Shown here: piece after piece, positions 1 through 64,000 of the stretch
How the letters are laid out: each line of letters begins with the position of its first letter
Position numbering within the stretch: position 1 is the stretch's first letter
Assembly: GCA_002841295.1 (NCBI GenBank)
Contig: PHEU01000001.1
Span: 62,001-126,000 of the forward strand
DNA: 64,000 nucleotides
Reading direction: 5' to 3'
Source: Actinobacteria bacterium HGW-Actinobacteria-6
GTDB lineage: Bacteria; Actinomycetota; Coriobacteriia; Anaerosomatales; Anaerosomataceae
The notes under the pieces: model-generated
What the model was told of the DNA's origin: nothing
Database searches by the model: none
The model's input: the letters and a program-made list of their open reading frames with translations, nothing else
Made by a program: the position numbers and the translations under genes

Positions 1-551
1 ACCTCGACATCCCGCTCCAGCATGCTGCGCGCGACGTGCTCAGGCGAATGCATCGCTCAGGAGATGCCGAAGCGTTCCTGCAGCTGATCGGGCGTATTCG
101 CGCGGCTCTGCCGGATGTCTCGTTGCGGACCACGATGATGGCGGGCTTCCCCGGCGAGACTCGCGCCGATGCCCGCATCCTTGAGACCTTCATCCAAGAC
201 GCCGCTTTCGACTACGTTGGCGTGTTCGCGTTCTCGCCGGAAGAAGGCACCGAGGCGGGATCGATGGAGGGGCAGGTTCCCAAGCGCACCCGTCTCGCAC
301 GAGCACAGCGACTTCGCGACCTGGCCGACACATTCGGCATCGAGCGCGCAGTATCTCGCGTCGGCACCGAAGTGACCGTGCTGTTCGAGGGCGTCGATGA
401 GAGTGGCGGAAGCATCGGCCGAACATGCGGTCAGGCCCCCGAGATCGACGGTGAGGTAGTCGTTGAAGATGACGTACCCGCCGGAGAAACGCGCGTTGTG
501 CGCATCATCGACGCCGCAGGGTACGACCTTGTGGGGGAGCTGATCCGATGA
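1..551 (+). CDS. rimO: Ribosomal protein S12 methylthiotransferase RimO, C-terminal part (cut by window edge)
   Basis: The reading frame is already open at the left edge (first full codon at position 3), so 182 C-terminal residues are visible. RimO is a radical-SAM enzyme that adds a methylthio group to an aspartate of ribosomal protein S12. The visible part starts in the IPLQHA motif at the end of the radical-SAM barrel, followed by the GFPGET motif and a C-terminal TRAM domain. The VFAFSPEEGT and APEIDG motifs separate RimO from the related MiaB, which lies at 9053-10384. The CxxxCxxC cluster motif is outside the window. The stop codon overlaps the pgsA start (ATGA). Confidence 0.93.
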   Translation, partial: LDIPLQHAARDVLRRMHRSGDAEAFLQLIGRIRAALPDVSLRTTMMAGFPGETRADARILETFIQDAAFDYVGVFAFSPEEGTEAGSMEGQVPKRTRLARAQRLRDLADTFGIERAVSRVGTEVTVLFEGVDESGGSIGRTCGQAPEIDGEVVVEDDVPAGETRVVRIIDAAGYDLVGELIR

Positions 552-1183
552 CAGACATCAACAACGCCGCAAACCGGGTCACGCTCGCCAGGATCCTGCT
601 CATCCCTGTCTTCCTTGTGGTCTTGCTCGGGGAATGGCCGCAGTTCATGCCGCCGTCGGATTTCTGGTCGGCCGCCAAGCCATGGATTGCTGCAGCCATC
701 TTCGCGCTTGTCGCCGCGACAGACGCTGTTGACGGCTACCTCGCACGCTCTCGCAACGAGGTCACCACCTTTGGTAAGTTCATCGATCCTCTCGCAGACA
801 AGCTGCTCGTGACAGCCGCTCTCGTCGCACTTGTCGACCTCGACACGCTGCCGTCATGGATCGCGCTCGTGATCATCAGCAGAGAGCTCATCGTCTCCGG
901 CCTTCGGATGGTGGCGGTGGCCGAGGGCAAAGTCATCGCGGCATCTTCGTATGGCAAGATCAAGACGATCGTTCAGATCATGGCCATCGTGGCCTTCATC
1001 GTGAAGGACAGTCCCGTCACGTCGCAGGTGGCAGGAACGGGAGCTGCGACTGCGCTCGTCTGGGGATCGTGGCTGGTGATGACCGCTGCGGTCATCCTGA
1101 CGATCCTCTCGATGATCGACTACTTCTATCACGCTCGCGACATCATCACAGGGCCGTGGTCTGGGAAACGCGATGCCGGCTAA
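548..1183 (+). CDS. pgsA: CDP-diacylglycerol--glycerol-3-phosphate 3-phosphatidyltransferase
   Basis: A 211-residue membrane enzyme that makes phosphatidylglycerolphosphate from CDP-diacylglycerol, the committed step to acidic phospholipids. The CDP-alcohol phosphatidyltransferase signature D-x2-D-G-x2-A-R-x8-G-x3-D-x3-D is complete, beginning near residue 58 (DAVDGYLAR ... GKFIDPLAD). Several hydrophobic helices follow. It starts inside the rimO stop codon and overlaps cinA by 11 nt, so the three genes are translationally coupled. The order rimO-pgsA-cinA-recA is common in Gram-positive genomes. A second, more divergent family member lies at 55325-55918. Confidence 0.93.
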   Translation: MTDINNAANRVTLARILLIPVFLVVLLGEWPQFMPPSDFWSAAKPWIAAAIFALVAATDAVDGYLARSRNEVTTFGKFIDPLADKLLVTAALVALVDLDTLPSWIALVIISRELIVSGLRMVAVAEGKVIAASSYGKIKTIVQIMAIVAFIVKDSPVTSQVAGTGAATALVWGSWLVMTAAVILTILSMIDYFYHARDIITGPWSGKRDAG

Positions 1184-2399
1184 GCCCTTCGCAGCGATCG
1201 TCACGGTTGGCACAGAGCTCGTGACCGGCCAGCGCCTGGATACCAATGGTGCCGAGATAGCCTCGGCTCTGCTGGTTGCTGGCTTTGCGGTCGTAGAGAT
1301 GCTATCCGTGGCCGATGACGCGGCTAGACTCGCGCTACACCTCAAGCGTTTAACTGACGAGTGCGCCGTCGTGATTGTCACGGGGGGACTTGGACCCACA
1401 CACGACGACATCACGCGGGACGCGGCCTCTCACGCGCTTAGAAAGCCACTTCTTCGCGACGCATCCATCGAATGTGCACTTGCCGGAATCATTTCTCGCC
1501 ATCGCCACCCTGATGCGGCCGAGCAGGTACTGACGCAAGCCGACATCATCGAAGGCGCCACGGTGATCGCTCCTACAACCGGCACCGCTCCGGGACAGAT
1601 CATCCCGACGGCGACCGGTTACCTCGTCTTGCTGCCAGGACCGCCTTCCGAGATGCGCCCCATGCTTGCAGACTTCCTCAATGCTCACGGCTCGGCTACG
1701 CCTCCCGTGCGATTGCGTTCGTCCGGGGTTTCCGAGTCAGATGCGCAGCTTGCAGCGCAACGCGTTCTCGGCGATCGCGCCGACGTCGGACTCACGGTTC
1801 TGGCGGCTCCGGCCGACGTCGAGGTCGTGCTCTTCGACGAAGGAGCCGGCGCGACTGAGCTCACACGCCTCGGCGAGCTCGTGCGTGAAGCCCTCGGCGA
1901 TGCGTGCTACTCCTCGGATGGAAGCTCCATGGCCGAGACCGTCATCCGACTTGCCCGCGAGCGCGGCGTCCGGATCGCATGCGCGGAATCGTGCACAGGC
2001 GGCAAGATCGCGGCCGCTCTCACGGATGTTCCGGGATCATCCGAAGTGTTTCTGGGCGGCGTGGTCTCATATTCGAATGAGATGAAGGTCGCATCGCTCG
2101 GCGTCATGAAGGGGTCGATCGCACAGCATGGCGCTGTGAGCGAAGAAGTCGCGCGCGCAATGGCAATCGGCGCCGCAGGAGTCACCGGTTCGGCGTTCGC
2201 CGTGTCCACCACAGGAATCGCCGGTCCCACTGGTGGCACCCCGGAAAAGCCGGTGGGACTCGTCTGGTTTGGTATCCGCACACCATCCGGCGTGATGTGC
2301 GAGCGCAGGGAGTTCTTCGGCGACCGTGACGGCGTCCGCACGCGAGCGACAATGTACGCGCTGAACCTCCTGCGGCAAGCGCTCCTGGATGACAAGTGA
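1173..2399 (+). CDS. cinA: CinA: nicotinamide-nucleotide amidohydrolase with MoaB/Mog-like domain
   Basis: A 408-residue protein with the full two-domain CinA architecture. The N-terminal half is a MoaB/Mog-like (COG1058) domain with VTVGTEL and the TGGLGPTHDD motif. The C-terminal half is the CinA amidohydrolase domain that deamidates nicotinamide mononucleotide for NAD recycling, with AESCTGGKIAAALTDVPGSS and the TTGIAGPTGG motif. In many Gram-positive bacteria it lies directly upstream of recA; here only thpR lies between them. The start overlaps pgsA and the stop overlaps the thpR GTG start. Confidence 0.94.
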   Translation: MPAKPFAAIVTVGTELVTGQRLDTNGAEIASALLVAGFAVVEMLSVADDAARLALHLKRLTDECAVVIVTGGLGPTHDDITRDAASHALRKPLLRDASIECALAGIISRHRHPDAAEQVLTQADIIEGATVIAPTTGTAPGQIIPTATGYLVLLPGPPSEMRPMLADFLNAHGSATPPVRLRSSGVSESDAQLAAQRVLGDRADVGLTVLAAPADVEVVLFDEGAGATELTRLGELVREALGDACYSSDGSSMAETVIRLARERGVRIACAESCTGGKIAAALTDVPGSSEVFLGGVVSYSNEMKVASLGVMKGSIAQHGAVSEEVARAMAIGAAGVTGSAFAVSTTGIAGPTGGTPEKPVGLVWFGIRTPSGVMCERREFFGDRDGVRTRATMYALNLLRQALLDDK

Positions 2400-2983
2400 G
2401 CATCCGCGCCTTTCTCGGCATAGGGCTTGCACCGCAAGTCCGAACGACTCTGAACACGTGTACCGCCGCGATTCAGGCGGAGTCTCGCGCCTGGCGTGAC
2501 GAGAAGTGGGTAGCGGCCGAGAACCTGCACGTCACGCTCAAGTTCCTAGGAACCGTAGAAGAAAGCGATCTCGGTGAGATCGTCGATGCCTGCACGCGTG
2601 GTTGTCAGTGTATTCCTCAGTACTCCCTGACGCTTGGTGAGATAGTGGCGAAGCCCCGGCTCCGGACCGCTTCGATGCTATGGGCGACTCTGGACGAAGG
2701 GGAGTCGCAGACTGCAGCACTTGCAACTGCGATCGAAGGCGCGCTCGCGACGGTAGGGGTAGAGTCGACGACGAGGCCCTTCTCAGCGCACATCACGATT
2801 GCGAGAGCACGCAAGCCGAAGCAGGTCCCGTTTGAAGCGCTTGATGCGGGAAATCGCGCGCTGTACGCAGCAGGCGAGCGCGAAAAGAAGATGTCAGTGC
2901 GGGGTATTACTCTGTTCTCAAGCACACTTACCCCGCGCGGTCCGCTCTACCAGGAACTTGCCCATGTGCCGTTCGCGGGGTGA
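2396..2983 (+). CDS. thpR: RNA 2',3'-cyclic 3'-phosphodiesterase (2H phosphoesterase)
   Basis: A 195-residue member of the 2H phosphoesterase superfamily (LigT/ThpR). Both catalytic H-x-T-x motifs are present: HVTL near residue 46 and HITI near residue 131. Family members hydrolyse RNA 2',3'-cyclic phosphates; the physiological substrate is not settled. The gene starts with GTG in a GTGA overlap with cinA and ends one base before the -35 element of the recA promoter. Confidence 0.9.
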   Translation: MSIRAFLGIGLAPQVRTTLNTCTAAIQAESRAWRDEKWVAAENLHVTLKFLGTVEESDLGEIVDACTRGCQCIPQYSLTLGEIVAKPRLRTASMLWATLDEGESQTAALATAIEGALATVGVESTTRPFSAHITIARARKPKQVPFEALDAGNRALYAAGEREKKMSVRGITLFSSTLTPRGPLYQELAHVPFAG

Positions 2984-3012
2984 TTGACACCGAACGTGTG
3001 TTCGTATACGTT
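2984..3012 (+). promoter_or_regulatory. recA promoter with LexA (SOS) box in the spacer
   Basis: A -35 hexamer TTGACA lies at 2984-2989 and a -10-like TACGTT at 3007-3012, 17 bp apart. The palindrome CGAACGTGTGTTCG (2991-3004) fills the spacer and matches the Gram-positive/actinobacterial LexA operator GAAC-N4-GTTC exactly. Bound LexA would cover the promoter. The gene starts about 50 nt downstream. Confidence 0.88.
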
Positions 3013-3061
3013 AGTGACAGCCTTTCAGGGGTCGCCCGTACGGCGAAAAGGAGCGATTGGT

Positions 3062-4102
3062 ATGCAGAACGACAAAGAGAAGATACTCGACCTGACGCGT
3101 GAGCAAATCGAGCGGAAGTTTGGCAAGGGGTCGCTCATGCGACTCGGCGAGCACGCCCTCACTGTGGGCATCCAGGGCATACCGACGGGCTCCCTGGCAC
3201 TCGATGCAGCACTTGGCATCGGTGGTGTACCCAGGGGACGCATCGTTGAGATCTACGGACCCGAGTCATCCGGCAAGACGACTCTCGCGCTGCAGATCAT
3301 CGCGGAGGCCCAGCGCATGGGAGGCATAGCTGCATTCGTTGACGCCGAGCATGCACTCGATCCGACCTACGCCGCGCGTCTTGGCGTGGATATCGACGAC
3401 ATTCTGATTTCGCAGCCGGACACCGGTGAACAAGCACTTGAGATTACCGACATGCTGATCAGGTCCGGGGCGATCGACGTCATCGTCATCGACTCTGTTG
3501 CTGCACTCGTACCTCGAGCTGAGCTTGAGGGTGATATGGGGGACACAACAGTCGGCCTTCAGGCACGGCTGATGAGCCAGGCGATGCGAAAGCTAGCCGG
3601 CTCGCTCAACAAGTCGAATACCACCTGCATCTTCATAAACCAGCTCCGCGAGAAGATCGGCGTCATGTTTGGAAGCCCTGAGACCACTTCAGGCGGCCGC
3701 GCACTCAAGTTCTACGCATCGATCCGAATTGACATTCGTCGCATCGATTCAATCAAGCAGGGGACCGATATCGTCGGTAACCGAGTCCGCGCCAAGGTCG
3801 TGAAGAACAAAGTTGCTCCGCCTTTCAGGCAGGCGGAGTTCGACATCATGTACGGGTTGGGCATCTCAAAGGAAGGTAGCCTTGTCGACCTCGGCGTCGA
3901 AGAGGGTATCGTTTCAAAGTCAGGCGCCTGGTACACGTACGGCGAAGAGCGCATGGGGCAAGGACGCGAAGCTGCCAAGGAGTTCCTGATCGAACACCCC
4001 GCGATTCGTGATGAAGTCGAAACGAGACTACGCGATAAGCTGGGGCTGCCAGACCCCTCAGTGCCACTCGGAACAACTCCGGTGGCTCCAGTAGAGGATT
4101 AG
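3062..4102 (+). CDS. recA: Recombinase RecA
   Basis: A 346-residue RecA, normal length and without an intein. RecA forms the presynaptic filament on ssDNA, catalyses strand exchange and stimulates LexA self-cleavage. Visible motifs are Walker [10 protein letters not shown], Walker [11 protein letters not shown], loop L1 around [15 protein letters not shown] and loop L2 around [19 protein letters not shown]. The ATG at 3062 is preferred over an upstream in-frame TTG at 2984, because 3062 has an AAAGGAG ribosome site and starts at the conserved N-terminus, while the TTG would lie inside the promoter. recX follows 15 nt downstream. Confidence 0.97.
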
Positions 4103-4117
4103 GGTCAGGTTTCCGGA

Positions 4118-4771
4118 ATGACCGGCATCGTTACAAAGGTCACTACGGTTCGAGTCGGCTGTAGACCCAGAGTCATCGAGATTAACGAACAGCCGTGGCG
4201 TACCACGTCTGCAGCCACGATTCGCTTGTCTGGTTTACGCGAAGGCGACATCGTCGATCTTGACGCGCTGACCCTCCGAATCGATGAGGCTGAGCAGCAG
4301 GCTCTCCGTGAACGTGGTCTTGCCCTGCTGGGCTATCGAGAGAGAAGTGTCTCAGAGTTGCGCTCCAAGCTTCTCGAAGATGGCTACCCGGACGCGTCAG
4401 TGCATACGCTTGTTGCTGCACTTGAGCGCTCAGGGCTGGTGAATGACGAACGCTTCGCTGAATCACTCGTGCGTTCTGCGGCCGGGGGCAAGTCCCACGG
4501 CCGCAGGCGCGCAGCGATGGATCTCGCGACGCGAGGAGTTGCTGACGACATTGCACATGCAGCGCTCGACGAGTACATGCCAGCGGACAACGAGCCCGCA
4601 CGAGCGCGACAGGCTGCACGCAAGCTTTCGCGACCAAATGAGCGCGTCGATCGCCTTGCCACGCGCTTGGTGCGCAAGGGGTTCTCACCTTCAGTCTCCT
4701 ACTCGGCTGCCCGAGAAGTACTGTCCGAAGCCGACACGCGCGATTCAATCCACGACCTCTCGGACCTCTGA
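4118..4771 (+). CDS. recX: Regulatory protein RecX
   Basis: A 217-residue RecX-family protein. RecX binds RecA filaments and restrains strand exchange and ATPase activity. The core carries the tandem three-helix repeats, including ALLGYRERSVSEL, the LVNDERFAESLV segment and the GFSPSVSYSAAREVL segment. The first ~60 residues are a less conserved extension. It sits 15 nt behind recA and probably shares the SOS-controlled promoter. Confidence 0.9.
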   Translation: MTGIVTKVTTVRVGCRPRVIEINEQPWRTTSAATIRLSGLREGDIVDLDALTLRIDEAEQQALRERGLALLGYRERSVSELRSKLLEDGYPDASVHTLVAALERSGLVNDERFAESLVRSAAGGKSHGRRRAAMDLATRGVADDIAHAALDEYMPADNEPARARQAARKLSRPNERVDRLATRLVRKGFSPSVSYSAAREVLSEADTRDSIHDLSDL

Positions 4772-4819
4772 TTGCCCCTCTGATATGCGATTATGTCCCT
4801 TCACGCCGCCCGAATGCGC

Positions 4820-4849
4820 TTGACGCGAACCTCCGTTCGCAGCTACGAT
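4820..4849 (+). promoter_or_regulatory. Second LexA-box promoter, downstream of recX, with no protein gene directly behind it
   Basis: TTGACG (4820-4825), an 18-bp spacer and TACGAT (4844-4849) form a housekeeping-type promoter. The spacer begins with the palindrome CGAACCTCCGTTCG (4826-4839), a perfect GAAC-N4-GTTC LexA box. The geometry copies the recA promoter, where the box starts 1 nt after the -35. Predicted transcription starts near 4857, about 290 nt before RNase Y. Confidence 0.75.
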
Positions 4850-5148
4850 ATGCGCGGCAAATGTGATTGAGACGACCGTCGGTCTCCCGACTGTCGATAT
4901 GTGTGAAGTATCCGGATGGTTGCGGCTCGTTCCCGCAGGGCGCACGCCCTGCTAGTAGTGTATACAACGCGCTATCCGTATCTCGCGCTTGTTCTATCGC
5001 AGTTGCCGGGCGCCGTGTCGTCCGGCTTGACGTAGCACTCACCAGGGATTCTTCGTCCCGCGTGCACAAGACGGAATGCGGCCCGACGCAAGTGATCGGG
5101 TGGCTGGCGCCCCTCTGACAGTGTGTGTTCACGACTCAGGAGGGGACT
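4850..5148 (+). other. About 300 nt without a convincing gene: possible SOS-induced RNA or long rny leader
   Basis: I find no open frame here with a ribosome site. The only short frames are a 6-codon one at 4850 and an 18-codon one at 4899, both without a Shine-Dalgarno. Two hairpins are visible: 4873-4896 (ten positions, one mismatch, TCTC loop) and 4935-4952 (seven perfect G+C-rich pairs, GCAC loop). The second could end a short transcript or the recA-recX mRNA, although no T-run follows it. Function unknown. Confidence 0.4.
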
Positions 5149-6681
5149 ATGGAATACGTTCTTTACATCACCGCCTCTCTCGTTATCGGCGCTCTCATCG
5201 GGTATGCGATTCACCGCTTTGTGGTTTCTGACAAGATCAACCGTTCACGCGAGTCTGCTGAACGGATGCTTGCGGATGCCGCGAAACAAGCCGAAACGAC
5301 AAAGAAGGAACTACTGCTTGAAGCAAGAGACGAGATCTTCCAGCTGAAGGCTACTGCGGAAGACGAGGCCAAGGAGCGCCGCAAGGACCTTAGTGCGCTC
5401 GAGAATCGCCTCATGCAGCGGGAAGAATCAATCGAGCGCCGCGCTGAGTCCCAGGACAAGCGGGAGCATCAACTTTCAAGCCAGGCCGGGCAGATCCAAA
5501 AACTGGAGAAGGAGCTTGAGACCTCGATCGCTGAGGAGAAGCGTCGGCTTGAAGTGCTCGCTGGAATGAGCAACGAACAGGCGCGAGAAGTACTCCTCGA
5601 CCGCGTTAGGGATGACACCACGCACGACGCGGCAATCATCATTCGTGAAACGGAAGCCCGCGCGCGCGAGGAAGCCGACCGCAAGGCTCGCAACATTGTC
5701 GGCATCGCCATTCAGCGCGTCGCCGCCGATCACACAGCCGAGTCAACGGTATCCGTCGTTCACATCCCGAGCGACGACCTCAAGGGACGCATCATCGGCC
5801 GAGAAGGTCGCAACATCCGTGCCTTCGAACAGCTGACCGGGATCAACCTCATCATCGATGACACGCCAGAAGCCGTCATCTTGTCGAGCTTCGACCCGGT
5901 TCGTCGCGAGATCGGTCGTATCACCCTCGAGACGCTCATTGCCGACGGTCGCATTCACCCCGCTCGTATCGAAGAGATGTTCAACAAGGCTACGACCTTG
6001 GTTGAAGAGCAGGTTCGCGAGGCTGGCGAGGCTGCAGCCTTCGAAATGGGCATTCCGAACCTTCACGCTGACATCATTCGTACGCTCGGCCGCCTGCGCT
6101 TCCGCACCTCTTACGGCCAGAACGTCTTGAAGCACTCCCTCGAAGTTGCTCACCTTGCCGGCGTCATGGCTGCCGAACTTGATGTGGATATCAAGCTCGC
6201 GAAGCGCGCAGGCTTGCTGCATGACCTTGGAAAGGCCATCGACCACGAAATCGAAGGCCCGCACGCAGTCATTGGCGCCGACCTCGCGCGCCGACTGGGC
6301 GAGCCCAAGGAGATTCTCCACTGCATCGAGGCACACCACGGCGACATCGAGGCCACAACGGTCGAAGCGGTGCTCGTCCAGGCCGCAGACGCCATTTCGG
6401 CATCGCGTCCCGGCGCACGTCGTGAGACGCTTGAGAGCTACATCAAGCGCCTTGAGAAGCTTGAGGCGCTTGCGGAGTCACACAAGGGCGTCGAGAAGAC
6501 CTACGCTATGCAGGCAGGCCGCGAGATCCGCGTTATGGTCAAGCCGGAAGAGATTTCCGATGCCGAGTCGACCATTCTGGCGAGAGACATCGCGAAGCAG
6601 ATCGAAGAGGAACTGCAGTACCCCGGCCAGATCAAGGTCATGGTCATCCGGGAGAGCAGAGCAATCGAGTTCGCTAAATAG
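5149..6681 (+). CDS. rny: Ribonuclease Y
   Basis: A 510-residue membrane-anchored endoribonuclease that starts decay of many mRNAs. The N-terminus has one transmembrane helix (about residues 2-22), then a long charged coiled coil to about 190. A KH domain carries GRIIGREGRNIRAFE, and an HD domain carries the metal-binding HDLGK motif and flanking histidines. The ATG at 5149 is chosen over an upstream GTG at 5125 because AGGAGGGG sits directly before it and the transmembrane helix then begins at once. A LexA-box promoter lies about 300 nt upstream. Confidence 0.96.
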   Translation: MEYVLYITASLVIGALIGYAIHRFVVSDKINRSRESAERMLADAAKQAETTKKELLLEARDEIFQLKATAEDEAKERRKDLSALENRLMQREESIERRAESQDKREHQLSSQAGQIQKLEKELETSIAEEKRRLEVLAGMSNEQAREVLLDRVRDDTTHDAAIIIRETEARAREEADRKARNIVGIAIQRVAADHTAESTVSVVHIPSDDLKGRIIGREGRNIRAFEQLTGINLIIDDTPEAVILSSFDPVRREIGRITLETLIADGRIHPARIEEMFNKATTLVEEQVREAGEAAAFEMGIPNLHADIIRTLGRLRFRTSYGQNVLKHSLEVAHLAGVMAAELDVDIKLAKRAGLLHDLGKAIDHEIEGPHAVIGADLARRLGEPKEILHCIEAHHGDIEATTVEAVLVQAADAISASRPGARRETLESYIKRLEKLEALAESHKGVEKTYAMQAGREIRVMVKPEEISDAESTILARDIAKQIEEELQYPGQIKVMVIRESRAIEFAK

Positions 6682-6714
6682 CAATCGCCGGAGACAGAAG
6701 GGAGCGGACAAGGC

Positions 6715-7800
6715 ATGTCCGATAATGCCGATCGGCTCATAGATTTCGTCTCTTCTGTCTCCGGTGATGAGTTTCTCAAAGTCGAGGAGAACCTGGGTGA
6801 CGGGTTCGTCCGCCTCAAAATATCCGAGGCGGAGAGACGGCAAGCCAAACACGACGTCCGCTCCTTCGAGGACATCGTCGTAGAGCTGCTCCGCAACTCG
6901 CGTGACGCTCACGCTCAACGTATCTTCGTCGCAACCACTCGCGAAGGAGACGTTCGTACACTGACCATCATCGACGATGGTATTGGTGTTCCCACCCAGC
7001 TGCATGAGACCATCTTCGAGCCTCGAGTAACGAGCAAGCTTGAGACAATGGTCATGGATCGCTGGGGAGTGCACGGACGAGGCATGGCGCTGTATTCTGT
7101 CCGTTCCAATGTCTCATCGGTCAAGGTTGCCTGTTCGGACCTTCATCGAGGGATGGCGCTGCAGGTAGTCGCCGATGTTGCGAACTCGCTTCCCGAACGC
7201 GCTGACCAGTCAACGTGGCCGGCCGTTGAGCGCGACCCCGAAGATGGCCGTCTCAAAGTCGCTCGCGGACCGCACAACATCGTTCGCAGGATCATCGAGT
7301 TCGCGTGCGAGCACCCAGAAATCGACCTATTCTATGGGTCGCCAACAGAGATTCTTGCCACCCTCCACTGGACCGCCAGAGAGTTTCTCGACACCTCTGA
7401 TCTCATGTTCTGTGAGGATCGCTCCCGGATGCTGGTCTGGCACCGTCCCGCGCTCGGCGCAGATGCAGCTGAACTTGTCGAGATCGCTGCCGAGCTCGGA
7501 CTGTCGATTTCGGAGCGGACTGCTCACCGCGTGATGGCCGCAGAACTCGCGCCGCTTGACCCCGTCATTGCGCAGGCTGTCGTCGAAGACGAACCTGCAG
7601 GGCCCACAGCGCCAGACATATACCGGGACAGACGCTCTTTGCGTATCGACCACGCAGATCTTGATTCGTTCCGTAGGGAGCTAGAGAAGGCATTTGATGT
7701 GATCTCGGAGCGCTACTACCTGAGCCTCAAAGGCGAGCCCAAAGTCACTGTGGGCTCAAATGAGATTAGAGTTCGCTTCTCTGTGGAGAAAGAGGACTAG
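6715..7800 (+). CDS. Stand-alone GHKL-type ATPase of unknown function
   Basis: A 361-residue protein with a GHKL (Hsp90/MutL/histidine-kinase) ATP-binding fold in its first ~170 residues. The N-box glutamate and asparagine are E57 and N61 (VVELLRNSRDAHA). They are followed by a G1-box-like DDGIGVP and a G2-type HGRGMAL. There is no histidine-phosphorylation domain, no membrane segment and no MutL or gyrase transducer that I recognise. Residues ~170-361 match nothing I know. It starts 33 nt after rny and is followed by spoVS. An RNA- or protein-remodelling ATPase is possible, but this is a guess from position only. Confidence 0.8.
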   Translation: MSDNADRLIDFVSSVSGDEFLKVEENLGDGFVRLKISEAERRQAKHDVRSFEDIVVELLRNSRDAHAQRIFVATTREGDVRTLTIIDDGIGVPTQLHETIFEPRVTSKLETMVMDRWGVHGRGMALYSVRSNVSSVKVACSDLHRGMALQVVADVANSLPERADQSTWPAVERDPEDGRLKVARGPHNIVRRIIEFACEHPEIDLFYGSPTEILATLHWTAREFLDTSDLMFCEDRSRMLVWHRPALGADAAELVEIAAELGLSISERTAHRVMAAELAPLDPVIAQAVVEDEPAGPTAPDIYRDRRSLRIDHADLDSFRRELEKAFDVISERYYLSLKGEPKVTVGSNEIRVRFSVEKED

Positions 7801-7838
7801 CACACGACCGAGTTGCTCTTGCATGGAAGTCCATGTTG

Positions 7839-7844
7839 TATACT
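7839..7844 (+). promoter_or_regulatory. Candidate -10 element upstream of spoVS
   Basis: TATACT at 7839-7844 lies about 90 nt before the spoVS start in a short AT-rich stretch. I see no good -35 hexamer at 16-18 bp, so an alternative sigma factor or an activator may be involved. Confidence 0.35.
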
Positions 7845-7935
7845 TGAGAGCAGTCTTTTCTGAGCATCGGGCGCAGCAAACACCACACCAGTGATCCAGC
7901 ATTCGTCGAAGCATCGCAGTAGCCAGGAGGCACCA

Positions 7936-8211
7936 GTGGAAGTCTTGAAGGTCTCGAGCAAGTCCAGCCCAAATTCGGTGGCAGGTGCTGTGGCTGGCGT
8001 CATTCGCGAGGACGGCGTAGTCGAGATTCAGACTGTCGGTGCCGGAGCGCTCAATCAGGCCATCAAAGCCATAGCAATCGCCCGTGGATTCGTGGCACCA
8101 ACCGGTGTCGACCTCGTATGCAGCCCGGCGTTCGCCGATATCGAAATCAACGGCGAAGAGCGCACCGCAATTCGGCTCCTCGTTGAGCCGCGACCAATGC
8201 ACCACTCCTGA
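7936..8211 (+). CDS. spoVS: SpoVS-family Alba-like protein
   Basis: A 91-residue protein of the SpoVS family, starting VEVLKVSSKSSPNSVAG with the INGEERTAI segment near the C-terminus. SpoVS proteins have an Alba-like fold and are thought to bind nucleic acid. In Bacillus the gene affects sporulation, but the family is also found in lineages that do not sporulate. The GTG at 7936 is chosen for the AGGAGG 5 nt upstream and the conserved N-terminus. It is placed between the GHKL ATPase and a PHP phosphoesterase, in a neighbourhood of RNA enzymes. Confidence 0.9.
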   Translation: MEVLKVSSKSSPNSVAGAVAGVIREDGVVEIQTVGAGALNQAIKAIAIARGFVAPTGVDLVCSPAFADIEINGEERTAIRLLVEPRPMHHS

Positions 8212-8222
8212 CGGAGGGCTCA

Positions 8223-9056
8223 GTGCCGGCCGATCTGCATATCCACTCGACAGCGTCCGATGGTACCGTCGCGCCCGCATCAATCGTTGCCATGGCGCGC
8301 GACCTGGGAATCTGGACCGTCGCTGTTTCCGACCACGACTCGGTCGATGGCATTCCCGAAGCGCTCGAAGCAGGATCTTCGCTGGGCGTGACCGTCATTC
8401 CTGCCGTCGAGCTATCTGCCGAGACCGACGGTCGATCCGTACATATCCTCGGCTACTTCATCGACCACAAGAATCCCGGACTCCTGGCTCACCTTGGAAG
8501 CCTTCGGGAGACTCGGCTCACAAGAGCCCGGGAGCTCGTACGTGTGCTTGCCGACGGTGGCTACCCAATCTCGCTTGAACAGGTTCTGGCCCGCACGTCC
8601 GGCGGCAGCGTTGGCCGCGCGCACGTCGCCAGAGTCCTCGTCGATGAGGGACACGTCCCGTCCTCTGGAGCTGCTTTTGACCGCCTCATCGGCCGGGGAA
8701 AGCCCTTCTACGTGGAGAAACCTGTTGCATCACCGACAGCCGTGATAGCGACGATTCGTTCTGCCGGAGGTATCGCGGTACTTGCGCACCCCGCCGTCAG
8801 CAATGCCGAGGACCTCATAGAGGCCTTCACCGACTTCGGCCTTCAGGGCATCGAGGCGCTCCATGCGCAGCACACGGCGCCTGAACGCGAGCGCTTGCGG
8901 GCGACTGCAAGCAGGCTTGACCTAGCAGTCACAGGCGGCTCTGACTTCCATGGCCCGGGTGAGGGTAGGACACGTCTCGGCGATGGAGGCATGTCAGATG
9001 CCGAGCTAGCAGCGTTCATAGCGTTCGCCGAGAGACGACCGAGACCCCGCTCGTGA
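8223..9056 (+). CDS. PHP-domain phosphoesterase (RNase AM / YciV-like)
   Basis: A 277-residue PHP-domain protein. The metal-binding motifs are DLHIHSTASDG at the N-terminus, SDHDS near residue 37, a glutamate in PAVELS, AHPAV mid-protein and GGSDFHG near the C-terminus. The layout matches the COG0613 group, which includes RNase AM and nucleoside-3',5'-bisphosphate phosphatases. Without structure or assay I cannot choose between nuclease and small-molecule phosphatase. It has a GTG start with GGAGGG just upstream, and its stop overlaps the miaB GTG start. Confidence 0.88.
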   Translation: MPADLHIHSTASDGTVAPASIVAMARDLGIWTVAVSDHDSVDGIPEALEAGSSLGVTVIPAVELSAETDGRSVHILGYFIDHKNPGLLAHLGSLRETRLTRARELVRVLADGGYPISLEQVLARTSGGSVGRAHVARVLVDEGHVPSSGAAFDRLIGRGKPFYVEKPVASPTAVIATIRSAGGIAVLAHPAVSNAEDLIEAFTDFGLQGIEALHAQHTAPERERLRATASRLDLAVTGGSDFHGPGEGRTRLGDGGMSDAELAAFIAFAERRPRPRS

Positions 9057-10384
9057 AGACGTACTTCGTTCGCACGTTCGGATGCCAGATGAACAAGCAC
9101 GACTCCGAACGCATCGCAGGCATGCTTGAGTCTGAGCTTGGTCTGGTCGAGGCGAAGACCCCTGAGGTCGCCGACGTCGTCGTGTATAACACCTGTGCGG
9201 TGCGCGAAGGAGCCGAGGAGCGACTCCGCGGCCACGTCTCGTCACTTAAGGCAGCGAAGACCGGCGACAACCCGAACGTCATCATCGCGGTCGGCGGCTG
9301 CATCGGCCAGCGCGACGGCGAGGCGCTGCTGTCATATCTGCCTCACGTCGACGTCGTCTTCGGCACACACAACGTCGGACGGCTCCCGGCGCTCATCGCG
9401 AGCGCCCACGAGACGAAACGCACGACCGTTGAAGTCATCGACTCGGCCACGGACTTTGCCAGTGACTTGCCCTCGATTCGCGAGCACGCGTGGCACGCCT
9501 GGCTACCCATCACCGTTGGATGCAACAACTTCTGCACATACTGCATCGTGCCCTACGTTCGCGGGCGAGAGCGCTCACGTCAGCTCGAAGATATCGTGAC
9601 TGAAGCCGAGAAGCTGGTCGCAGATGGTGTTGTCGAAGTCACTCTGCTTGGTCAGAACGTGAACTCCTACGGTCGAGACCTGTACGGGGAGCCAAAGTTC
9701 GCCGAGGTGCTCCGCCGAGTCGCCGCGACCGGCATTCGCCGTGTGCGGTTCGTGACCAGCCACCCAAAGGACCTCTCGGATGAGACAATAGAGGTCATGG
9801 CGAACACGCCGGGAGTCTGCCACTACCTGCATCTTCCCGTGCAAAGCGGCTCGAATCGCATCCTCGAGAGCATGAACCGACGGTACACCCGCGAGAGCTA
9901 CCTCGCACTCGTCGATCGTCTTTATGCTGCCATTCCTGACCTCGCGCTCTCAACCGACATCATCGTCGGCTTCCCCGGTGAGACAGAGGAGGACTTCGAG
10001 CAAACGCTTGACGTGGTGCGCAAGTCGAACCTCGATCAAGCGTTCACGTTCCTCTATTCGCCGAGGGAGGGAACTCCGGCTGCGACCTTTGAGGGAGCTG
10101 TTCCTCGGGACGTCATGCAGCAGCGCTTCGACCGCCTCATCACCGTCGTACAGGCCTCGGTGTACGCGAACAACCAACGGCTGGTCGGCAGCGTGCAAGA
10201 ACTCCTTGTGACGGGTACATCGCGCAGGGATCCGAACGTGATTACCGGACGCACCGACAGCAACAAAGTCGTACATGCGCCACTACCGGCAGGGGAGAGC
10301 GCAGGCTCACTTGCCGGACGTTTTGTCAGCGTTGTGATTGACGAAGCGCAGACGTGGTTCCTATCTGGGCACTTCGAAGGGTAA
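9053..10384 (+). CDS. miaB: tRNA-2-methylthio-N6-dimethylallyladenosine synthase MiaB
   Basis: A 443-residue radical-SAM methylthiotransferase that modifies A37 of tRNAs. Domains are an N-terminal UPF0004 domain (TFGCQMN, NTCAVR and GGCIGQR cysteines hold the auxiliary [4Fe-4S] cluster), a radical-SAM barrel with the cluster motif CNNFCTYC, and a C-terminal TRAM domain. The substrate-producing enzyme MiaA is encoded two genes downstream, so both steps of the ms2i6A pathway lie together. The start is GTG in a GTGA overlap with the PHP gene. Confidence 0.96.
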
Positions 10385-10416
10385 GAACGCTCTTAGAACC
10401 CTGGAGGTGTTTCAGC

Positions 10417-11778
10417 ATGGATATCCTCGGAATCATCGCGCCACACCCACCGATCATGGTGCACTCCGTCGGTGGTCATGACTCACAGGTCACATCCGCA
10501 TCGGCTGAAGCGATGCATCAAGCAGCATCTGTGCTTGAGAAGTTCGCCCCGCAAACGGTCGTCATCATGTCACCACATAGTCCCGCAGCTCAAGATGCGT
10601 TTCTGGTCGACACGGCTGCGCACACGAGCGGAACATTCGAGCAGTTCGGTGCTGGCGGAACCCGCCTGTCGTACTCGACCGATGTCGAGTTCGCCCGGGC
10701 GCTGCTCTCGGCTCTTGATGCCGAGGAAATCGACAGCATCGATCGGGGAACCGCTCGCTCGCTGGAGCCGGGAATCCTCGATCATGGCGTGCTCGTGCCG
10801 ATGAGTTTCCTCGACCCGACCGGACGCTGGCCGATCGTGAACCTCTCGCTCTCATGGCTGCCATACCAACTCCACAGACGTCTCGGCGAGATCGTGGCCG
10901 AAGTCGCCGAGCAGCTCGGCCGCCGCATCGCGTTCGTGGCAAGTGGAGACTGCAGCCATCGACTCAAGCAAGGTGCGCCTGCAGGCTTCTCACCCAGAGC
11001 CGCAGAGTTTGATCGTGCGCTCGTGCAACTCGTCGAAGCAGGGGACTTCGAGGGCTTGATGCATATGGATCCGCAACTCGTCGAAGCGGCGGGCGAATGC
11101 GGCCTTCGCTCCTTCGTCACACTCGGCGGGGTGATTCCCGACGCGGCTGCCAAGGTGCTGGCGTACGAGGGCCCATGGGGCGTCGGCTACATGACAGCAA
11201 TCGCGGCTCCTCCCGCGCTTTTGGACTCGCTCTTCACCCCTGAATCCGGCCACAAGAGCGGTATGGCAGGCGACGCGGAGTCCGAGCCGGTCGCTCTGGC
11301 GCGCAGAACGGTGGAAGTGTACGTTCGTGAGCGCCGCGTCATCGAGCCGGGAACTCCCGAGGGACTGCTCGGTACTCAGGCTGGTGCTTTCGTGAGTCTT
11401 CATCGAGAGCACAACTTGCGCGGGTGCATCGGAACGATTGCGCCGACCGCCGCAACGCTTGCCGAGGAAATCATCCACAATGCCATTCAGGCAGCGACAG
11501 AGGACCCACGGTTCCCGGAACTGACGACGCACGAACTGCAAGACCTCGAAATCTCCGTGGATGTACTTCACACGCCTGAGCCGTGCGGGCTCGAAGACCT
11601 CGACCCCGCACGCTATGGCGTGATTGTCACAGCCGATTGGCGGCGCGGTCTACTGCTGCCAGACCTTGAGGGCGTCGATACACCCGAGCAACAGATCGAC
11701 ATCGCCATGCGCAAGGCTGGCATCGCCTCAGGCGAACGTGTACACCTGGAGCGCTTCCTTGTAGACCGCTACCACTGA
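10417..11778 (+). CDS. amrA: MEMO-like / AMMECR1 fusion protein (AmmeMemoRadiSam system)
   Basis: A 453-residue two-domain protein. Residues ~1-270 are a LigB/MEMO-like class III dioxygenase-fold domain, with APHPPIM at the N-terminus, MSPHSP near residue 50 and SGDCSH near residue 175. Residues ~290-453 are an AMMECR1 domain with the diagnostic LRGCIG motif. The pair occurs with a radical-SAM partner in the so-called AmmeMemoRadiSam set, whose chemistry I do not consider established. No radical-SAM partner other than the tRNA/ribosome enzymes is in this window. The ATG at 10417 has GGAGGTG 7 nt upstream. It lies between miaB and miaA. Confidence 0.88.
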
Positions 11779-11785
11779 GGTGCCA

Positions 11786-12745
11786 ATGGACTCGAACACA
11801 CACCAGCATCGCCCGACTGTGATTGCAGTCGTAGGGCCTACAGCAGTCGGCAAGACCGATGCTGCCGAGCAGGTTGCTCTCGCCTTGAATGGAGAGGTCG
11901 TCAGCGCCGACTCGATGCAGGTCTACCGCGGTATGAATATCGGAACCGCGAAGGCCGCGCCAGAGGCGCGACGGGTGCCGTACCACTGCATCGATCTGGT
12001 GGAGCCCGGCTCACCGTACTCGGCGGCGCTCTTCCAACGCGATGCACGCTCGGCAATCGACGACATCGCTGGTCGAAACCATCTGCCGATCATGTGTGGC
12101 GGTACCGGTCTCTACGTACGCGCCGCTCTCGATGACTGGAGCTTTCCCATCGGCGAGCTCGTTTCGCCCTCACGCGCCAGGCTCGAGGCACTCGCGGAAG
12201 AGATCGGCCCCGACGCGCTGCATGCGCTACTCGCTGAGACCGACCCGGTCGCCGCAGCCGCTATTCACCCCAACAACTCGCGTCGGGTCGTGCGGGCTCT
12301 TGAGATGGCCGAGAACGGTGCATCATACGCCGAGCAAGCCGCGGGCTTTGCCGAGAGAACCGCATGGTATCCGACCGTCTTCGTGGGTCTCACGATGGAG
12401 CGCTCAGCACTCTACGAACGCATCGAAGCGCGCGTGGACGCCATGCTCGACGCCGGTCTCGCAACCGAGGTCGCTGATCTGCTCTCGGCAGGGTATCGAG
12501 ATGCGCTCACAGCAACCCAGGCGATCGGCTACAAGGAGCTCGTTTGCGTGCTAGAAGGGGAGAGTACGCTCGCCGAGGCCACAACAGCTATCAAGCAGGC
12601 CACGCGCAGGTACGCCAAGCGACAGCTGACCTGGTTTCGCGGCGATCCACGCATCCAGTGGCTCGATGTAACCAACCTGTCAGATGCCGAGAAGACAGCC
12701 AAAGTACTGCAGCTGGTAGAATCGTCAGTACGCGCGCTACGCTAG
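11786..12745 (+). CDS. miaA: tRNA dimethylallyltransferase MiaA
   Basis: A 319-residue isopentenyltransferase that adds a dimethylallyl group to A37 of UNN-reading tRNAs. The P-loop is GPTAVGKT (residues ~13-20), followed by SADSMQVYRGMNIGTAK, the GGTGLY motif and RRVVRALE. The length is typical. The ATG at 11786 is preferred over an in-frame GTG at 11780, which overlaps the GAGGTG ribosome site. Confidence 0.96.
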   Translation: MDSNTHQHRPTVIAVVGPTAVGKTDAAEQVALALNGEVVSADSMQVYRGMNIGTAKAAPEARRVPYHCIDLVEPGSPYSAALFQRDARSAIDDIAGRNHLPIMCGGTGLYVRAALDDWSFPIGELVSPSRARLEALAEEIGPDALHALLAETDPVAAAAIHPNNSRRVVRALEMAENGASYAEQAAGFAERTAWYPTVFVGLTMERSALYERIEARVDAMLDAGLATEVADLLSAGYRDALTATQAIGYKELVCVLEGESTLAEATTAIKQATRRYAKRQLTWFRGDPRIQWLDVTNLSDAEKTAKVLQLVESSVRALR

Positions 12746-12771
12746 AACCCGACCGATCGAAGGGATCACAC

Positions 12772-13644
12772 GTGAACCTCACGTTCACCAAAATGAACGG
12801 CCTCGGTAATGACTTCATCTTCATCGAGGACCTCGACGAGCAGTGGGAACTCGACGCCGGTGCGGTCGCGTGGCTCTGTGACCGCAACTTCGGCGTCGGT
12901 GCTGACGGCGTGATCCTTGTGCGCCCGGCAACTTCGCCGGCCGCAGATTTCTACATGCACTACCACAACTCTGACGGATCACTCGCCGAGATGTGCGGCA
13001 ACGGCGCCCGCTGTTTCGCAAAATACGTAGTCGACCACCGACTCATCAGCGCCGAAGCCGACTCGCTCGTTATCCAGACGCTCGGCGGACTCAAGCCGGT
13101 CACGTTCACACGGGACTACGAGGGCATGTTGTACTCAGCGACCGTCGATATGGGCGAACCGGTTCTGGCACCTGCGGCCATCCCGACCACATTCCCGGGT
13201 GAGATGGTCTATGAGTGCCCGCTGGAGACCGAGCTCGGAACGTTCAATGTCACCGCCGTGAGCATGGGCAACCCGCATGCGATCATCTGGGTCGAGGATG
13301 TCGACACCGCACCGGTCACGACGCTCGGGCCGGTAATCGAGATGAACGAAGCGTTCCCCAAGCAGACAAACGTTGAATTCGCGCAGCTCATCGATGCCGA
13401 GACTATCCGCCTTCGCGTCTGGGAGCGCGGCTGCGGTGAGACGCTGGCATGTGGGACGGGTGCCTGCGCAACGCTGGTTGCAGGGGTTCTCAGCTGCCGC
13501 ACGGGACGCAGCGCGACGATTGAGCTTCCCGGTGGCGACTTGCTCATTCGCTGGCACGAGGACGACCGGGTCTACATGACCGGCTCGGCAGCTGAGGTGT
13601 TCACCGGCACGATCAACCTGCCGGAAGAGGACGAAGACGCCTAA
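12772..13644 (+). CDS. dapF: Diaminopimelate epimerase
   Basis: A 290-residue enzyme converting LL- to meso-diaminopimelate for lysine and peptidoglycan. Both active-site cysteines are visible, in MCGNGARCF (first half) and in ACGTGACA (second half). The N-terminal FTKMNGLGNDF is typical. The GTG at 12772 has AGGGA upstream and fits the usual start; the frame remains open further upstream over miaA, but that part is a shadow. It is next to dapL, which provides its substrate. Confidence 0.96.
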   Translation: MNLTFTKMNGLGNDFIFIEDLDEQWELDAGAVAWLCDRNFGVGADGVILVRPATSPAADFYMHYHNSDGSLAEMCGNGARCFAKYVVDHRLISAEADSLVIQTLGGLKPVTFTRDYEGMLYSATVDMGEPVLAPAAIPTTFPGEMVYECPLETELGTFNVTAVSMGNPHAIIWVEDVDTAPVTTLGPVIEMNEAFPKQTNVEFAQLIDAETIRLRVWERGCGETLACGTGACATLVAGVLSCRTGRSATIELPGGDLLIRWHEDDRVYMTGSAAEVFTGTINLPEEDEDA

Positions 13645-13745
13645 GCTGAAATTGCTTTTCTTGAGTTCAAGCCCAGAGCCCGCACGGGCAGCAGGCTTCT
13701 GCTACCATGTTCCGAACGCCGACCCAATTGAAGGGGAGCCACACC

Positions 13746-14903
13746 GTGAGGACCGCTCAGCGCATCGCTAATTTGCCGCCGTATCTGTTCGCCGAGATCG
13801 ACCGTAAGAAGGAGGCGAAGCAGGCGCAGGGTATCGATGTCATCTCCCTCGGCATTGGTGATCCCGACACTCCGACTCCGGACCACATCGTGGACGCGAT
13901 GGCGCAGGCCATTCGGAACCCGAAGAATCACCAGTACCCGTCGTACGTGGGCTCGAAGCCGTACCGCCAGGCTGCCTCGAAGTGGATGATGGATCGCTTC
14001 GGTGTGGATGTGAGCCCTGAGACCGAAACGCTTGCGCTCATCGGAAGCAAAGAGGGCATCGCCCACCTGTTTCTCGCATTCGTAGACCCGGGCGAGTACA
14101 CGCTCGTACCCGGCTGCGGCTACCCGGTCTACCACACCGGCGGCATTCTCGCCGGCGGACTGACCCACTGGATGCCCATGACCGAGGAGAACGGCTTCCT
14201 CGCTGACTTTGAGAGCACTCCGGCAGACGTCCTCGCGAAAGCGAAGATGATGTTCCTCTCGTACCCGAACAACCCAACATCGGCAATTGCCACGCCGGAG
14301 TACTTCGACCGCGCGATTGCGTTTGCCAAGGAGCACGATCTTCTCCTTATACACGACAACGCGTATTCGGAGATCGGCTACGACGGCTACAAGCCCCCGT
14401 GCCTGATGGAACGCCCGGGCGCAAAGGATGTCGCAATCGAGCTCTTCAGCTGCAGCAAGGCATACAACATGACCGGCTGGCGTGTCGCTTTCGCTGTCGG
14501 CAACGCTGCTGCAATCAAGGCGTTCGGCACGGTTAAGAGCAATATCGACTCTGGTGTGTTCACTGCCGTACAGGATGCAGCCATCGAGGCGCTCACCGGC
14601 CCGCAGGACTCCATTGTTGAGCTCAACACCATGTACCAGCGCCGCCGTGATCTCGTCATGGAGGCGCTCGGCAAGATCGGCCTCGAGGCCACCACGCCTA
14701 AGGCAACCATCTACGTGTGGGCAAAGGTGCCGGCCGGATTCACCTCGGCATCGTTTGCGGCGAAGGTCCTGGATGAAGCGAATGTCATCGTTGCGCCGGG
14801 TAGCGCTTACGGTCCGAGCGGTGAAGGGTACATCCGTATCAGCCTCACCACCCCTGACGATCGCCTCGAAGAGGCCATCGAGCGCATCAAGAACACCCTG
14901 TAG
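13746..14903 (+). CDS. dapL: LL-diaminopimelate aminotransferase
   Basis: A 385-residue PLP-dependent class I/II aminotransferase. It starts with the DapL-type N-terminus ANLPPYLFAEIDRKK and carries the PLP lysine in SCSKAYNMTGWR. The GIGDPD motif and the SYPNNPT segment are also present. DapL converts tetrahydrodipicolinate to LL-diaminopimelate in one step, bypassing the succinylase and acetylase routes. With dapF directly upstream this assigns the lysine/meso-DAP route with fair confidence. The GTG at 13746 has AAGGGGAG upstream. Confidence 0.9.
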   Translation: MRTAQRIANLPPYLFAEIDRKKEAKQAQGIDVISLGIGDPDTPTPDHIVDAMAQAIRNPKNHQYPSYVGSKPYRQAASKWMMDRFGVDVSPETETLALIGSKEGIAHLFLAFVDPGEYTLVPGCGYPVYHTGGILAGGLTHWMPMTEENGFLADFESTPADVLAKAKMMFLSYPNNPTSAIATPEYFDRAIAFAKEHDLLLIHDNAYSEIGYDGYKPPCLMERPGAKDVAIELFSCSKAYNMTGWRVAFAVGNAAAIKAFGTVKSNIDSGVFTAVQDAAIEALTGPQDSIVELNTMYQRRRDLVMEALGKIGLEATTPKATIYVWAKVPAGFTSASFAAKVLDEANVIVAPGSAYGPSGEGYIRISLTTPDDRLEEAIERIKNTL

Positions 14904-14935
14904 CCAAGAGGAGGCGCGGCGCTCGAGCCGCCCTA

Positions 14936-16246
14936 ATGAGCGATACAAAGACCGAACTGTACCAGATTGTGGATGACGCACCGGATCGGGCGCTGCTCGT
15001 TGGCGTCGACCGGTCGCGTTCCACGGGTTGGTCCATAGAAGAAGATCTCGCCGAACTTGAGCGACTTGCCGATACCGCTGGCGCACGAGTCGTGGACACT
15101 GTCACGCAGCGCATGGAACGCCCCGATGGTCGCACCTTCATCGGAAGCGGCAAGGTGGAAGAAGTGGCTCTTAGGGCCGCCGAGAACGACGCCAACCTGG
15201 TGATTTTCGATGAGGAACTCACTCCGAGCCAGCAGTCGAATCTTGAGACCCAGCTGCCGAATGTGCGCGTAATCGATCGCACGGCACTCATACTCGAGAT
15301 CTTCGCGCTCCACGCCATGAGCCGTGAAGGTAAACTCCAGGTTGAGCTTGCTCGTCTTGAGTACATGCTGCCGCGACTGCGCGGCATGTGGGGTCACCTG
15401 GAGAAGGAACGGCTCGGCGGCGGCAGAGGCGCACGCTTCGGGGCAGGCGAGTCTCAGCTTGAGACTGACCGCCGCCTCGCCAGAAGGCGTATCTCAGAAC
15501 TCAAACGCGAGCTCAAGACCGTGTCGAAGTACCGAGAAACGCAACGCCATTCGCGTGCCGACTCCGGCATCATGCGCATTGCTCTGGTCGGCTACACCAA
15601 CGCCGGAAAGTCGACGATTCTGAATGCGCTCACGAACGCGGGCGTACTGGTTGAGGACAAGTTGTTTGCCACGCTCGACGCAACCACACGACGGCTTGAT
15701 TTGCCCGAAGGTAGGGAAGTCACGCTCACAGACACCGTCGGATTCATCAACAAGCTACCGCACGGACTTGTCGATGCGTTCAAGTCCACCCTGGACGAGG
15801 TGCGTGAGGCCGATCTTCAGCTGCATATCGTGGATGCTTCAGACCCCCAGGCAAAGGCCCAGCTGGCTGCGGTCCATGAGGTTCTCGGCGAGATTGAAGC
15901 GACCGGTAGGCCTCAGATGCTCGTTTACAACAAGTGCGATCTTCTCGCTGATGACGATCTCACCAGGTTGCGACGGAGCTCACCGAACGCAGTGTGCGTT
16001 TCGGGCGCCACCGGGATGGGACTTGCGGACCTTCTCGAACATATTTCCGCCGAGGCCTCGCGCTCTGAAGAGACCTTCGAGGTGTTGGTTCCGTACACAA
16101 GGGGAGAGTTGGTGCGTCTCGCCCATGAGCGCGCGCACATCATCTCCGAGGAGCATACCGGCGAAGGTACCCACCTGGTACTCAAGGCCAGCGCAAGCAT
16201 CGCGGCCCAGTTCGCATCCGTGAAGCAAGATGACGCCGCGAAGTAG
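14936..16246 (+). CDS. hflX: GTPase HflX
   Basis: A 436-residue ribosome-associated GTPase. The N-terminal HflX domain has ERPDGRTFIGSGK and the GRGARFGAGESQLETDRR linker. The G domain has G1 GYTNAGKST, G3 DTVGF and G4 NKCD. HflX splits or rescues stalled 70S ribosomes in several bacteria. The gene ends 3 nt from the convergent lexA stop, with no terminator between them. Confidence 0.95.
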   Translation: MSDTKTELYQIVDDAPDRALLVGVDRSRSTGWSIEEDLAELERLADTAGARVVDTVTQRMERPDGRTFIGSGKVEEVALRAAENDANLVIFDEELTPSQQSNLETQLPNVRVIDRTALILEIFALHAMSREGKLQVELARLEYMLPRLRGMWGHLEKERLGGGRGARFGAGESQLETDRRLARRRISELKRELKTVSKYRETQRHSRADSGIMRIALVGYTNAGKSTILNALTNAGVLVEDKLFATLDATTRRLDLPEGREVTLTDTVGFINKLPHGLVDAFKSTLDEVREADLQLHIVDASDPQAKAQLAAVHEVLGEIEATGRPQMLVYNKCDLLADDDLTRLRRSSPNAVCVSGATGMGLADLLEHISAEASRSEETFEVLVPYTRGELVRLAHERAHIISEEHTGEGTHLVLKASASIAAQFASVKQDDAAK

Positions 16247-16249
16247 CTA

Positions 16250-16876
16250 CTAGAGCCTTCGGAAGAGCGCGACAACCTTGCCGAGGATAGTAACATCGCG
16301 GGAGTAGATCGGCTCCATCGATGAGTTCTCAGGCTGGAGACGAATTCGGTCAGCCTCCCTGAAGTAGCGCTTCACGGTTGCCTCCTCATCGATCATCGCT
16401 ACGACGACCTCGCCATTGACTGCGGTCGGCTGCTGGCGGACAACAACGAAGTCACCATCGAGGATACCCGCCTCGATCATGCTTTCGCCCTTCACCCGTA
16501 AGATGAACGTCGACTCGGCTCCGCCGATCTCAGCGGGAAGCGAAACGGTTCCTTCGATGTTCTCGGCGGCAAGAATCGGCGCACCGGCCGCAACCGAGCC
16601 GAGAAGCGGAACTGCCTGGACCTTCGCGTAGTCGACTCCACGGTCCGTGTCGCGATAGTCGAGTACCTCAAGCGCGCGAGGCTTACTCGGATCGCGCCTC
16701 AAGAAGCCCTTTGCTTCTAGTGCAGACAGATGAGAGTGAACCGTAGAAGACGACGAGAGACCGATCGCCTCACCGATCTCGCGAACGGAGGGGGGATAGC
16801 CGCAGCGGTGTACCTCCGCGCGGATGAAATCGAGTATCTGCCGCTGACGCTTTGTGAGCTCGGAGCGGTATTCCAT
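16250..16876 (-). CDS. lexA: SOS repressor LexA
   Basis: A 208-residue LexA. The N-terminal winged helix-turn-helix (~1-70) contains [15 protein letters not shown], and the C-terminal S24 peptidase fold follows. The self-cleavage bond is A97-G98, and the catalytic dyad is S132 (GESMIEAG) and K169 (ATVKRY). The ATG at 16876 is preceded by GGGGGA; a longer frame upstream would cross the operators and is rejected. LexA cleavage on RecA filaments induces the SOS genes, and matching boxes lie at 2991, 4826, 16969 and 16997. It is divergent from the LysM-protein gene. Confidence 0.96.
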
Positions 16877-16960
16877 CAAGTCCCCCTGACCGATAACGCA
16901 TTGACTCAGCCAGTGTACGACGTCCTCGCTGATGGCGCAAACATGCGTTCGCTTTTTGTG

Positions 16961-17010
16961 TTGCATAACGAACACGTGTTCGTATATAGTGGGTACAGAA
17001 CATATGTTCG
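16961..17010 (+). promoter_or_regulatory. Divergent lexA / YneA-like control region with two LexA boxes
   Basis: Box 1 is CGAACACGTGTTCG at 16969-16982, a fully symmetric LexA operator. Box 2 is AGAACATATGTTCG at 16997-17010. A rightward promoter is formed by TTGCAT (16961-16966) and TATATA (16983-16988), 16 bp apart, with box 1 filling the spacer exactly. The TATATA is self-complementary, so it could also serve leftward transcription of lexA. This arrangement would give lexA autoregulation together with control of the divergent gene. Confidence 0.88.
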
Positions 17011-17087
17011 CTTTCCGCCTGTTTCATGTCAGACCCGCTTGGTACCTTCCGGGCAGACGAAACGGACCCGGCAAGGGGGAGTGCACC

Positions 17088-17480
17088 ATGCAGACCTACA
17101 TCACTGTCGCAGCAGCGCCCGAAACGTACAGGGACCACACCGCAATCACTCTGTCCGGTCGTGAGTCTCTTTCGCGACGACTCACCGTCGCCGAGTTCTT
17201 GGTGTTGTTCATCGCCGTTGTGTGTGTGGTCGCTGTTGCCCTCTACCCCGGTATCCGAACGCGCACCGCATCGTGGCCGTCGACCGTCACGATCAAGGTC
17301 AGCGAGGCTGAGACTCTCTGGGGTATTGCGAAGACGCACCCGATCGAAGGCCTGTCGACCGCCGAGACCGTAGCGGCCATTCGGCGAAACAACGAGCTCG
17401 CGGACAGCGGATTGCAGCAAGGACAGCTGCTCAGAGTACCCGGCGAAGTCACGCCGTCAGCCGCAATGGCGAGTCGCTGA
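17088..17480 (+). CDS. YneA/DivS-type SOS-linked membrane LysM protein (probable cell-division inhibitor)
   Basis: A 130-residue protein with one transmembrane helix (residues ~35-54) and a LysM-like domain after it (~65-115, including SEAETLWGIAKTHP and GQLLRVPG). The same architecture and the same position, divergent from lexA behind LexA boxes, are known for Bacillus YneA, corynebacterial DivS and mycobacterial Rv2719c, which delay division during SOS. The primary sequences of these proteins are poorly conserved, so the assignment rests on architecture, neighbour and operators. The ATG at 17088 has GGGGGA upstream; an earlier in-frame start would overlap the operators. Confidence 0.82.
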   Translation: MQTYITVAAAPETYRDHTAITLSGRESLSRRLTVAEFLVLFIAVVCVVAVALYPGIRTRTASWPSTVTIKVSEAETLWGIAKTHPIEGLSTAETVAAIRRNNELADSGLQQGQLLRVPGEVTPSAAMASR

Positions 17481-17534
17481 CGGGCGGATTCTTGCTTCTC
17501 CTTAAAGGAAACTAATCTGAACTGCAATTCTCCG

Positions 17535-17586
17535 TTGTAGCCCCATATCTTGTGTGCTAGGCTCGTAAAAAGCCTAGATGTGGGGG
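17535..17586 (+). promoter_or_regulatory. nrdR promoter with a candidate pair of NrdR boxes
   Basis: TTGTAG (17535-17540) and TAGGCT (17558-17563) form a promoter with a 17-bp spacer. A site at 17540-17555 matches the NrdR box acaCwAtATaTwGtgt at 12 of 16 positions and overlaps the spacer. A weaker match (9 of 16) lies at 17571-17586, exactly 31 bp downstream, which is the three-turn spacing typical of NrdR box pairs. A 7-bp inverted repeat (17557-17563 with 17571-17577) lies across the start region. Confidence 0.6.
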
Positions 17587-17593
17587 TGCGGCT

Positions 17594-18037
17594 ATGCGGT
17601 GTCCGTACTGCGGTCATGGAGAGACCAAAGTGGTGGATTCGCGGGTCTCCGAGTCAGGAGACGCGATTCGTCGTCGCCGAGAATGCCTCCAGTGCGAGCA
17701 GCGTTTCACAACCTACGAACGGCGCGAAGAGATGCCTCTACTGGTAGTCAAACGTGACTCCAGCCGGGAGCCGTTTGATCGGGCGAAATTGCTGCGGGGC
17801 CTGATCGTTGCCTCCGCAAAGCGCAACGTTACGCCGCAGCAGCTCGAAGCACTTATTGACGGTATCGAGAGCGAGCTACATAACTCGTTCTCGTACGAGG
17901 TCAGCGCAAAACACCTTGGCGACATGGTGCTCAAACGTCTCCTCGATTTGGACAAGGTGGCCTACATCAGGTTCGCCTCTGTCTACAAGCAATTCCAGGA
18001 CTTGGACGAGTTCACGTCGGAGCTCAAGAAGCTGTAA
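17594..18037 (+). CDS. nrdR: Transcriptional repressor NrdR
   Basis: A 147-residue regulator with an N-terminal zinc ribbon (CPYCGH near residue 3 and CLQCEQRF near residue 31) and a C-terminal ATP-cone. NrdR senses ATP/dATP and represses ribonucleotide reductase genes. Length and motifs are typical. It lies 57 nt upstream of nrdD, and the whole run to the Nudix gene concerns dNTP supply and cleaning. Probable NrdR boxes sit on its own promoter, consistent with autoregulation. Confidence 0.96.
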   Translation: MRCPYCGHGETKVVDSRVSESGDAIRRRRECLQCEQRFTTYERREEMPLLVVKRDSSREPFDRAKLLRGLIVASAKRNVTPQQLEALIDGIESELHNSFSYEVSAKHLGDMVLKRLLDLDKVAYIRFASVYKQFQDLDEFTSELKKL

Positions 18038-18094
18038 CGAGACTCGTTAGCACACGCATTCGTAGATGAGGGCACGACCAAGAGAGGGCGCGAT

Positions 18095-20227
18095 ATGGTA
18101 CTTGAGCGTGTAATCAATGTGATTCGACCTACAACTTCCCCACAGGGCTCCGACTCTATGGATATCGCGCTTCTCGTGTCGACTGCTTCACGGCAGGAGA
18201 TTGACACCTGGGACCGCTCACGGATCGCTGAGTCACTTGTGAAGGAAACCGCCATAGAGCCCCGGCTCGCCGAGGAAATCGCCCTCTGTGTAGAGGATCG
18301 CATCGACGGAACCAACCTGATGACCGTCACTACCGCCATCATCCGCGAGTTCGTGGACCTTGAGCTGCTCTCTCGCGGTCTGACTACGACGCTCAAGAAG
18401 CACACGCACATCGGTCTTCCGATGTGGGACGTCGAGCAGATCATCACGAACGCGAACAAGGAAAACAGCAACACCACCCACAACCCGGAGTCAATCAACC
18501 TCACACTTGCTGAGACCATCTTGAAAGAGTTTGCGCTCCGCAAGGTATTCTCCGACGATGTTGCCGAGGCACACTACGTTGGTGACCTGCACCTTCATGA
18601 CCTCGGGTTCATCATTCGCCCATATTGCGGCGGACACAGCCTCGAGTACATCAAGAAGTACGGGCTCAACCTCCCCAACATCACGTCGGTTTCCAAGCCC
18701 GCCAAGCATGCCGAGGTCCTCATTGGCCACATGGTCAAGATGGCGAGCGCACTTCAGGCGCACTACGCTGGCGCTGTCGGCTGGGAAGCAGTCAACATCT
18801 TCTTGGCGCCCTTCCTGGTAGGCAAGACACCTGAGCAGCTCGACCAGCTGGCTCAGATGCTTATCTTCGAGTTCAACCAGCTCGCCGGTGCTCGCGGCTC
18901 CCAGGTGGTCTTCACAGATTTCAACTTGTATTACAACGTACCTAAGCACTTCGCCGACACGCCTGCTATCGGTCCCGGCGGCGAATACACGGGCAAGACC
19001 TACCGCGAGTACGAGACAGAGGCACAAGCGTTTCTCAAGGCGATGTTCAATGTCTACATGCGTGGTGACGCGCACGGAAAGACCTTCGTCTTCCCAAAGC
19101 CATTGCTTCACATCAGTGACGACTTCTTCTGTACTCCTGGCCACGAGGAATTCCTTGACTATGCCTGCAAGCTGGCAAGTAAGCAGGGAATCACATACTT
19201 CGTCTTCGATCGCGGCGACGAGGTGACTGTCTCTCAGTGCTGCAGACTCAAGTTGAAGTTGAGCCAGGAGCAACTCGGCGAGACCATGACGCCCGAGAAG
19301 ATGCGCTTCTCGGCACTGCAGAACGTCACGATCAACCTGCCGCGCGCCGCATACAAGGCGCATGGCAACGATCAGACACTGTTCATGGAGCTCAACCGCA
19401 CCCTTGAGCTGGTTGCGAAGGCACACGCCCAGAAGCGGACCTTCATTCAGGACCTCTTCGACCTCGGCGACGAGGGACCTCTGGGAATGCTGACTTTGAA
19501 CCTTGACGGCTCGCCGTATCTGAAGATGGACAGGCTGACGTATCTTGCTGGCCTAATCGGCTTAAACGAACTCGTCCAGGTACACATGGGACAGCAGCTG
19601 CATGAGTCTGACGACGCCCTCAGGTTCGGGTTGAAGGTTATATCGGCCATGAGTCTCAAGTGCCGCGAGTTGTCCGAGCGCTATGGCATCAACCTTGTCC
19701 TTGAGGAGAGCCCCGCCGAGTCGGCGGGCTATCGCCTGGCGAAGCTCGACATGAAGTACTGGCCAGAGCAGACCGCCTCTGTCGTCAAGGGCGATGTCAA
19801 CAGCACGAACTACTACTACACCAACTCGATACACCTCGCGGCCGATGCGCCGATCGACTACATCACGCGGGTCGAGAAGCAGTCGAGGTTCCACCCACTC
19901 ATCGAAGCCGGTGCAATCGTGCACGTCTGGCTTGGAGAGCATGAGCCCGACGCATCAGCGATCCGATCATTCGTGGAGAAGACCTTCCGGAACACTCAGT
20001 GTTCACAAATCGCATTCAGCCCTGAGTTCACCGTCTGCGAGTCATGCAGCCGCACGAGCCGCGGTCTGAAGTCGCAGTGCCCACTCTGCGGTTCCATGAA
20101 TGTCTACGGGGTCACCCGAATCGTTGGCTACTTCAGCAAGGTACAGACCTGGAACAAGAGCAAGGTCGGAGAACTCTACGACCGCGTGCGAACCGACCTT
20201 TCAGATTCTCAAGTAGTCTCGGCGTAG
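18095..20227 (+). CDS. nrdD: Anaerobic (class III) ribonucleoside-triphosphate reductase
   Basis: A 710-residue glycyl-radical enzyme that reduces ribonucleoside triphosphates to dNTPs without oxygen. An ATP-cone-like region occupies the first ~95 residues. The C-terminus has a zinc site (CESC and CPLC) followed by the glycyl-radical segment RIVGYF, with the radical glycine near residue 678. This shows that DNA precursors are made anaerobically. The activase NrdG is encoded two genes downstream. Confidence 0.95.
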   Translation: MVLERVINVIRPTTSPQGSDSMDIALLVSTASRQEIDTWDRSRIAESLVKETAIEPRLAEEIALCVEDRIDGTNLMTVTTAIIREFVDLELLSRGLTTTLKKHTHIGLPMWDVEQIITNANKENSNTTHNPESINLTLAETILKEFALRKVFSDDVAEAHYVGDLHLHDLGFIIRPYCGGHSLEYIKKYGLNLPNITSVSKPAKHAEVLIGHMVKMASALQAHYAGAVGWEAVNIFLAPFLVGKTPEQLDQLAQMLIFEFNQLAGARGSQVVFTDFNLYYNVPKHFADTPAIGPGGEYTGKTYREYETEAQAFLKAMFNVYMRGDAHGKTFVFPKPLLHISDDFFCTPGHEEFLDYACKLASKQGITYFVFDRGDEVTVSQCCRLKLKLSQEQLGETMTPEKMRFSALQNVTINLPRAAYKAHGNDQTLFMELNRTLELVAKAHAQKRTFIQDLFDLGDEGPLGMLTLNLDGSPYLKMDRLTYLAGLIGLNELVQVHMGQQLHESDDALRFGLKVISAMSLKCRELSERYGINLVLEESPAESAGYRLAKLDMKYWPEQTASVVKGDVNSTNYYYTNSIHLAADAPIDYITRVEKQSRFHPLIEAGAIVHVWLGEHEPDASAIRSFVEKTFRNTQCSQIAFSPEFTVCESCSRTSRGLKSQCPLCGSMNVYGVTRIVGYFSKVQTWNKSKVGELYDRVRTDLSDSQVVSA

Positions 20228-20245
20228 GCAGAGGTGGGAGCTCAA

Positions 20246-20491
20246 GTGGAAGTGAAATTGTTCGTAAAGCAGGATTGCCCGCGCTGCCCGGCCGCCAAGC
20301 AGGCATGCGAGGGGTTGCAGAATCTCAGCATCTACGATGTTGGCTCAATTGACGGACTCGCCGAGGCATCGTTCTACGGCATCATGGCAACGCCGACCGT
20401 ACTCATTCTCGATTCCGCCGGCAACGAGGTTGCCGCATGGCGTGGAGAGGCCCCCCGGGCTGCCGAGCTCCACACGCTTCTCGCAAACTGA
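20246..20491 (+). CDS. Small thioredoxin/glutaredoxin-like protein between nrdD and nrdG
   Basis: An 81-residue thioredoxin-fold protein with the active-site motif CPRC near residue 10 and the cis-proline segment ATPTV. The GTG at 20246 is chosen because AGGTGG lies 8 nt before it; an in-frame GTG at 20234 overlaps that site. Its position between the reductase and its activase suggests that it supplies electrons to, or keeps reduced, the class III enzyme. Some NrdD subtypes use glutaredoxin- or NrdH-like donors instead of formate. Which subtype this NrdD is was not tested. Confidence 0.85.
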   Translation: MEVKLFVKQDCPRCPAAKQACEGLQNLSIYDVGSIDGLAEASFYGIMATPTVLILDSAGNEVAAWRGEAPRAAELHTLLAN

Positions 20492-20502
20492 AAGGCACCT
20501 GC

Positions 20503-21234
20503 GTGAGTGTTCGACAGACAGGCGATATGAAGTTGACAGCGCCAACAAGGCGCCTCGTTGGCTGGCTCCCATCAGGGATGCTGGACTGGCCCGGACGCCT
20601 GTCATCCACGGTCTTCCTCGGCGGATGCGATTTTCGATGTCCGTTCTGTCATAACGAGGCACTCGTGTCGGTGCCAGATGTGCCCGCAGAATGGTCCAGC
20701 CTCATCACCCACCTGGAGGCCAAGCGCAACTGGCTTGACGGTGTCGTGATTACCGGCGGTGAGCCAACGGTAGACCCGGGGCTCCCTGAGATGCTTCGGA
20801 CGTTCACCGAGATGGGAATCCCGGTGAAGCTGGACACGAACGGAAACCACCCTGACGTTCTCAAACCTCTCCTTGCCGAGGGTCTCATCTCCTACGTCGC
20901 CCTCGACCTCAAGACGCCGTTCTCGCGGTACGCTTCGTTGACGGGTGTCGCAGAGTCCAGCGCCCGTGTTGCGGAGTCGGTCGAAATCATCATAGACAGC
21001 GGCATTGCTCACGAGTTTCGCACGACCGTCTATCCTGGTGCCGTCACGCTCGAAGATCTTGAAGAGATGGCGCGCACCATCGAGGGCGGCGATCGTTACG
21101 CTCTTCAGCAATTCGTACCGACGACCACGCTCGATCCACGAGCCTCTGCAGTCCTCCCGTATCATCCCGATGCGCTGCACGAGTCTGCAGCACGTTGTAG
21201 CCGTTTTCTCCCGACCATAGTGCGAGGTGCATGA
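20503..21234 (+). CDS. nrdG: Anaerobic ribonucleoside-triphosphate reductase activating protein
   Basis: A 243-residue radical-SAM activase that installs the glycyl radical on NrdD. The cluster motif is CDFRCPFC, followed by a segment with [12 protein letters not shown]. The GTG at 20503 has AAAGG 7 nt upstream; an ATG at 20527 is a possible alternative and would shorten the protein by 8 residues. The stop overlaps the dut start (ATGA). Confidence 0.93.
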
Positions 21235-21668
21235 AACTGAATATGGAAATCCGTCAGCTCGATGCGGGTCTCCCGCTTCCGGCGTATGCGCACGACGGGG
21301 ACGCCGGGTTGGACCTCTACGCCGCCGAGTCGTGCGTGCTTGCGCCATTTCAGCGCGCTCTCATCTCCACCGGCATAGCCGTGGCTATTCCCGGGGGTCA
21401 CGCAGGCTTTGTCCAGCCAAGAAGCGGCCTCGCCATCAAGCAAGGGCTCAGCCTGGTAAACACCCCGGGCTTGATCGACAGCCACTATCGCGGAGAGATC
21501 AAGGTCATCGCTATCAACCTGGATCCTTCGACTCCAATCTCAATCTCCCGGGGCGACAAGATCGCCCAGCTCGTGATCCAGCGCGTGGAGCGTGTTGAGC
21601 TAGCCCTTGTAGCCGAGCTTGATCAGACAGTACGAGGGGAGGGCGGCTTTGGCAGCACGGGCGTCTAA
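21231..21668 (+). CDS. dut: dUTP diphosphatase
   Basis: A 145-residue trimeric-type dUTPase that hydrolyses dUTP to dUMP and pyrophosphate, keeping uracil out of DNA and feeding dTMP synthesis. All five motifs are visible: [14 protein letters not shown], a third around [20 protein letters not shown] and the C-terminal [10 protein letters not shown]. It overlaps nrdG by 4 nt and is overlapped by the Nudix gene. Confidence 0.96.
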
Positions 21669-22128
21669 CCGCCCCCGCGTTCGAGTGGCCGCGATCATCG
21701 TGATGGATGACGCGATTCTACTCGTTCGTCAGCGTCGCACTGCCGCGCCTTACTACCTGCTTCCCGGAGGGGGAGTGGAAGGTGGCGAAACCCTTGAGGA
21801 CGCCCTTGTTCGTGAGGTCTCCGAAGAAACGGGGCTGCTCTGCCGTCCGCTACATCCCATCTTCATCAATGACACCATCTCGCCCGACGGACGTCGCCAC
21901 CTAGTCAACATCACGTTCGTCGTCGAAGTCACAGGAGGCACGCTGCTCACGGATTCCCTTGACGCTTCGATTGAGGGAATCGAGCTTGTTCCCGTTGCGC
22001 GCCTTGGCGATATCGACCTGCGCCCGGCTCTCGCGGAGTACATCCAGAGCGCATACAGAGACGGTTTCGACACCGCCGCTTCGTATCTTGGCGCAATCTG
22101 GACGCCCGAGAGCGGACCAGTGCAATGA
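21649..22128 (+). CDS. Nudix hydrolase
   Basis: A 159-residue Nudix protein. The Nudix box G-x5-E-x7-REUxEExGU is complete ([13 protein letters not shown] then [10 protein letters not shown]). The TTG at 21649 has GAGGGGAGGG 5 nt upstream inside dut, giving a 20-nt overlap; a TTG at 21619 is possible. The position behind dut suggests removal of a damaged or unwanted nucleotide, but the box does not define the substrate. Confidence 0.88.
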
Positions 22129-22137
22129 CACACTCAT

Positions 22138-22270
22138 TCTTACTTTACATAACAACGCAGCTTGCGACAGTGCTCGCATCGGAAGGGGGAATGAGGCCGA
22201 GAACCTGAGGGATCGACGAGGTGTGACCGTTGGGGCGGTCACAGCGACCGTGCGTAACTGACAAGTAAGA
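22138..22270 (+). promoter_or_regulatory. Structured leader of the purine-permease mRNA, class not recognised
   Basis: The ends of this 133-nt stretch pair perfectly over 8 bp (22138-22145 with 22263-22270), closing a multi-branch structure. Inside are 22155-22159 with 22251-22255 (5 bp), 22163-22167 with 22174-22178 (5 bp), 22179-22182 with 22197-22200 (4 bp), 22203-22206 with 22219-22222 (4 bp) and 22222-22229 with 22236-22243 (8 bp, competing with the previous helix at one base). It ends 20 nt before a nucleobase permease. It does not show the conserved core of the guanine/adenine aptamer. It may be a riboswitch of another class; the folding is by eye. Confidence 0.5.
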
Positions 22271-22290
22271 CCTAGGGAAGGGCTGGTGAG

Positions 22291-23649
22291 ATGGAAAAGT
22301 TCTTCAAATTCAAAGAGCGCGGTACCAACGTGAGGACTGAGATCCTCGCGGGTGTCGTCACGTTCATGACGATGGCATATATCATTTTTGTTAACCCGGG
22401 CATTCTCTCGGCTGCCTTCGGAACGAACGGCGCCGATTGGATTCCGGCACTCGCGACGGCGACCACGCTTGGTGCAGCTTTGATGTGCATCTGCATGGGC
22501 ATCTTCGCAAACAGGCCATTTGCGCTCGCGTCGGGCATGGGCCTGAACGCGGTTGTGGCTTTCAGCATCATCCTCGGAACCGGCGTGCCCTGGCAGGTCG
22601 GCATGTCTGTCATCTTCGTTGAGGGCATCATCATTCTTCTGCTTGTGATGACCGGCCTTCGCGAAGCTGTAATGAACGCCATTCCGCTTGATCTCAAGCG
22701 CGCTATCGGCGTTGGCATCGGCCTCTTCATCACCTTCATCGGCCTCGTCGACGGCAAGATCGTCGTCGGTGACCCGAACACGCTGGTCAAGCTCGGTGAC
22801 TTCTCTGAGCCCGCAGTGTGGGTAACGCTCATCGGTCTTGTCGCTATCATCGCCTTCATGGCGCTCAAGATTAAGGGCGATATCCTGTGGGGCATCGTGG
22901 TCGCCACGATCGCCGCGCTGATATTCGGTGTGACGAAACTCCCGACCGGAAACCTCCTTGCGATGCCGGTCTTCGACACATTCTTCGCACCGTTCCAGAC
23001 ACCCGAGGGCACAAACTCGATCGCGCTCCTTCAGGTGTTCACCCCCACGCTACTTCTGTTCGTCTTCGCAGTCATGCTCACGGACTTCTTTGACACCATG
23101 GGCACCGTGATCTCCGTAGGCGAGCAGGCTGGATTTGTCGAGAAAGATGGCAAGATCCCCGGCATCCGCAACATCCTCGCCGTTGACTCAGCTGCTGCTG
23201 CAGTTGGTGGACTCTTCGGCGCAAGCTCGATCACAACCTACATCGAGTCCGCAGCCGGCGTTGCCGAGGGTGGCCGCACCGGTCTCACCCCGATCGTGAC
23301 CGGCATTCTGTTCGCGCTCTGCGCATTCTTCACACCGGTCATTGCCATGATCGGTGGCGCGCTGCCGATCACTGCCGGCGCACTGATCGTTGTCGGCTTC
23401 CTGATGATGGGCAGCATCCGCGACATCCCGTGGACCGACTTCGAAGAGGCATTCCCTGCGTTTTTGACGATCGTCGGTATCCCGCTGACCTACAACATCA
23501 GCTACGGCATCGGCCTCGGCTTCATCAGCTACGTTCTCATCAAGGTCCTTCACGGCAAGGCCAAGGAAGTCCACTGGCTGATGTGGATTGTCAGCGCTGC
23601 GTTCGTCGTCAGCTTCATCCTGCCCGCCATTCAGAAGCTCGTCGGGTAG
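22291..23649 (+). CDS. NCS2-family purine permease (AzgA/PbuG-like)
   Basis: A 452-residue polytopic membrane protein. It begins EKFFKFKERGTNVRTEILAG, the start typical of AzgA/PbuG-type hypoxanthine-guanine permeases, with TFMTMAYI in the first helix, DFFDTMGT mid-protein and the ASSITTYIES segment. It probably imports hypoxanthine/guanine with a cation. A second NCS2-type permease follows 10 nt downstream, and apt and hpt, which would use imported purines, are elsewhere in the window. Confidence 0.9.
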   Translation: MEKFFKFKERGTNVRTEILAGVVTFMTMAYIIFVNPGILSAAFGTNGADWIPALATATTLGAALMCICMGIFANRPFALASGMGLNAVVAFSIILGTGVPWQVGMSVIFVEGIIILLLVMTGLREAVMNAIPLDLKRAIGVGIGLFITFIGLVDGKIVVGDPNTLVKLGDFSEPAVWVTLIGLVAIIAFMALKIKGDILWGIVVATIAALIFGVTKLPTGNLLAMPVFDTFFAPFQTPEGTNSIALLQVFTPTLLLFVFAVMLTDFFDTMGTVISVGEQAGFVEKDGKIPGIRNILAVDSAAAAVGGLFGASSITTYIESAAGVAEGGRTGLTPIVTGILFALCAFFTPVIAMIGGALPITAGALIVVGFLMMGSIRDIPWTDFEEAFPAFLTIVGIPLTYNISYGIGLGFISYVLIKVLHGKAKEVHWLMWIVSAAFVVSFILPAIQKLVG

Positions 23650-23659
23650 AGGGGGACAC

Positions 23660-24970
23660 GTGGCAGAACGAAGAGTGATTCAAACCGACGAGAAGCTGCC
23701 GCTACTGCAGGCGATTCCGTTGGCGTTTCAGCACTTGATGGCGATGTTCGGTGCGACCGTTCTCGTACCGCTTTTGACAGGCCTCGACCCGTCAGTCGCG
23801 ATCATGACCTCTGGCGCGGGAACGATCCTGTATTTGGTCTTGACGCGTGGCAAGATCCCGAGCTACCTCGGGTCGTCATTCGCGTTTATTGGACCCATCA
23901 TCGCCGTAGCTACCACTAAGGGTATTCCCCAGGCCCTCGGCGGCCTTGTGGTTGCCGGACTTGTGTACGTGGTAGTCGCGATGCTGATCAAGGCCTTCGG
24001 AACCGGCTGGCTCAACAAGGTCTTGCCGCCGGCACTCGTAGGCGCGGTCGTTATCGTCATCGGTCTCGGCCTTGCCGGTGTAGCCGTCGGCATGGCAACC
24101 AAGGGGGCCGGCGATGCCTTCGCGATGAAGAACCTGCTGCTCGCTCTGGCCACGCTTGCCTCAGCGATCGTGTTCTCAAGCTACTTCAAGGGCTTCATGG
24201 CGACCATTCCGATTCTCCTCGGCATAATCGCCGGTTACGTGATCGCCATCCCGATGGGCATGGTGGACTTCACGCCGGTCATGCAAGCCGACTGGATCGG
24301 CCTTCCGACGCTCACATACCCCAAGTTCGACCTTGGAGCGATTCTCATCATCGCGCCTGTCGCACTGGTGGTAATCATCGAGCACATCGGGCACCTGCTC
24401 GTTGTGAACGAGATCGTCGGCAAGGACTTCACGCCGATGCTGCCTGAGTCTCTTGCGGGCGACGGTCTCGCAACCGCACTCTCCGCCATGGTCGGCGGCA
24501 CTCCTTCGACGACCTACGCCGAGAATATCGGCGTTATGGCTGTCACAAAGGTGTATGCCACACAGGTCTTCTGGTGGGCCGGTGCACTCGCGTTCTTCAT
24601 CGGCGGGTTCGTGCCGAAGCTCAAGTTCCTCATCCAGTCGATCCCCGTACCGGTCATGGGCGGCATCTCGTTGCTCCTGTTCGGGCTTATCGCGAGCTCC
24701 GGTCTCCGGCTGCTCGTTGAGAGCGGCATCGACTACAGCCACAGCCGTAACCTCATCCTGTCGAGCGTTGTCCTCGTTGTAGGCATCGGCATGGAGAGCA
24801 CCGGAACAGTCATCCCGATCGGCAACTACGTCCTTCCGGGAATGGCGGCAGCAACACTGCTGGGCATCATCCTCAACCTGATCCTGCCGCGCGAGTCTGA
24901 GGGGCTCATGGTCGAGTCTCCGGACTTCAGTGGTGAACTCCAGGCTGAGGCTGCAGCTGCTGAAAAGTAG
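23660..24970 (+). CDS. Uracil/xanthine-type NCS2 nucleobase permease
   Basis: A 436-residue membrane protein of the UraA/XanP branch. It has FQHLMAMFGATVLVPLLTG in the first helix, YLGSSFAFIGP, a HIGHL segment mid-protein and the TTYAENIGVMAVT motif of helix 10. Uracil or xanthine is the likely substrate; the motifs do not decide between them. The GTG at 23660 has GAGGGGGA upstream. A strong hairpin (25034-25066) lies downstream. Confidence 0.9.
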   Translation: MAERRVIQTDEKLPLLQAIPLAFQHLMAMFGATVLVPLLTGLDPSVAIMTSGAGTILYLVLTRGKIPSYLGSSFAFIGPIIAVATTKGIPQALGGLVVAGLVYVVVAMLIKAFGTGWLNKVLPPALVGAVVIVIGLGLAGVAVGMATKGAGDAFAMKNLLLALATLASAIVFSSYFKGFMATIPILLGIIAGYVIAIPMGMVDFTPVMQADWIGLPTLTYPKFDLGAILIIAPVALVVIIEHIGHLLVVNEIVGKDFTPMLPESLAGDGLATALSAMVGGTPSTTYAENIGVMAVTKVYATQVFWWAGALAFFIGGFVPKLKFLIQSIPVPVMGGISLLLFGLIASSGLRLLVESGIDYSHSRNLILSSVVLVVGIGMESTGTVIPIGNYVLPGMAAATLLGIILNLILPRESEGLMVESPDFSGELQAEAAAAEK

Positions 24971-25291
24971 CAGCAAAACGGAGTGACCGCACGTCTGACC
25001 AACAGGCGCGACGTGCGCGCTCGATAAACGACGGCCCCGGACTGCGCATATCACGCGGTCCGGGGCTGCTTCGATTCTGGGGCGGACGCACCTCACTCAT
25101 TCATGTTTGCAGAGGTTGAGTTCAAGCTCGGTGGGGGTAGACCCCTCCCAAGCACAGTGTGTACGCTGCATAATACATCTTATGTTAAGTTCACTATTAT
25201 GAGCGCTGTCCCCTTGTCTAAGCGCCTGGAGGGATTCCGTACGGTAGGACGTTCAAGGATAACGTCGTCACACCGGACCCGGAGGTACGGC
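24971..25291. other. Convergent intergenic region
   Basis: This stretch separates the rightward permeases from the leftward cluster. It holds the hairpin at 25034-25066. Around 25170-25200 there is an unusually AT-rich patch with a short inverted repeat (CATAA, six bases, TTATG). I find no gene with a ribosome site. The patch might be a promoter for an unannotated RNA; nothing else supports that. Confidence 0.4.
25034..25066 (+). terminator. Hairpin terminator after the permease pair
   Basis: GCCCCGGAC (25034-25042) pairs with GTCCGGGGC (25058-25066), and four further inner pairs bring the stem to 13 with one G-T pair. No T-run follows, which is common for terminators of high-G+C actinobacteria. 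Confidence 0.7.
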
Positions 25292-25606
25292 TCAGAGCTC
25301 CGAGTGCGGGAAGTACGACTCCTCGAACTCGGTATTGGTCATCTCGGCAAGGTCGTCTGCAACCGCTTCCATCCAGCGATGCGCCTCGTCTTGAGACGCG
25401 AACGCTCCAAGCGTTGTAGCAGCATCATCGTTGTCGTACTGTACGGCCTCAACGCGGTAGACCTCTTCCTCGGCCAGGCTCTCGCTCGGAGGGCGGCGAT
25501 ACAAGATGTCGTCACGCCATTCAAGATCAGGGGAGTCGCCTTCATCGACATGCGTGACTCGCAGTCGGTAGAACTCCCCCGCGCTTCCAATGACCTTGCG
25601 TCCCAT
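25292..25606 (-). CDS. Small acidic hypothetical protein
   Basis: A 104-residue, strongly acidic soluble protein (for example ESLAEEEVYRVEAVQYDND and a C-terminal NTEFEESYFPHSEL). AGGAG lies 8 nt before the ATG, so translation is well supported. I recognise no domain. The pattern of short strands around FYRLRVTHVDEG and VYRVEAVQY, then a helix DEAHRWMEAVADDLAEM, could be a small alpha/beta fold. It is last in a leftward run behind the SH3 protein. Confidence 0.75.
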   Translation of the reverse strand: MGRKVIGSAGEFYRLRVTHVDEGDSPDLEWRDDILYRRPPSESLAEEEVYRVEAVQYDNDDAATTLGAFASQDEAHRWMEAVADDLAEMTNTEFEESYFPHSEL

Positions 25607-25622
25607 TGCTGCTCTCCTACCC

Positions 25623-26057
25623 TTACTCGGCCAACTTGGAGTACTGAGTGCCTGATGCTATCCAACCCTCATCGCCGTCGGCGTCCATCACGCGGTACCA
25701 CCCGCTTCGCGTCTCAAGAAGATCCAGACTGGTACCCCGCTTAAGTTTCTTGATCACTTTGGAACCCGTATCCGGATTCTCACGGAAATTGAGGCCTTCA
25801 GCAACGACGATCACGGTCTTCTTGACCACCTCTTCTGCCGCGCCCCCCTCCTCCCCGCTCGTGGCCGAATCGGTCGCCTCGGCAGAGGATGTAGCTTCCG
25901 AAGATGCAGCCGGCTTGTCCTTTTGTCTCGTGACGTCTGCCCGGTAGTCCCCATAGATCCCAAGGGCAATCCAGCCGACAACGATCAGAAGCAGCCAGGC
26001 GCCAAATCGGCGACCAAGGCCGAGAAGCACAGCGTTTTGATTCTGACCTGCGGGCAT
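25623..26057 (-). CDS. Membrane-anchored bacterial SH3-domain protein
   Basis: A 144-residue protein with one N-terminal transmembrane helix (~16-36), a low-complexity Ala/Ser/Glu/Thr linker (~45-75) and an SH3b domain (~78-140) with GLNFRENPDTGSKVI and GWIASGTQYSKL. SH3b domains often bind peptidoglycan, so it probably faces the cell wall. The ATG has GAGGGG upstream. Confidence 0.8.
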   Translation of the reverse strand: MPAGQNQNAVLLGLGRRFGAWLLLIVVGWIALGIYGDYRADVTRQKDKPAASSEATSSAEATDSATSGEEGGAAEEVVKKTVIVVAEGLNFRENPDTGSKVIKKLKRGTSLDLLETRSGWYRVMDADGDEGWIASGTQYSKLAE

Positions 26058-26084
26058 GCCGTCCCCTCTCGTCGGATGCGACCA

Positions 26085-26627
26085 CTAGATATAGAGGCCG
26101 CCTCCGTACACTGCAGTAGCATCCACGTCATAGTGCTCAGCCTGCTCGGCAAGATATGCGACTCCATCATCAAAATGCGAGCGCACCTTCACGAGGTCAA
26201 CATCACTGAGAGCATCGAGCGCCTCGATGCCTTCCTTCCCCGAGAGAGCGCCCGTCTGCCGGGTCAACGCGGTAGCGGCGTCTGCAAGGGCATTCGCCGC
26301 GTCCCAAAGCTGCTTTGGCAGCGGCATCGTTGCGAGCTCATCAGCAACGATCGCCATCTGCTCGGCAACTTCTTCGAGCGTCTTGCGCTCCTCAGCGGAT
26401 GCATCAACGGCAAAGGCGATCATCTCGCCGTCACTCGCCTCTGCGAGGGCGGCAACGAGCTGCTCCACCGTCTTCAGGGCCGCACCGACGCCAGCGCGCT
26501 TGCCGATAAGAACCGCAATGTAGCGACGGATCGAACGGCGCCACAGGAAGAGCCCGGCGACCACGAGGCCTGCGACCACGAGAACCGCGACCACAACAAT
26601 GATTGCGATGACAAGACCTTGCGACAC
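26085..26627 (-). CDS. Single-pass membrane protein of unknown function
   Basis: A 180-residue protein with an N-terminal transmembrane helix (~4-30, rich in Val, Ile and Ala) followed by a basic cluster RRSIRRY and a mostly helical soluble domain. I recognise no family. The GTG at 26627 has GGAGG 6 nt upstream. It stands 27 nt downstream of paaK but with no obvious link to it. Confidence 0.72.
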   Translation of the reverse strand: MSQGLVIAIIVVVAVLVVAGLVVAGLFLWRRSIRRYIAVLIGKRAGVGAALKTVEQLVAALAEASDGEMIAFAVDASAEERKTLEEVAEQMAIVADELATMPLPKQLWDAANALADAATALTRQTGALSGKEGIEALDALSDVDLVKVRSHFDDGVAYLAEQAEHYDVDATAVYGGGLYI

Positions 26628-26654
26628 GCACTGCCTCCGCTCGGCCGGAGAAAC

Positions 26655-27959
26655 CTAGTCGCTCCGACGTCTGTCGAGTACCCGCTTGGCTTTGCCGGCG
26701 GTTCGCTCTATGGTACCAGGTTCCACCAGGCGCACCTTCGCATGCAGGCCGATGACCGAGTAGATCCGCTCGGAAACACTCTTGGTGAACGCGACCATCT
26801 CGGCCATCACATCCGAGAATATCTCCTCGGCGACTTCGATTTGAACCTCGATGTCGTCCATCGCTCCTGCACGATCGATGATGATCAGGTAATGGGGCTC
26901 GATTCCCTCGATCTTGAAGAGTACATCCTCGATCTGCGACGGGAAGACGTTCACGCCCCGGATGATGAGCATATCGTCGGTACGCGCGCGCACTTTGCGC
27001 ATGCGCGCGGCCGTACGGCCACATGCGCACGGCGACGTATCGAGTACGGTCAGGTCGTGCGTGCGGTACCTCAGCACGGGGAATGCCTCCTTGGTGAGCG
27101 TCGTGATGATCAGCTCACCCTCCTCCCCTTCCGCAACGGGCTCGCCCGTTTCAGGATTGACGACTTCGAACAGGAAGTGGTCCTCGGCCATATGCAGGCC
27201 GCACTGGTACTCGCATTCGCCAGACACACCCGGTCCCATCACTTCGGAGAGACCGTAATTGTCAGTGGCAAGAATTCCCAGACGCTTCTCGATCTCCTCG
27301 CGCATACCCTCGCCAGAAGGCTCTCCGCCGAAGAGGCCCACACGCAGCGGCAGCGAGCGAATGTCGATGCCCGCCTTCTCGGCCACTTCCGCGATGTAGA
27401 GTGCGTAGCTTGGCGTGCACACGAGAACAGTCGTTCCGAAGTCCTGCATCATCATGAGCTGTCGCTCGGTGTTGCCGGCGCCCGCTGGGAAGACAGTCGC
27501 TCCAACGCGCTCGATGCCGTAGTGCATGCCCCAGCCGCCGGTGAACATCCCGTAGAGGAACGCCATCTGCACCCGGTCCTTTGATGTGACACCCGCCGCC
27601 GAGGCGATTCGTGCTGTGAGCTCCGACCAGGTGTTGAGGTCGCCTTTTGTGTATCCGACAACGATCGGTTTGCCGGTCGTGCCTGACGAGCTGTGCACGC
27701 GAACGACTTCTTCGAGCGGGACCGCGAACATCCCGTACGGGTACGTGTCGCGCAGCGCAGTCTTGTCGGTCATCGGCAGCCGACGAACGTCGTCAAGCGA
27801 GCGGATATCCTTCGGCCGGACACCCGAGGCATCAAGCGCCTCCCGATAGAACGGCACGCGCTCGTACACCCACTCCACGGTCGCCTGCAGCCTGCGCAGT
27901 TGTAGCGCCGCGAGCGCCTCTCTCGGCATGGATTCGTACTCTGCATTCCAGATAGGCAT
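26655..27959 (-). CDS. paaK: Phenylacetate--CoA ligase family protein (copy 1)
   Basis: A 434-residue adenylate-forming enzyme of the PaaK family, which makes aryl- or acyl-CoA from the acid, ATP and CoA. Motifs are the P-loop [26 protein letters not shown] and the C-terminal [14 protein letters not shown] CxC pair in [11 protein letters not shown] is typical of the family. It is the last gene of the iorAB-ACT-livKHMGF operon. With IorAB producing aryl-CoA from amino-acid-derived 2-oxo acids, this ligase could interconvert arylacetyl-CoA and arylacetate. Its direction in the cell is an inference. A paralogue lies at 49433-50737. Confidence 0.9.
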
Positions 27960-27967
27960 GCTTCCCC

Positions 27968-28699
27968 CTACTCCTTACCGTGCCAAGCGCCGAGGTAGAT
28001 AAGGCGCACATCGTCATTGTCGGCTAGCTCAGATGCGGCTCCGCTGAGCACCATGTGTCCGGAGCGCATCACGTGTCCACGCTGCGCATGCTTGAGCGCG
28101 AGGTTCGCGTCTTGCTCCACGAGCAGAATGCCGAGCCCCTCCGAGCGAAGATCATCGAGCACGCCGAAGATGTCGGCGATCACTTTGGGCGCGAGGCCAA
28201 GCGAGGGCTCGTCTAGCAGCAAGACGCGCGGATTGGACATCAGCGCTCTGGCGATCGCCAACATCTGCTGCTCACCACCAGAGAGCGTTGAAGCGGGCTG
28301 CGACGAACGCTCGGCAAGCACCGGGAAGAGCGAGTTCACGCGCTTGAGCGAGTCGGCCACCTCTGCCGTCGAGCGGCGCGTATGCGCACCGAGCGCCAGG
28401 TTCTCGGCTACAGACATCGGACCGAACAGCATCCGAGCCTCGGGAACGAGTGCAAGGCCGCGTCGCACGAGCCGCTCTGGTGCCAAACCGGTGACGTCGC
28501 GGTCCTCCAGGGTGACGTTACCCGCCGTTGGTCGCACCAGGCCAGCGATAGTCTTGAGCAGCGTCGACTTGCCTGCGCCGTTCGCACCGATGATCGTGAC
28601 GATCTCGCCGCGCATCACCTCGAGCGATGCCCCACGTATGACGGGAACGCGCCCGTACCCCGCATCGAGTCCTTCAACCCTCAGAAGAACCTCAGGCAT
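27968..28699 (-). CDS. livF: Branched-chain/aromatic amino acid ABC transporter, ATPase LivF
   Basis: A 243-residue ABC ATPase: Walker [11 protein letters not shown]-loop region, signature LSGGEQQ, Walker [14 protein letters not shown]. The length and the SLGLAPKV segment are typical of LivF. The ATG at 28699 overlaps the livG stop by 8 nt. Part of a complete livKHMGF set. Confidence 0.93.
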
Positions 28700-29462
28700 C
28701 GGGCACCTCCTCGCCGAGATACGCCTCGATGACCGCCGGATCCTTCTGGATGAGCTTAGGCGAGCCCTCAGCGATCTTACGACCCCGATCGAGCACGACG
28801 ATCTCATCCGATATCTCCATGACGAGACCCATGTCGTGTTCAACGATGAGTATCGTCGTGCCGTCGGCCTGGATGCGACGAAGGCTCGCAGCGAGTGCTT
28901 GTGTCTCGGCGTTGTTCAGCCCGGCAGCCGGTTCGTCGAGCAACAAGAGCTTCGGGGCTGCCGCAAGCGCCCGCGCGATCTCCACCAGTCTGCGTACGCC
29001 ATGCGGGATGTCTGCGCCCGGTGCATCGGCGAACTCCTCGGCACCCACAAGGCGCAGAAGCCGCCCGGCACGCTCGACTGCCATGCGATCCGCTTTCCGC
29101 GTTGCCGGAAGCCGAAGTGCGCCGGCCGCAAAACCGGTGGCGAGCTGCGTGTGCATTCCGACGAGCACATTCTCTATCACCGACATCTCCCCGAACACCT
29201 GCGTGTTCTGGAACGTTCGCGCGATGCCCGCGCGCACAACCTTGAACGGCTTCAAGGCAACCATTGGCTGGCCGAGAAACGTGACCGTGCCTGCATCCGG
29301 ACACTCGAAACCGGTCAGGAGGTTGAATAGCGTGCTCTTGCCGGCGCCGTTCGGGCCGATAAGGGCTTTGATCATGCCTTCATGAACGTCGAAAGACACG
29401 TTGTCTACCGCGGTCAGTCCACCGAAGCTCTTCGAAAGCCCACGAACCGAGAGCATGGTCAC
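28692..29462 (-). CDS. livG: Branched-chain/aromatic amino acid ABC transporter, ATPase LivG
   Basis: A 256-residue ABC ATPase: Walker A GPNGAGKST, the LivG-specific ARTFQNTQVFGEMSV segment, a degenerate signature PHGVRRLVEIARAL, Walker B LLLLDEPAAGLN and H-loop VEHDM. The usual signature LSGGQ is replaced by IPHGVRR, a common LivG variation. It begins with GTG overlapping livM; an ATG two codons later is also possible. Confidence 0.92.
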   Translation of the reverse strand: MTMLSVRGLSKSFGGLTAVDNVSFDVHEGMIKALIGPNGAGKSTLFNLLTGFECPDAGTVTFLGQPMVALKPFKVVRAGIARTFQNTQVFGEMSVIENVLVGMHTQLATGFAAGALRLPATRKADRMAVERAGRLLRLVGAEEFADAPGADIPHGVRRLVEIARALAAAPKLLLLDEPAAGLNNAETQALAASLRRIQADGTTILIVEHDMGLVMEISDEIVVLDRGRKIAEGSPKLIQKDPAVIEAYLGEEVPDA

Positions 29463-30454
29463 GATGCGTCACCCGCCCTGCGTGAGCGCCTGAGCATCCC
29501 TGCAACGCCGCCCGGTGCAAACAACAACACGCCGATCATCACAATGCCGGAGATGTCCGCCTCCCAATCCTGCAGAAAGGCGACTGCATCTCTCGGCAGA
29601 CCCGGCACGAGCGCGTCGATGTACGGCAGCAACGTCAGGGCAACACAGGCGACGACGGGACCGGTAATCGATCCAGTGCCTCCGAGAACCACCATCGCCA
29701 CAAGGAGCACCGAGAACTCAAGCGAGAACGTGGTAGGCGATACGAAGCCAACGACGCCTGCGTACAGCGCACCGGCGAGACCGGCGAGACCGGCCGAAAG
29801 TGTGAAGACCTGAACGCGCAGGCGGCCCGTGTCGATGCCGCAGGCCTGGGCCCCGAGTTCGGTCCCGTGAACGGCACGCAGCGCGCGTCCGGGCCGGGTG
29901 CGCACAAGATTCGAAGCCAGTACCACGACGATGATCGCCACTCCCCAGACAAGGAGGTAGCTGGCACCGGGCGTTGCGATCTTGAAGGGACCGACCGATG
30001 GGAACGGGATTCCCCGTAGTCCGTCGTTTCCACCCGTGATGGCGCTCGCTTCCACGAAGAAGACGCCGAGGATCTCACTAAACGCGAGTGTCGCCATCGC
30101 GAGGTAGTGGCCCTTGAGTCGCAGCATCGGAAGCGAGAGCAAGAGTCCAACAACCGACGCAAGAGCAACGCCGATTGCGACTGCGGCGAGCCATGGCAGC
30201 GCTCGGGTCGCAGTCAGATAACCGACCGAGTATGCCCCGATGCCGAAGAACGCCGCATGTCCCAGCGAAATCTGACCGGCATAGCCAAAAAGCAGAGCCA
30301 GTCCGGTCACAACGATCACGTTGAGCCCGACGAACGTGAGAACCTTGAACAGGTATCTGTCATCGGTCAGAAGCGGCACCGCCGCAACCAACGCAACGAT
30401 GAGTACGGGCGCTACGCGCGCGATAGCTCGGTCAAGTCCGTATCGGGCGCTCAC
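29459..30454 (-). CDS. livM: Branched-chain/aromatic amino acid ABC transporter, permease LivM
   Basis: A 331-residue permease with about ten hydrophobic helices and the LivM motifs GLALLFGYAGQISLGHAAFFGIGAY (positions ~50-75; read as consecutive segments) and GNDGLRGIP. It overlaps livH and livG by 4 nt, so the transporter genes are translationally coupled. Confidence 0.93.
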   Translation of the reverse strand: MSARYGLDRAIARVAPVLIVALVAAVPLLTDDRYLFKVLTFVGLNVIVVTGLALLFGYAGQISLGHAAFFGIGAYSVGYLTATRALPWLAAVAIGVALASVVGLLLSLPMLRLKGHYLAMATLAFSEILGVFFVEASAITGGNDGLRGIPFPSVGPFKIATPGASYLLVWGVAIIVVVLASNLVRTRPGRALRAVHGTELGAQACGIDTGRLRVQVFTLSAGLAGLAGALYAGVVGFVSPTTFSLEFSVLLVAMVVLGGTGSITGPVVACVALTLLPYIDALVPGLPRDAVAFLQDWEADISGIVMIGVLLFAPGGVAGMLRRSRRAGDAS

Positions 30455-31329
30455 ACCTTCTCCTTCCCTGCTCGGCCAAAGAGGCCTTGCGGTCGAAGGA
30501 ACAGGACCGCAAGCAGCACCACGAGCGAAATGACGTCTTTGTATGTGCTCGACAGGAACCCGACAGACAGGCTTTCAAGGACGCCAAGGAGAAGCCCGCC
30601 GACAACCGCCGCAACCGGGCTGCCGAGGCCGCCTAGGATGGCTGCGGCGAATCCCTTGATACCGGCGCGTGCGCCCACATCGAAGGCTGTCTGCGTGAGC
30701 GGAGCGACTACTGCCCCGCCGAGCGCGCCAAGTGCGGCCGCGAGCCCGAATGAGAGCATGACCACGCCGGCGGTATCGACACCCATCAGGCGGGCCGCGT
30801 CGTGCGAAAGCGAGCATGCTCGCATAGCCCGGCCCAGTTTGGTCTTCGCGTACACAAGCGTCAGCGCAACGACCACGACGAACGTCAAGCCCCATATCCA
30901 CAGGACCTGCGGATCGATCGCTGCGCCGCCGATAATGACCGGTGGCCCAGGCGTGAATGCAGGAAGCGCCATCTCATTCGGGCCGAAGATGTGCCGCGCC
31001 AGAGACTTCAGAACCATCGACGCGCCGATCGTGATGATGATCAGCACGAGGCCACCGGAGTCTCTCCTCGGCCGAAGCGCGAAGCGCTCGAGCGCCACGC
31101 CGATTCCCGCCGAGACCAAAACCGACGCGACAACCGCGAGCGGCAGAGGCAGCCCGAAGCGCACGCCGGCTACCGCAAGTACCCCGCCCAGCATGAAGAA
31201 CTCACCCTGGGCGAAGTTTATGATTCCTGTCGATGCGTACACGAGCGTGAACCCGAGGGCAACGAGCGCGTAGACCGCGCCGTTTTGAAGCCCTGAGACC
31301 ACGAACTGCAGCAGCTCCGAGCTACTCAT
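30451..31329 (-). CDS. livH: Branched-chain/aromatic amino acid ABC transporter, permease LivH
   Basis: A 292-residue permease beginning LLQFVVSGLQNGAVYALVAL and then GIINFAQGEFFMLGG, both typical of LivH. The conserved SHDAARLMGVDT cytoplasmic loop near residue 185 is present. It lies 21 nt downstream of the binding-protein gene. Confidence 0.93.
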   Translation of the reverse strand: MSSSELLQFVVSGLQNGAVYALVALGFTLVYASTGIINFAQGEFFMLGGVLAVAGVRFGLPLPLAVVASVLVSAGIGVALERFALRPRRDSGGLVLIIITIGASMVLKSLARHIFGPNEMALPAFTPGPPVIIGGAAIDPQVLWIWGLTFVVVVALTLVYAKTKLGRAMRACSLSHDAARLMGVDTAGVVMLSFGLAAALGALGGAVVAPLTQTAFDVGARAGIKGFAAAILGGLGSPVAAVVGGLLLGVLESLSVGFLSSTYKDVISLVVLLAVLFLRPQGLFGRAGKEKV

Positions 31330-31350
31330 CGATCACTCTGACGCACCTGG

Positions 31351-32535
31351 TCACTTGGCGAGCACCCATTCGTTGCCCTCAACGCGGTAGAAGACGAGGT
31401 CGGCCTCGGTGAGTCCATTGTGATCCTGGGGTCCATACGTGAATGTCCCGCCAATACCGACAAGGCCCGAAGTCTGCTCGATCGCGTCCCGCAGCGCCGC
31501 CGGAGTCGCGTCGCCCTCGATTCTGGAGAGCGCATCGGTCACAACCAAGAACGCGTCATACGCGTGTCCGGCGAAGATATCCGGTGCTACGTCGTAAGCC
31601 TTGGTGTAGTCAGAGATGAACGCGGTGGCAACGTCATACGCGGGCGTGTCCACGCCGTACGCTTCAGGAACGAGAATCTTGCCCGCCGCAAACTGGAATC
31701 CCTCAGCTGCATCGGCGGCACCCTCGATGAACTCGCGCCGACCGTTGCCGGGGCTGCCTACGAGCGGCACATCCATACCGAGCTGCTTCAGGTTCTTGGC
31801 GACGATTGCCGCTTCCTTGCCGGCATTCCACATCAAGACGACATCCGGTGATGCCGATTTGATCTTAGTGAGCTGGGCCATCATGTCAGTGTCGCCGGGA
31901 TTGAACGTCTCATCGGCAATGATCTTCACGCCAGCTGCAGCGGCCTGCGCAACGATGATGTCGTGGCCGTCCTTGCCGTAGCCACCAGTGTCCGAGATCA
32001 CCGCAACGTTAGTCAGGCCACGTTCCTTCAGTTGCCTGAGCGTGAACGGCACCACGGTTCTGTTCGGCCACGGTGTCTGGAATACCAACTCATCGAATTC
32101 AGCCGTTATGACCGAGCCACCGGCCATAGATACCTGAGGAATCGCTGCGCGATCGATATCGTCACGCAGCGCCATCGTCTGGCCGGTTCCGGTGGCGCCG
32201 ATGATCGCGATGACATCTTCTTGCTCGATCAGTCGCGCAACGGCTGCCTGCGCTTTGGCGGGATCAGTCGCGTCGTCCTCGAAGATGACCTCGACCTGGC
32301 GTCCGTTCACACCGCCAGCGTCATTAAGGCGTTTCATCTCCATTTCGATCGCGTTCTTTTCGGGCGTGCCGAGACCCGCGTACGTTCCCGTGAGCGACAC
32401 GACAGCCCCGATGCGGTACGGCTCCGCGACATCGCCTGTCGACTCACCCGAGCCGCTACCGGAGCAGCCAACACCCGTCACCGCGATCAACAGAGCGGCG
32501 AGCACGGCCACAACCATCTTAAACTGAGTATTCAT
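31351..32535 (-). CDS. livK: Amino-acid ABC transporter substrate-binding lipoprotein LivK
   Basis: A 394-residue periplasmic-binding-type protein (type I fold, Peripla_BP_6). The signal peptide ends in a lipobox at TGVGCSG, so the protein is anchored to the membrane by a lipid on that cysteine, followed by a Ser/Gly linker. The segment VVSLTGTYAGLGTPEKNAIE is typical of LivJ/K proteins. The ATG at 32535 has GGAGGG upstream. The operon context suggests aromatic or branched-chain amino acids as ligand. Confidence 0.92.
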   Translation of the reverse strand: MNTQFKMVVAVLAALLIAVTGVGCSGSGSGESTGDVAEPYRIGAVVSLTGTYAGLGTPEKNAIEMEMKRLNDAGGVNGRQVEVIFEDDATDPAKAQAAVARLIEQEDVIAIIGATGTGQTMALRDDIDRAAIPQVSMAGGSVITAEFDELVFQTPWPNRTVVPFTLRQLKERGLTNVAVISDTGGYGKDGHDIIVAQAAAAGVKIIADETFNPGDTDMMAQLTKIKSASPDVVLMWNAGKEAAIVAKNLKQLGMDVPLVGSPGNGRREFIEGAADAAEGFQFAAGKILVPEAYGVDTPAYDVATAFISDYTKAYDVAPDIFAGHAYDAFLVVTDALSRIEGDATPAALRDAIEQTSGLVGIGGTFTYGPQDHNGLTEADLVFYRVEGNEWVLAK

Positions 32536-32573
32536 GACAGCCCTCCGGTCACCCGATCCCCATAACCCATCAC

Positions 32574-32999
32574 TCACGCTGAGGCGATTTCCGCCTGGTC
32601 GACCAATCGAACCGGCTTGTCAGCCAGCAAGTGCAGCGCACGATCCACATCGGCGACATTGATGACAACGTAGGTCGCGATGAGCGAGTAGACATACTCG
32701 ATATTCACACCCGCCGAGGAGACCATCTGCAGTACACCGGCAAGTCCGCCCGGCACGTCCGGAAGGTCAATGCAGATGACTGCGTCTTCGCGAACCGTGA
32801 ATGAGGCCGCACGGAGCGCAGCGGCGGCATCCTCGGGCCGATCGACTATCAGTCTCAGAATGCCGAATTCGGCCGTGTCTGAGACGGAGAAGCCACGTAT
32901 ATTGATGCCCGACTCGCCGAGGATGGCAGTAATCTCACTCACGCGCCCCGACTTGTTCTCTATGAAAACGGAGAGCTGCTTCACATGCATGTCGCTCAC
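32574..32999 (-). CDS. Tandem ACT-domain protein (copy 1)
   Basis: A 141-residue protein with two ACT domains (about 1-70 and 71-141) and no catalytic domain. The first starts KQLSVFIENKSGRVSEIT, and the second has DLPDVPGGLAGVLQM. ACT domains bind small ligands, usually amino acids. A paralogue lies beside the second paaK gene at 48998-49429, so an ACT protein accompanies each PaaK. It probably senses an amino acid processed by the pathway. The start is GTG in a GTGA overlap with iorB. Confidence 0.88.
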   Translation of the reverse strand: MSDMHVKQLSVFIENKSGRVSEITAILGESGINIRGFSVSDTAEFGILRLIVDRPEDAAAALRAASFTVREDAVICIDLPDVPGGLAGVLQMVSSAGVNIEYVYSLIATYVVINVADVDRALHLLADKPVRLVDQAEIASA

Positions 33000-33589
33000 A
33001 GTTCACACGCCCCTTCCGCACACGCCTTTCGGCCCAATTCGAATGCCCGCAGGTTCGCCTCGACGGTCTTTGGAGGAACGCGCGATGCGATCACTTCACG
33101 CCATGTTTCCTCGGCGAACGGTAGTCCAAAGGATGCCGCCCCCAGCAGTACGACGTTTGCCGAGCGCGGGCTACCCGCTTCGCATGCGATTGCCTCTGCA
33201 TCGATGAAAACTGCCCCCTCGTAGTCGAGCGCAGCCTCGACGCCAGCGACGGCAGGCACGGCGCCCGTGAGTACCGGCAACGGATGAATAGTGCGGCTGT
33301 TGACGACCAGCCTGCCATCCGGAGCAAGGTACGTAAGCCTGCGAGCCGCTTCGGTGATCTCGAATGCGATGAGGTGATCAGCCACGCCGGGATCGATAAT
33401 CGGCGAGAATACGCACTCTCCGAAACGAACGATCGTGTCCACTGATCCGCCGCGTTGTGCCATGCCGTGGACCTCAGAGAGTTTGACGTCATGCCCCTCG
33501 GCAACCGCCACCTTGGCAATGACATCGCCAGCAAGGATGGTTCCCTGGCCGCCAACTCCTACGAGCACAACAGTCGTCACGTCGGCCAT
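32996..33589 (-). CDS. iorB: Indolepyruvate ferredoxin oxidoreductase, beta subunit
   Basis: A 197-residue gamma-domain subunit of the 2-oxoacid:ferredoxin oxidoreductase family, with VGVGGQGTILAGDVIA at the N-terminus and SEVHGMAQRGGSVDT. With IorA it oxidatively decarboxylates aryl pyruvates to aryl-CoA and reduced ferredoxin. The start ATG overlaps the iorA stop by one base (TAATG). Confidence 0.94.
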   Translation of the reverse strand: MADVTTVVLVGVGGQGTILAGDVIAKVAVAEGHDVKLSEVHGMAQRGGSVDTIVRFGECVFSPIIDPGVADHLIAFEITEAARRLTYLAPDGRLVVNSRTIHPLPVLTGAVPAVAGVEAALDYEGAVFIDAEAIACEAGSPRSANVVLLGAASFGLPFAEETWREVIASRVPPKTVEANLRAFELGRKACAEGACEL

Positions 33590-35343
33590 TACAGGACACC
33601 TCCAAAATCGCACGCAGCGCCCGATGAGACGATCGCGTCGAACTTGCAGACCTGGACGCACTGTCCGCAACCGACGCAGATGGCGGCGTCTATGATCGGC
33701 GAGCCGATCGGGAGTTTCATGATCGCGGGGCATCCCAGACGGACGCAGGCACCGCACTTCGTACAGAGCTCATCATCGATAGCCACGGGGTCTGCGTCGG
33801 AGCGAATGAGCAGTGCACACGGTGCTTTGGCGATGACGACACTGAGCCCAGGACGGGAGGTCTCCTCGGTAAGAACAGCGAGGGTATCGGCCATATCGAG
33901 CGGGTCGACAGTACGCACGGACTCGACGCCGAGCGCTTTGCAGAGCACCTCGAGGTCGAGTGCAGGCGCATCCTCGCCAGCAAGCGTCTTGCCTGAGACT
34001 GGATTGCCTTGGTGGCCTGTCATCGCGGTCGTCCTGTTATCGAGGATCGCTATGGTGCCCGACGCGCCGTTGTACACCATGTCGAGCACGCCGGTGATGC
34101 CGGAATGTGCGAACGTCGAATCCCCGATGACGCCCACGACCGGACGCTTTCCTGCGGCACCGGTGAGGCTGAGACCGTGCGCCATGCCTACGCTTGCTCC
34201 CATACACACGCACGTATCCATAGCGGAGAGCGGCGGCAGCGCACCGAGCGTGTAGCACCCGATGTCTCCGGTGACCACGGCCTTGAGCTTGCCGAGTGCC
34301 CAGTAGACGCCACGGTGAGGGCAACCGGGGCAGAGCAGTGGCGGTCGAGGCGGCAGATCCTTGATCGCCTCACGCAGGGTCGGCGCCTGCACCCCAAACG
34401 CGCTCGCGATCGCCGCAGGTGACAGCTCGCCTATGACGGGCAGCCCGGTTTCAACGAGTTCAACCCCCAGCACCTTCAGCCTGGAGGTCAGGTATGGGTC
34501 TAGTTCCTCAATGACGGCGACCCGCTTGACCTTCGAGACAAACTCTAGGATGAGGTCGTCCGGCAACGGATTGACAATGCCAAGCTTGAGGACAGATGCC
34601 TCGGGCAGTCCTTCCCGGGTGTACTGATAGGCGATGCCCGACGTGATCACGCCGAGTTCCGTGTCGCGCATCTCGATGCGATTGAGCGGCGATTCATTCG
34701 CGAACGCCTCAAGCCGCTTCATCCGCGCAGCGAGTTCAATACGACGTGCACGCGCATTTCCCGGCATCATGACCCACTTGGCAGGGCTCTGGACGAACTC
34801 AAGCGGCTCACGCGCCTCGCGCTCCCCCACCTCTACAAGGCTCTTGGAATGCGAGATGCGAGTCGTGGAACGCACCAGCACAGGGGTGTCGTACAGCTCG
34901 GATATCTCAAAGGCGATCTTCGTGAATTCAAGGGCTTCCTGGCTGCTGGACGGTTCCAGCATCGGCACCTTGGCGAACGAAGCGTAGTTGCGGCTATCCT
35001 GCGCATTCTGGCTTGAGTGCATACCCGGATCATCTGCTACTAGCAGCACGTAGCCACCACCCACGCCGATGTATGACAGCGTGAAGAGCGGGTCTGCGGC
35101 AACATTCACCCCAACGTGCTTCATGGTCACAAGCGTGCGATGCCCACCGTAGCTGACACCCACTCCAACCTCGGCAGCGACCTTCTCATTCGGTGCCCAT
35201 TGGCAGCGGACATCTTCATACGAGACAAGGTTCTCGAGAACTTCGGTCGACGGCGTGCCGGGATAACCCACGCCGACAGTAACGCCGGCCTCCCACGCCC
35301 CTCTCGCGACTGCCTCATTCCCTGACATCAGCGAGCGCGTCAA
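33589..35343 (-). CDS. iorA: Indolepyruvate ferredoxin oxidoreductase, alpha subunit
   Basis: A 584-residue subunit with a pyrimidine-binding domain (GNEAVARGAWEAG, GYPGTPSTE), a TPP-binding domain (CPGCPHRG, GDSTFAHSG, LDNRTTAMTG) and a C-terminal ferredoxin domain with two [4Fe-4S] motifs (CTKCGACVRLGCP and CVGCGQCVQVC). The TTG at 35343 is chosen because GGAGGTGG lies 6 nt upstream; ATG 35328 and GTG 35370 are alternatives. It is first in the operon and indicates fermentation of Trp, Phe or Tyr via their 2-oxo acids. Confidence 0.94.
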   Translation of the reverse strand: MTRSLMSGNEAVARGAWEAGVTVGVGYPGTPSTEVLENLVSYEDVRCQWAPNEKVAAEVGVGVSYGGHRTLVTMKHVGVNVAADPLFTLSYIGVGGGYVLLVADDPGMHSSQNAQDSRNYASFAKVPMLEPSSSQEALEFTKIAFEISELYDTPVLVRSTTRISHSKSLVEVGEREAREPLEFVQSPAKWVMMPGNARARRIELAARMKRLEAFANESPLNRIEMRDTELGVITSGIAYQYTREGLPEASVLKLGIVNPLPDDLILEFVSKVKRVAVIEELDPYLTSRLKVLGVELVETGLPVIGELSPAAIASAFGVQAPTLREAIKDLPPRPPLLCPGCPHRGVYWALGKLKAVVTGDIGCYTLGALPPLSAMDTCVCMGASVGMAHGLSLTGAAGKRPVVGVIGDSTFAHSGITGVLDMVYNGASGTIAILDNRTTAMTGHQGNPVSGKTLAGEDAPALDLEVLCKALGVESVRTVDPLDMADTLAVLTEETSRPGLSVVIAKAPCALLIRSDADPVAIDDELCTKCGACVRLGCPAIMKLPIGSPIIDAAICVGCGQCVQVCKFDAIVSSGAACDFGGVL

Positions 35344-35393
35344 ATGGCCACCTCCAGAGCGGATACTCACAGAAAATGAGCTGAATTCGCTGA

Positions 35394-35402
35394 ATCATAG
35401 CA
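35394..35402 (-). promoter_or_regulatory. Extended -10 promoter of the ior-liv-paaK operon
   Basis: On the minus strand TGC-TATGAT forms an extended -10 about 50 nt before the iorA start. No clear -35 accompanies it, which is acceptable for extended -10 promoters. This is the only good candidate ahead of the nine-gene operon. Confidence 0.5.
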
Positions 35403-35447
35403 CAGCAAAGCATGCAGAACCCGTGCGTAGGAGGTGGTCTGTTGGTG

Positions 35448-36566
35448 CTAGAAGCGGGATGCGCCCACGTAGTCGCCGCGCGAAGATATGCGCTCGGTGA
35501 GAGAGGAGACCTTCACAACGTCTCCAGTGCTTGGCGCGTGAACGTAGTTGCCGTTTCCAACGTAGATTCCAACGTGGTGCACCCGACCGGGATCACCGTT
35601 GGTCCCAAAGAACACGAGATCGCCTGAGCGCAACAGATCCAGTCTGTCAGCGGCGATGTGCGATCCAGCATTGTATTGGCTGCTGCTTGTCCGTGGCAGG
35701 GTGATGCCGACTTGCTTGTATACGTACTGGCAGAGGCCTGAACAGTCGAAACCGGATGGCGAGGATCCACCCCAGACATACGGCACACCCAGGTACCTCA
35801 GAGCTATTCCAACCACTTCCGGCTGCCCGCCGGTCAGGTCACCCTCGGCGGTCGATGACCTTCCGCCCGAACTACTGGAGGCGAGCGCGGCGGCCTGGGC
35901 GGCGCGCTCGGCGGCAAGCTTCGCCTGCCGAGCTTCCTCTTCCTTTATGAGCGTCTTCACTTCGGCGTTAAGCGATGCTACATACGCTTCTTGCTTGTTG
36001 ATCTTCGCCTCGATGTCGGAAGCTCGAATCTTGGCCTCACTGCGCAGCGCGACTTGCTCGGTCTCGCGGGTCTCGAGAGATGCCTCAAGTGCCTCCACTG
36101 ACGCCTTTGTCTCTTTGACCTGCTTCACTAGATCCGCATCGCTCTGATTGATTCGGACCAGAAGGTCAACTCGGGAGATAAGGTCTTCAAACGACGACGT
36201 ACCAAGAAGCATACCTACGAAGTTCGCGTTGCCATCCTTGTAGATATTTGCGGCTCTGTCGGCAAGCTGAGTCCGAGCGAACGCGAGATCTCTCGTGGCA
36301 ACATCAAGGTCGGCTCGCACTTTGCGAATCTCCTCGCGTGTCTTGTCGAGCGCCTCGGAAATGGCGTTGTACTCCTCGATCTGCACTTCGAGCTCGTTCG
36401 CCATCTTCTCAAGTTCAGCCTGCGCAGAGTCAGCCTGCTCGCGCTTCTCTTCGATCGTGGCATTGGTTGGGGCAGCCGAAACCGGAACAGCCGCAAAGAT
36501 GAGGGAGAAAGCGACCGCGCAGGCGAAAAGCGCGCGCCAGCGGGAATTGGCGAGTGTAGACCGCAC
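35448..36566 (-). CDS. Secreted NlpC/P60 peptidoglycan hydrolase with coiled coil
   Basis: A 372-residue exported protein: signal peptide (cleavage likely after AVPVSAA), a long coiled coil (~40-240), a short Ser/Gly linker and an NlpC/P60 domain (~260-372). The catalytic cysteine is in FDCSGLCQYV and the histidine in RVHHVGIYVGNG. It resembles CwlO/RipA-type D,L-endopeptidases, in which the coiled coil binds an activator such as FtsEX. The GTG at 36566 has GGAGGTG upstream and leads straight into the signal peptide. Confidence 0.9.
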   Translation of the reverse strand: MRSTLANSRWRALFACAVAFSLIFAAVPVSAAPTNATIEEKREQADSAQAELEKMANELEVQIEEYNAISEALDKTREEIRKVRADLDVATRDLAFARTQLADRAANIYKDGNANFVGMLLGTSSFEDLISRVDLLVRINQSDADLVKQVKETKASVEALEASLETRETEQVALRSEAKIRASDIEAKINKQEAYVASLNAEVKTLIKEEEARQAKLAAERAAQAAALASSSSGGRSSTAEGDLTGGQPEVVGIALRYLGVPYVWGGSSPSGFDCSGLCQYVYKQVGITLPRTSSSQYNAGSHIAADRLDLLRSGDLVFFGTNGDPGRVHHVGIYVGNGNYVHAPSTGDVVKVSSLTERISSRGDYVGASRF

Positions 36567-36667
36567 GATGCACCTCCAACTGCGTCTAGTTACTACGTCA
36601 AGAGGGCGGTCACAAGAATAACCATCAATCAATTCGTTATATATCCTACCACAGCCAGGCAAAACGC

Positions 36668-36695
36668 CGAGGCCGCCGGTGTGTCGGCGGCCTCG
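36668..36695 (-). terminator. Terminator after apt
   Basis: An 11-bp perfect stem (36668-36678 with 36685-36695) with a six-base loop. Read on the minus strand it is followed by GTTTTG, so it fits an intrinsic terminator for apt. Confidence 0.75.
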
Positions 36696-36720
36696 GTATG
36701 GCGCTTAGGAATGCGCTTGA

Positions 36721-37236
36721 CTAGTCGACGTGGATAAGCGAAACGATGCGAGCATCGCCGAGCTTCTCGCGACCGCCGAGGAAGTCGAGCTCGATCAGGA
36801 ATGCGAATCCAGCCGTGCGTGCACCAGTCGCCGTCACGAGGGCGTTCTTTGCAGCAGCCGTACCACCAGTCGCAAGAACGTCATCGACGATGAGCACGAC
36901 GTCTCCAGCTACGAGAGCATCGGAATGGATCTCGAGTGAGTCCGTACCGTACTCAAGCTGATACTCAGCTTTCGTGGTAACACCCGGCAGCTTCCCCGGC
37001 TTGCGAGCGGGTACGAAACCCGCACCGAGCTTGTACGCTAAGGCACCGCCAAAGATGAAGCCGCGAGCCTCGGCACCAAGCACCTTGGTTATACCCGCGT
37101 CGACGAATGCCTCGGCAATGGTGTCGATCGCACCGCGAAAGCCCTCCGGGCTCGCGAGGAGCGGCGTAATGTCCTTGAAGATGATGCCTTCTTTTGGGAA
37201 GTCCGGGATGTCCCGGATGTATGACGACAGTTCCAC
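36721..37236 (-). CDS. apt: Adenine phosphoribosyltransferase
   Basis: A 171-residue purine salvage enzyme making AMP from adenine and PRPP. FPKEGIIFKDITPLL at the N-terminus is diagnostic for Apt, and the PRPP motif VLIVDDVLATGGTA lies near residue 113. The GTG start has AGAAGGAG upstream. It is followed by its own terminator. Confidence 0.96.
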   Translation of the reverse strand: MELSSYIRDIPDFPKEGIIFKDITPLLASPEGFRGAIDTIAEAFVDAGITKVLGAEARGFIFGGALAYKLGAGFVPARKPGKLPGVTTKAEYQLEYGTDSLEIHSDALVAGDVVLIVDDVLATGGTAAAKNALVTATGARTAGFAFLIELDFLGGREKLGDARIVSLIHVD

Positions 37237-37311
37237 GAGCGTCTCCTTCTGATTTCGGTCAAGACACGCGTCCCACAGTAGCGCGGAAACGCGTGGAGAA
37301 CCAGCACTTGG

Positions 37312-38298
37312 TCAGAGTAACGTCGCGAGTGCCGTGTGTTGCTCCCTGGTGCCAAGAACAACCAACTCGTCTCCGCTGGAGAACACGGTGGCGGCCGGGG
37401 GGTTCGCATTCAAGAGGCCATCGGCCGTTCGAATCGCTAGGATGTACGCTCCTGTGCGGTCCCGAATCTCAGCATCGCGGATCGACATGCCCGCCAACAC
37501 GGATCCGGAGCTGACCTTCACCGAGTCGAGGCGGAATTCGATCTCGTCACCGTGGGTGACGACATCAAGGTAATCGGACACCACCGGGTGCATGACCATA
37601 TCTGCCATACGCCGCCCACCTATTACGTTCGGTGTCAGTACACGATCGGCACCCGAGCGCAGAATCTTGGCCTCTGAGACCACCGATGATGATCGCGCCA
37701 CGATGTAGATCGAGGGATTCAGCGAGCGCGCGGTGAGTGACACGAAGAGGTTGTCAGCATCGGTGTCGAGTGCGGTAACCAGACCCTTTGCGCGCTCGAC
37801 GCCGGCCTCGCGGAGAACTGTCTCGTCGGTCGCATCCCCATGAACGAAGAGCCATCCGGCGTCCTCGGCCGCCTGTCCACACTCCTCACACGAGTCTATG
37901 ACAACAAACTCTACGCCCTCATCGGCAAACGAACGTGCCACGACCGAGCCAACACGCCCGATACCGACAACGATATGGTGGTTCGACAGTGCGCTTATCC
38001 GCTTGTGCATGCGGCGGCCCTCCAAGAGTGTCCGCAGGTGACCTTCAACCATGAACTCGGCAATGACGCCGAATGAGTACGCAATACCACCCACACCGGC
38101 AAAGATCAGGACGATCGTGAACATCTTGCCGGCATCTGAGAGCGGGGCAATCTCGCGGTATCCGACGGTAGCAATAGTGATCACGGTCATGTACAGAGAG
38201 TCGAGCAGTCCCCATCCCTCGATGAGATGGTAACCCGATGCGCCGCCGATGATGACTCCAAGGAGCAGACCAGCAGCAATCATCACGCGACGCAGCAT
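37312..38298 (-). CDS. Two-helix potassium channel with RCK (TrkA) domains
   Basis: A 328-residue MthK-like channel subunit. Two transmembrane helices (~5-22 and ~58-80) flank a pore loop with the K+ filter TVGY at 44-47. An RCK_N domain (GIGRVGSVVA Rossmann motif at ~112) and an RCK_C domain (~250-328) follow. RCK domains gate such channels by Ca2+, nucleotides or c-di-AMP; the ligand cannot be read from the sequence. Its start overlaps the hpt stop by one base. Confidence 0.92.
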   Translation of the reverse strand: MLRRVMIAAGLLLGVIIGGASGYHLIEGWGLLDSLYMTVITIATVGYREIAPLSDAGKMFTIVLIFAGVGGIAYSFGVIAEFMVEGHLRTLLEGRRMHKRISALSNHHIVVGIGRVGSVVARSFADEGVEFVVIDSCEECGQAAEDAGWLFVHGDATDETVLREAGVERAKGLVTALDTDADNLFVSLTARSLNPSIYIVARSSSVVSEAKILRSGADRVLTPNVIGGRRMADMVMHPVVSDYLDVVTHGDEIEFRLDSVKVSSGSVLAGMSIRDAEIRDRTGAYILAIRTADGLLNANPPAATVFSSGDELVVLGTREQHTALATLL

Positions 38299-38846
38299 CA
38301 GCCCATCACCTCGTCGTGCAAAGTCGCCAGGAACGGCAGATTCCGATAGCGACCACCAAGGTCCATTCCATACCCCACAACGAACCTATCGGGGATGCGC
38401 GCCCCAACATATTCGATGGGAAGATCGGCGAGCCGGCGGATGTCCTTGTCGAACAACGTACACACCGCCAAGCTCGCCGGCTTTCTCTGACGCAGCACGC
38501 TCAAGAGGTAGTTCAGAGTCAGACCGGTGTCAATGATGTCCTCGACGACAAGTACATCTCGGCCCTCGATCTGATCGTCAAGGTCCTTAGTGATTCGAAC
38601 GGCGCCGCCACCCGCTCCGTAGGCCGAGATGGCCATGAAATCAAGACTCAGAGGCAAGTCGATGGCTCGGCACAGGTCGGCGAGAAACACGTACCCCCCG
38701 CGCAAGACCGTAATCAGTGCCAGATCGCGCCCGCGATAATCCTCGGTGATCTGCTTGCCGAGGCGCACAACGATGTCGGCTATCTCCTCCGAAGAGTACA
38801 AGACACCCTCGATAACGGGATCATGAAAAGCGTGATAGCCGCTCAC
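38298..38846 (-). CDS. hpt: Hypoxanthine phosphoribosyltransferase
   Basis: A 182-residue enzyme making IMP or GMP from hypoxanthine or guanine. The PRPP motif VLVVEDIIDTGLTL lies near residue 98, VLRGGYVFLADL near 47 and the base-binding FVVGYGMDLGGRYRNLP near the C-terminus. It would act on purines imported by the 22291-24970 permeases. Its start overlaps the upstream PD-(D/E)XK-like gene (ATGA). Confidence 0.96.
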   Translation of the reverse strand: MSGYHAFHDPVIEGVLYSSEEIADIVVRLGKQITEDYRGRDLALITVLRGGYVFLADLCRAIDLPLSLDFMAISAYGAGGGAVRITKDLDDQIEGRDVLVVEDIIDTGLTLNYLLSVLRQRKPASLAVCTLFDKDIRRLADLPIEYVGARIPDRFVVGYGMDLGGRYRNLPFLATLHDEVMG

Positions 38847-39286
38847 AGCTCAGTCCCGGAATCATGACCTGGTCCCGCGCTCAGTCCCCCACCCTGACTG
38901 TGCGGACGCTCCTCGACCGGGATGCCATATTTGAACAGCAACCGCCTGAAGTCCTTCTGGTAGAGAATCTTGATATTGATCTCCGGATAGAGCTCCTTCA
39001 GACGACGCACCTTCCGGTTCTTCTTGGTAACAAGCTTCTGGTTCATAGTCGTGAGCTCTATGAACAGATCAAAATCAGGAAGGTAGAAATCGGGAGCGAA
39101 GGCGGCTATGACATTGCCCTGGCCGTCCCACTCGATTGGGAACGAGCGCGGCTCGTATGCCCAGTTGATGCGGTAGAAGTCGAGAATCTGAGCAGCAACG
39201 CGCTCGCTAGGGTGGGCGAAACTGATGCCCGCAACACGTGCCGACACAGGCAGCGACTCAGCGTACTGATCAGTCTCGTCGTTCAT
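38843..39286 (-). CDS. PD-(D/E)XK nuclease-like protein of unknown role
   Basis: A 147-residue protein. An N-terminal helix carries E28 (HPSERVAAQILDFY). A core strand pair follows: PDFYLPDFDLFIELT, with D66 and E77, then lysine-rich helices and YPEINIKILYQKDF. This order matches small PD-(D/E)XK folds (Vsr/endonuclease-like), but the final lysine of the E-x-K motif is replaced by threonine, with K84 nearby. It may be a divergent nuclease or an inactive relative. It is translationally coupled to hpt; I know no reason for that link. Confidence 0.7.
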   Translation of the reverse strand: MNDETDQYAESLPVSARVAGISFAHPSERVAAQILDFYRINWAYEPRSFPIEWDGQGNVIAAFAPDFYLPDFDLFIELTTMNQKLVTKKNRKVRRLKELYPEINIKILYQKDFRRLLFKYGIPVEERPHSQGGGLSAGPGHDSGTEL

Positions 39287-39292
39287 GGCACG

Positions 39293-40003
39293 CTACATTA
39301 CGTCATCGAAAACGCGCGCCAGCGCGCGGTGCAACATCGATCGCTTGAGCGCACCAGTGAGCTCTGTAAGCTCATTAAGCGTGTCCATGAGCTTCTGGCG
39401 AACCTCAGGCGTACGATGGCGGAAACCGGGCATCAGCGCCTGCGAGAAGAACGTAGCTTCTCGCTCGGCGAACGTCTCGTACATGCGTAGATGCCTGGGC
39501 TCTATGCCGAACTTGCGCATATCCCAGCAGGTATGTGCAATCGCGATGTCAGTGCCGACGATCTCCTCGCCACGCTCGCCTTTCACCAGACTCACAAGCC
39601 CGAACTCCGCCAGCTCCTTCACAAAAGCAGTGGTCAGGCCGAGCATGTCCGGGGCCTGAGAGACAGGCACAGCCTCAGCCTCGCCGAGCGGAAGAGCAAG
39701 CGTCTCCGTATTCGACACAGCAGGCTGCAACTCTGCAGGCACGCGGCCCTTATCGACATCCTTCAGCTTCTCGCGAATGACCGCGAGTGGCATGAAGTGC
39801 TCCTTCTGCAACCTCAGAACGAGTTCTATCCGCGTGACATCAGCAGGATGGAACTTGCGATAGCCTCCACCTGTTCGTTCCGGTGAGACGAGACCCTCGT
39901 CTTCCAGGAAGCGAATCTTCGAGATCGAAAGATCCGGATACTGGTCCGAGAGCTTCTCGACGACCTCTCCGATTGTCATGTACTCACGATGACCGCCAGA
40001 CAC
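39293..40003 (-). CDS. ftsR: MerR-family regulator of the FtsR (Rv1828-like) type
   Basis: A 236-residue protein with an N-terminal MerR winged helix (MTIGEVVEKLSDQYPDLSISKIRFLE is residues ~9-34, with the GYRKFHPADV wing) and a C-terminal second helical domain. Length and the second domain match the actinobacterial FtsR/Rv1828 group, which in Corynebacterium activates ftsZ. Supporting synteny: the upstream gene encodes an FHA protein, as garA (Rv1827) precedes Rv1828. The GTG at 40003 follows GGGGGAGG by 7 nt; a GTG at 40012 overlaps that site. Confidence 0.82.
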   Translation of the reverse strand: MSGGHREYMTIGEVVEKLSDQYPDLSISKIRFLEDEGLVSPERTGGGYRKFHPADVTRIELVLRLQKEHFMPLAVIREKLKDVDKGRVPAELQPAVSNTETLALPLGEAEAVPVSQAPDMLGLTTAFVKELAEFGLVSLVKGERGEEIVGTDIAIAHTCWDMRKFGIEPRHLRMYETFAEREATFFSQALMPGFRHRTPEVRQKLMDTLNELTELTGALKRSMLHRALARVFDDVM

Positions 40004-40004
40004 C

Positions 40005-40451
40005 CTACGCACCTCCCCCAGAAAGGAATATCATTCGGAACCGCCCGATCTGCAGCGCATCTCCGCTATGAAGAAGTGCTTTGTCTACCAGTAGATCGTT
40101 GACGTACGTGCCGTTCAACGAGCCTGCATCCTCGACCGTGACTCCCTCTGGCGAGAGGTGCAAACGTGCGTGACTACGGGAGACCGTCACGTCGTTCAAG
40201 AAGATGTCCGAACCAGGGTCACGACCCACCGATAGATGATCGCGATCGATGTAGAACCGCTCTCCTACTTCAGCGCCTTTGTGCACGACAAGGACCGGTC
40301 CATCGGCGGATACCGCCTCAGGAGACCTGACTGACGATTCAGCGGCAACGGGCTCAAACGATGCGGTAGCACCAACAAGCCGCACTCCGCATGAAGGACA
40401 TACGCTGTCTTCAGCGCTGACGGCGCTGTCGCATGCAGGGCACTTGTCCAT
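40005..40451 (-). CDS. Zinc-ribbon FHA-domain protein (GarA/OdhI position)
   Basis: A 148-residue protein with an N-terminal zinc ribbon (CPAC and CPSC), an unstructured middle (~30-55) and a C-terminal FHA domain (~60-148) with the phosphothreonine-binding residues in SVGRDPGSD, SRSHA and LNGTYVND. In mycobacteria the gene at this position is garA, a 2-oxoglutarate metabolism switch with an N-terminal phosphorylated ETTS-type motif. Here the N-terminus is a zinc ribbon and I see no such motif. The ATG at 40451 has GGAGG upstream. Confidence 0.85.
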   Translation of the reverse strand: MDKCPACDSAVSAEDSVCPSCGVRLVGATASFEPVAAESSVRSPEAVSADGPVLVVHKGAEVGERFYIDRDHLSVGRDPGSDIFLNDVTVSRSHARLHLSPEGVTVEDAGSLNGTYVNDLLVDKALLHSGDALQIGRFRMIFLSGGGA

Positions 40452-40487
40452 ACCGACCACCTCCGTCATGAGCGTGCACAGCGCGAG

Positions 40488-40748
40488 TTACTCGGTGAAA
40501 CCAAACTCGCGCTTCTTGAATGACTGTGCGATCTGCGCTTCAAGAGCAGCCGACACTTCTGGGTTCTCAAGCACGCGCGCGAGCTTCTCATCGCTCAGGC
40601 GATTCTTGACGTACGGATCATGCAGCGCCTCGGACAGCTTGCGTCCATTCTGAACCTCACGGATAACGTACTCGACGACACGCTCTTCGATGACATCGAT
40701 GGCGAGGTCGTTCAAAAACGCCTGGATCTTCTCGGCAACAGTCGACAC
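40488..40748 (-). CDS. Small conserved-looking helical protein, unknown function
   Basis: An 86-residue protein, mostly helical and without a membrane segment. The pattern AEKIQAFLNDLAIDVIEERVVEYVIREV suggests two helices (residues ~5-32), and DPYVKNRLSDEKLARVLENP a third. The GTG at 40748 has GAGGAGG upstream. I recognise no family. It sits between the RsiG-like gene and the FHA gene and is probably cotranscribed with both. Confidence 0.75.
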   Translation of the reverse strand: MSTVAEKIQAFLNDLAIDVIEERVVEYVIREVQNGRKLSEALHDPYVKNRLSDEKLARVLENPEVSAALEAQIAQSFKKREFGFTE

Positions 40749-40791
40749 GCTTCCTCCTCGTTTTGAATACCTATCGTGCGGAGTTGTCGGT

Positions 40792-41112
40792 TTACTCGTC
40801 CCGGTCGTCGTCTTCATCGACGGCTGCGACGTCGTACTTTGAGACACCGTGCAGGTCGCTCGACATGATTTCAATCAATCGTTCGATATCGTGGCCCGAA
40901 ACGACATCGCCACCGGTTTCCCGTTGTGTCTTGAGCCGTCGGACCAGCTCAGCCCGAAGGATGTCGATCTTGCCATGCAGGACGCGCCTTCTGTAGCTGA
41001 CTTTCTGCTCATCCTCATACAAGCCGTCAAGGAGCTGCCTGAGTTCTTCAACGGACCTATCTTCAAGGTTGAGCAGCGCTTCATCAGAGCTGCGCTTCTT
41101 CTCCTCGCCCAT
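40792..41112 (-). CDS. RsiG-like protein (putative c-di-GMP-binding anti-sigma factor)
   Basis: A 106-residue helical protein. In its second predicted helix the residues E35, S39, R42, H46 and D50 form E-x3-S-x2-R-x3-H-x3-D, and the surrounding segment is SYRRRVLHGKIDILRAEL. This matches the c-di-GMP-binding signature E-x3-S-x2-R-x3-Q-x3-D of RsiG, the anti-sigma factor of WhiG in Streptomyces, with His in place of Gln. Streptomyces RsiG has two copies of the signature; here there is one, as in the shorter homodimeric RsiG of deep-branching actinobacteria. GGAGG lies 7 nt before the ATG. No sigma factor gene is in the window. Confidence 0.72.
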   Translation of the reverse strand: MGEEKKRSSDEALLNLEDRSVEELRQLLDGLYEDEQKVSYRRRVLHGKIDILRAELVRRLKTQRETGGDVVSGHDIERLIEIMSSDLHGVSKYDVAAVDEDDDRDE

Positions 41113-41209
41113 CGATATCCTCCAACTGCCGACGAACTGCATGACCTCTCGTGATTGTAGCAGAAGCACATGACATGACCGCGCCTCTACCTCAACCCCA
41201 CGTATACCC

Positions 41210-41980
41210 TCACTCAGCGCGATTGAAGCTCTCCCGCAGGCTCTCCGCTGCCTGAATTTCTGCAGCGGACAGCACGCCGGGCTTGAGCTCGATCTGCAGC
41301 GACATCTCAAATGCCTCACAAATGGCCGAGGTGATCGCAGCCGTCGTCGGAGGGCCGCCTGGCGCCGATTCCAACGTGGCAGTCTCGGCACGAAGCCGCT
41401 TGCCACCAAGCTCGCCAAGCTTGAAGACGCGAGACTCTGCCTCAACGTCGCGCGTGCGCACGAACGACCCGTGCTGGAGCACCGCGTGATGGTCCCAAAC
41501 CTGCGCGCTGCCGGAGAGCTTCGCTGCTCCAAGCGAGAGGTCTGCGTGCGTCGCATGCAGGTAGCACGCGCCCGCAGCCTTCTCGCCCCGGGCGCGACCT
41601 GTCAGGACAGCCGGCACACCAAGCAGACTGTACGCCTCGGCCAAAGCACCACACAAAAGGCGGTAGCTCGCGCTGACACCCCTCGGCATGCCGTCTTCAA
41701 GCGACGCGGTGACGGAGTAGGTGACCTCGTCGTCGTGCAGCACTCCCCGCCCACCGGTCGGACGTCGAACGACATCGAACCCGTGCTTACTGCAGTACTG
41801 CATGTCCACGTCATCAAGAGACTGAAAGCGTCCGAGGGTGACCGTAGGCACGTGCCAGCTGTAAAGCCGGAGCGTGGGGGGTGCCTCCCCCGCCGCCCGG
41901 GCAGCAAGGACGGCCCGGTCGACGGCCATGTTCCATGCGCCGTCTTGCGGGCCGTCCTGTATCAGTCTCCATGTCTGCAC
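41210..41980 (-). CDS. lipM: Lipoate-protein ligase A family octanoyltransferase (LipM-like)
   Basis: A 256-residue biotin/lipoate ligase-fold enzyme. RRPTGGRGVLHDDEVTYS is the conserved nucleotide/acyl loop, the cysteine in AGACYLHATHADLS fits the LipM catalytic cysteine, and the lysine in KLSGSAQ is conserved. It lies 21 nt downstream of gcvPB, so the likely protein substrate is GcvH encoded in the same run. Octanoyltransferase and lipoate ligase activity cannot be fully separated by eye. No lipA is in the window. Confidence 0.82.
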   Translation of the reverse strand: MQTWRLIQDGPQDGAWNMAVDRAVLAARAAGEAPPTLRLYSWHVPTVTLGRFQSLDDVDMQYCSKHGFDVVRRPTGGRGVLHDDEVTYSVTASLEDGMPRGVSASYRLLCGALAEAYSLLGVPAVLTGRARGEKAAGACYLHATHADLSLGAAKLSGSAQVWDHHAVLQHGSFVRTRDVEAESRVFKLGELGGKRLRAETATLESAPGGPPTTAAITSAICEAFEMSLQIELKPGVLSAAEIQAAESLRESFNRAE

Positions 41981-42001
41981 GCGAGATCGAGTCTCCTGGC
42001 G

Positions 42002-43480
42002 CTACTCCGCGGGCTTCCATGCAAGATCGGGCTGCTTGACCGCCGCAGCCTCATCAAGCCTGCGCACGGGCGTCGTGTACGGCGCTTCATGCAGCATTTC
42101 TGGGTCCTCTTCAACCTCACGCGCGATGAGCAACATCGCATCGACAAAGCTGTCGAGAACCTCGAGACTTTCGGTCTCGGTCGGCTCGATCATCATCGCC
42201 TCATGCACGATCAGCGGGAAGTAGACGGTAGGCGGATGAACGCCATGATCAAGCAGACGCTTCGCCATATCGAGCGTGCGTACGCCGTGCTGCTTGCGCT
42301 GACGCTCGCCGGAAATCACGAACTCATGCATGCACGTACGATCGTAGGCGATATCGAACGCACCCTTGAGCCGTTCCTTGAGGTAGTTCGCTGAGAGAAC
42401 TGCTTGCTCGGACACCTCGGTGATTCCCTCAGCGCCCAGTGCGCGGATGTACGCGTACGCACGAACAAGGACGCCAAAGTTGCCGAGGAACGCCTTGACG
42501 CGACCGATCGAGCGAGCGGGGGTGGCAAGCATGAAGCTGCCGTCCGTGTCTTTCGCGACGATCGGCCCGGGCAGGAACTCCGCGAGCTTCTCGGCCACAC
42601 AAACCGGGCCAGAGCCCGGTCCGCCGCCGCCGTGAGGCGTGGAGAACGTCTTGTGCAAGTTGATATGCATTGCGTCGAAGCCCATGTCGCCGGGACGCGC
42701 CTTGCCGAGGATGGCGTTCAGGTTCGCGCCGTCGCAGAATGCAAGAGCGCCGACCTCATGAACCATACGGGTGATCTCGACGATGTTCTCATCGAAGAGA
42801 CCGAGCGTGTTCGGGTTCGTGAGCATGAGCGCTGCAACGTCAGTGTCGAGAGCGGCCTCAAGTGCGGCAAGGTCAACGCCACCACGGTCATTACTCGGCA
42901 CCTGGGTCACCGTGTAGCCACACATCGCAGCTGTGGCCGGGTTGGTGCCGTGGCCGGCGTCGGGAATGATGACGCGCTTGCGAGCATCGCCGTTGGTCAC
43001 GTGATACGCACGTATCATCATGAGCGCGGTGTGCTCACCATGGGCGCCTGCTGCGGGCTGGAGGGTGACTGCCGGAAGACCGCTGATCTCTCCGAGCGAC
43101 TCCTGCAATCCATGAATCAGACCAAGAGCGCCTTGAACCGTTTCGGCAGGCTGATATGGATGTGCGCCGGCGAAACCGGGCAGGCGGCACGCCCACTCAT
43201 TGATGCGAGGGTTGTACTTCATCGTGCAGGAACCGAGCGGATAGAATCCGTTGTCGACTCCGAAATTGACGCTTGCGAGATGCGCGTAGTGACGCGCGAT
43301 CTCAACTTCCGTCACGTGCGGCAGCCGGGGCGCCACAGCGCGCGCGTTACCGCCGAGTGCCGCGTCAAGATCGACATCGGGCACATCGAGGGTCGGCGCT
43401 TCAACACAACGAGACTCGGGAGAGCCGGTCTCGAAAATGAGCGGGCGGGCGACCGCTTCACGCTTCATGTGCTCACTCAC
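42002..43480 (-). CDS. gcvPB: Glycine dehydrogenase (decarboxylating) subunit 2
   Basis: A 492-residue PLP subunit of the two-subunit P protein. The PLP lysine lies in [32 protein letters not shown] near residue 80 and [16 protein letters not shown] are further conserved blocks. With GcvPA it decarboxylates glycine and loads the aminomethyl group onto GcvH. The GTG start overlaps the gcvPA stop (GTGA). Confidence 0.96.
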
Positions 43481-44805
43481 AGCGACGCCACCTCCTCCAA
43501 GAACCGGTCCATCTGTGCGCGGGTACGCTTCTCAGTCACGGCGAACAAGACGACGTTGTTGTAATCGTCCGAGAACCGATGCAGGTCGAGACCGGCGAGG
43601 TAGCCGCGCTCCAACAGCGTGTGCTGCATCGCACTGACATCGCCGTCATAGCGCAGCGCGAACTCATGTGCGAACGGCACATCGTTCACGGTCGTGAACC
43701 GCCCGGTCTTGATGAGCGCATCATGCAGGTAGTGTGCCTTCGCGACGCAGGCGCGCGCGATGCCGGCCAGCCCGACTGAGCCGACTGACGCGAGGTACAC
43801 ACCGGCAGCCAGTGCGTTGAGTGCGTGATTGGAGCAGATGTTCGACGTCGCCTTCTCGCGCCTGATGTGCTGTTCGCGAGTCTGCATCGTGAGCACGAAT
43901 CCGGGGCGCCCGTCCACATCAGTCGTGCGACCGGCGAGCCGGCCTGGCATCTGCCTGATGAACTGCTGGCGGCATGCAAAGAGACCCAGCCCGGGACCAC
44001 CAAACGACATAGCACTTCCGAGCGGCTGCCCCTCGCCCACGACGATGTCAGCTCCCAGATTGCCCGGAGCCTCCATCACGCCGAGGAGAATCGGGTTGGT
44101 GCCGACCACCAGGAGCGCTCCAGCTGCATGGGCGAGCCCGGCGATCGCCGCAACGTCCTCAATGCCGCCGAGGAACGCCGGAGATGTCACAAGCACGGCT
44201 GCGGCGTCCGCCGCGAGCTCTTCAAGTGCGACCATGTCTGTACGGCCGTCTGCGACCGGACACGTAACGACTTCGATCATGCCCGACTCGGCGTATGTCG
44301 TGAGAACCTCGCGCCACTCGGGATGAACCGCAGCACTTACGACGACCTTGTCGCGCTTCGTCACACGGGCTGCCATCAGCGCCGCCTCGACAAACGCAGT
44401 GGCTCCGTCGTACATCGACGCGTTCGCGACGTCCATGCCAGTGAGCGCGCAGACCATCGACTGATACTCGTAGATGGCCTGCAATGTGCCCTGGCTGATC
44501 TCAGGCTGGTACGGCGTGTAGGCCGTGAAGAACTCCGGCTTGCTCACCATTGAATCCACGATCGCCGGGATGTAATGGTCGTAACACCCACCGCCGAGGA
44601 ACGACACCAGACCGCTCGTATTGGACGCAGCCAGACCCTCGAGCTCATCGGCGAGCTCTATCTCACTCATCCCGCGCGGAAGCGCAAGCGGACGCGACAG
44701 CCGGACATCTTCAGGTATGACTTCGAAAAGATCGTCGACGGTGCGCGCACCGACGACGTGCAGCATTGTTTCGCGCTGCTCGCAGGAGACAGGAATGAAG
44801 CGCAT
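43477..44805 (-). CDS. gcvPA: Glycine dehydrogenase (decarboxylating) subunit 1
   Basis: A 442-residue non-PLP half of the split P protein, beginning [37 protein letters not shown] is the typical N-terminal block, and [17 protein letters not shown] lies in the last third. The ATG at 44805 is chosen over an upstream in-frame start that would lie inside gcvH; its ribosome site AGGAAG is the end of gcvH. Confidence 0.95.
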
Positions 44806-44809
44806 ACCC

Positions 44810-45193
44810 CTAGGCTTCCTCAGCGACGAACGCTTCGTACTCATCAGCGGTCATGAGGTCATCGACCTGCGCGGGATCGCCCATCTTGATCTTGATCATC
44901 CAGCCGTCACCGTACGGATCCTCATTGACGGTTTCAGGAGTGTCGCCGAGAGCATCGTTGACCTCAACAACCTCGCCGGAGACCGGGGAGATGAGCTCAG
45001 AGACCGACTTCACGGACTCGATCTCACCGAAGTTCTCGCCGGCTACGATCTCGTCGCCAACAGCAGGCAGATCCACATACACGACCTCGCCAAGTTGATC
45101 CTGTGCAAAATCGCTGATGCCGACAACGGCTACATCATCGGTGACCTTGATCCACTCGTGCTCTTTGTCGTACTTGAGTTCCTTCGGATACAC
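44810..45193 (-). CDS. gcvH: Glycine cleavage system H protein
   Basis: A 127-residue lipoyl carrier. The lipoylated lysine is in ESVKSVSE near residue 63, and HEWIKV near the N-terminus is typical. It shuttles the aminomethyl arm between P, T and L proteins. GAGAGGAG precedes the GTG start. The nearby lipM-like gene probably supplies its octanoyl group. Confidence 0.96.
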   Translation of the reverse strand: MYPKELKYDKEHEWIKVTDDVAVVGISDFAQDQLGEVVYVDLPAVGDEIVAGENFGEIESVKSVSELISPVSGEVVEVNDALGDTPETVNEDPYGDGWMIKIKMGDPAQVDDLMTADEYEAFVAEEA

Positions 45194-45218
45194 GGGAACG
45201 CTCCTCTCGGATGTTTGA

Positions 45219-46325
45219 CTACGACGGGCGTACAGACAACGACGTCTGCTTCACGAACGGTGGCCGGACGACCGTTGCCGCGACTTGCTTGCGCCGAATC
45301 GCGATCACGAGCTCCGTGCCGGGTGCGGAAAGCTCCGCAGGTACATACGCCGTCGCTATTCCGTGCTCAAGCGTCGGAGAGTACGTGCCGCTTGCCACCT
45401 TACCCACCTCGGTGCCGTCGTGCAACACGGGATAGCCGTGTCTCGGCACTCCTTCACTGACTTCAAGTCCCACGAGCTTGCGCTGCGGCCCTGCTTCGCG
45501 GATGCGCGCGATGGCCTCGGCGCCGATAAAGTCGGTCTTCGCCTTAGGGACAACCCAACCCAACCCGGCTGAGATCGGGTCCACTCCACGATCCATGTCG
45601 CTGCCGTAGAGCGGATAGCCCATCTCAAGACGCAAGGTATCGCGGGCCCCAAGTCCACACGGCGTGACCTCGGCGAACGAAAGCAGAACGCGCCAGATAG
45701 CCACGGCGCGATCGATATGGCAGAGAATCTCGACCCCATCTTCTCCCGTGTAGCCTGTGCGGGCGATGAGTACGGGTACGTCGGCAAGGACTGCCTCAGC
45801 GATGTGGAATCGAGCCGGCGGCTCGAAGTCATCACCGGCGAGGCTAGCGATGACCTCAAGTGCCCGTGGACCCTGAACCGCGATCAAACCCGTGCGATCA
45901 GACTCATCAACGGACTCAACGCTCTCAGGCAGATGCGACGTGATCCAGTCCCAGTCAGTCTGTCGATTCGCGGCGTTCGCGATCACGAGGTACTCGATAT
46001 CACCGGTGTGATAGACGATGAGGTCATCGATTATTCCACCGTCCTCATCGCACATCACCGTATAAAGCGCGCTGCCGATTTCGGCTATCTTCCCCAGATC
46101 GTTGGTGATGATCTTCTGTAGCGCCTCAAACGCATCAAAGCCGAAGAAACGGAACTCGGCCATGTGACAGACATCGAAGATTCCCACCGAGGCCCGCACA
46201 GCCTTGTGCTCCTCAATGATGCCGGCGTACTGCACTGGCATTTCCCAGCCGGCGAACGGCACGATGCGCGCGCCAAGCGCCAGATGCTCCTGATAAAGAG
46301 GCGTACTCAACAAGTCCTCGGTCAT
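45219..46325 (-). CDS. gcvT: Glycine cleavage system aminomethyltransferase (T protein)
   Basis: A 368-residue tetrahydrofolate-dependent T protein. [21 protein letters not shown] is the N-terminal signature, DLGKI and the [12 protein letters not shown] block follow, and the C-terminal barrel has PRHGYPV. The ATG at 46325 has AAGGGA upstream. Only 20 nt separate it from the upstream D,D-carboxypeptidase, leaving no room for a glycine riboswitch. The L protein gene is not in the window. Confidence 0.95.
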
Positions 46326-46345
46326 GATAGTCCCTTCTCTTCCAG

Positions 46346-47596
46346 TCACATCACGGTGACTGGAGCGGCTTGTAGCTGCCCGCCGAATATCTTGCGCCAC
46401 AGGCGCGTTATTCCGATCTTGAACCGAGCCCAACCGTCGGGCACGGGTACGTCAGCTGCTGAGATGATAGACACCTGTGCAATGAGCCGTCCACCTTGCT
46501 GTACAGAAAGCGTTCCAAGCCGCTGACCCTTGACGACGGGCGCCTGGATCTGTGTCTCGACATCCGCACTCATCGTGATGTCTCCGAGAACGTCGTACAC
46601 GGGCACAGACGCAGACTCGGCAACGAGCGCAGCAACGCTCTGATCGAGGTAGTCCGTGACTGCAACGATAGACGCAGTCTCCTCCGCGCTCGTGACCTGC
46701 CGTACTCCGTAGTGCTCAAATCCCCAGTCGAGCAGCTTCTTCGCCTGCACGAATCGTGCATCTTCAGTCTTCGTGCCGAGAACGACCGCAAACAATTCGA
46801 CACCGCCCCGTTCGGCAGAGGCGACAAGGCAGTAGCCCGCATCGTTCGTCCACCCGGTCTTGACACCGGTGGCGCCTTCGTACTTGCCGATGAGTAGGTT
46901 GCTTGCATCGTAGCGCCTCGTGCCACTAGCTACGGGAACGCTCACGGTGCGCATGCCTACGATCTGCCTGAAATCAGGGTTGTTCATTGCATATTGAGCC
47001 ATCGTCGCCAGATCAGCGGCAGACGTATGATGGCCGAACTCGTCAAGACCGTGAGGATTCGCGAACTGGCTGTTCTTGAGGCTCAGGCTCGCGGCCTTCT
47101 CGTTCATGAGCTTCACAAAACCATCGACCGAACCGCCCACGTGTACAGCAAGCGTGGTCGCAGCATCGTTGCCGGAATGGACAAGCATGGCTTCGAGCAG
47201 CTTGCGCACTGTGAGCTGCTGCCCGGCCTTCAGTCCGACGCCCGACTCCCCCACTCTGGCGGCCACTGCAGGAACAGCAACGACCTCCGAGAGGTCGGAG
47301 ACGCTATCGAGAACAACGATGGCCGTCATAATCTTCGTTGTACTCGCCATCGCGCGCTCGGCGTCGCCATCCCGCGCCCACAGAACCTGCCCATCGAAGG
47401 TCTCAAGCACACCCGCGGGCATGATGACATCCGGAGCAACGGCCTGAAGCTCACGGGAACTGGCGACGTTGTTCTCGCCAAGAAGATCAGTACCACGAAC
47501 CTCGGCAGAGGCATTGAGTGGAACGAGCAGCACGACCACGATCAACGCAGCTACGCCGGAAAGGCGGCGACGAACGGACACGCTGCGAACGTGCAT
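46346..47596 (-). CDS. D-alanyl-D-alanine carboxypeptidase (class C low-mass PBP, DacF-like)
   Basis: A 416-residue exported serine peptidase that trims the terminal D-Ala of peptidoglycan stems. A signal peptide (cleaved near NASA) is followed by the SxxK motif in ASTTKIMTA, the SGN motif in VHSGNDAA and KTG in VKTGWTND. A C-terminal beta domain (~300-390) ends in an amphipathic, basic tail suggestive of membrane anchoring. The ATG at 47596 has GGAGAA upstream. Confidence 0.93.
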   Translation of the reverse strand: MHVRSVSVRRRLSGVAALIVVVLLVPLNASAEVRGTDLLGENNVASSRELQAVAPDVIMPAGVLETFDGQVLWARDGDAERAMASTTKIMTAIVVLDSVSDLSEVVAVPAVAARVGESGVGLKAGQQLTVRKLLEAMLVHSGNDAATTLAVHVGGSVDGFVKLMNEKAASLSLKNSQFANPHGLDEFGHHTSAADLATMAQYAMNNPDFRQIVGMRTVSVPVASGTRRYDASNLLIGKYEGATGVKTGWTNDAGYCLVASAERGGVELFAVVLGTKTEDARFVQAKKLLDWGFEHYGVRQVTSAEETASIVAVTDYLDQSVAALVAESASVPVYDVLGDITMSADVETQIQAPVVKGQRLGTLSVQQGGRLIAQVSIISAADVPVPDGWARFKIGITRLWRKIFGGQLQAAPVTVM

Positions 47597-47632
47597 CGGC
47601 TTCTCCGTGAGTGAGTGGCTTGACAGTGACAC

Positions 47633-47638
47633 ATTGTA
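47633..47638 (-). promoter_or_regulatory. Candidate -10 of the dac-gcv operon
   Basis: On the minus strand TACAAT lies about 40 nt before the carboxypeptidase start. No clean -35 at 17 bp was seen. If correct, the gcv genes are read through from this promoter. Confidence 0.35.
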
Positions 47639-47696
47639 TCGGTTTCGTGGGTCGACTGCCTAAGCGCTCAGCGACAGCGCGTTGCCTGCCGATGAA

Positions 47697-47725
47697 CTGA
47701 CGGTATAGCCCGTTTCATCTATACT
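47697..47725 (+). promoter_or_regulatory. Promoter of the pseudopilin gene
   Basis: CTGACG (47697-47702) and TATACT (47720-47725) are separated by exactly 17 bp, a good housekeeping-sigma promoter reading rightward. The start codon follows about 43 nt later. Confidence 0.65.
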
Positions 47726-47767
47726 CACACAGACACAATGGCAGCCTCGTTCTGCCGGGGGGACACA

Positions 47768-48124
47768 GTGAAGAAGTTCCACACCGCACCGCAAACACAT
47801 GACGATGGGTTCACGCTCGCTGAACTCATGGTCGTCATTTTTATCATCGGGATTCTTGCACTCACAGCGATCGCCTCATACAGATCGATCACGGCGCGCG
47901 CAGCCGAGGCTGCCTGTCTGTCCAACCAGCGCACCCTCTACAGTGCCTTGAACGTCTACAGCGCGGAAAAGGGCGAATTCCCCGGCACGACTTCTCTGGA
48001 TTTCCTTGAGGGGTATGCCAACACGTGGGATTTCATCAGCGTGTGCCCGCTCGACAAGTCACCGCTCACGTTCGACCCGATCGCTGGAACGATCACTTGT
48101 CCCAACCACCCGTTCATCAACTAG
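47768..48124 (+). CDS. Type IV pilin-like (pseudopilin) protein
   Basis: A 118-residue protein with a class III leader: a short hydrophilic N-terminus (~14 residues), the prepilin peptidase site before FTLAELMVVIFIIGIL, with the conserved Glu at +5, and a single hydrophobic helix. The C-terminal domain carries two cysteines (SVCPLDK and ITCPNHP) that may form a disulfide loop. It could be a minor pilin or a secretion/competence pseudopilin. No prepilin peptidase, ATPase or other pilin gene is nearby. The GTG at 47768 is preferred because GGGGGG precedes it. Confidence 0.85.
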   Translation: MKKFHTAPQTHDDGFTLAELMVVIFIIGILALTAIASYRSITARAAEAACLSNQRTLYSALNVYSAEKGEFPGTTSLDFLEGYANTWDFISVCPLDKSPLTFDPIAGTITCPNHPFIN

Positions 48125-48167
48125 ACTCGGCCGCGCTCGCAATGCTCAGTCCAAGGAGGATCTGACG

Positions 48168-49013
48168 TTGAAGTACTCGCGATTCGAACTACTCATGACC
48201 ACACTGGGTGCACTTGTTGTGGTCGGGAGCGTGGCTCTCGGATCAAGCGCTACGACAGTCGCATGGCAGGAAGTCGTCGCACAGCTGATGATCATCGTCG
48301 TGCTTGCTTGCGCCGTGCATTGGGGTCGCGACGGGGGTTCGATTGCGGCATTCGCAGCTATCCTGGGTTACGTGATCATGCGCATACCGCTGCTGAGCCA
48401 GCTTGGACCGAATCGTACACTGCTTGTTATGATCACGACCCGCGCGGTCGTATACGCACTGGTCGGTATCATAGGTGGCGAGTTCTTCGGCAGGATCAAG
48501 TATCTGTTCGCGCGTCTCGACGGGAACTTGATGCTCGACGAATACACGCTCGTCTACAATCGGGCGTACTGTGCCCAGACGCTCAAGAGCGGCCTCGGCC
48601 AGTACCAGCGGTATGAAACACCGTTCGCAATCGCGATTCTCAGCCTCGCACCAGGGCTCCTTGCGGACCTCCGGCCCTCGCGCCAGCGAACGCTCCTTCG
48701 CAGCGTGGCGTCCCATATCCGCAACGATGTTCGCCTTGTTGATGACGTCGGCTATCTCGGTGATGGACGATTCTTGGTCATGCTGCCACACACGCCCAAG
48801 CCCGGTGCCGAGATTGCAGGCGACCGCATCCGCGCAGTGGTGAGGGATCTTGTTGGTGCCAAGGATGAATCGGTCAGCGTGACGCCGCTCGGCTGCCCGG
48901 GCGACTCGGCAGCGATTTGTGACCTAGCACGCTCGCTCGACCCTGATCCGGAGTCACGCGTCGAGGACGTATGTGGTTCGGATACCGAGCCGACGACTCA
49001 GTCAGCCGAGTAG
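48168..49013 (+). CDS. Membrane protein with degenerate GGDEF domain that keeps an I-site
   Basis: A 281-residue protein. Hydrophobic helices fill residues ~8-105, and a GGDEF-fold domain follows (~120-245), starting LDEYTLVYNRAYC, which corresponds to the D-x-LTGL-x-NRR start of diguanylate cyclases. The catalytic GGDEF is GDGRF (198-202), so cyclase activity is unlikely. An R189-x2-D192 motif lies exactly five residues before it, the position of the c-di-GMP-binding I-site. It may therefore be a c-di-GMP receptor. AAGGAGG precedes the TTG start by 8 nt. The 3' end overlaps the convergent ACT gene by 16 nt. Confidence 0.78.
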   Translation: MKYSRFELLMTTLGALVVVGSVALGSSATTVAWQEVVAQLMIIVVLACAVHWGRDGGSIAAFAAILGYVIMRIPLLSQLGPNRTLLVMITTRAVVYALVGIIGGEFFGRIKYLFARLDGNLMLDEYTLVYNRAYCAQTLKSGLGQYQRYETPFAIAILSLAPGLLADLRPSRQRTLLRSVASHIRNDVRLVDDVGYLGDGRFLVMLPHTPKPGAEIAGDRIRAVVRDLVGAKDESVSVTPLGCPGDSAAICDLARSLDPDPESRVEDVCGSDTEPTTQSAE

Positions 49014-49429
49014 AGCGCACCCGGCTCCACGACAACCAGGCCTGCAGCTGAGAGCGCAGCCTCGGCAGCCAGAGGGTCATCTACACGGAAGATGTCGACC
49101 GCTGCTTCCCCTGTCGGCTCAACGAAGCAGTAGGCATACTCCACATTCATGCCCGCTGCGTCCAGTGTCTCAAGAACGTCAGCGAGACCGCCCGGGCGAT
49201 CCGGCACCTCAACCGCGATCACATCCGTGATCGTCGCGCCGAAACCGGCAGCATCGAGTACTCCAAGGGCTCTGTGTGGCACATCGCAGATTACCCTGAC
49301 CACTCCAAACTCGGCCGTGTCAGCGACCATCAAGGCACGCATGTTGACGTTCGCATTGCCCAGAGCACGCGTCAGCTCGGCCAGGCGCCCGCTTTTGTTC
49401 TCAAGGAAGACAGATATCTGCTGAATCAT
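48998..49429 (-). CDS. Tandem ACT-domain protein (copy 2)
   Basis: A 143-residue paralogue of the ACT protein at 32574-32999. Shared features include VFLENKSGRLAELT at the N-terminus, VADTAEFGVVRVI and the second-domain VPDRPGGLADVLE. It lies 3 nt downstream of the second paaK gene, so the pair is probably cotranscribed. Likely an amino-acid or aryl-acid sensor for that pathway. Confidence 0.88.
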   Translation of the reverse strand: MIQQISVFLENKSGRLAELTRALGNANVNMRALMVADTAEFGVVRVICDVPHRALGVLDAAGFGATITDVIAVEVPDRPGGLADVLETLDAAGMNVEYAYCFVEPTGEAAVDIFRVDDPLAAEAALSAAGLVVVEPGALYSAD

Positions 49430-49432
49430 GAA

Positions 49433-50737
49433 TCAGACACTCCCCTCGGCACGAAGGTCCAAGACGCGCTTGGCCTTGCCCTCGCTGCGCTGGATCGACT
49501 TCGGCTCCACGAGCTTGACCTCGATTGAGATGGCGAGCGCAGATGCTATCTCGGCACCGACACGACGCCGCAGCTTCTCAAGCTCCCTGATCTCGTCGAA
49601 GGCAAAGTCCGCTCCAACCTCAACGTGGACCGCCACGTGGTCGAGCGTTCCACGTTTGGTGAGAACGACCTGGTAATGCGGTGCGACCCCGGGGATGCCT
49701 GTCAGGACTTGCTCGATCTGACTTGGGAACACGTTGACCCCGCGGATGATAAGCATGTCGTCCGTCCGACCGCTGACACGCTGCATGCGTCGGAAGGTGC
49801 GACCACAGGAGCAGGGACCGGGGATGATCCGGGAGATGTCTCGAGTGCGGTACCGGATAACAGGGATACCCTCTTTGGTGATAGTCGTGAACACGACCTC
49901 ACCCATCTCGCCATCAGGCAAGGGCTGCAGGGTCTCCGGATCGATGATCTCGATGATGAAGTGGTCTTCGTTGACGTGCAGTCCATTCTTGCACTCACAC
50001 TCTGCCGCAACGCCAGGCCCAAGGACCTCGGACAGCCCATAGATATCGATGGCCAGGATGCCCAGAGCTTCCTCAAGCTGCTTGCGCATATTCTCACTCC
50101 ACGGCTCAGCACCAAAGACGCCGGCTTTGAGCGGCAAGTCGCGCAGGTCGATGCCCATTTCGAGCGCAGTTTCCGCGAGCAGAAGTGCGTATGACGGCGT
50201 CGCGGCAAGTACTGTGACTCCGAAGTCCTTCATGACCTGAACCTGGCGCTTGGTGTTGCCGCCTGAGATCGGAATGGTGGCTGCACCGAGCCGCTCGGAG
50301 CCGTAATGCACGCCGAGACCACCCGTGAAGAGGCCATATCCGTAGCTGATCTGCACGATATCGTCAGCGGTCGCGCCTGCCGAAGCGAGCGTGCGGGCCA
50401 TCAAGTCACCCCAACGGGAGATATCTCCCTTGGTGTAGCCCACAACAGTGACCTGCCCGGTTGTGCCTGATGATGAGTGCACGCGCACGATCTCACGCAT
50501 TGGCGCTGCAAACATCCCGTATGGGTACGCAGCCCGCAAATCGTCCTTCACCGTGAACGGCACGTTGGCAAGATCCGCCAGCGAGCGAATCGCGTCGGGA
50601 TGCACGCCCACCTCATCGAACTTCGAACGGTACGTTGGTACGCGGTCGTATACGCGCGACAACGTCTTCATGAGACGCTCGAGCTGGAGCACCTCAATGT
50701 CAGTACGAGGCATTCCCTCGAAATCAGGCTGGAACAC
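49433..50737 (-). CDS. paaK: Phenylacetate--CoA ligase family protein (copy 2)
   Basis: A 434-residue adenylate-forming ligase, same length as the copy at 26655-27959 and clearly homologous along its whole length: [25 protein letters not shown] and [13 protein letters not shown]. It pairs with a tandem ACT gene but not with ior or transporter genes. It may act on a different arylacetate or organic acid. The GTG start has GGGGGAA upstream. Confidence 0.9.
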
Positions 50738-50772
50738 GCCTTCCCCCTTCGGCTGTATCTCCAGTCAAACGC

Positions 50773-52680
50773 CTAAGGCGAAGACGTGGACGGTGTTGAT
50801 GGCTTCGTTTCCTTCGTACCAATACGAACGACTTCCTCGGATGCTTTATACACGGACTTGAAGGTGTCTTCACGAACGACCTTGCCGTTCAAGGTGACCT
50901 TGCGCGTCACCACGACAGTGCGGCCGCTCACGCCCTTCTCATCGACTACCTTCGTGCCCTTGGGGAGGGTGGCATCTTTGATCTCACGGACTTTGTACGC
51001 AACGGTGTTCGTGAATGGCCCGGTATTGTACGTCACCTTATAGCCGGTTTCTGTCCCGTACAAAGAGACCGTCACAGTTGAGCTGGTATAGGCGGTTGCG
51101 ACGAGAATCCAGTTCTCAGTGTCATTGCGGAACTTGAAGTCTGGACCACCCCATGAGACGGTCGCATCGCGGCCCTTCGGGTAATGGCTGATGTAGAGCG
51201 AGTGGTTGTGTCGCTCAACAACTGGAAGCCCGGAGAAGAATACGGCGTTAAACACCGTTGTGCCCATCTGACATATACCGCCGCCGAGCTGCGGAACGAG
51301 CACGCCGTTGACGATAGCGTTGGCCTCCTGATAGCCCTTCTCAGCGGTTCTCTGGCCAATCGCCCCGTTGAATGAGAACACCTCACCAGGCGCAACGAGC
51401 GTCCCGTCAAGCGCATCTGCAAGAACATGGATGTTGTTCACTCGCGGTGCATTGCCTGCCGAGTACGAAGTGGTGTATGTGGACAGGCGCGTAGAGATGC
51501 CCATGGCCTTCGCGTCGTCAGTCGTAATAGCGGCCTCGACGCGCTGCATGGGCAGCTCAGCCGTGCGCTCTCCTGTTCCGGCGAGAGCGACCATAAGGCG
51601 ATCAGCAAGATCCTCGGCATCAAGTCCAAGACCGTCTTGGGCCGGCACGATGGTGACTTTGCCGGACGCAACCTTAAACGACGCATCCTTGGCTACCTTG
51701 CCAACCTCTTTGACGAGAGGAACAACAGTCGCTGATACCTCCGCGCTGTCGAGATAGCATTCAAGCGTGCCAGAAGACGCCTCGGCGCTGGCAGTCGCTC
51801 CGGCCGAGCGGAATGCGAGCCAGCCGCCTATGGTCTTGGCTGACACTTCCCACGTCTTCTTGTCATACACAAGCTTGAGCGGCCCGCTCACCATCCTGAG
51901 CGCATCGTCGTAAGCAGCACGAGCACCCTCCTCGCGTATGGATGCTGCCTGAGGCACGAGCGTGAGCTCGATGTCACGATTCTCCAACACGAACGCTTTA
52001 AGAATGAGCTCGCGGGCAACGCTGTGGTCTACACCCTCGCCACCCTTGTCAGCGATGAGTCGAACGTCGGTCCCGGAGACTTCCACAGACGCATCGACTG
52101 CCGGTACGCTTACGTCGGCATCGATATCGCCGAGCACAGTGCTGACGAGTACTTCATCGGCAGTAACGACTGCCGCGATGTTCTCTCGGCCAAGCCAGGC
52201 TGTGATTCGAGCACCGACCACGCCGCCGAAGCCGCCGGTCCGACCGATTCCATATGCGGTTTCAGCCAGCGCGGACGCGTCAATGGAAGCGCCCACCTGA
52301 GCTGCGGTGATATCCCATGACGAGGCTTCGATAGTGACCTTCACGGGGCGGTCAAGCAGCGGCTTCGTGCCAGAATCTATGGCTGCGGCCGCCTCAGCAC
52401 GAGTCATTCCGCCAACGGCAATACCGGCAACCTTCACGCCGGGGTGCACTCTGCCTGCCGAGAAGGCAGCATCCGCGCCGACGCTAATAAGCAGCAGCCC
52501 GGCGACGGCGACACCAATGATGACCGTCCATCGTACGGGCGTAGAAAGACCGCCGAGCCAGCCGGCGATGCCACTCTTGGGCTTGCTGTGCGAACGCGTA
52601 CGAACTGTAGGCTCAGTCTCGGTCACGCTATCGGCTGAATCCTCGGAAACGGCCTGCATGATCTCGGTATCTTCAGTCAT
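50773..52680 (-). CDS. VanW-family cell-wall protein with PG-binding-like and G5-like domains
   Basis: A 635-residue membrane-anchored surface protein. An acidic cytoplasmic N-terminus is followed by a transmembrane helix (~38-60), two repeated segments of the putative peptidoglycan-binding-4 type (~70-320, each with GMTRAEAAAAI-like or YDKKTWEVSAKTIGGWL-like blocks), a VanW domain (~400-530, with NRTLA-type region replaced by GQRTAEKGYQEANAIVNG and HYPKGRDATVSWGGPDF) and a G5-like C-terminus. VanW proteins accompany glycopeptide-resistance loci but are widespread; the function is unknown. The ATG at 52680 has AGAGG 6 nt upstream. Confidence 0.85.
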   Translation of the reverse strand: MTEDTEIMQAVSEDSADSVTETEPTVRTRSHSKPKSGIAGWLGGLSTPVRWTVIIGVAVAGLLLISVGADAAFSAGRVHPGVKVAGIAVGGMTRAEAAAAIDSGTKPLLDRPVKVTIEASSWDITAAQVGASIDASALAETAYGIGRTGGFGGVVGARITAWLGRENIAAVVTADEVLVSTVLGDIDADVSVPAVDASVEVSGTDVRLIADKGGEGVDHSVARELILKAFVLENRDIELTLVPQAASIREEGARAAYDDALRMVSGPLKLVYDKKTWEVSAKTIGGWLAFRSAGATASAEASSGTLECYLDSAEVSATVVPLVKEVGKVAKDASFKVASGKVTIVPAQDGLGLDAEDLADRLMVALAGTGERTAELPMQRVEAAITTDDAKAMGISTRLSTYTTSYSAGNAPRVNNIHVLADALDGTLVAPGEVFSFNGAIGQRTAEKGYQEANAIVNGVLVPQLGGGICQMGTTVFNAVFFSGLPVVERHNHSLYISHYPKGRDATVSWGGPDFKFRNDTENWILVATAYTSSTVTVSLYGTETGYKVTYNTGPFTNTVAYKVREIKDATLPKGTKVVDEKGVSGRTVVVTRKVTLNGKVVREDTFKSVYKASEEVVRIGTKETKPSTPSTSSP

Positions 52681-52719
52681 GCCCATCCTCTGCTAAACAG
52701 GTACAAGAAACGTCGTGAA

Positions 52720-52725
52720 AGTATA
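52720..52725 (-). promoter_or_regulatory. Candidate -10 of the vanW gene
   Basis: TATACT on the minus strand about 40 nt before the vanW start. The -35 region is not clear. It suggests that vanW has its own promoter separate from the upstream guanylyltransferase gene. Confidence 0.4.
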
Positions 52726-52791
52726 CAAGACGTGCCAGTGAAATAGTGCGGACGACACGGGAGCGTTACAAGCAAGGAGCAGGCCGAACGG

Positions 52792-55293
52792 TCATTCCTC
52801 TTCGATAGCGTGCTCGACGAATGAGACGTAGCGGGCGGCAATCGCATCCGCCGACTCGGCAGAATCGCCTTCGGTGAACACCTCGACGAGCGCATCCGTC
52901 GCATGTGGCAAGACCAGCGCCCAACCGTTGTCTTCGACGACCCGAACACCCTCGGTCATCTCAACCTCACGATGCTGCCCGAATTCAGCCATCTGACGCA
53001 TGACAGCACCTTTGCGATCGAACGGGCAGAAGACCTGGCGGCGCCTCAGGTAGAACGACGGCAGAGCGTCGACCACTTCGTCAAGTGACATCCCCACCTG
53101 ATCAAGCATGCGCAGTGTCATCCCAAGGCTCATCACCGCATCGTATGAAGCAAGGAACGCGGGAAACACGAAGCCACCTGTCTGCGAGCCGGCGAAACCG
53201 ACCTCGGGACGCAATGCGGCCGCAGACAACGAGCGCCGCGACGTTCCAACCCGCGCGACACAGTGACCTGTCGCCTGCGCGATACCTTCGATGACCCGCG
53301 ACGCCGTGAGTGGTACAGCTGCGCAGCGATCGCTGCTGTCAGTTCGGCACCACAGATACAGCATTGCATGAAGGGCAGTGTCCGCATCAAGAACTCGACC
53401 GTCAGCGGTCACGAGCGTGATCCGCTCGGCGGTGGCATCCATGGAAACGCCAAGTCCGGCCCGGAACATATCCATCGAGCGGGACAACTGACCGAGAATC
53501 TCGTCACGCGCGGCGGCGAGAGCTGAGCGCTCAGAATCAACAAACGGGCGCAGTGCAACAAGCTCCACGTCCCACGTGCCAGCAACCTGTGGCAGCACGA
53601 ATGACGCAGGGCTGAGTCCCATGTCGACCACGATCGTTCGCCGCTGGAAGACCGGCGACGCCCCGTTGAGCGCGTCCATCAGACCCGATGTGTAGTACTC
53701 AAGCGCACGCGGCGGATAGAGAATCTCGCCGATCTCGTCGAAAAAGGCCCGTCGGAACTCCTGCCTGAAATACAAACGCTCGACCTTCTTCTCGACCCAA
53801 GGTGCCAGGTCGATACCGGCCTTGTCGTAGAAGTGAATCTCAAGTGTCTGCGGATCCTTTGACGACGCGCACACGTGAACGCCACCTTCGCACCGGGTGT
53901 CCCGCGCGGTGAACCTCGTAATGGCCGGAGACGACACGCGAAGATCCCGGACGTGATTGCCGGTGGAGTTGAGCCCCGCGACGACCGCGCGCTTGACCAT
54001 GCGGGCGCCCCGGCTCGAATCCCGGCTTACGACCACGTGCGCTTTGCTCGGCAGGATGCTTCCGAACGCCTGCGCAACCTTGAGCGCAAGATCGGGAGTG
54101 ATGTCGATGTTGATGAGCCCCGAGATTCCGTCGGTCCCGAAGAGCGAACGAAATCCGGTGCTCTCCCAGATGAGCGACGACGTAACGACCGCGCCGGATT
54201 CAATGCGCTTGTACGGATAGACCTGGACGTCGTTGCCAACAATGGCCCCGTGCCCCACGACTGTGGCATCGCCGATTGCCGCCCCCGGCTCCACCCTCGC
54301 CCTGGCACGAATATCAACACCCCGGCAGACGACGGCACCTCGCACTTCAGAGCCTGCACCGACGAACGAGTCGGACCATACGATCGAGTGTTCAAGGACT
54401 GTGTCGTAGCCGACCAGACAGTTGTCGCCGATGACGGTGTAGTCATCGACATGTGCACCCGCGCGAACGCGCGTGTTTGCGCCGATGACGACCTTGCTAC
54501 CGATCACCGCGCCCGGATCAATGTCGGCACCCTTACCAACCCACACATCATTTCGTGCCTTGGCACCGGGAATGTAGATCATCGCCTTGCCATCGAGAAT
54601 GTCGTGATGCGCCTCAACATAAGAGTCCAGGCTGCCGACATCGCACCAGTATCCCTCGGCAACGAAGCCGTACAAGTCATAACCTGCGCTCATGAGCGCA
54701 GGGAACAACTCCGAGGAGAAGTCGTACGGCTCACCGTCGGGAATGAAGTCGAAGATGACCGGGTCAAGCACGTAGATTCCCGTGTTGATGGTGTCCGAGA
54801 ACACTTGACCCCACGTTGGCTTCTCAAGGAATCGCTGGATCTTCCCGGAGTCGTCGGTGATCACGACGCCGAAGTCGAGTGGGTCAGGCACACGCTTGAG
54901 CGCAATCGTGACCGGTCCGTCATGCGTGGCGTGGAACGCAATGATCTCGGTCAGGTCGATGTCTGTAAGCGCATCGCCCGAGATGACGATGAATGGTTCA
55001 TCTTTGAGGGCGTCCTCGGCATTCTTGACGGAGCCCGCCGTGCCGAGCGGAGACTCTTCGACCGCGTAGGTGATGTTGGTGCCCCACTCCTCGCCGTCAC
55101 CGAAGTAGTCCTCGATGACTTGCGGCATGAAAGCGAGCGTGGCCACGACGTCAGATATCCCGTGATGCTTGACCAGGCCGAGAATGTGCTCCATGACCGG
55201 CTGGTTGACGATGGGCACCATCGGCTTCGGACGCGTGCTTGTGAGGGGGCGCAAACGCGTACCCTCCCCTCCTGCCATGATGACCGCTTTCAC
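52792..55293 (-). CDS. Mannose-1-phosphate guanylyltransferase / phosphomannomutase-like fusion
   Basis: An 833-residue protein. Residues ~1-235 are a nucleotidyltransferase ([20 protein letters not shown]), ~250-370 a left-handed beta-helix of hexapeptide repeats, and ~375-833 a phosphohexomutase-like region. In the last part the usual TASHNP is CASSKDP, and the DGDGDR metal loop appears as TADGRVLD, so mutase activity is doubtful. The enzyme probably supplies a nucleotide sugar, for example GDP-mannose, for envelope glycans. The GTG at 55293 has AGGAGGG 7 nt upstream and starts directly at VKAVIMAGG. Confidence 0.87.
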
Positions 55294-55324
55294 AGGCAGT
55301 ACCCTCCTGTCCTGGCGCGAACGC

Positions 55325-55918
55325 CTAGATGCTACGGGCTTGAGCCTTCGCCTTGTCGAGGGTTTCCTTCGCATCAAACGTGTACTTCACCGCTGTGATG
55401 AACGACAGTGCCATACCGGCGTAAACGAACCACAGACCAGCGAACACTCCGCCAACGACGGGCCAGCCGGCAATCAATAACGAGAACCCGACCATGAGGA
55501 CGGCCGTCGTCACTTTGCCGATGAAGTTCACCGGCTGGGTGGTGTGGTACTTCTCAAGCACCCACGAGCCGTACAGAAGATAGACGTCACGCAGTATGAG
55601 CACGGTCGGAATCCACAGCGGCAGCTCGCCAATGATGTAGAGGCCGATGACGCCAGAGGCCAGCAGCAGGCGATCCACGAGTGGATCGATGATCTTGCCG
55701 ACCTGCGTCACTGTGTGCGTTCGACGCGCAATCTGACCGTCAACCCAATCGGTTGATGCGGCGAGCGCATAGAGCGCAAACGCTGTCAGTCTCGCGCGCT
55801 CAGAGTCGCTGATCAGAACGGCGAAGAAGAATGGAACGAGCAATAGGCGCAACACGGTTATGAGATTCGCTACCGAGTAGATCCCGGAATGAACCTCTTC
55901 AGTACTCTCCTCTACCAC
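55325..55918 (-). CDS. CDP-alcohol phosphatidyltransferase (second PgsA-like protein)
   Basis: A 197-residue membrane enzyme with the complete signature DWVDGQIAR ... GKIIDPLVD near residue 55. It is a paralogue of the 548-1183 gene. It could be a cardiolipin synthase of the CDP-alcohol type, a second phosphatidylglycerolphosphate synthase or a phosphatidylinositol-phosphate type enzyme; the motif alone does not decide. The GTG at 55918 has AAAAGGAG upstream and overlaps the corA stop by 7 nt. Confidence 0.88.
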
Positions 55919-56865
55919 CAGTCTCTCCTTTTGAAGTACCAGAGCATCCACACGGTGATAGCGCTCATGGATGCCATGATTGCGGGAAACGCCCACGCGG
56001 CATCGACCGGTGGCCACATGCCCTTTAAGACGTTCATTCCGTATATGCCCGATATGAGCGTCAGCGGCATGAATATCGTGGCGATGATCGTAAGTTGCTT
56101 CATGATCGCGTTCATGCGGTTGCTGACCGATGAGAGATAGATATCCATGGTGCCGGAAGCGACCTCCCGGTACGTGTCGACTTCATCTGCCACGCGCGCC
56201 AGATGGTCGCCGATGTCCTGGAAGTACATGTACGCCTCGGGCTCGACGAACGCCTCAAGCCGGGCAAGCCCCCGGATGACGTCGCGCTCCGGTCCAACGA
56301 CTTTGTGCAGTTGCACGAGCGAACGCTTCGCCGCATACAACCTCTGCAGATTCGCGGGTCGAGCGTCGGCGAGCATGAGGTCCTCGAGCGTCTCAAGCTC
56401 ATCTGAGAGCGATTCCACAACCGGGAACACGCCGTCGACGGCCGCGTCGAGAATCGCGTGCAGCGTCCACTCAACGCCGCGATTCATGAATTCCTCGGCG
56501 TTCTCAGCTACCCGCGTTACGGCCGAGATACGCTCACGGTGAACGGTGACCAGGTGCTCCGGGCCGAGAAACACGTCGAGCTCCGACGACTCAACACCGT
56601 CACCGGTGACCACATGCGGCAAGAGCCAGACCAGGAAGGTGACGTGCGGATAGACATCGATCTTTGGCCGCTGCGGGAAGTGGAGGCAATCTTCAACAGC
56701 AAGCGGTGGAAGATCAAAGAGCGAGGCCACGGCCGCAAGTGAGTCCTCATCCGGCTCCAAGACGTCGATCCACACTGCGCCGGATAGTTTCTCGGGCAGT
56801 GAATCGAGTCCATCTGAGCGTAGTACGCCGGATTCGATCCACCGGACAGTGATCTGCACCGCCAT
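55912..56865 (-). CDS. corA: CorA-family magnesium/metal transporter
   Basis: A 317-residue protein with a large N-terminal cytoplasmic domain and two C-terminal transmembrane helices. The pore motif YGMN lies after the first helix, within LISGIYGMNVL. The end KRRDWW is basic as in other family members. Substrates are Mg2+ or other divalent cations. The ATG at 56865 has GGGGGAG upstream. Confidence 0.94.
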   Translation of the reverse strand: MAVQITVRWIESGVLRSDGLDSLPEKLSGAVWIDVLEPDEDSLAAVASLFDLPPLAVEDCLHFPQRPKIDVYPHVTFLVWLLPHVVTGDGVESSELDVFLGPEHLVTVHRERISAVTRVAENAEEFMNRGVEWTLHAILDAAVDGVFPVVESLSDELETLEDLMLADARPANLQRLYAAKRSLVQLHKVVGPERDVIRGLARLEAFVEPEAYMYFQDIGDHLARVADEVDTYREVASGTMDIYLSSVSNRMNAIMKQLTIIATIFMPLTLISGIYGMNVLKGMWPPVDAAWAFPAIMASMSAITVWMLWYFKRRDWW

Positions 56866-56939
56866 CGTCTCCCCCAGCCGAGAACGTCGACTTGCCATCG
56901 CTTAAGGATAGCAGAGGAGAGGGGCTGAGCGACCGCAGT

Positions 56940-58061
56940 CTAGTCGCCAAAGACCTGCTTGTAGACCTGCTTCGCCTTCAGGAACTCATCGTAGGTCGAA
57001 GCGAAGGTCTGGGAGCCATCTTTGCCCGTGAGCACGTAGTAATAGTAGTTCGTGTCGGCGGGCGCGGCTGCGGCCTTGATGGCGGCCAGACCAGGGTTGC
57101 TGATCGGACCCGCAGGCAGCCCGTCATGGAGATACGTGTTGTAGGGACTGTTGAGCTTGAGATCGTCATTAGTGAGCTTGGTCGTGCCCTCGGGAAGCTC
57201 ATAGAGAACCGTCGCACAGAGCTGGAGGCGCATCGGCTTCCTGAGACGGTTGTAGATGACCGAGGAGACCAGAGGGAACTCGTCTTTGATCTTGCTCTCG
57301 CGCTCGAGAATCGACGCGATGATCACGATATCGTTGACGTCGAGGTTCTTTGACTTCGCATACGCAAGGTCTACCTCGGCAAGCTTCTCGTCGAATGCGT
57401 CGAGGAGCATCTCGACGACATCATGCGCCGAGGTGCCCTCCTTGATGCGGTAGGTGGCCGGGAAAAGGAATCCTTCGAGCGAGTCTCGGTAGGCATCGGC
57501 CAGGTACGGGTGGTCTGCCGAAAACTCCTTGGCGCCGTTGGTTACAAGCTGCATGATCTCGTCTTCGGGAATCTCGGCCTGAGCGGCGAAGCGCGCGGCA
57601 ACCTGTTTGGCCGTGAAGCCCTCAGGAATCGCTACGTCGAAGTAGACGATGTCGGGTCCTTTGGCGAGCTTCTGGAGTACCAACTCGTACGGCATGCCGG
57701 TCGACAGACCGTACTCCCCCGCCTTGAGCGTGCCGTCAGCATCTGCAAGTCGCGACTGCAGCCTGAACATCAACGCATTATCGACGACGCCCAGAGCCGC
57801 AAGCTGCTCGGCGATCTGCGTTGTCGATGAACCTGATTCGATAAGGACGTCGATCGGCTTGCCTGCGGCGACGTCCACCGCGGGCTGATTGAGCATATTC
57901 CACGCGACAGCACCTGCGACGGCCAGTGCTACGACGAACAACAGCGCTACAGCGCCCAGGACGCTGCCTGTGCGCTTACGCCGGGACTTCTTCTGTCTGA
58001 TAGGCCGCGACGCCACACGGGCGCGAATCTCACGGCTTCGCTCTGTCTGACGCATGTGCAT
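56940..58061 (-). CDS. mltG: Endolytic murein transglycosylase MltG
   Basis: A 373-residue single-pass membrane enzyme that cleaves nascent glycan strands and sets their length. The basic cytoplasmic N-terminus is followed by a transmembrane helix (~33-53), a LysM-like subdomain and a YceG domain with the catalytic glutamate in IIASILERESK and the SPYNTYLHDGLPAGPISNPG motif. The start is uncertain: TTG 58073, ATG 58061 and ATG 58055 are all in frame and none has an ideal ribosome site. mltG is usually near ruvX/yrrK and aroE, which are absent here. Confidence 0.93.
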   Translation of the reverse strand: MHMRQTERSREIRARVASRPIRQKKSRRKRTGSVLGAVALLFVVALAVAGAVAWNMLNQPAVDVAAGKPIDVLIESGSSTTQIAEQLAALGVVDNALMFRLQSRLADADGTLKAGEYGLSTGMPYELVLQKLAKGPDIVYFDVAIPEGFTAKQVAARFAAQAEIPEDEIMQLVTNGAKEFSADHPYLADAYRDSLEGFLFPATYRIKEGTSAHDVVEMLLDAFDEKLAEVDLAYAKSKNLDVNDIVIIASILERESKIKDEFPLVSSVIYNRLRKPMRLQLCATVLYELPEGTTKLTNDDLKLNSPYNTYLHDGLPAGPISNPGLAAIKAAAAPADTNYYYYVLTGKDGSQTFASTYDEFLKAKQVYKQVFGD

Positions 58062-58168
58062 CCAATCAATCAATCGACCTGCAGCAGAATATCATGCGAA
58101 ATACCTGCCAAAGCGTCCGGCGTCATCACGCTGATGCATTGCGAGTTCTGCGGAACGAACTCGGCCGC

Positions 58169-59536
58169 CTAGACCTTGAAGATTCCAAGACCGTTCAACA
58201 GCACCAAGAGGATGGCAATCGGTGCGACCCAGCGCAGCATGATCGTCAGGAACTTCAGGAAGACTTGGTTGTTCAGCGCACCTTGATTGGACGCCTCATC
58301 GATGATGGTCGCAGGACCAAGCTTCCAGCCAGCGAACAGGCATATGAGAATCCCGCCGACTGGCAGCAAGACGTTTGACGACGCAAAATCGAACAGGTCG
58401 AAGAACGTCTTCCCAAAGACGGTGAACTCAGAGAGCGTGCTCGTCGAGAGCGTTGCCAACACACCAACAACACCCATCGATCCTGCCGAGAAGATAGTGG
58501 CGGCGAAACGCGACCACTTCTTCTCCTCTGTGAGATACGCAACCGGGACTTCGAGCAGCGAGATCATGGCTCCCGTCGCTGCAATCGCCGCGAGCAGGAA
58601 GAACATCGTCAGGAAGACCTGCCCGAACGGCATCGTGTTGAACACAGCGGGGATGGTGATGAAAAGCAGCGACGGGCCAGCGTCAGGCTGGAATCCAAAA
58701 GCGAACACCGCCGGGAAGATAGCGAGCCCCGCGAGCAAGGACACGAGTGTGTCAGCCATGGCGACTCTGACCGCATTGACCGGCATGTTCTCGCGCTTGC
58801 CGATGTAGCTGCCGTACGTGGTCATCGTTCCCATGCCTATCGAGAGCTTGAAGAAAGCCAGGCCGAGCGCAGCCAGGATCACCGGTGCAGTGATCTTGGC
58901 GAAGTCCGGCTTGAAGAGATACTCGACCCCGGCAAACGCACCCGGAAGCGTGAGGGCGCGAACGTCGCAGATGAGCAGCAGCACGAAGAGGATCGGCAAG
59001 AGCGTCTTGGTCATTCGCTCGATGCCCTTGGTGACGCCGGCGATGATGACGACACTGATGACAACAAGCACGATCCACTGCCACACAAGAGGACCGGCGA
59101 CGCTACCGATGTACTGGCTGAATATATCGGCAGTCTGTGTGGAGTCGGCATTCGCAAAGGCGCCAGTAAGCGCCTTGAACGCATACGAATAGACCCAACC
59201 GGCAACGTCCGTGTAGAAGAACATGATCAGGAATGCGGCAACGACGCCGGCGACACCCGTTAGATACCAGGGTTTGGTCGGTGCGAGTTTCTTGAACGCG
59301 CCGACGTTGTTAGCATTCGCCCTGCGCCCGATGATGAACTCGGCGATCATGACCGGCAGGCCGATGAGTGCGACGCAGACGATGTAGACAAGAACGAATG
59401 CGGCGCCACCATTTTGCCCGGTCAGCGATGGGAACTTCCAAATGTTGCCGAGCCCGACTGCGGAGCCGAGTGTTGCCGCCAGCACCCCCAAAGTCGTCGT
59501 GAAGCCCTCGCGGGTCGGGGCGTTGCTGCTGCTCAT
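58169..59536 (-). CDS. Neurotransmitter:sodium symporter (SNF) family transporter
   Basis: A 455-residue membrane protein with ~11 helices. GSAVGLGNIWKFPSLTGQNGGAAF (helix 1, residues ~20-43, read as two segments) contains the Na+ and substrate unwinding site. Bacterial relatives such as LeuT and TnaT import amino acids, mainly Leu, Trp or Tyr, with sodium. This suggests a second amino-acid uptake route beside LivKHMGF. GGAGA lies 6 nt before the ATG at 59536. Confidence 0.92.
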   Translation of the reverse strand: MSSSNAPTREGFTTTLGVLAATLGSAVGLGNIWKFPSLTGQNGGAAFVLVYIVCVALIGLPVMIAEFIIGRRANANNVGAFKKLAPTKPWYLTGVAGVVAAFLIMFFYTDVAGWVYSYAFKALTGAFANADSTQTADIFSQYIGSVAGPLVWQWIVLVVISVVIIAGVTKGIERMTKTLLPILFVLLLICDVRALTLPGAFAGVEYLFKPDFAKITAPVILAALGLAFFKLSIGMGTMTTYGSYIGKRENMPVNAVRVAMADTLVSLLAGLAIFPAVFAFGFQPDAGPSLLFITIPAVFNTMPFGQVFLTMFFLLAAIAATGAMISLLEVPVAYLTEEKKWSRFAATIFSAGSMGVVGVLATLSTSTLSEFTVFGKTFFDLFDFASSNVLLPVGGILICLFAGWKLGPATIIDEASNQGALNNQVFLKFLTIMLRWVAPIAILLVLLNGLGIFKV

Positions 59537-59664
59537 CGAGCGTCTCCTTGCTAGCGACATTTTGTGACGTACCAACCGACACACTTTAGCCAATGCGGCC
59601 GCGCAAGCCAACGCCCAACGATTTGTCTCGGCAAGATGAAGCGGAGGCCACTATGCTCCTCGCG

Positions 59665-60654
59665 CTACTGTTCTGCTCGAACCGCATTGAGAGCCCACGC
59701 AGAATCACGCAGCATCGCTCTGCCTACGCCGATCAAGTCCGCCGCGTCACGCGCAAGGAGACTCTCTGCTTGATCCGGCTCGGTGACACCCCCGGTCAGG
59801 ATGACCGGTACCGAGACTGCCGCCTTGATGAGGGCTGAGAGTTCCGAGAAGTAGCCGGGCTCGTCGGTGTCAGGACGAACGTAACCGGTGAGCCCACCGG
59901 TGATGTCGAGCACATCGACGCCTGCTTCCTCGAACCGGAGGGCGGCTTGAATGCTGTCATCGATAACGGTTCCGCCCTCGAGATAGTCGCGTGCGCCGAG
60001 CCGAAGCAGGAGCAAGAAGTCAGACCCGACCTCATCTCGAACCGCGTAAATCGTCTCGAGGTGGAGTCTGATGCGATTCTCCAGCACTCCGCCGTACTGG
60101 TCGGTGCGCTGATTAGTGAGCGGGGAAAGAAACTGGTTAAGCAGGTACCCGTGGGCCGAGTGAATCTCCACTCCGTCAAAGCCGGCGTCCTTCACGCGCC
60201 TGGCAGCCGCCGCGAACTGACGCGGAATGTCAGCGACCTCTTCGGGAGTGAGCGCCCGGGGTGTCCGACCGCTCCCCAGCGGAGTTGCGACGTTCGAAGG
60301 ACCGACAAGAGGCTTGTCGGGTTCGACCGAAGCAGCGCCCGCATGGTTGATCTGCACGACTGCGGGAACGCCGTTGGCGTGGAAGACCCCGGCAAGAGCC
60401 GTGAGCCCCTCGAGCATCGCATCATCTGCCACCGACGGCTGTCCGATTCGGTTGCGTCCCTGCTCGCTGATGAAGCAGTGCTCGGTTATCGCGAGTCCCA
60501 GCGCTCCACCGCGTGATTCTTCATCGTAGTACGCCAGTAGCTCGTCACTGATGCTGCCGTCCGGTCGCGCCTTTGATGTCGCCATTGGCGGCAATACGAG
60601 ACGGTTCCTAAGCGTGAGAGCGCCGATCGTCAGTGGCTCGAGTAGATGCGACAT
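59665..60654 (-). CDS. Old Yellow Enzyme family NAD(P)H:flavin oxidoreductase
   Basis: A 329-residue FMN TIM-barrel with the FDGVEIHSAHGYLLNQFLSP block and RTDQYGG, typical of the YqjM/NemA and 2,4-dienoyl-CoA reductase N-terminal barrel. No C-terminal flavin/iron-sulfur domain is attached, so it is a simple ene-reductase. The substrate is unknown. The ATG has AGGAG upstream. Confidence 0.92.
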   Translation of the reverse strand: MSHLLEPLTIGALTLRNRLVLPPMATSKARPDGSISDELLAYYDEESRGGALGLAITEHCFISEQGRNRIGQPSVADDAMLEGLTALAGVFHANGVPAVVQINHAGAASVEPDKPLVGPSNVATPLGSGRTPRALTPEEVADIPRQFAAAARRVKDAGFDGVEIHSAHGYLLNQFLSPLTNQRTDQYGGVLENRIRLHLETIYAVRDEVGSDFLLLLRLGARDYLEGGTVIDDSIQAALRFEEAGVDVLDITGGLTGYVRPDTDEPGYFSELSALIKAAVSVPVILTGGVTEPDQAESLLARDAADLIGVGRAMLRDSAWALNAVRAEQ

Positions 60655-60711
60655 GGGGGCTCCTGAGGGCTGTAGTGGCTATGCCGAGTGACTATACCCA
60701 CACGGTTGATG

Positions 60712-60739
60712 AGACAGGGCTCCCGAAGGAGCCCTGTCT
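60712..60739 (-). terminator. Terminator with UUCG loop after the CsbD-like gene
   Basis: A 12-bp perfect stem (60712-60723 with 60728-60739). On the minus strand the loop is C-UUCG-G, a very stable tetraloop. The core of this hairpin (GGGCTCC, cgaa, GGAGCCC) is repeated at 62447-62468. Confidence 0.75.
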
Positions 60740-60813
60740 GGATTCTATTGCCGGACTTGGCTGACGGTAGCCAATGCTGCTAAGGCTGATAGAGCGCCTC
60801 TCGGGCGGTGCAC

Positions 60814-61086
60814 CTAGCTTCCGGAGCGGTCCTTCACTTTATCGGCCTTGTCGGAAATCTTGTCGCTGAGATCCCCGGCCTTGTCTGCGACACTGTCGCG
60901 CGCTTCGGAGAGCTTGGTCTTAAGATCGTCTTTCACGGCCTCGACTGCCTGCTTGGTTTTCGCGGATGCCTGATCGAACTTGCCAGCCGATTCAAGCTGC
61001 TCGTTGTCGGTCTTGTCTCCGATCCATTCCTTTGCTTTACCTGCCACTTCGGCGGCAGCATTCTTGACCTTATCATCGAATCCCAT
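60814..61086 (-). CDS. CsbD-like / helical stress protein
   Basis: A 90-residue, highly charged, alanine- and lysine-rich helical protein (GFDDKVKNAAAEVAGKAKEW at the start, then repeated DKAGDLSD/DKISDKADKVKD-type units). It resembles CsbD-family general-stress proteins and LEA-like helices; a firm family call is not possible by eye. The ATG at 61086 has GGAG upstream. It is last in a leftward cluster of small membrane or stress proteins. Confidence 0.7.
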   Translation of the reverse strand: MGFDDKVKNAAAEVAGKAKEWIGDKTDNEQLESAGKFDQASAKTKQAVEAVKDDLKTKLSEARDSVADKAGDLSDKISDKADKVKDRSGS

Positions 61087-61140
61087 TGTGAACTCCATTT
61101 CATCAAGCACTAGGGAGTAACAGACTCAGCTCAACAAGAA

Positions 61141-61548
61141 CTACTGCTGAGCCACGCTGTCATCCTTCGACTCGACACGCTCGACAGTCTGCGCCTGAGA
61201 ACGCGGGCTGACAGCACGGATCAGCGCGGTCAGACCCCATGCAACCAGGGCGTAGACGGCGATGGCGACGAGAGCGCTCCATTCGAAGATGGCTCCCTCG
61301 ACCTTCTGTGTGCTGAAGATCGTGATGAACGGAGCCATGAAGACCCCGGATACGCCGTAGACCATCTTCACGAAGCCGGCTTCGGCATTGGCGCCCAGCA
61401 GCATGAGAACAAAGCGGACTCCAATAAACACCTCGATGACGCCGAAGACATACATAACGACGCGCGACACGACGACCTCCATCGGTGCACGCACTTCCGT
61501 ATGGACTTGACTGCGACGATCGGATGAAACTGCCCTTGAACTGGCCAT
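61141..61548 (-). CDS. YggT-like small membrane protein
   Basis: A 135-residue protein with a hydrophilic N-terminus (~1-25), then two or three hydrophobic segments: RVVMYVFGVIEVFIGVRFVL, a short FMAPFITIF stretch and WSALVAIAVYALVAWGLTALI. The pattern resembles YggT-family proteins, but identity is low. Function unknown. Confidence 0.62.
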   Translation of the reverse strand: MASSRAVSSDRRSQVHTEVRAPMEVVVSRVVMYVFGVIEVFIGVRFVLMLLGANAEAGFVKMVYGVSGVFMAPFITIFSTQKVEGAIFEWSALVAIAVYALVAWGLTALIRAVSPRSQAQTVERVESKDDSVAQQ

Positions 61549-61631
61549 AACATCAACTCTCCTCTATTTGCCGGTTGACCCGCATCTCAGCTGCGCCGAA
61601 TAGGCATGCTCGTGCGGGGCCTCCCAGTGGT

Positions 61632-61775
61632 TTATGAACGGCGACCCGTTAGCAGGTTGTATACGAACACGATCAGTGCGATGACTAGCAGCGTGTGAAT
61701 GAGCCCGCCGCCGATGTTGAGACTGAAGCCCAGAAGCCACAGCACAACCAGGATGACAAAGATGGTCCATAGCAT
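61632..61775 (-). CDS. 47-residue lmo0937-type membrane peptide
   Basis: A very short gene with a strong ribosome site: GGAGGGA lies 6 nt before the ATG. The 47-residue product starts MLWTIFVILVVLWLLGF, has GGGLIHTLLVIALIVFVYN as second hydrophobic segment and ends TGRRS. This is the pattern of the lmo0937/DUF5670-type small membrane proteins with two helices. It belongs to the stress-type cluster with the CsbD- and YggT-like genes. Confidence 0.75.
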   Translation of the reverse strand: MLWTIFVILVVLWLLGFSLNIGGGLIHTLLVIALIVFVYNLLTGRRS

Positions 61776-61847
61776 TGTGATTCCCTCCTAATGAAGCAAT
61801 GTGATCTGCATGCACGGTGACGGCAGCACCCGTCTGCGCTGTGAGCG

Positions 61848-62300
61848 CTAAGCGTCGCCTCCCTCGTGCTGCCGAACTTGTGCGGTCAATGTGACGATCC
61901 GCTCCGCCGTTTCCGGAGACATGGAGTACTTGAATATGCCGGCGTCAACGAACTGCCTGGCCTCAAACGGCCAGCTGCTCATTGCGTACCGGCCCCGAAC
62001 GCGTTTCTCGAATGGGCCGAGTGAAGCTACGACCTGCCGAACGGTCAGGCCGGAGGCGATGCCGATGTGATTGGTTGTAACCCATCTGGGCGACTCCTCG
62101 GCTATAGCGAGCAGAATCCGCCGCATGGCAGATGATGACTCGATGAACATTCGATCTATGAGCGGCTCGGTCCATACCTCCGAGTTGCCCACCCCGACGG
62201 CGGGGCGCGCGGTCAACGGTCTGAACGGCTCGCGTGAAAGAAGCTCGTAAACTTCCTTGACGCGGTCGGCCGGTACCGGGACGCTCACAAACTCGGGCAT
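61848..62300 (-). CDS. Hypothetical protein, probably with a winged-helix-like segment
   Basis: A 150-residue soluble protein. The N-terminus EFVSVPVPADRVKEVYELL is an alpha/beta unit. In the middle, SPRWVTTNHIGIASGLTVRQVVASLGPFEKRV resembles a helix-turn-helix followed by a wing (residues ~76-108). Nothing in it shows DNA binding directly. The ATG at 62300 has GGGGAGG upstream; an in-frame ATG at 62321 is less likely. It is first in the stress-type cluster. Confidence 0.65.
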   Translation of the reverse strand: MPEFVSVPVPADRVKEVYELLSREPFRPLTARPAVGVGNSEVWTEPLIDRMFIESSSAMRRILLAIAEESPRWVTTNHIGIASGLTVRQVVASLGPFEKRVRGRYAMSSWPFEARQFVDAGIFKYSMSPETAERIVTLTAQVRQHEGGDA

Positions 62301-62331
62301 TTGCCTCCCCTTCCTGTTCATTACAGTGTCT

Positions 62332-62357
62332 TTACCCTTAGCTAGCTATTGCTAACC
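62332..62357 (-). promoter_or_regulatory. Candidate sigma-B-like promoter of the small stress-type cluster
   Basis: On the minus strand GGTTAG (62357-62352), a 14-bp spacer and GGGTAA (62337-62332) resemble the general-stress promoter GTTTAA-N12-14-GGGWAW; the -10 part is exact and the -35 part partial. The predicted start is about 25 nt before the 61848-62300 gene. CsbD is a classical sigma-B gene, which fits. Confidence 0.35.
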
Positions 62358-62446
62358 AATGTTTGCTAGAGCTACCAAGAGCGGTGGAGGCAACATGCGG
62401 AGCGGGTCTTCTGTCCGGTCGAGGACACTCGTGCGGGTAAACGAAA

Positions 62447-62468
62447 CGGGGCTCCCGAAGGAGCCCCG
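62447..62468 (-). terminator. Terminator with UUCG loop after the aldo/keto reductase gene
   Basis: A 9-bp stem (62447-62455 with 62460-62468) with the same GGGCTCC-cgaa-GGAGCCC core as the hairpin at 60712-60739. On the minus strand it is followed by TTTCGTTT, so it serves the reductase gene at 62546-63397. Confidence 0.75.
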
Positions 62469-62545
62469 CCTGCATTCTATGGTCGGACTTGTTGGACGCG
62501 TTTGTTACCGCCGCGCGGCATTCGCCGAAGTGAACTGCTTCATGC

Positions 62546-64000
<1,455 letters not shown>

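Follow-up and report, generated by a model that had tools for sequence, protein, structure and literature searches.

A conserved structured RNA upstream of rny in an order of Coriobacteriia, with a lineage-specific LexA-type site in its promoter

Where bacteria possess RNase Y, this enzyme initiates most of their mRNA decay; to our knowledge the setting of its level is known in detail only in Bacillus subtilis. The stretch of 64,000 nt analysed here (the window), from an uncultured member of the class Coriobacteriia, contains the genes pgsA-cinA-thpR-recA-recX-[leader]-rny in that order, and the interval between recX and rny carries a promoter whose spacer holds a LexA-type palindrome. What is this interval for? 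The initial annotation proposed either an SOS-induced small RNA or transcription of rny partly under LexA. We consider it fairly probable that positions 4820-5148 comprise the rny promoter and 5' leader, the leader being a conserved folded cis-regulatory RNA, common to many gut and environmental bacteria and most likely a transcription attenuator. The LexA site is a recent, lineage-specific extra found in a few species, and the leader is the larger finding.

A promoter and a structured RNA linked to rny

The features of the locus used below are the following.

2984-3012, + strand: reference promoter of recA, LexA box at 2991-3004
4118-4771, + strand: recX, upstream neighbour of the leader
4820-4849, + strand: rny leader promoter, TTGACG-N18-TACGAT (sequence inspection and promoter scan; kept throughout the order)
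4826-4839, no strand: LexA-type palindrome CGAACCTCCGTTCG in the rny promoter spacer (lineage-specific; atypical centre)
4854-5026, + strand: core of the structured leader RNA (models R1 and R2, 132.3 and 128.8 bits; covariation)
5149-6681, + strand: rny (RNase Y), predicted target of the leader (TIGR03319 equivalog, 731.6 bits)

The rny promoter consists of a -35 element TTGACG (4820-4825), an 18-nt spacer (4826-4843) and a -10 element TACGAT (4844-4849), with the transcript start probably at about 4855-4857. It is present in 52 of 58 upstream regions of the order, and the spacer is 18 nt long in 48 of these 52. The terminator scan found no terminator-like site between the end of recX (4771) and the leader, so that read-through from recA-recX into the leader is possible. 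The coding sequence of rny begins with ATG at 5149, preceded by the Shine-Dalgarno (SD) sequence AGGAGGGG at 5138-5145. As initially annotated, there is no protein gene between promoter and rny: comparison with the leaders of relatives gave no conserved ORF in 4857-5148, since the indels among those leaders are not multiples of three. A leader peptide was likewise rejected; an ATG-TGA at 4861-4866 is not kept outside the order, and a conserved ORF is absent.

Downstream of rny, a MutL-like GHKL ATPase (6715-7800) occupies the place of ymdB, followed by a protein (7891-8211) that has no NCBIfam match and that we take to be SpoVS; this order presumably recalls recA-rny-ymdB-spoVS of B. subtilis.

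Model R1, built from 22 sequences, located the leader 5' of rny in numerous families within the order. Model R2 was then searched against 298 genomes of the class (E<=0.01) and found it in 58 genomes of the order, plus three more with filters off. That leaves eight in-order genomes. Four were excluded because a contig ends there or rny was not matched; the other four (G032, G045 and G058 of family f7, and G051) lack a recognisable copy by R2 even with filters off. Of the 65 testable genomes, 61 thus carry the promoter and an RNA of ~170 nt 5' of rny, on the same strand and in one copy each; a second match in G011 is very weak. In every placeable case rny lies downstream on the same strand, and eight cases were verified separately by tblastn. 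Elsewhere in the class and phylum, R2 had no match that convinced us. A weak match of 44 nt in a genome of another class (G335) covers the hairpin only and was rejected as a leader.

The linkage extends to loci with other upstream neighbours. In G008 the leader is still 5' of rny without recA-recX upstream (the MAG contig is short here, and misassembly is possible), and in a Coriobacteriales MAG (L136) it is kept 5' of rny with a divergent ruvCAB upstream. The latter locus has a LexA box, GAACAATTGTTC (L136:3033-3044), between rny and the divergent ruvC-ruvA-ruvB. We assigned it to ruvCAB, which is probably under SOS control there, and rejected it as a LexA site of rny.

Two hairpins had been noted between promoter and rny. 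Structured RNA is indeed present, and this count understated it: the leader region is a single folded domain with at least four helices.

4856-4867, + strand: P1 5' strand, GGCAA-A-TGTGAT (covariation)
4873-4896, + strand: P2 hairpin (covarying pairs; individual folds)
4901-4904, + strand: P3 5' strand, partner 4985-4988 (4/4 pairs changed on both sides)
4935-4952, + strand: P4 apical hairpin, GCAGGGC/GCCCTGC (alignments and folds)
4996-5007, + strand: P1 3' strand, ATCGCA-G-TTGCC (covariation)
5005-5026, + strand: T hairpin, GCCGGGCG-CCGTGT-CGTCCGGC (98.5% of cells paired, 43 sequences)

Covariation was evaluated on 41 model-aligned sequences, with slid partners and 500 shuffles as controls. 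Paired cells amount to 94.2% (22-48% with slid partners); 12 pairs are changed on both sides against 6.9 in shuffles, and 76 cells against 22.4, with none of the 500 shuffles reaching the real values. P1, P2 and P3 all covary, and the arm of P4 varies among relatives as GCAGGGC, CCACCCC, CCGCCC, etc. No Rfam 15 model matches the leader at its gathering score (best chance match, snoZ206, E 4.6). 6S RNA (RF00013), which is similar to the leader in size and closed rod-like shape, was rejected: its model has no match at the leader, and the canonical 6S is encoded at another site of the same genome (G000:C38:15136-15305). We found no report of a Coriobacteriia rny leader in the open-licence literature. 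The element is an unlisted structured RNA family, a leader RNA of a known kind, plus a lineage-specific LexA site.

Related leaders occur at 19 Coriobacteriales/Eggerthellales loci. Most of these show TTGACG-N17-TACCAT, AGGCATTTTGATC, and further on GATCAnnATGCC overlapping GCCGGAT..ATCCGGC, followed by runs like TTTTTTGTTG; the tails have 5.5 T in 8 nt (2.4 expected), and the distance from terminator to rny is 60-140 nt in most of the loci. These MAG leaders end in a clear intrinsic terminator with a long U tract, even where recA-recX is missing. Cultured gut Slackia species also have a related-looking leader, GCCAGGTGTTTATGCCCGGC then TTTTTTTATTT, with a U7 terminator. Model R3, built solely from the 19 loci, has among its best matches the leaders of G049, G040 and G031 from the order itself, at the R2 positions, which makes homology of the two sets very likely. 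P1 gave no informative covariation in 18 Coriobacteriales sequences; this set alone is uninformative because its P1 is too conserved. In other Coriobacteriia lines (L131, L133, L126, L132) the rny leaders also look structured but are of another kind (e.g., with CACGGAG...CTCCGT) and lack a clear terminator.

The LexA-type palindrome in the rny promoter

The first alternative to a leader with a function of its own is that the element exists for the SOS response, as an SOS-induced small RNA or as SOS control of RNase Y. The case begins with the palindrome itself. All ten half-site bases of CGAACCTCCGTTCG fit CGAAC-N4-GTTCG (the Streptomyces venezuelae LexA consensus is tCGAAC-N4-GNNCGa; PMC9380542), and the site overlaps the promoter. 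These perfect half-sites within the TTGACG-N18-TACGAT spacer, first noted by inspection, were confirmed from the sequence, as was the similar layout of the recA promoter 1.8 kb upstream, with TTGACA at 2984-2989 and the box CGAACGTGTGTTCG at 2991-3004. Perfect half-sites inside the spacer are thus common to the rny promoter and the SOS promoter of recA in the same genome.

The genome also has a functional-looking SOS regulon. There are 10 CGAAC-N4-GTTCG sites in 2.35 Mb, against ~2.7 expected from a composition estimate, and five of them fit an SOS regulon or the rny promoter (recA, lexA, uvrA, a PcrA/UvrD-type helicase gene and the rny promoter). The other five comprise three inside ORFs and two just 5' of a peptidoglycan hydrolase-like gene and of an unnamed gene. 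The lexA gene (16253-16975, - strand; TIGR00498, 242 bits) is preceded by a promoter that contains two LexA boxes, CGAACACGTGTTCG and GAACATATGTTCG, and a LysM-like protein is encoded divergently. The box in front of the peptidoglycan hydrolase-like gene, CGAACATAGGTTCG (L171:1501-1514; G000:C33:26333), lies 63 nt upstream of it, and this gene is a possible SOS-linked cell-wall gene.

Among the 52 homologous rny promoters, perfect half-sites occur in three: this species (G000) and two species of genus g7 (G010 and G018). The box of the latter two sits two bases nearer the -35 element than that of G000, so the gains were probably independent. In 20000 shuffled sets of the 52 spacers, 0.0009 perfect boxes were expected by chance per set, and two or more were seen in none. 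Comparison of G010 with G018 shows identical half-sites in spacers that otherwise differ, also at the centre of the box, which suggests selection on the half-sites.

Against an SOS purpose, the four other species of the window genus have the same promoter without a LexA box, as does nearly all of the order, whereas the recA box is kept in every genome of the order with the region available. Throughout the order, promoter and RNA persist where the box is missing, and an SOS-specific small RNA is not supported; the RNA is tied to rny and looks like a cis leader built as an attenuator, not like a separate small RNA. In the search of relatives proposed with the annotation, the hairpins and the leader are kept, and the box is absent at rny and retained at recA, an outcome that the annotation had named as refuting its proposal. 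The centre of the box is a further objection. Position 6 is R and position 9 is Y in each of the order's 50 recA boxes; the centre here, CTCC, has C at position 6 and is unlike all of them, so that LexA binding may be weak. The box scores 12.1 bits, compared with at least 18.8 for the recA boxes and 12.7 for two boxes inside coding sequence. Its score is that of a random centre, 59% of which reach it.

An SOS purpose for the element is therefore a real possibility that we place somewhat below even. A narrower claim, LexA control of the rny promoter in this species, is plausible from sequence and might hold, if not quite probably. Such control seems plausible only for this species and genus g7. 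We found no description of LexA control of rny in the open-licence literature. If true, repeated gain of a LexA site at one promoter would tie DNA damage to mRNA turnover.

As a separate observation, seven genomes (G030, G035, G042, G044, G052, G053 and G056) have a non-LexA motif of about CTTTNCGCTGSTNGGRCG between the -35 and -10 elements of their rny promoters; it is common to several other families and may be the binding site of another regulator.

P1 and the T hairpin as a possible switch

The reading of the element as an rny leader with attenuator anatomy comes from the 3' end of the folded domain. The first three bases of the T hairpin, GCC, are also part of the P1 3' strand, and P1 and T are therefore mutually exclusive. 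Ensemble folding gave a mean probability of 0.48 for the base of P1 and 0.45 for the base of T, near-exclusive in most sequences. Across the order, the 10 nt after T contain 4.4 T where 2.0 would be expected, and T occupies the first three of these positions at 72, 67 and 63%. The tail of the window genus is weak and T-poor (TTGACGTAGC directly 3' of the hairpin in this species) and the terminator scan raised no flag there; the T hairpin here may instead pause RNA polymerase, use Rho or act via the SD.

Built on the computed features, i.e., the conserved promoter, the structured RNA, its linkage to rny, the exclusive P1/T pairing and the terminators of related leaders, the mechanism we propose is as follows. 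RNA polymerase would start near 4856 at the conserved promoter, and the first ~150 nt would fold into a domain closed by P1. With P1 closed, T would lose three basal pairs beside its U-rich tail and transcription would run on into rny; with P1 open, the full T hairpin would form and transcription would stop or pause. The likely input is the state of RNase Y or RNA decay, in a negative feedback as for B. subtilis rny and Escherichia coli rne. In this species and genus g7, the promoter, having gained the LexA half-site palindrome, may in addition be under partial repression that DNA damage lifts. The model predicts attenuation in this species and the direction of its switch, as well as autoregulation and LexA binding. 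The switch anatomy visible in this conserved leader makes the control of RNase Y level testable.

Could the RNA instead act in trans, as a free-standing small RNA of ~170 nt with its own promoter and terminator that merely adjoins rny? Its 5' and 3' ends pair in P1, a terminator-like hairpin follows, and its size and closed shape are like those of known small RNAs; however, rny is always adjacent and in the same direction even with different upstream neighbours, and in some genomes the gap between hairpin and rny is only ~60 nt with no obvious second promoter. We regard a trans-acting RNA as unlikely.

Translational control, in which a hairpin hides the rny SD, has the following candidate.

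5110-5145, + strand: candidate SD-sequestering hairpin, CCCCTC (5110-5115)/GAGGGG (5140-5145), seen in the genus

The two arms of this helix of the window genus vary together in G008 and G014, a point in favour of SD hiding, but the linker is not conserved in the order and SD-overlapping helices average 6.8 bp against 5.9 bp in shuffles. The enrichment being too small, SD sequestering was rejected as the main control, and we think it improbable. A metabolite-binding riboswitch, with a P1-P2-P3 junction aptamer and the terminator as expression platform, has the junction architecture and P1/terminator overlap typical of many riboswitches and is very unlikely, given that conservation lies mostly in P1 and T rather than in the junction loops, that no Rfam class matches and that the element precedes only one gene, rny.

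An attenuator remains our preferred reading. Its helix-centred conservation would suit sensing by a protein or by a change of conformation better than sensing of a small ligand, and RNase Y is attractive as the sensor because that of B. subtilis lowers its own mRNA through the leader and early ORF (PMC10303841). By this analogy the leader is possibly autoregulatory. The widest form of the proposal is tentative and perhaps doubtful as a whole: an RNA switch family through much of the class Coriobacteriia would set RNase Y output by attenuation, possibly sensing RNase Y itself, with LexA added independently in two lineages so that damage would raise RNase Y.

Comparison with known systems

Compared with the SOS promoter of recA, the rny promoter differs in the atypical CTCC centre of its box and in that the box is not kept alongside the gene. 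A close parallel in gene and layout is B. subtilis rny, which has its own sigma-A promoter and a 164-nt 5' leader sensitive to RNase Y level (PMC10303841), i.e., a long leader and own promoter 5' of rny as found here. Control there is by cleavage in ORF and UTR, and neither a conserved P1/terminator switch nor a LexA site is described (PMC10303841). The E. coli rne 5' UTR is also the structured leader of a major decay endonuclease and senses its own enzyme, although RNA and enzyme are unrelated to those studied here; it works by stem-loop binding that speeds mRNA cleavage rather than by attenuation (cited in PMC10303841). In anatomy, the rny leader resembles riboswitches and protein-controlled attenuators. 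It differs from these in having no Rfam match and shares with them a closing helix and a terminator that have bases in common and are mutually exclusive.
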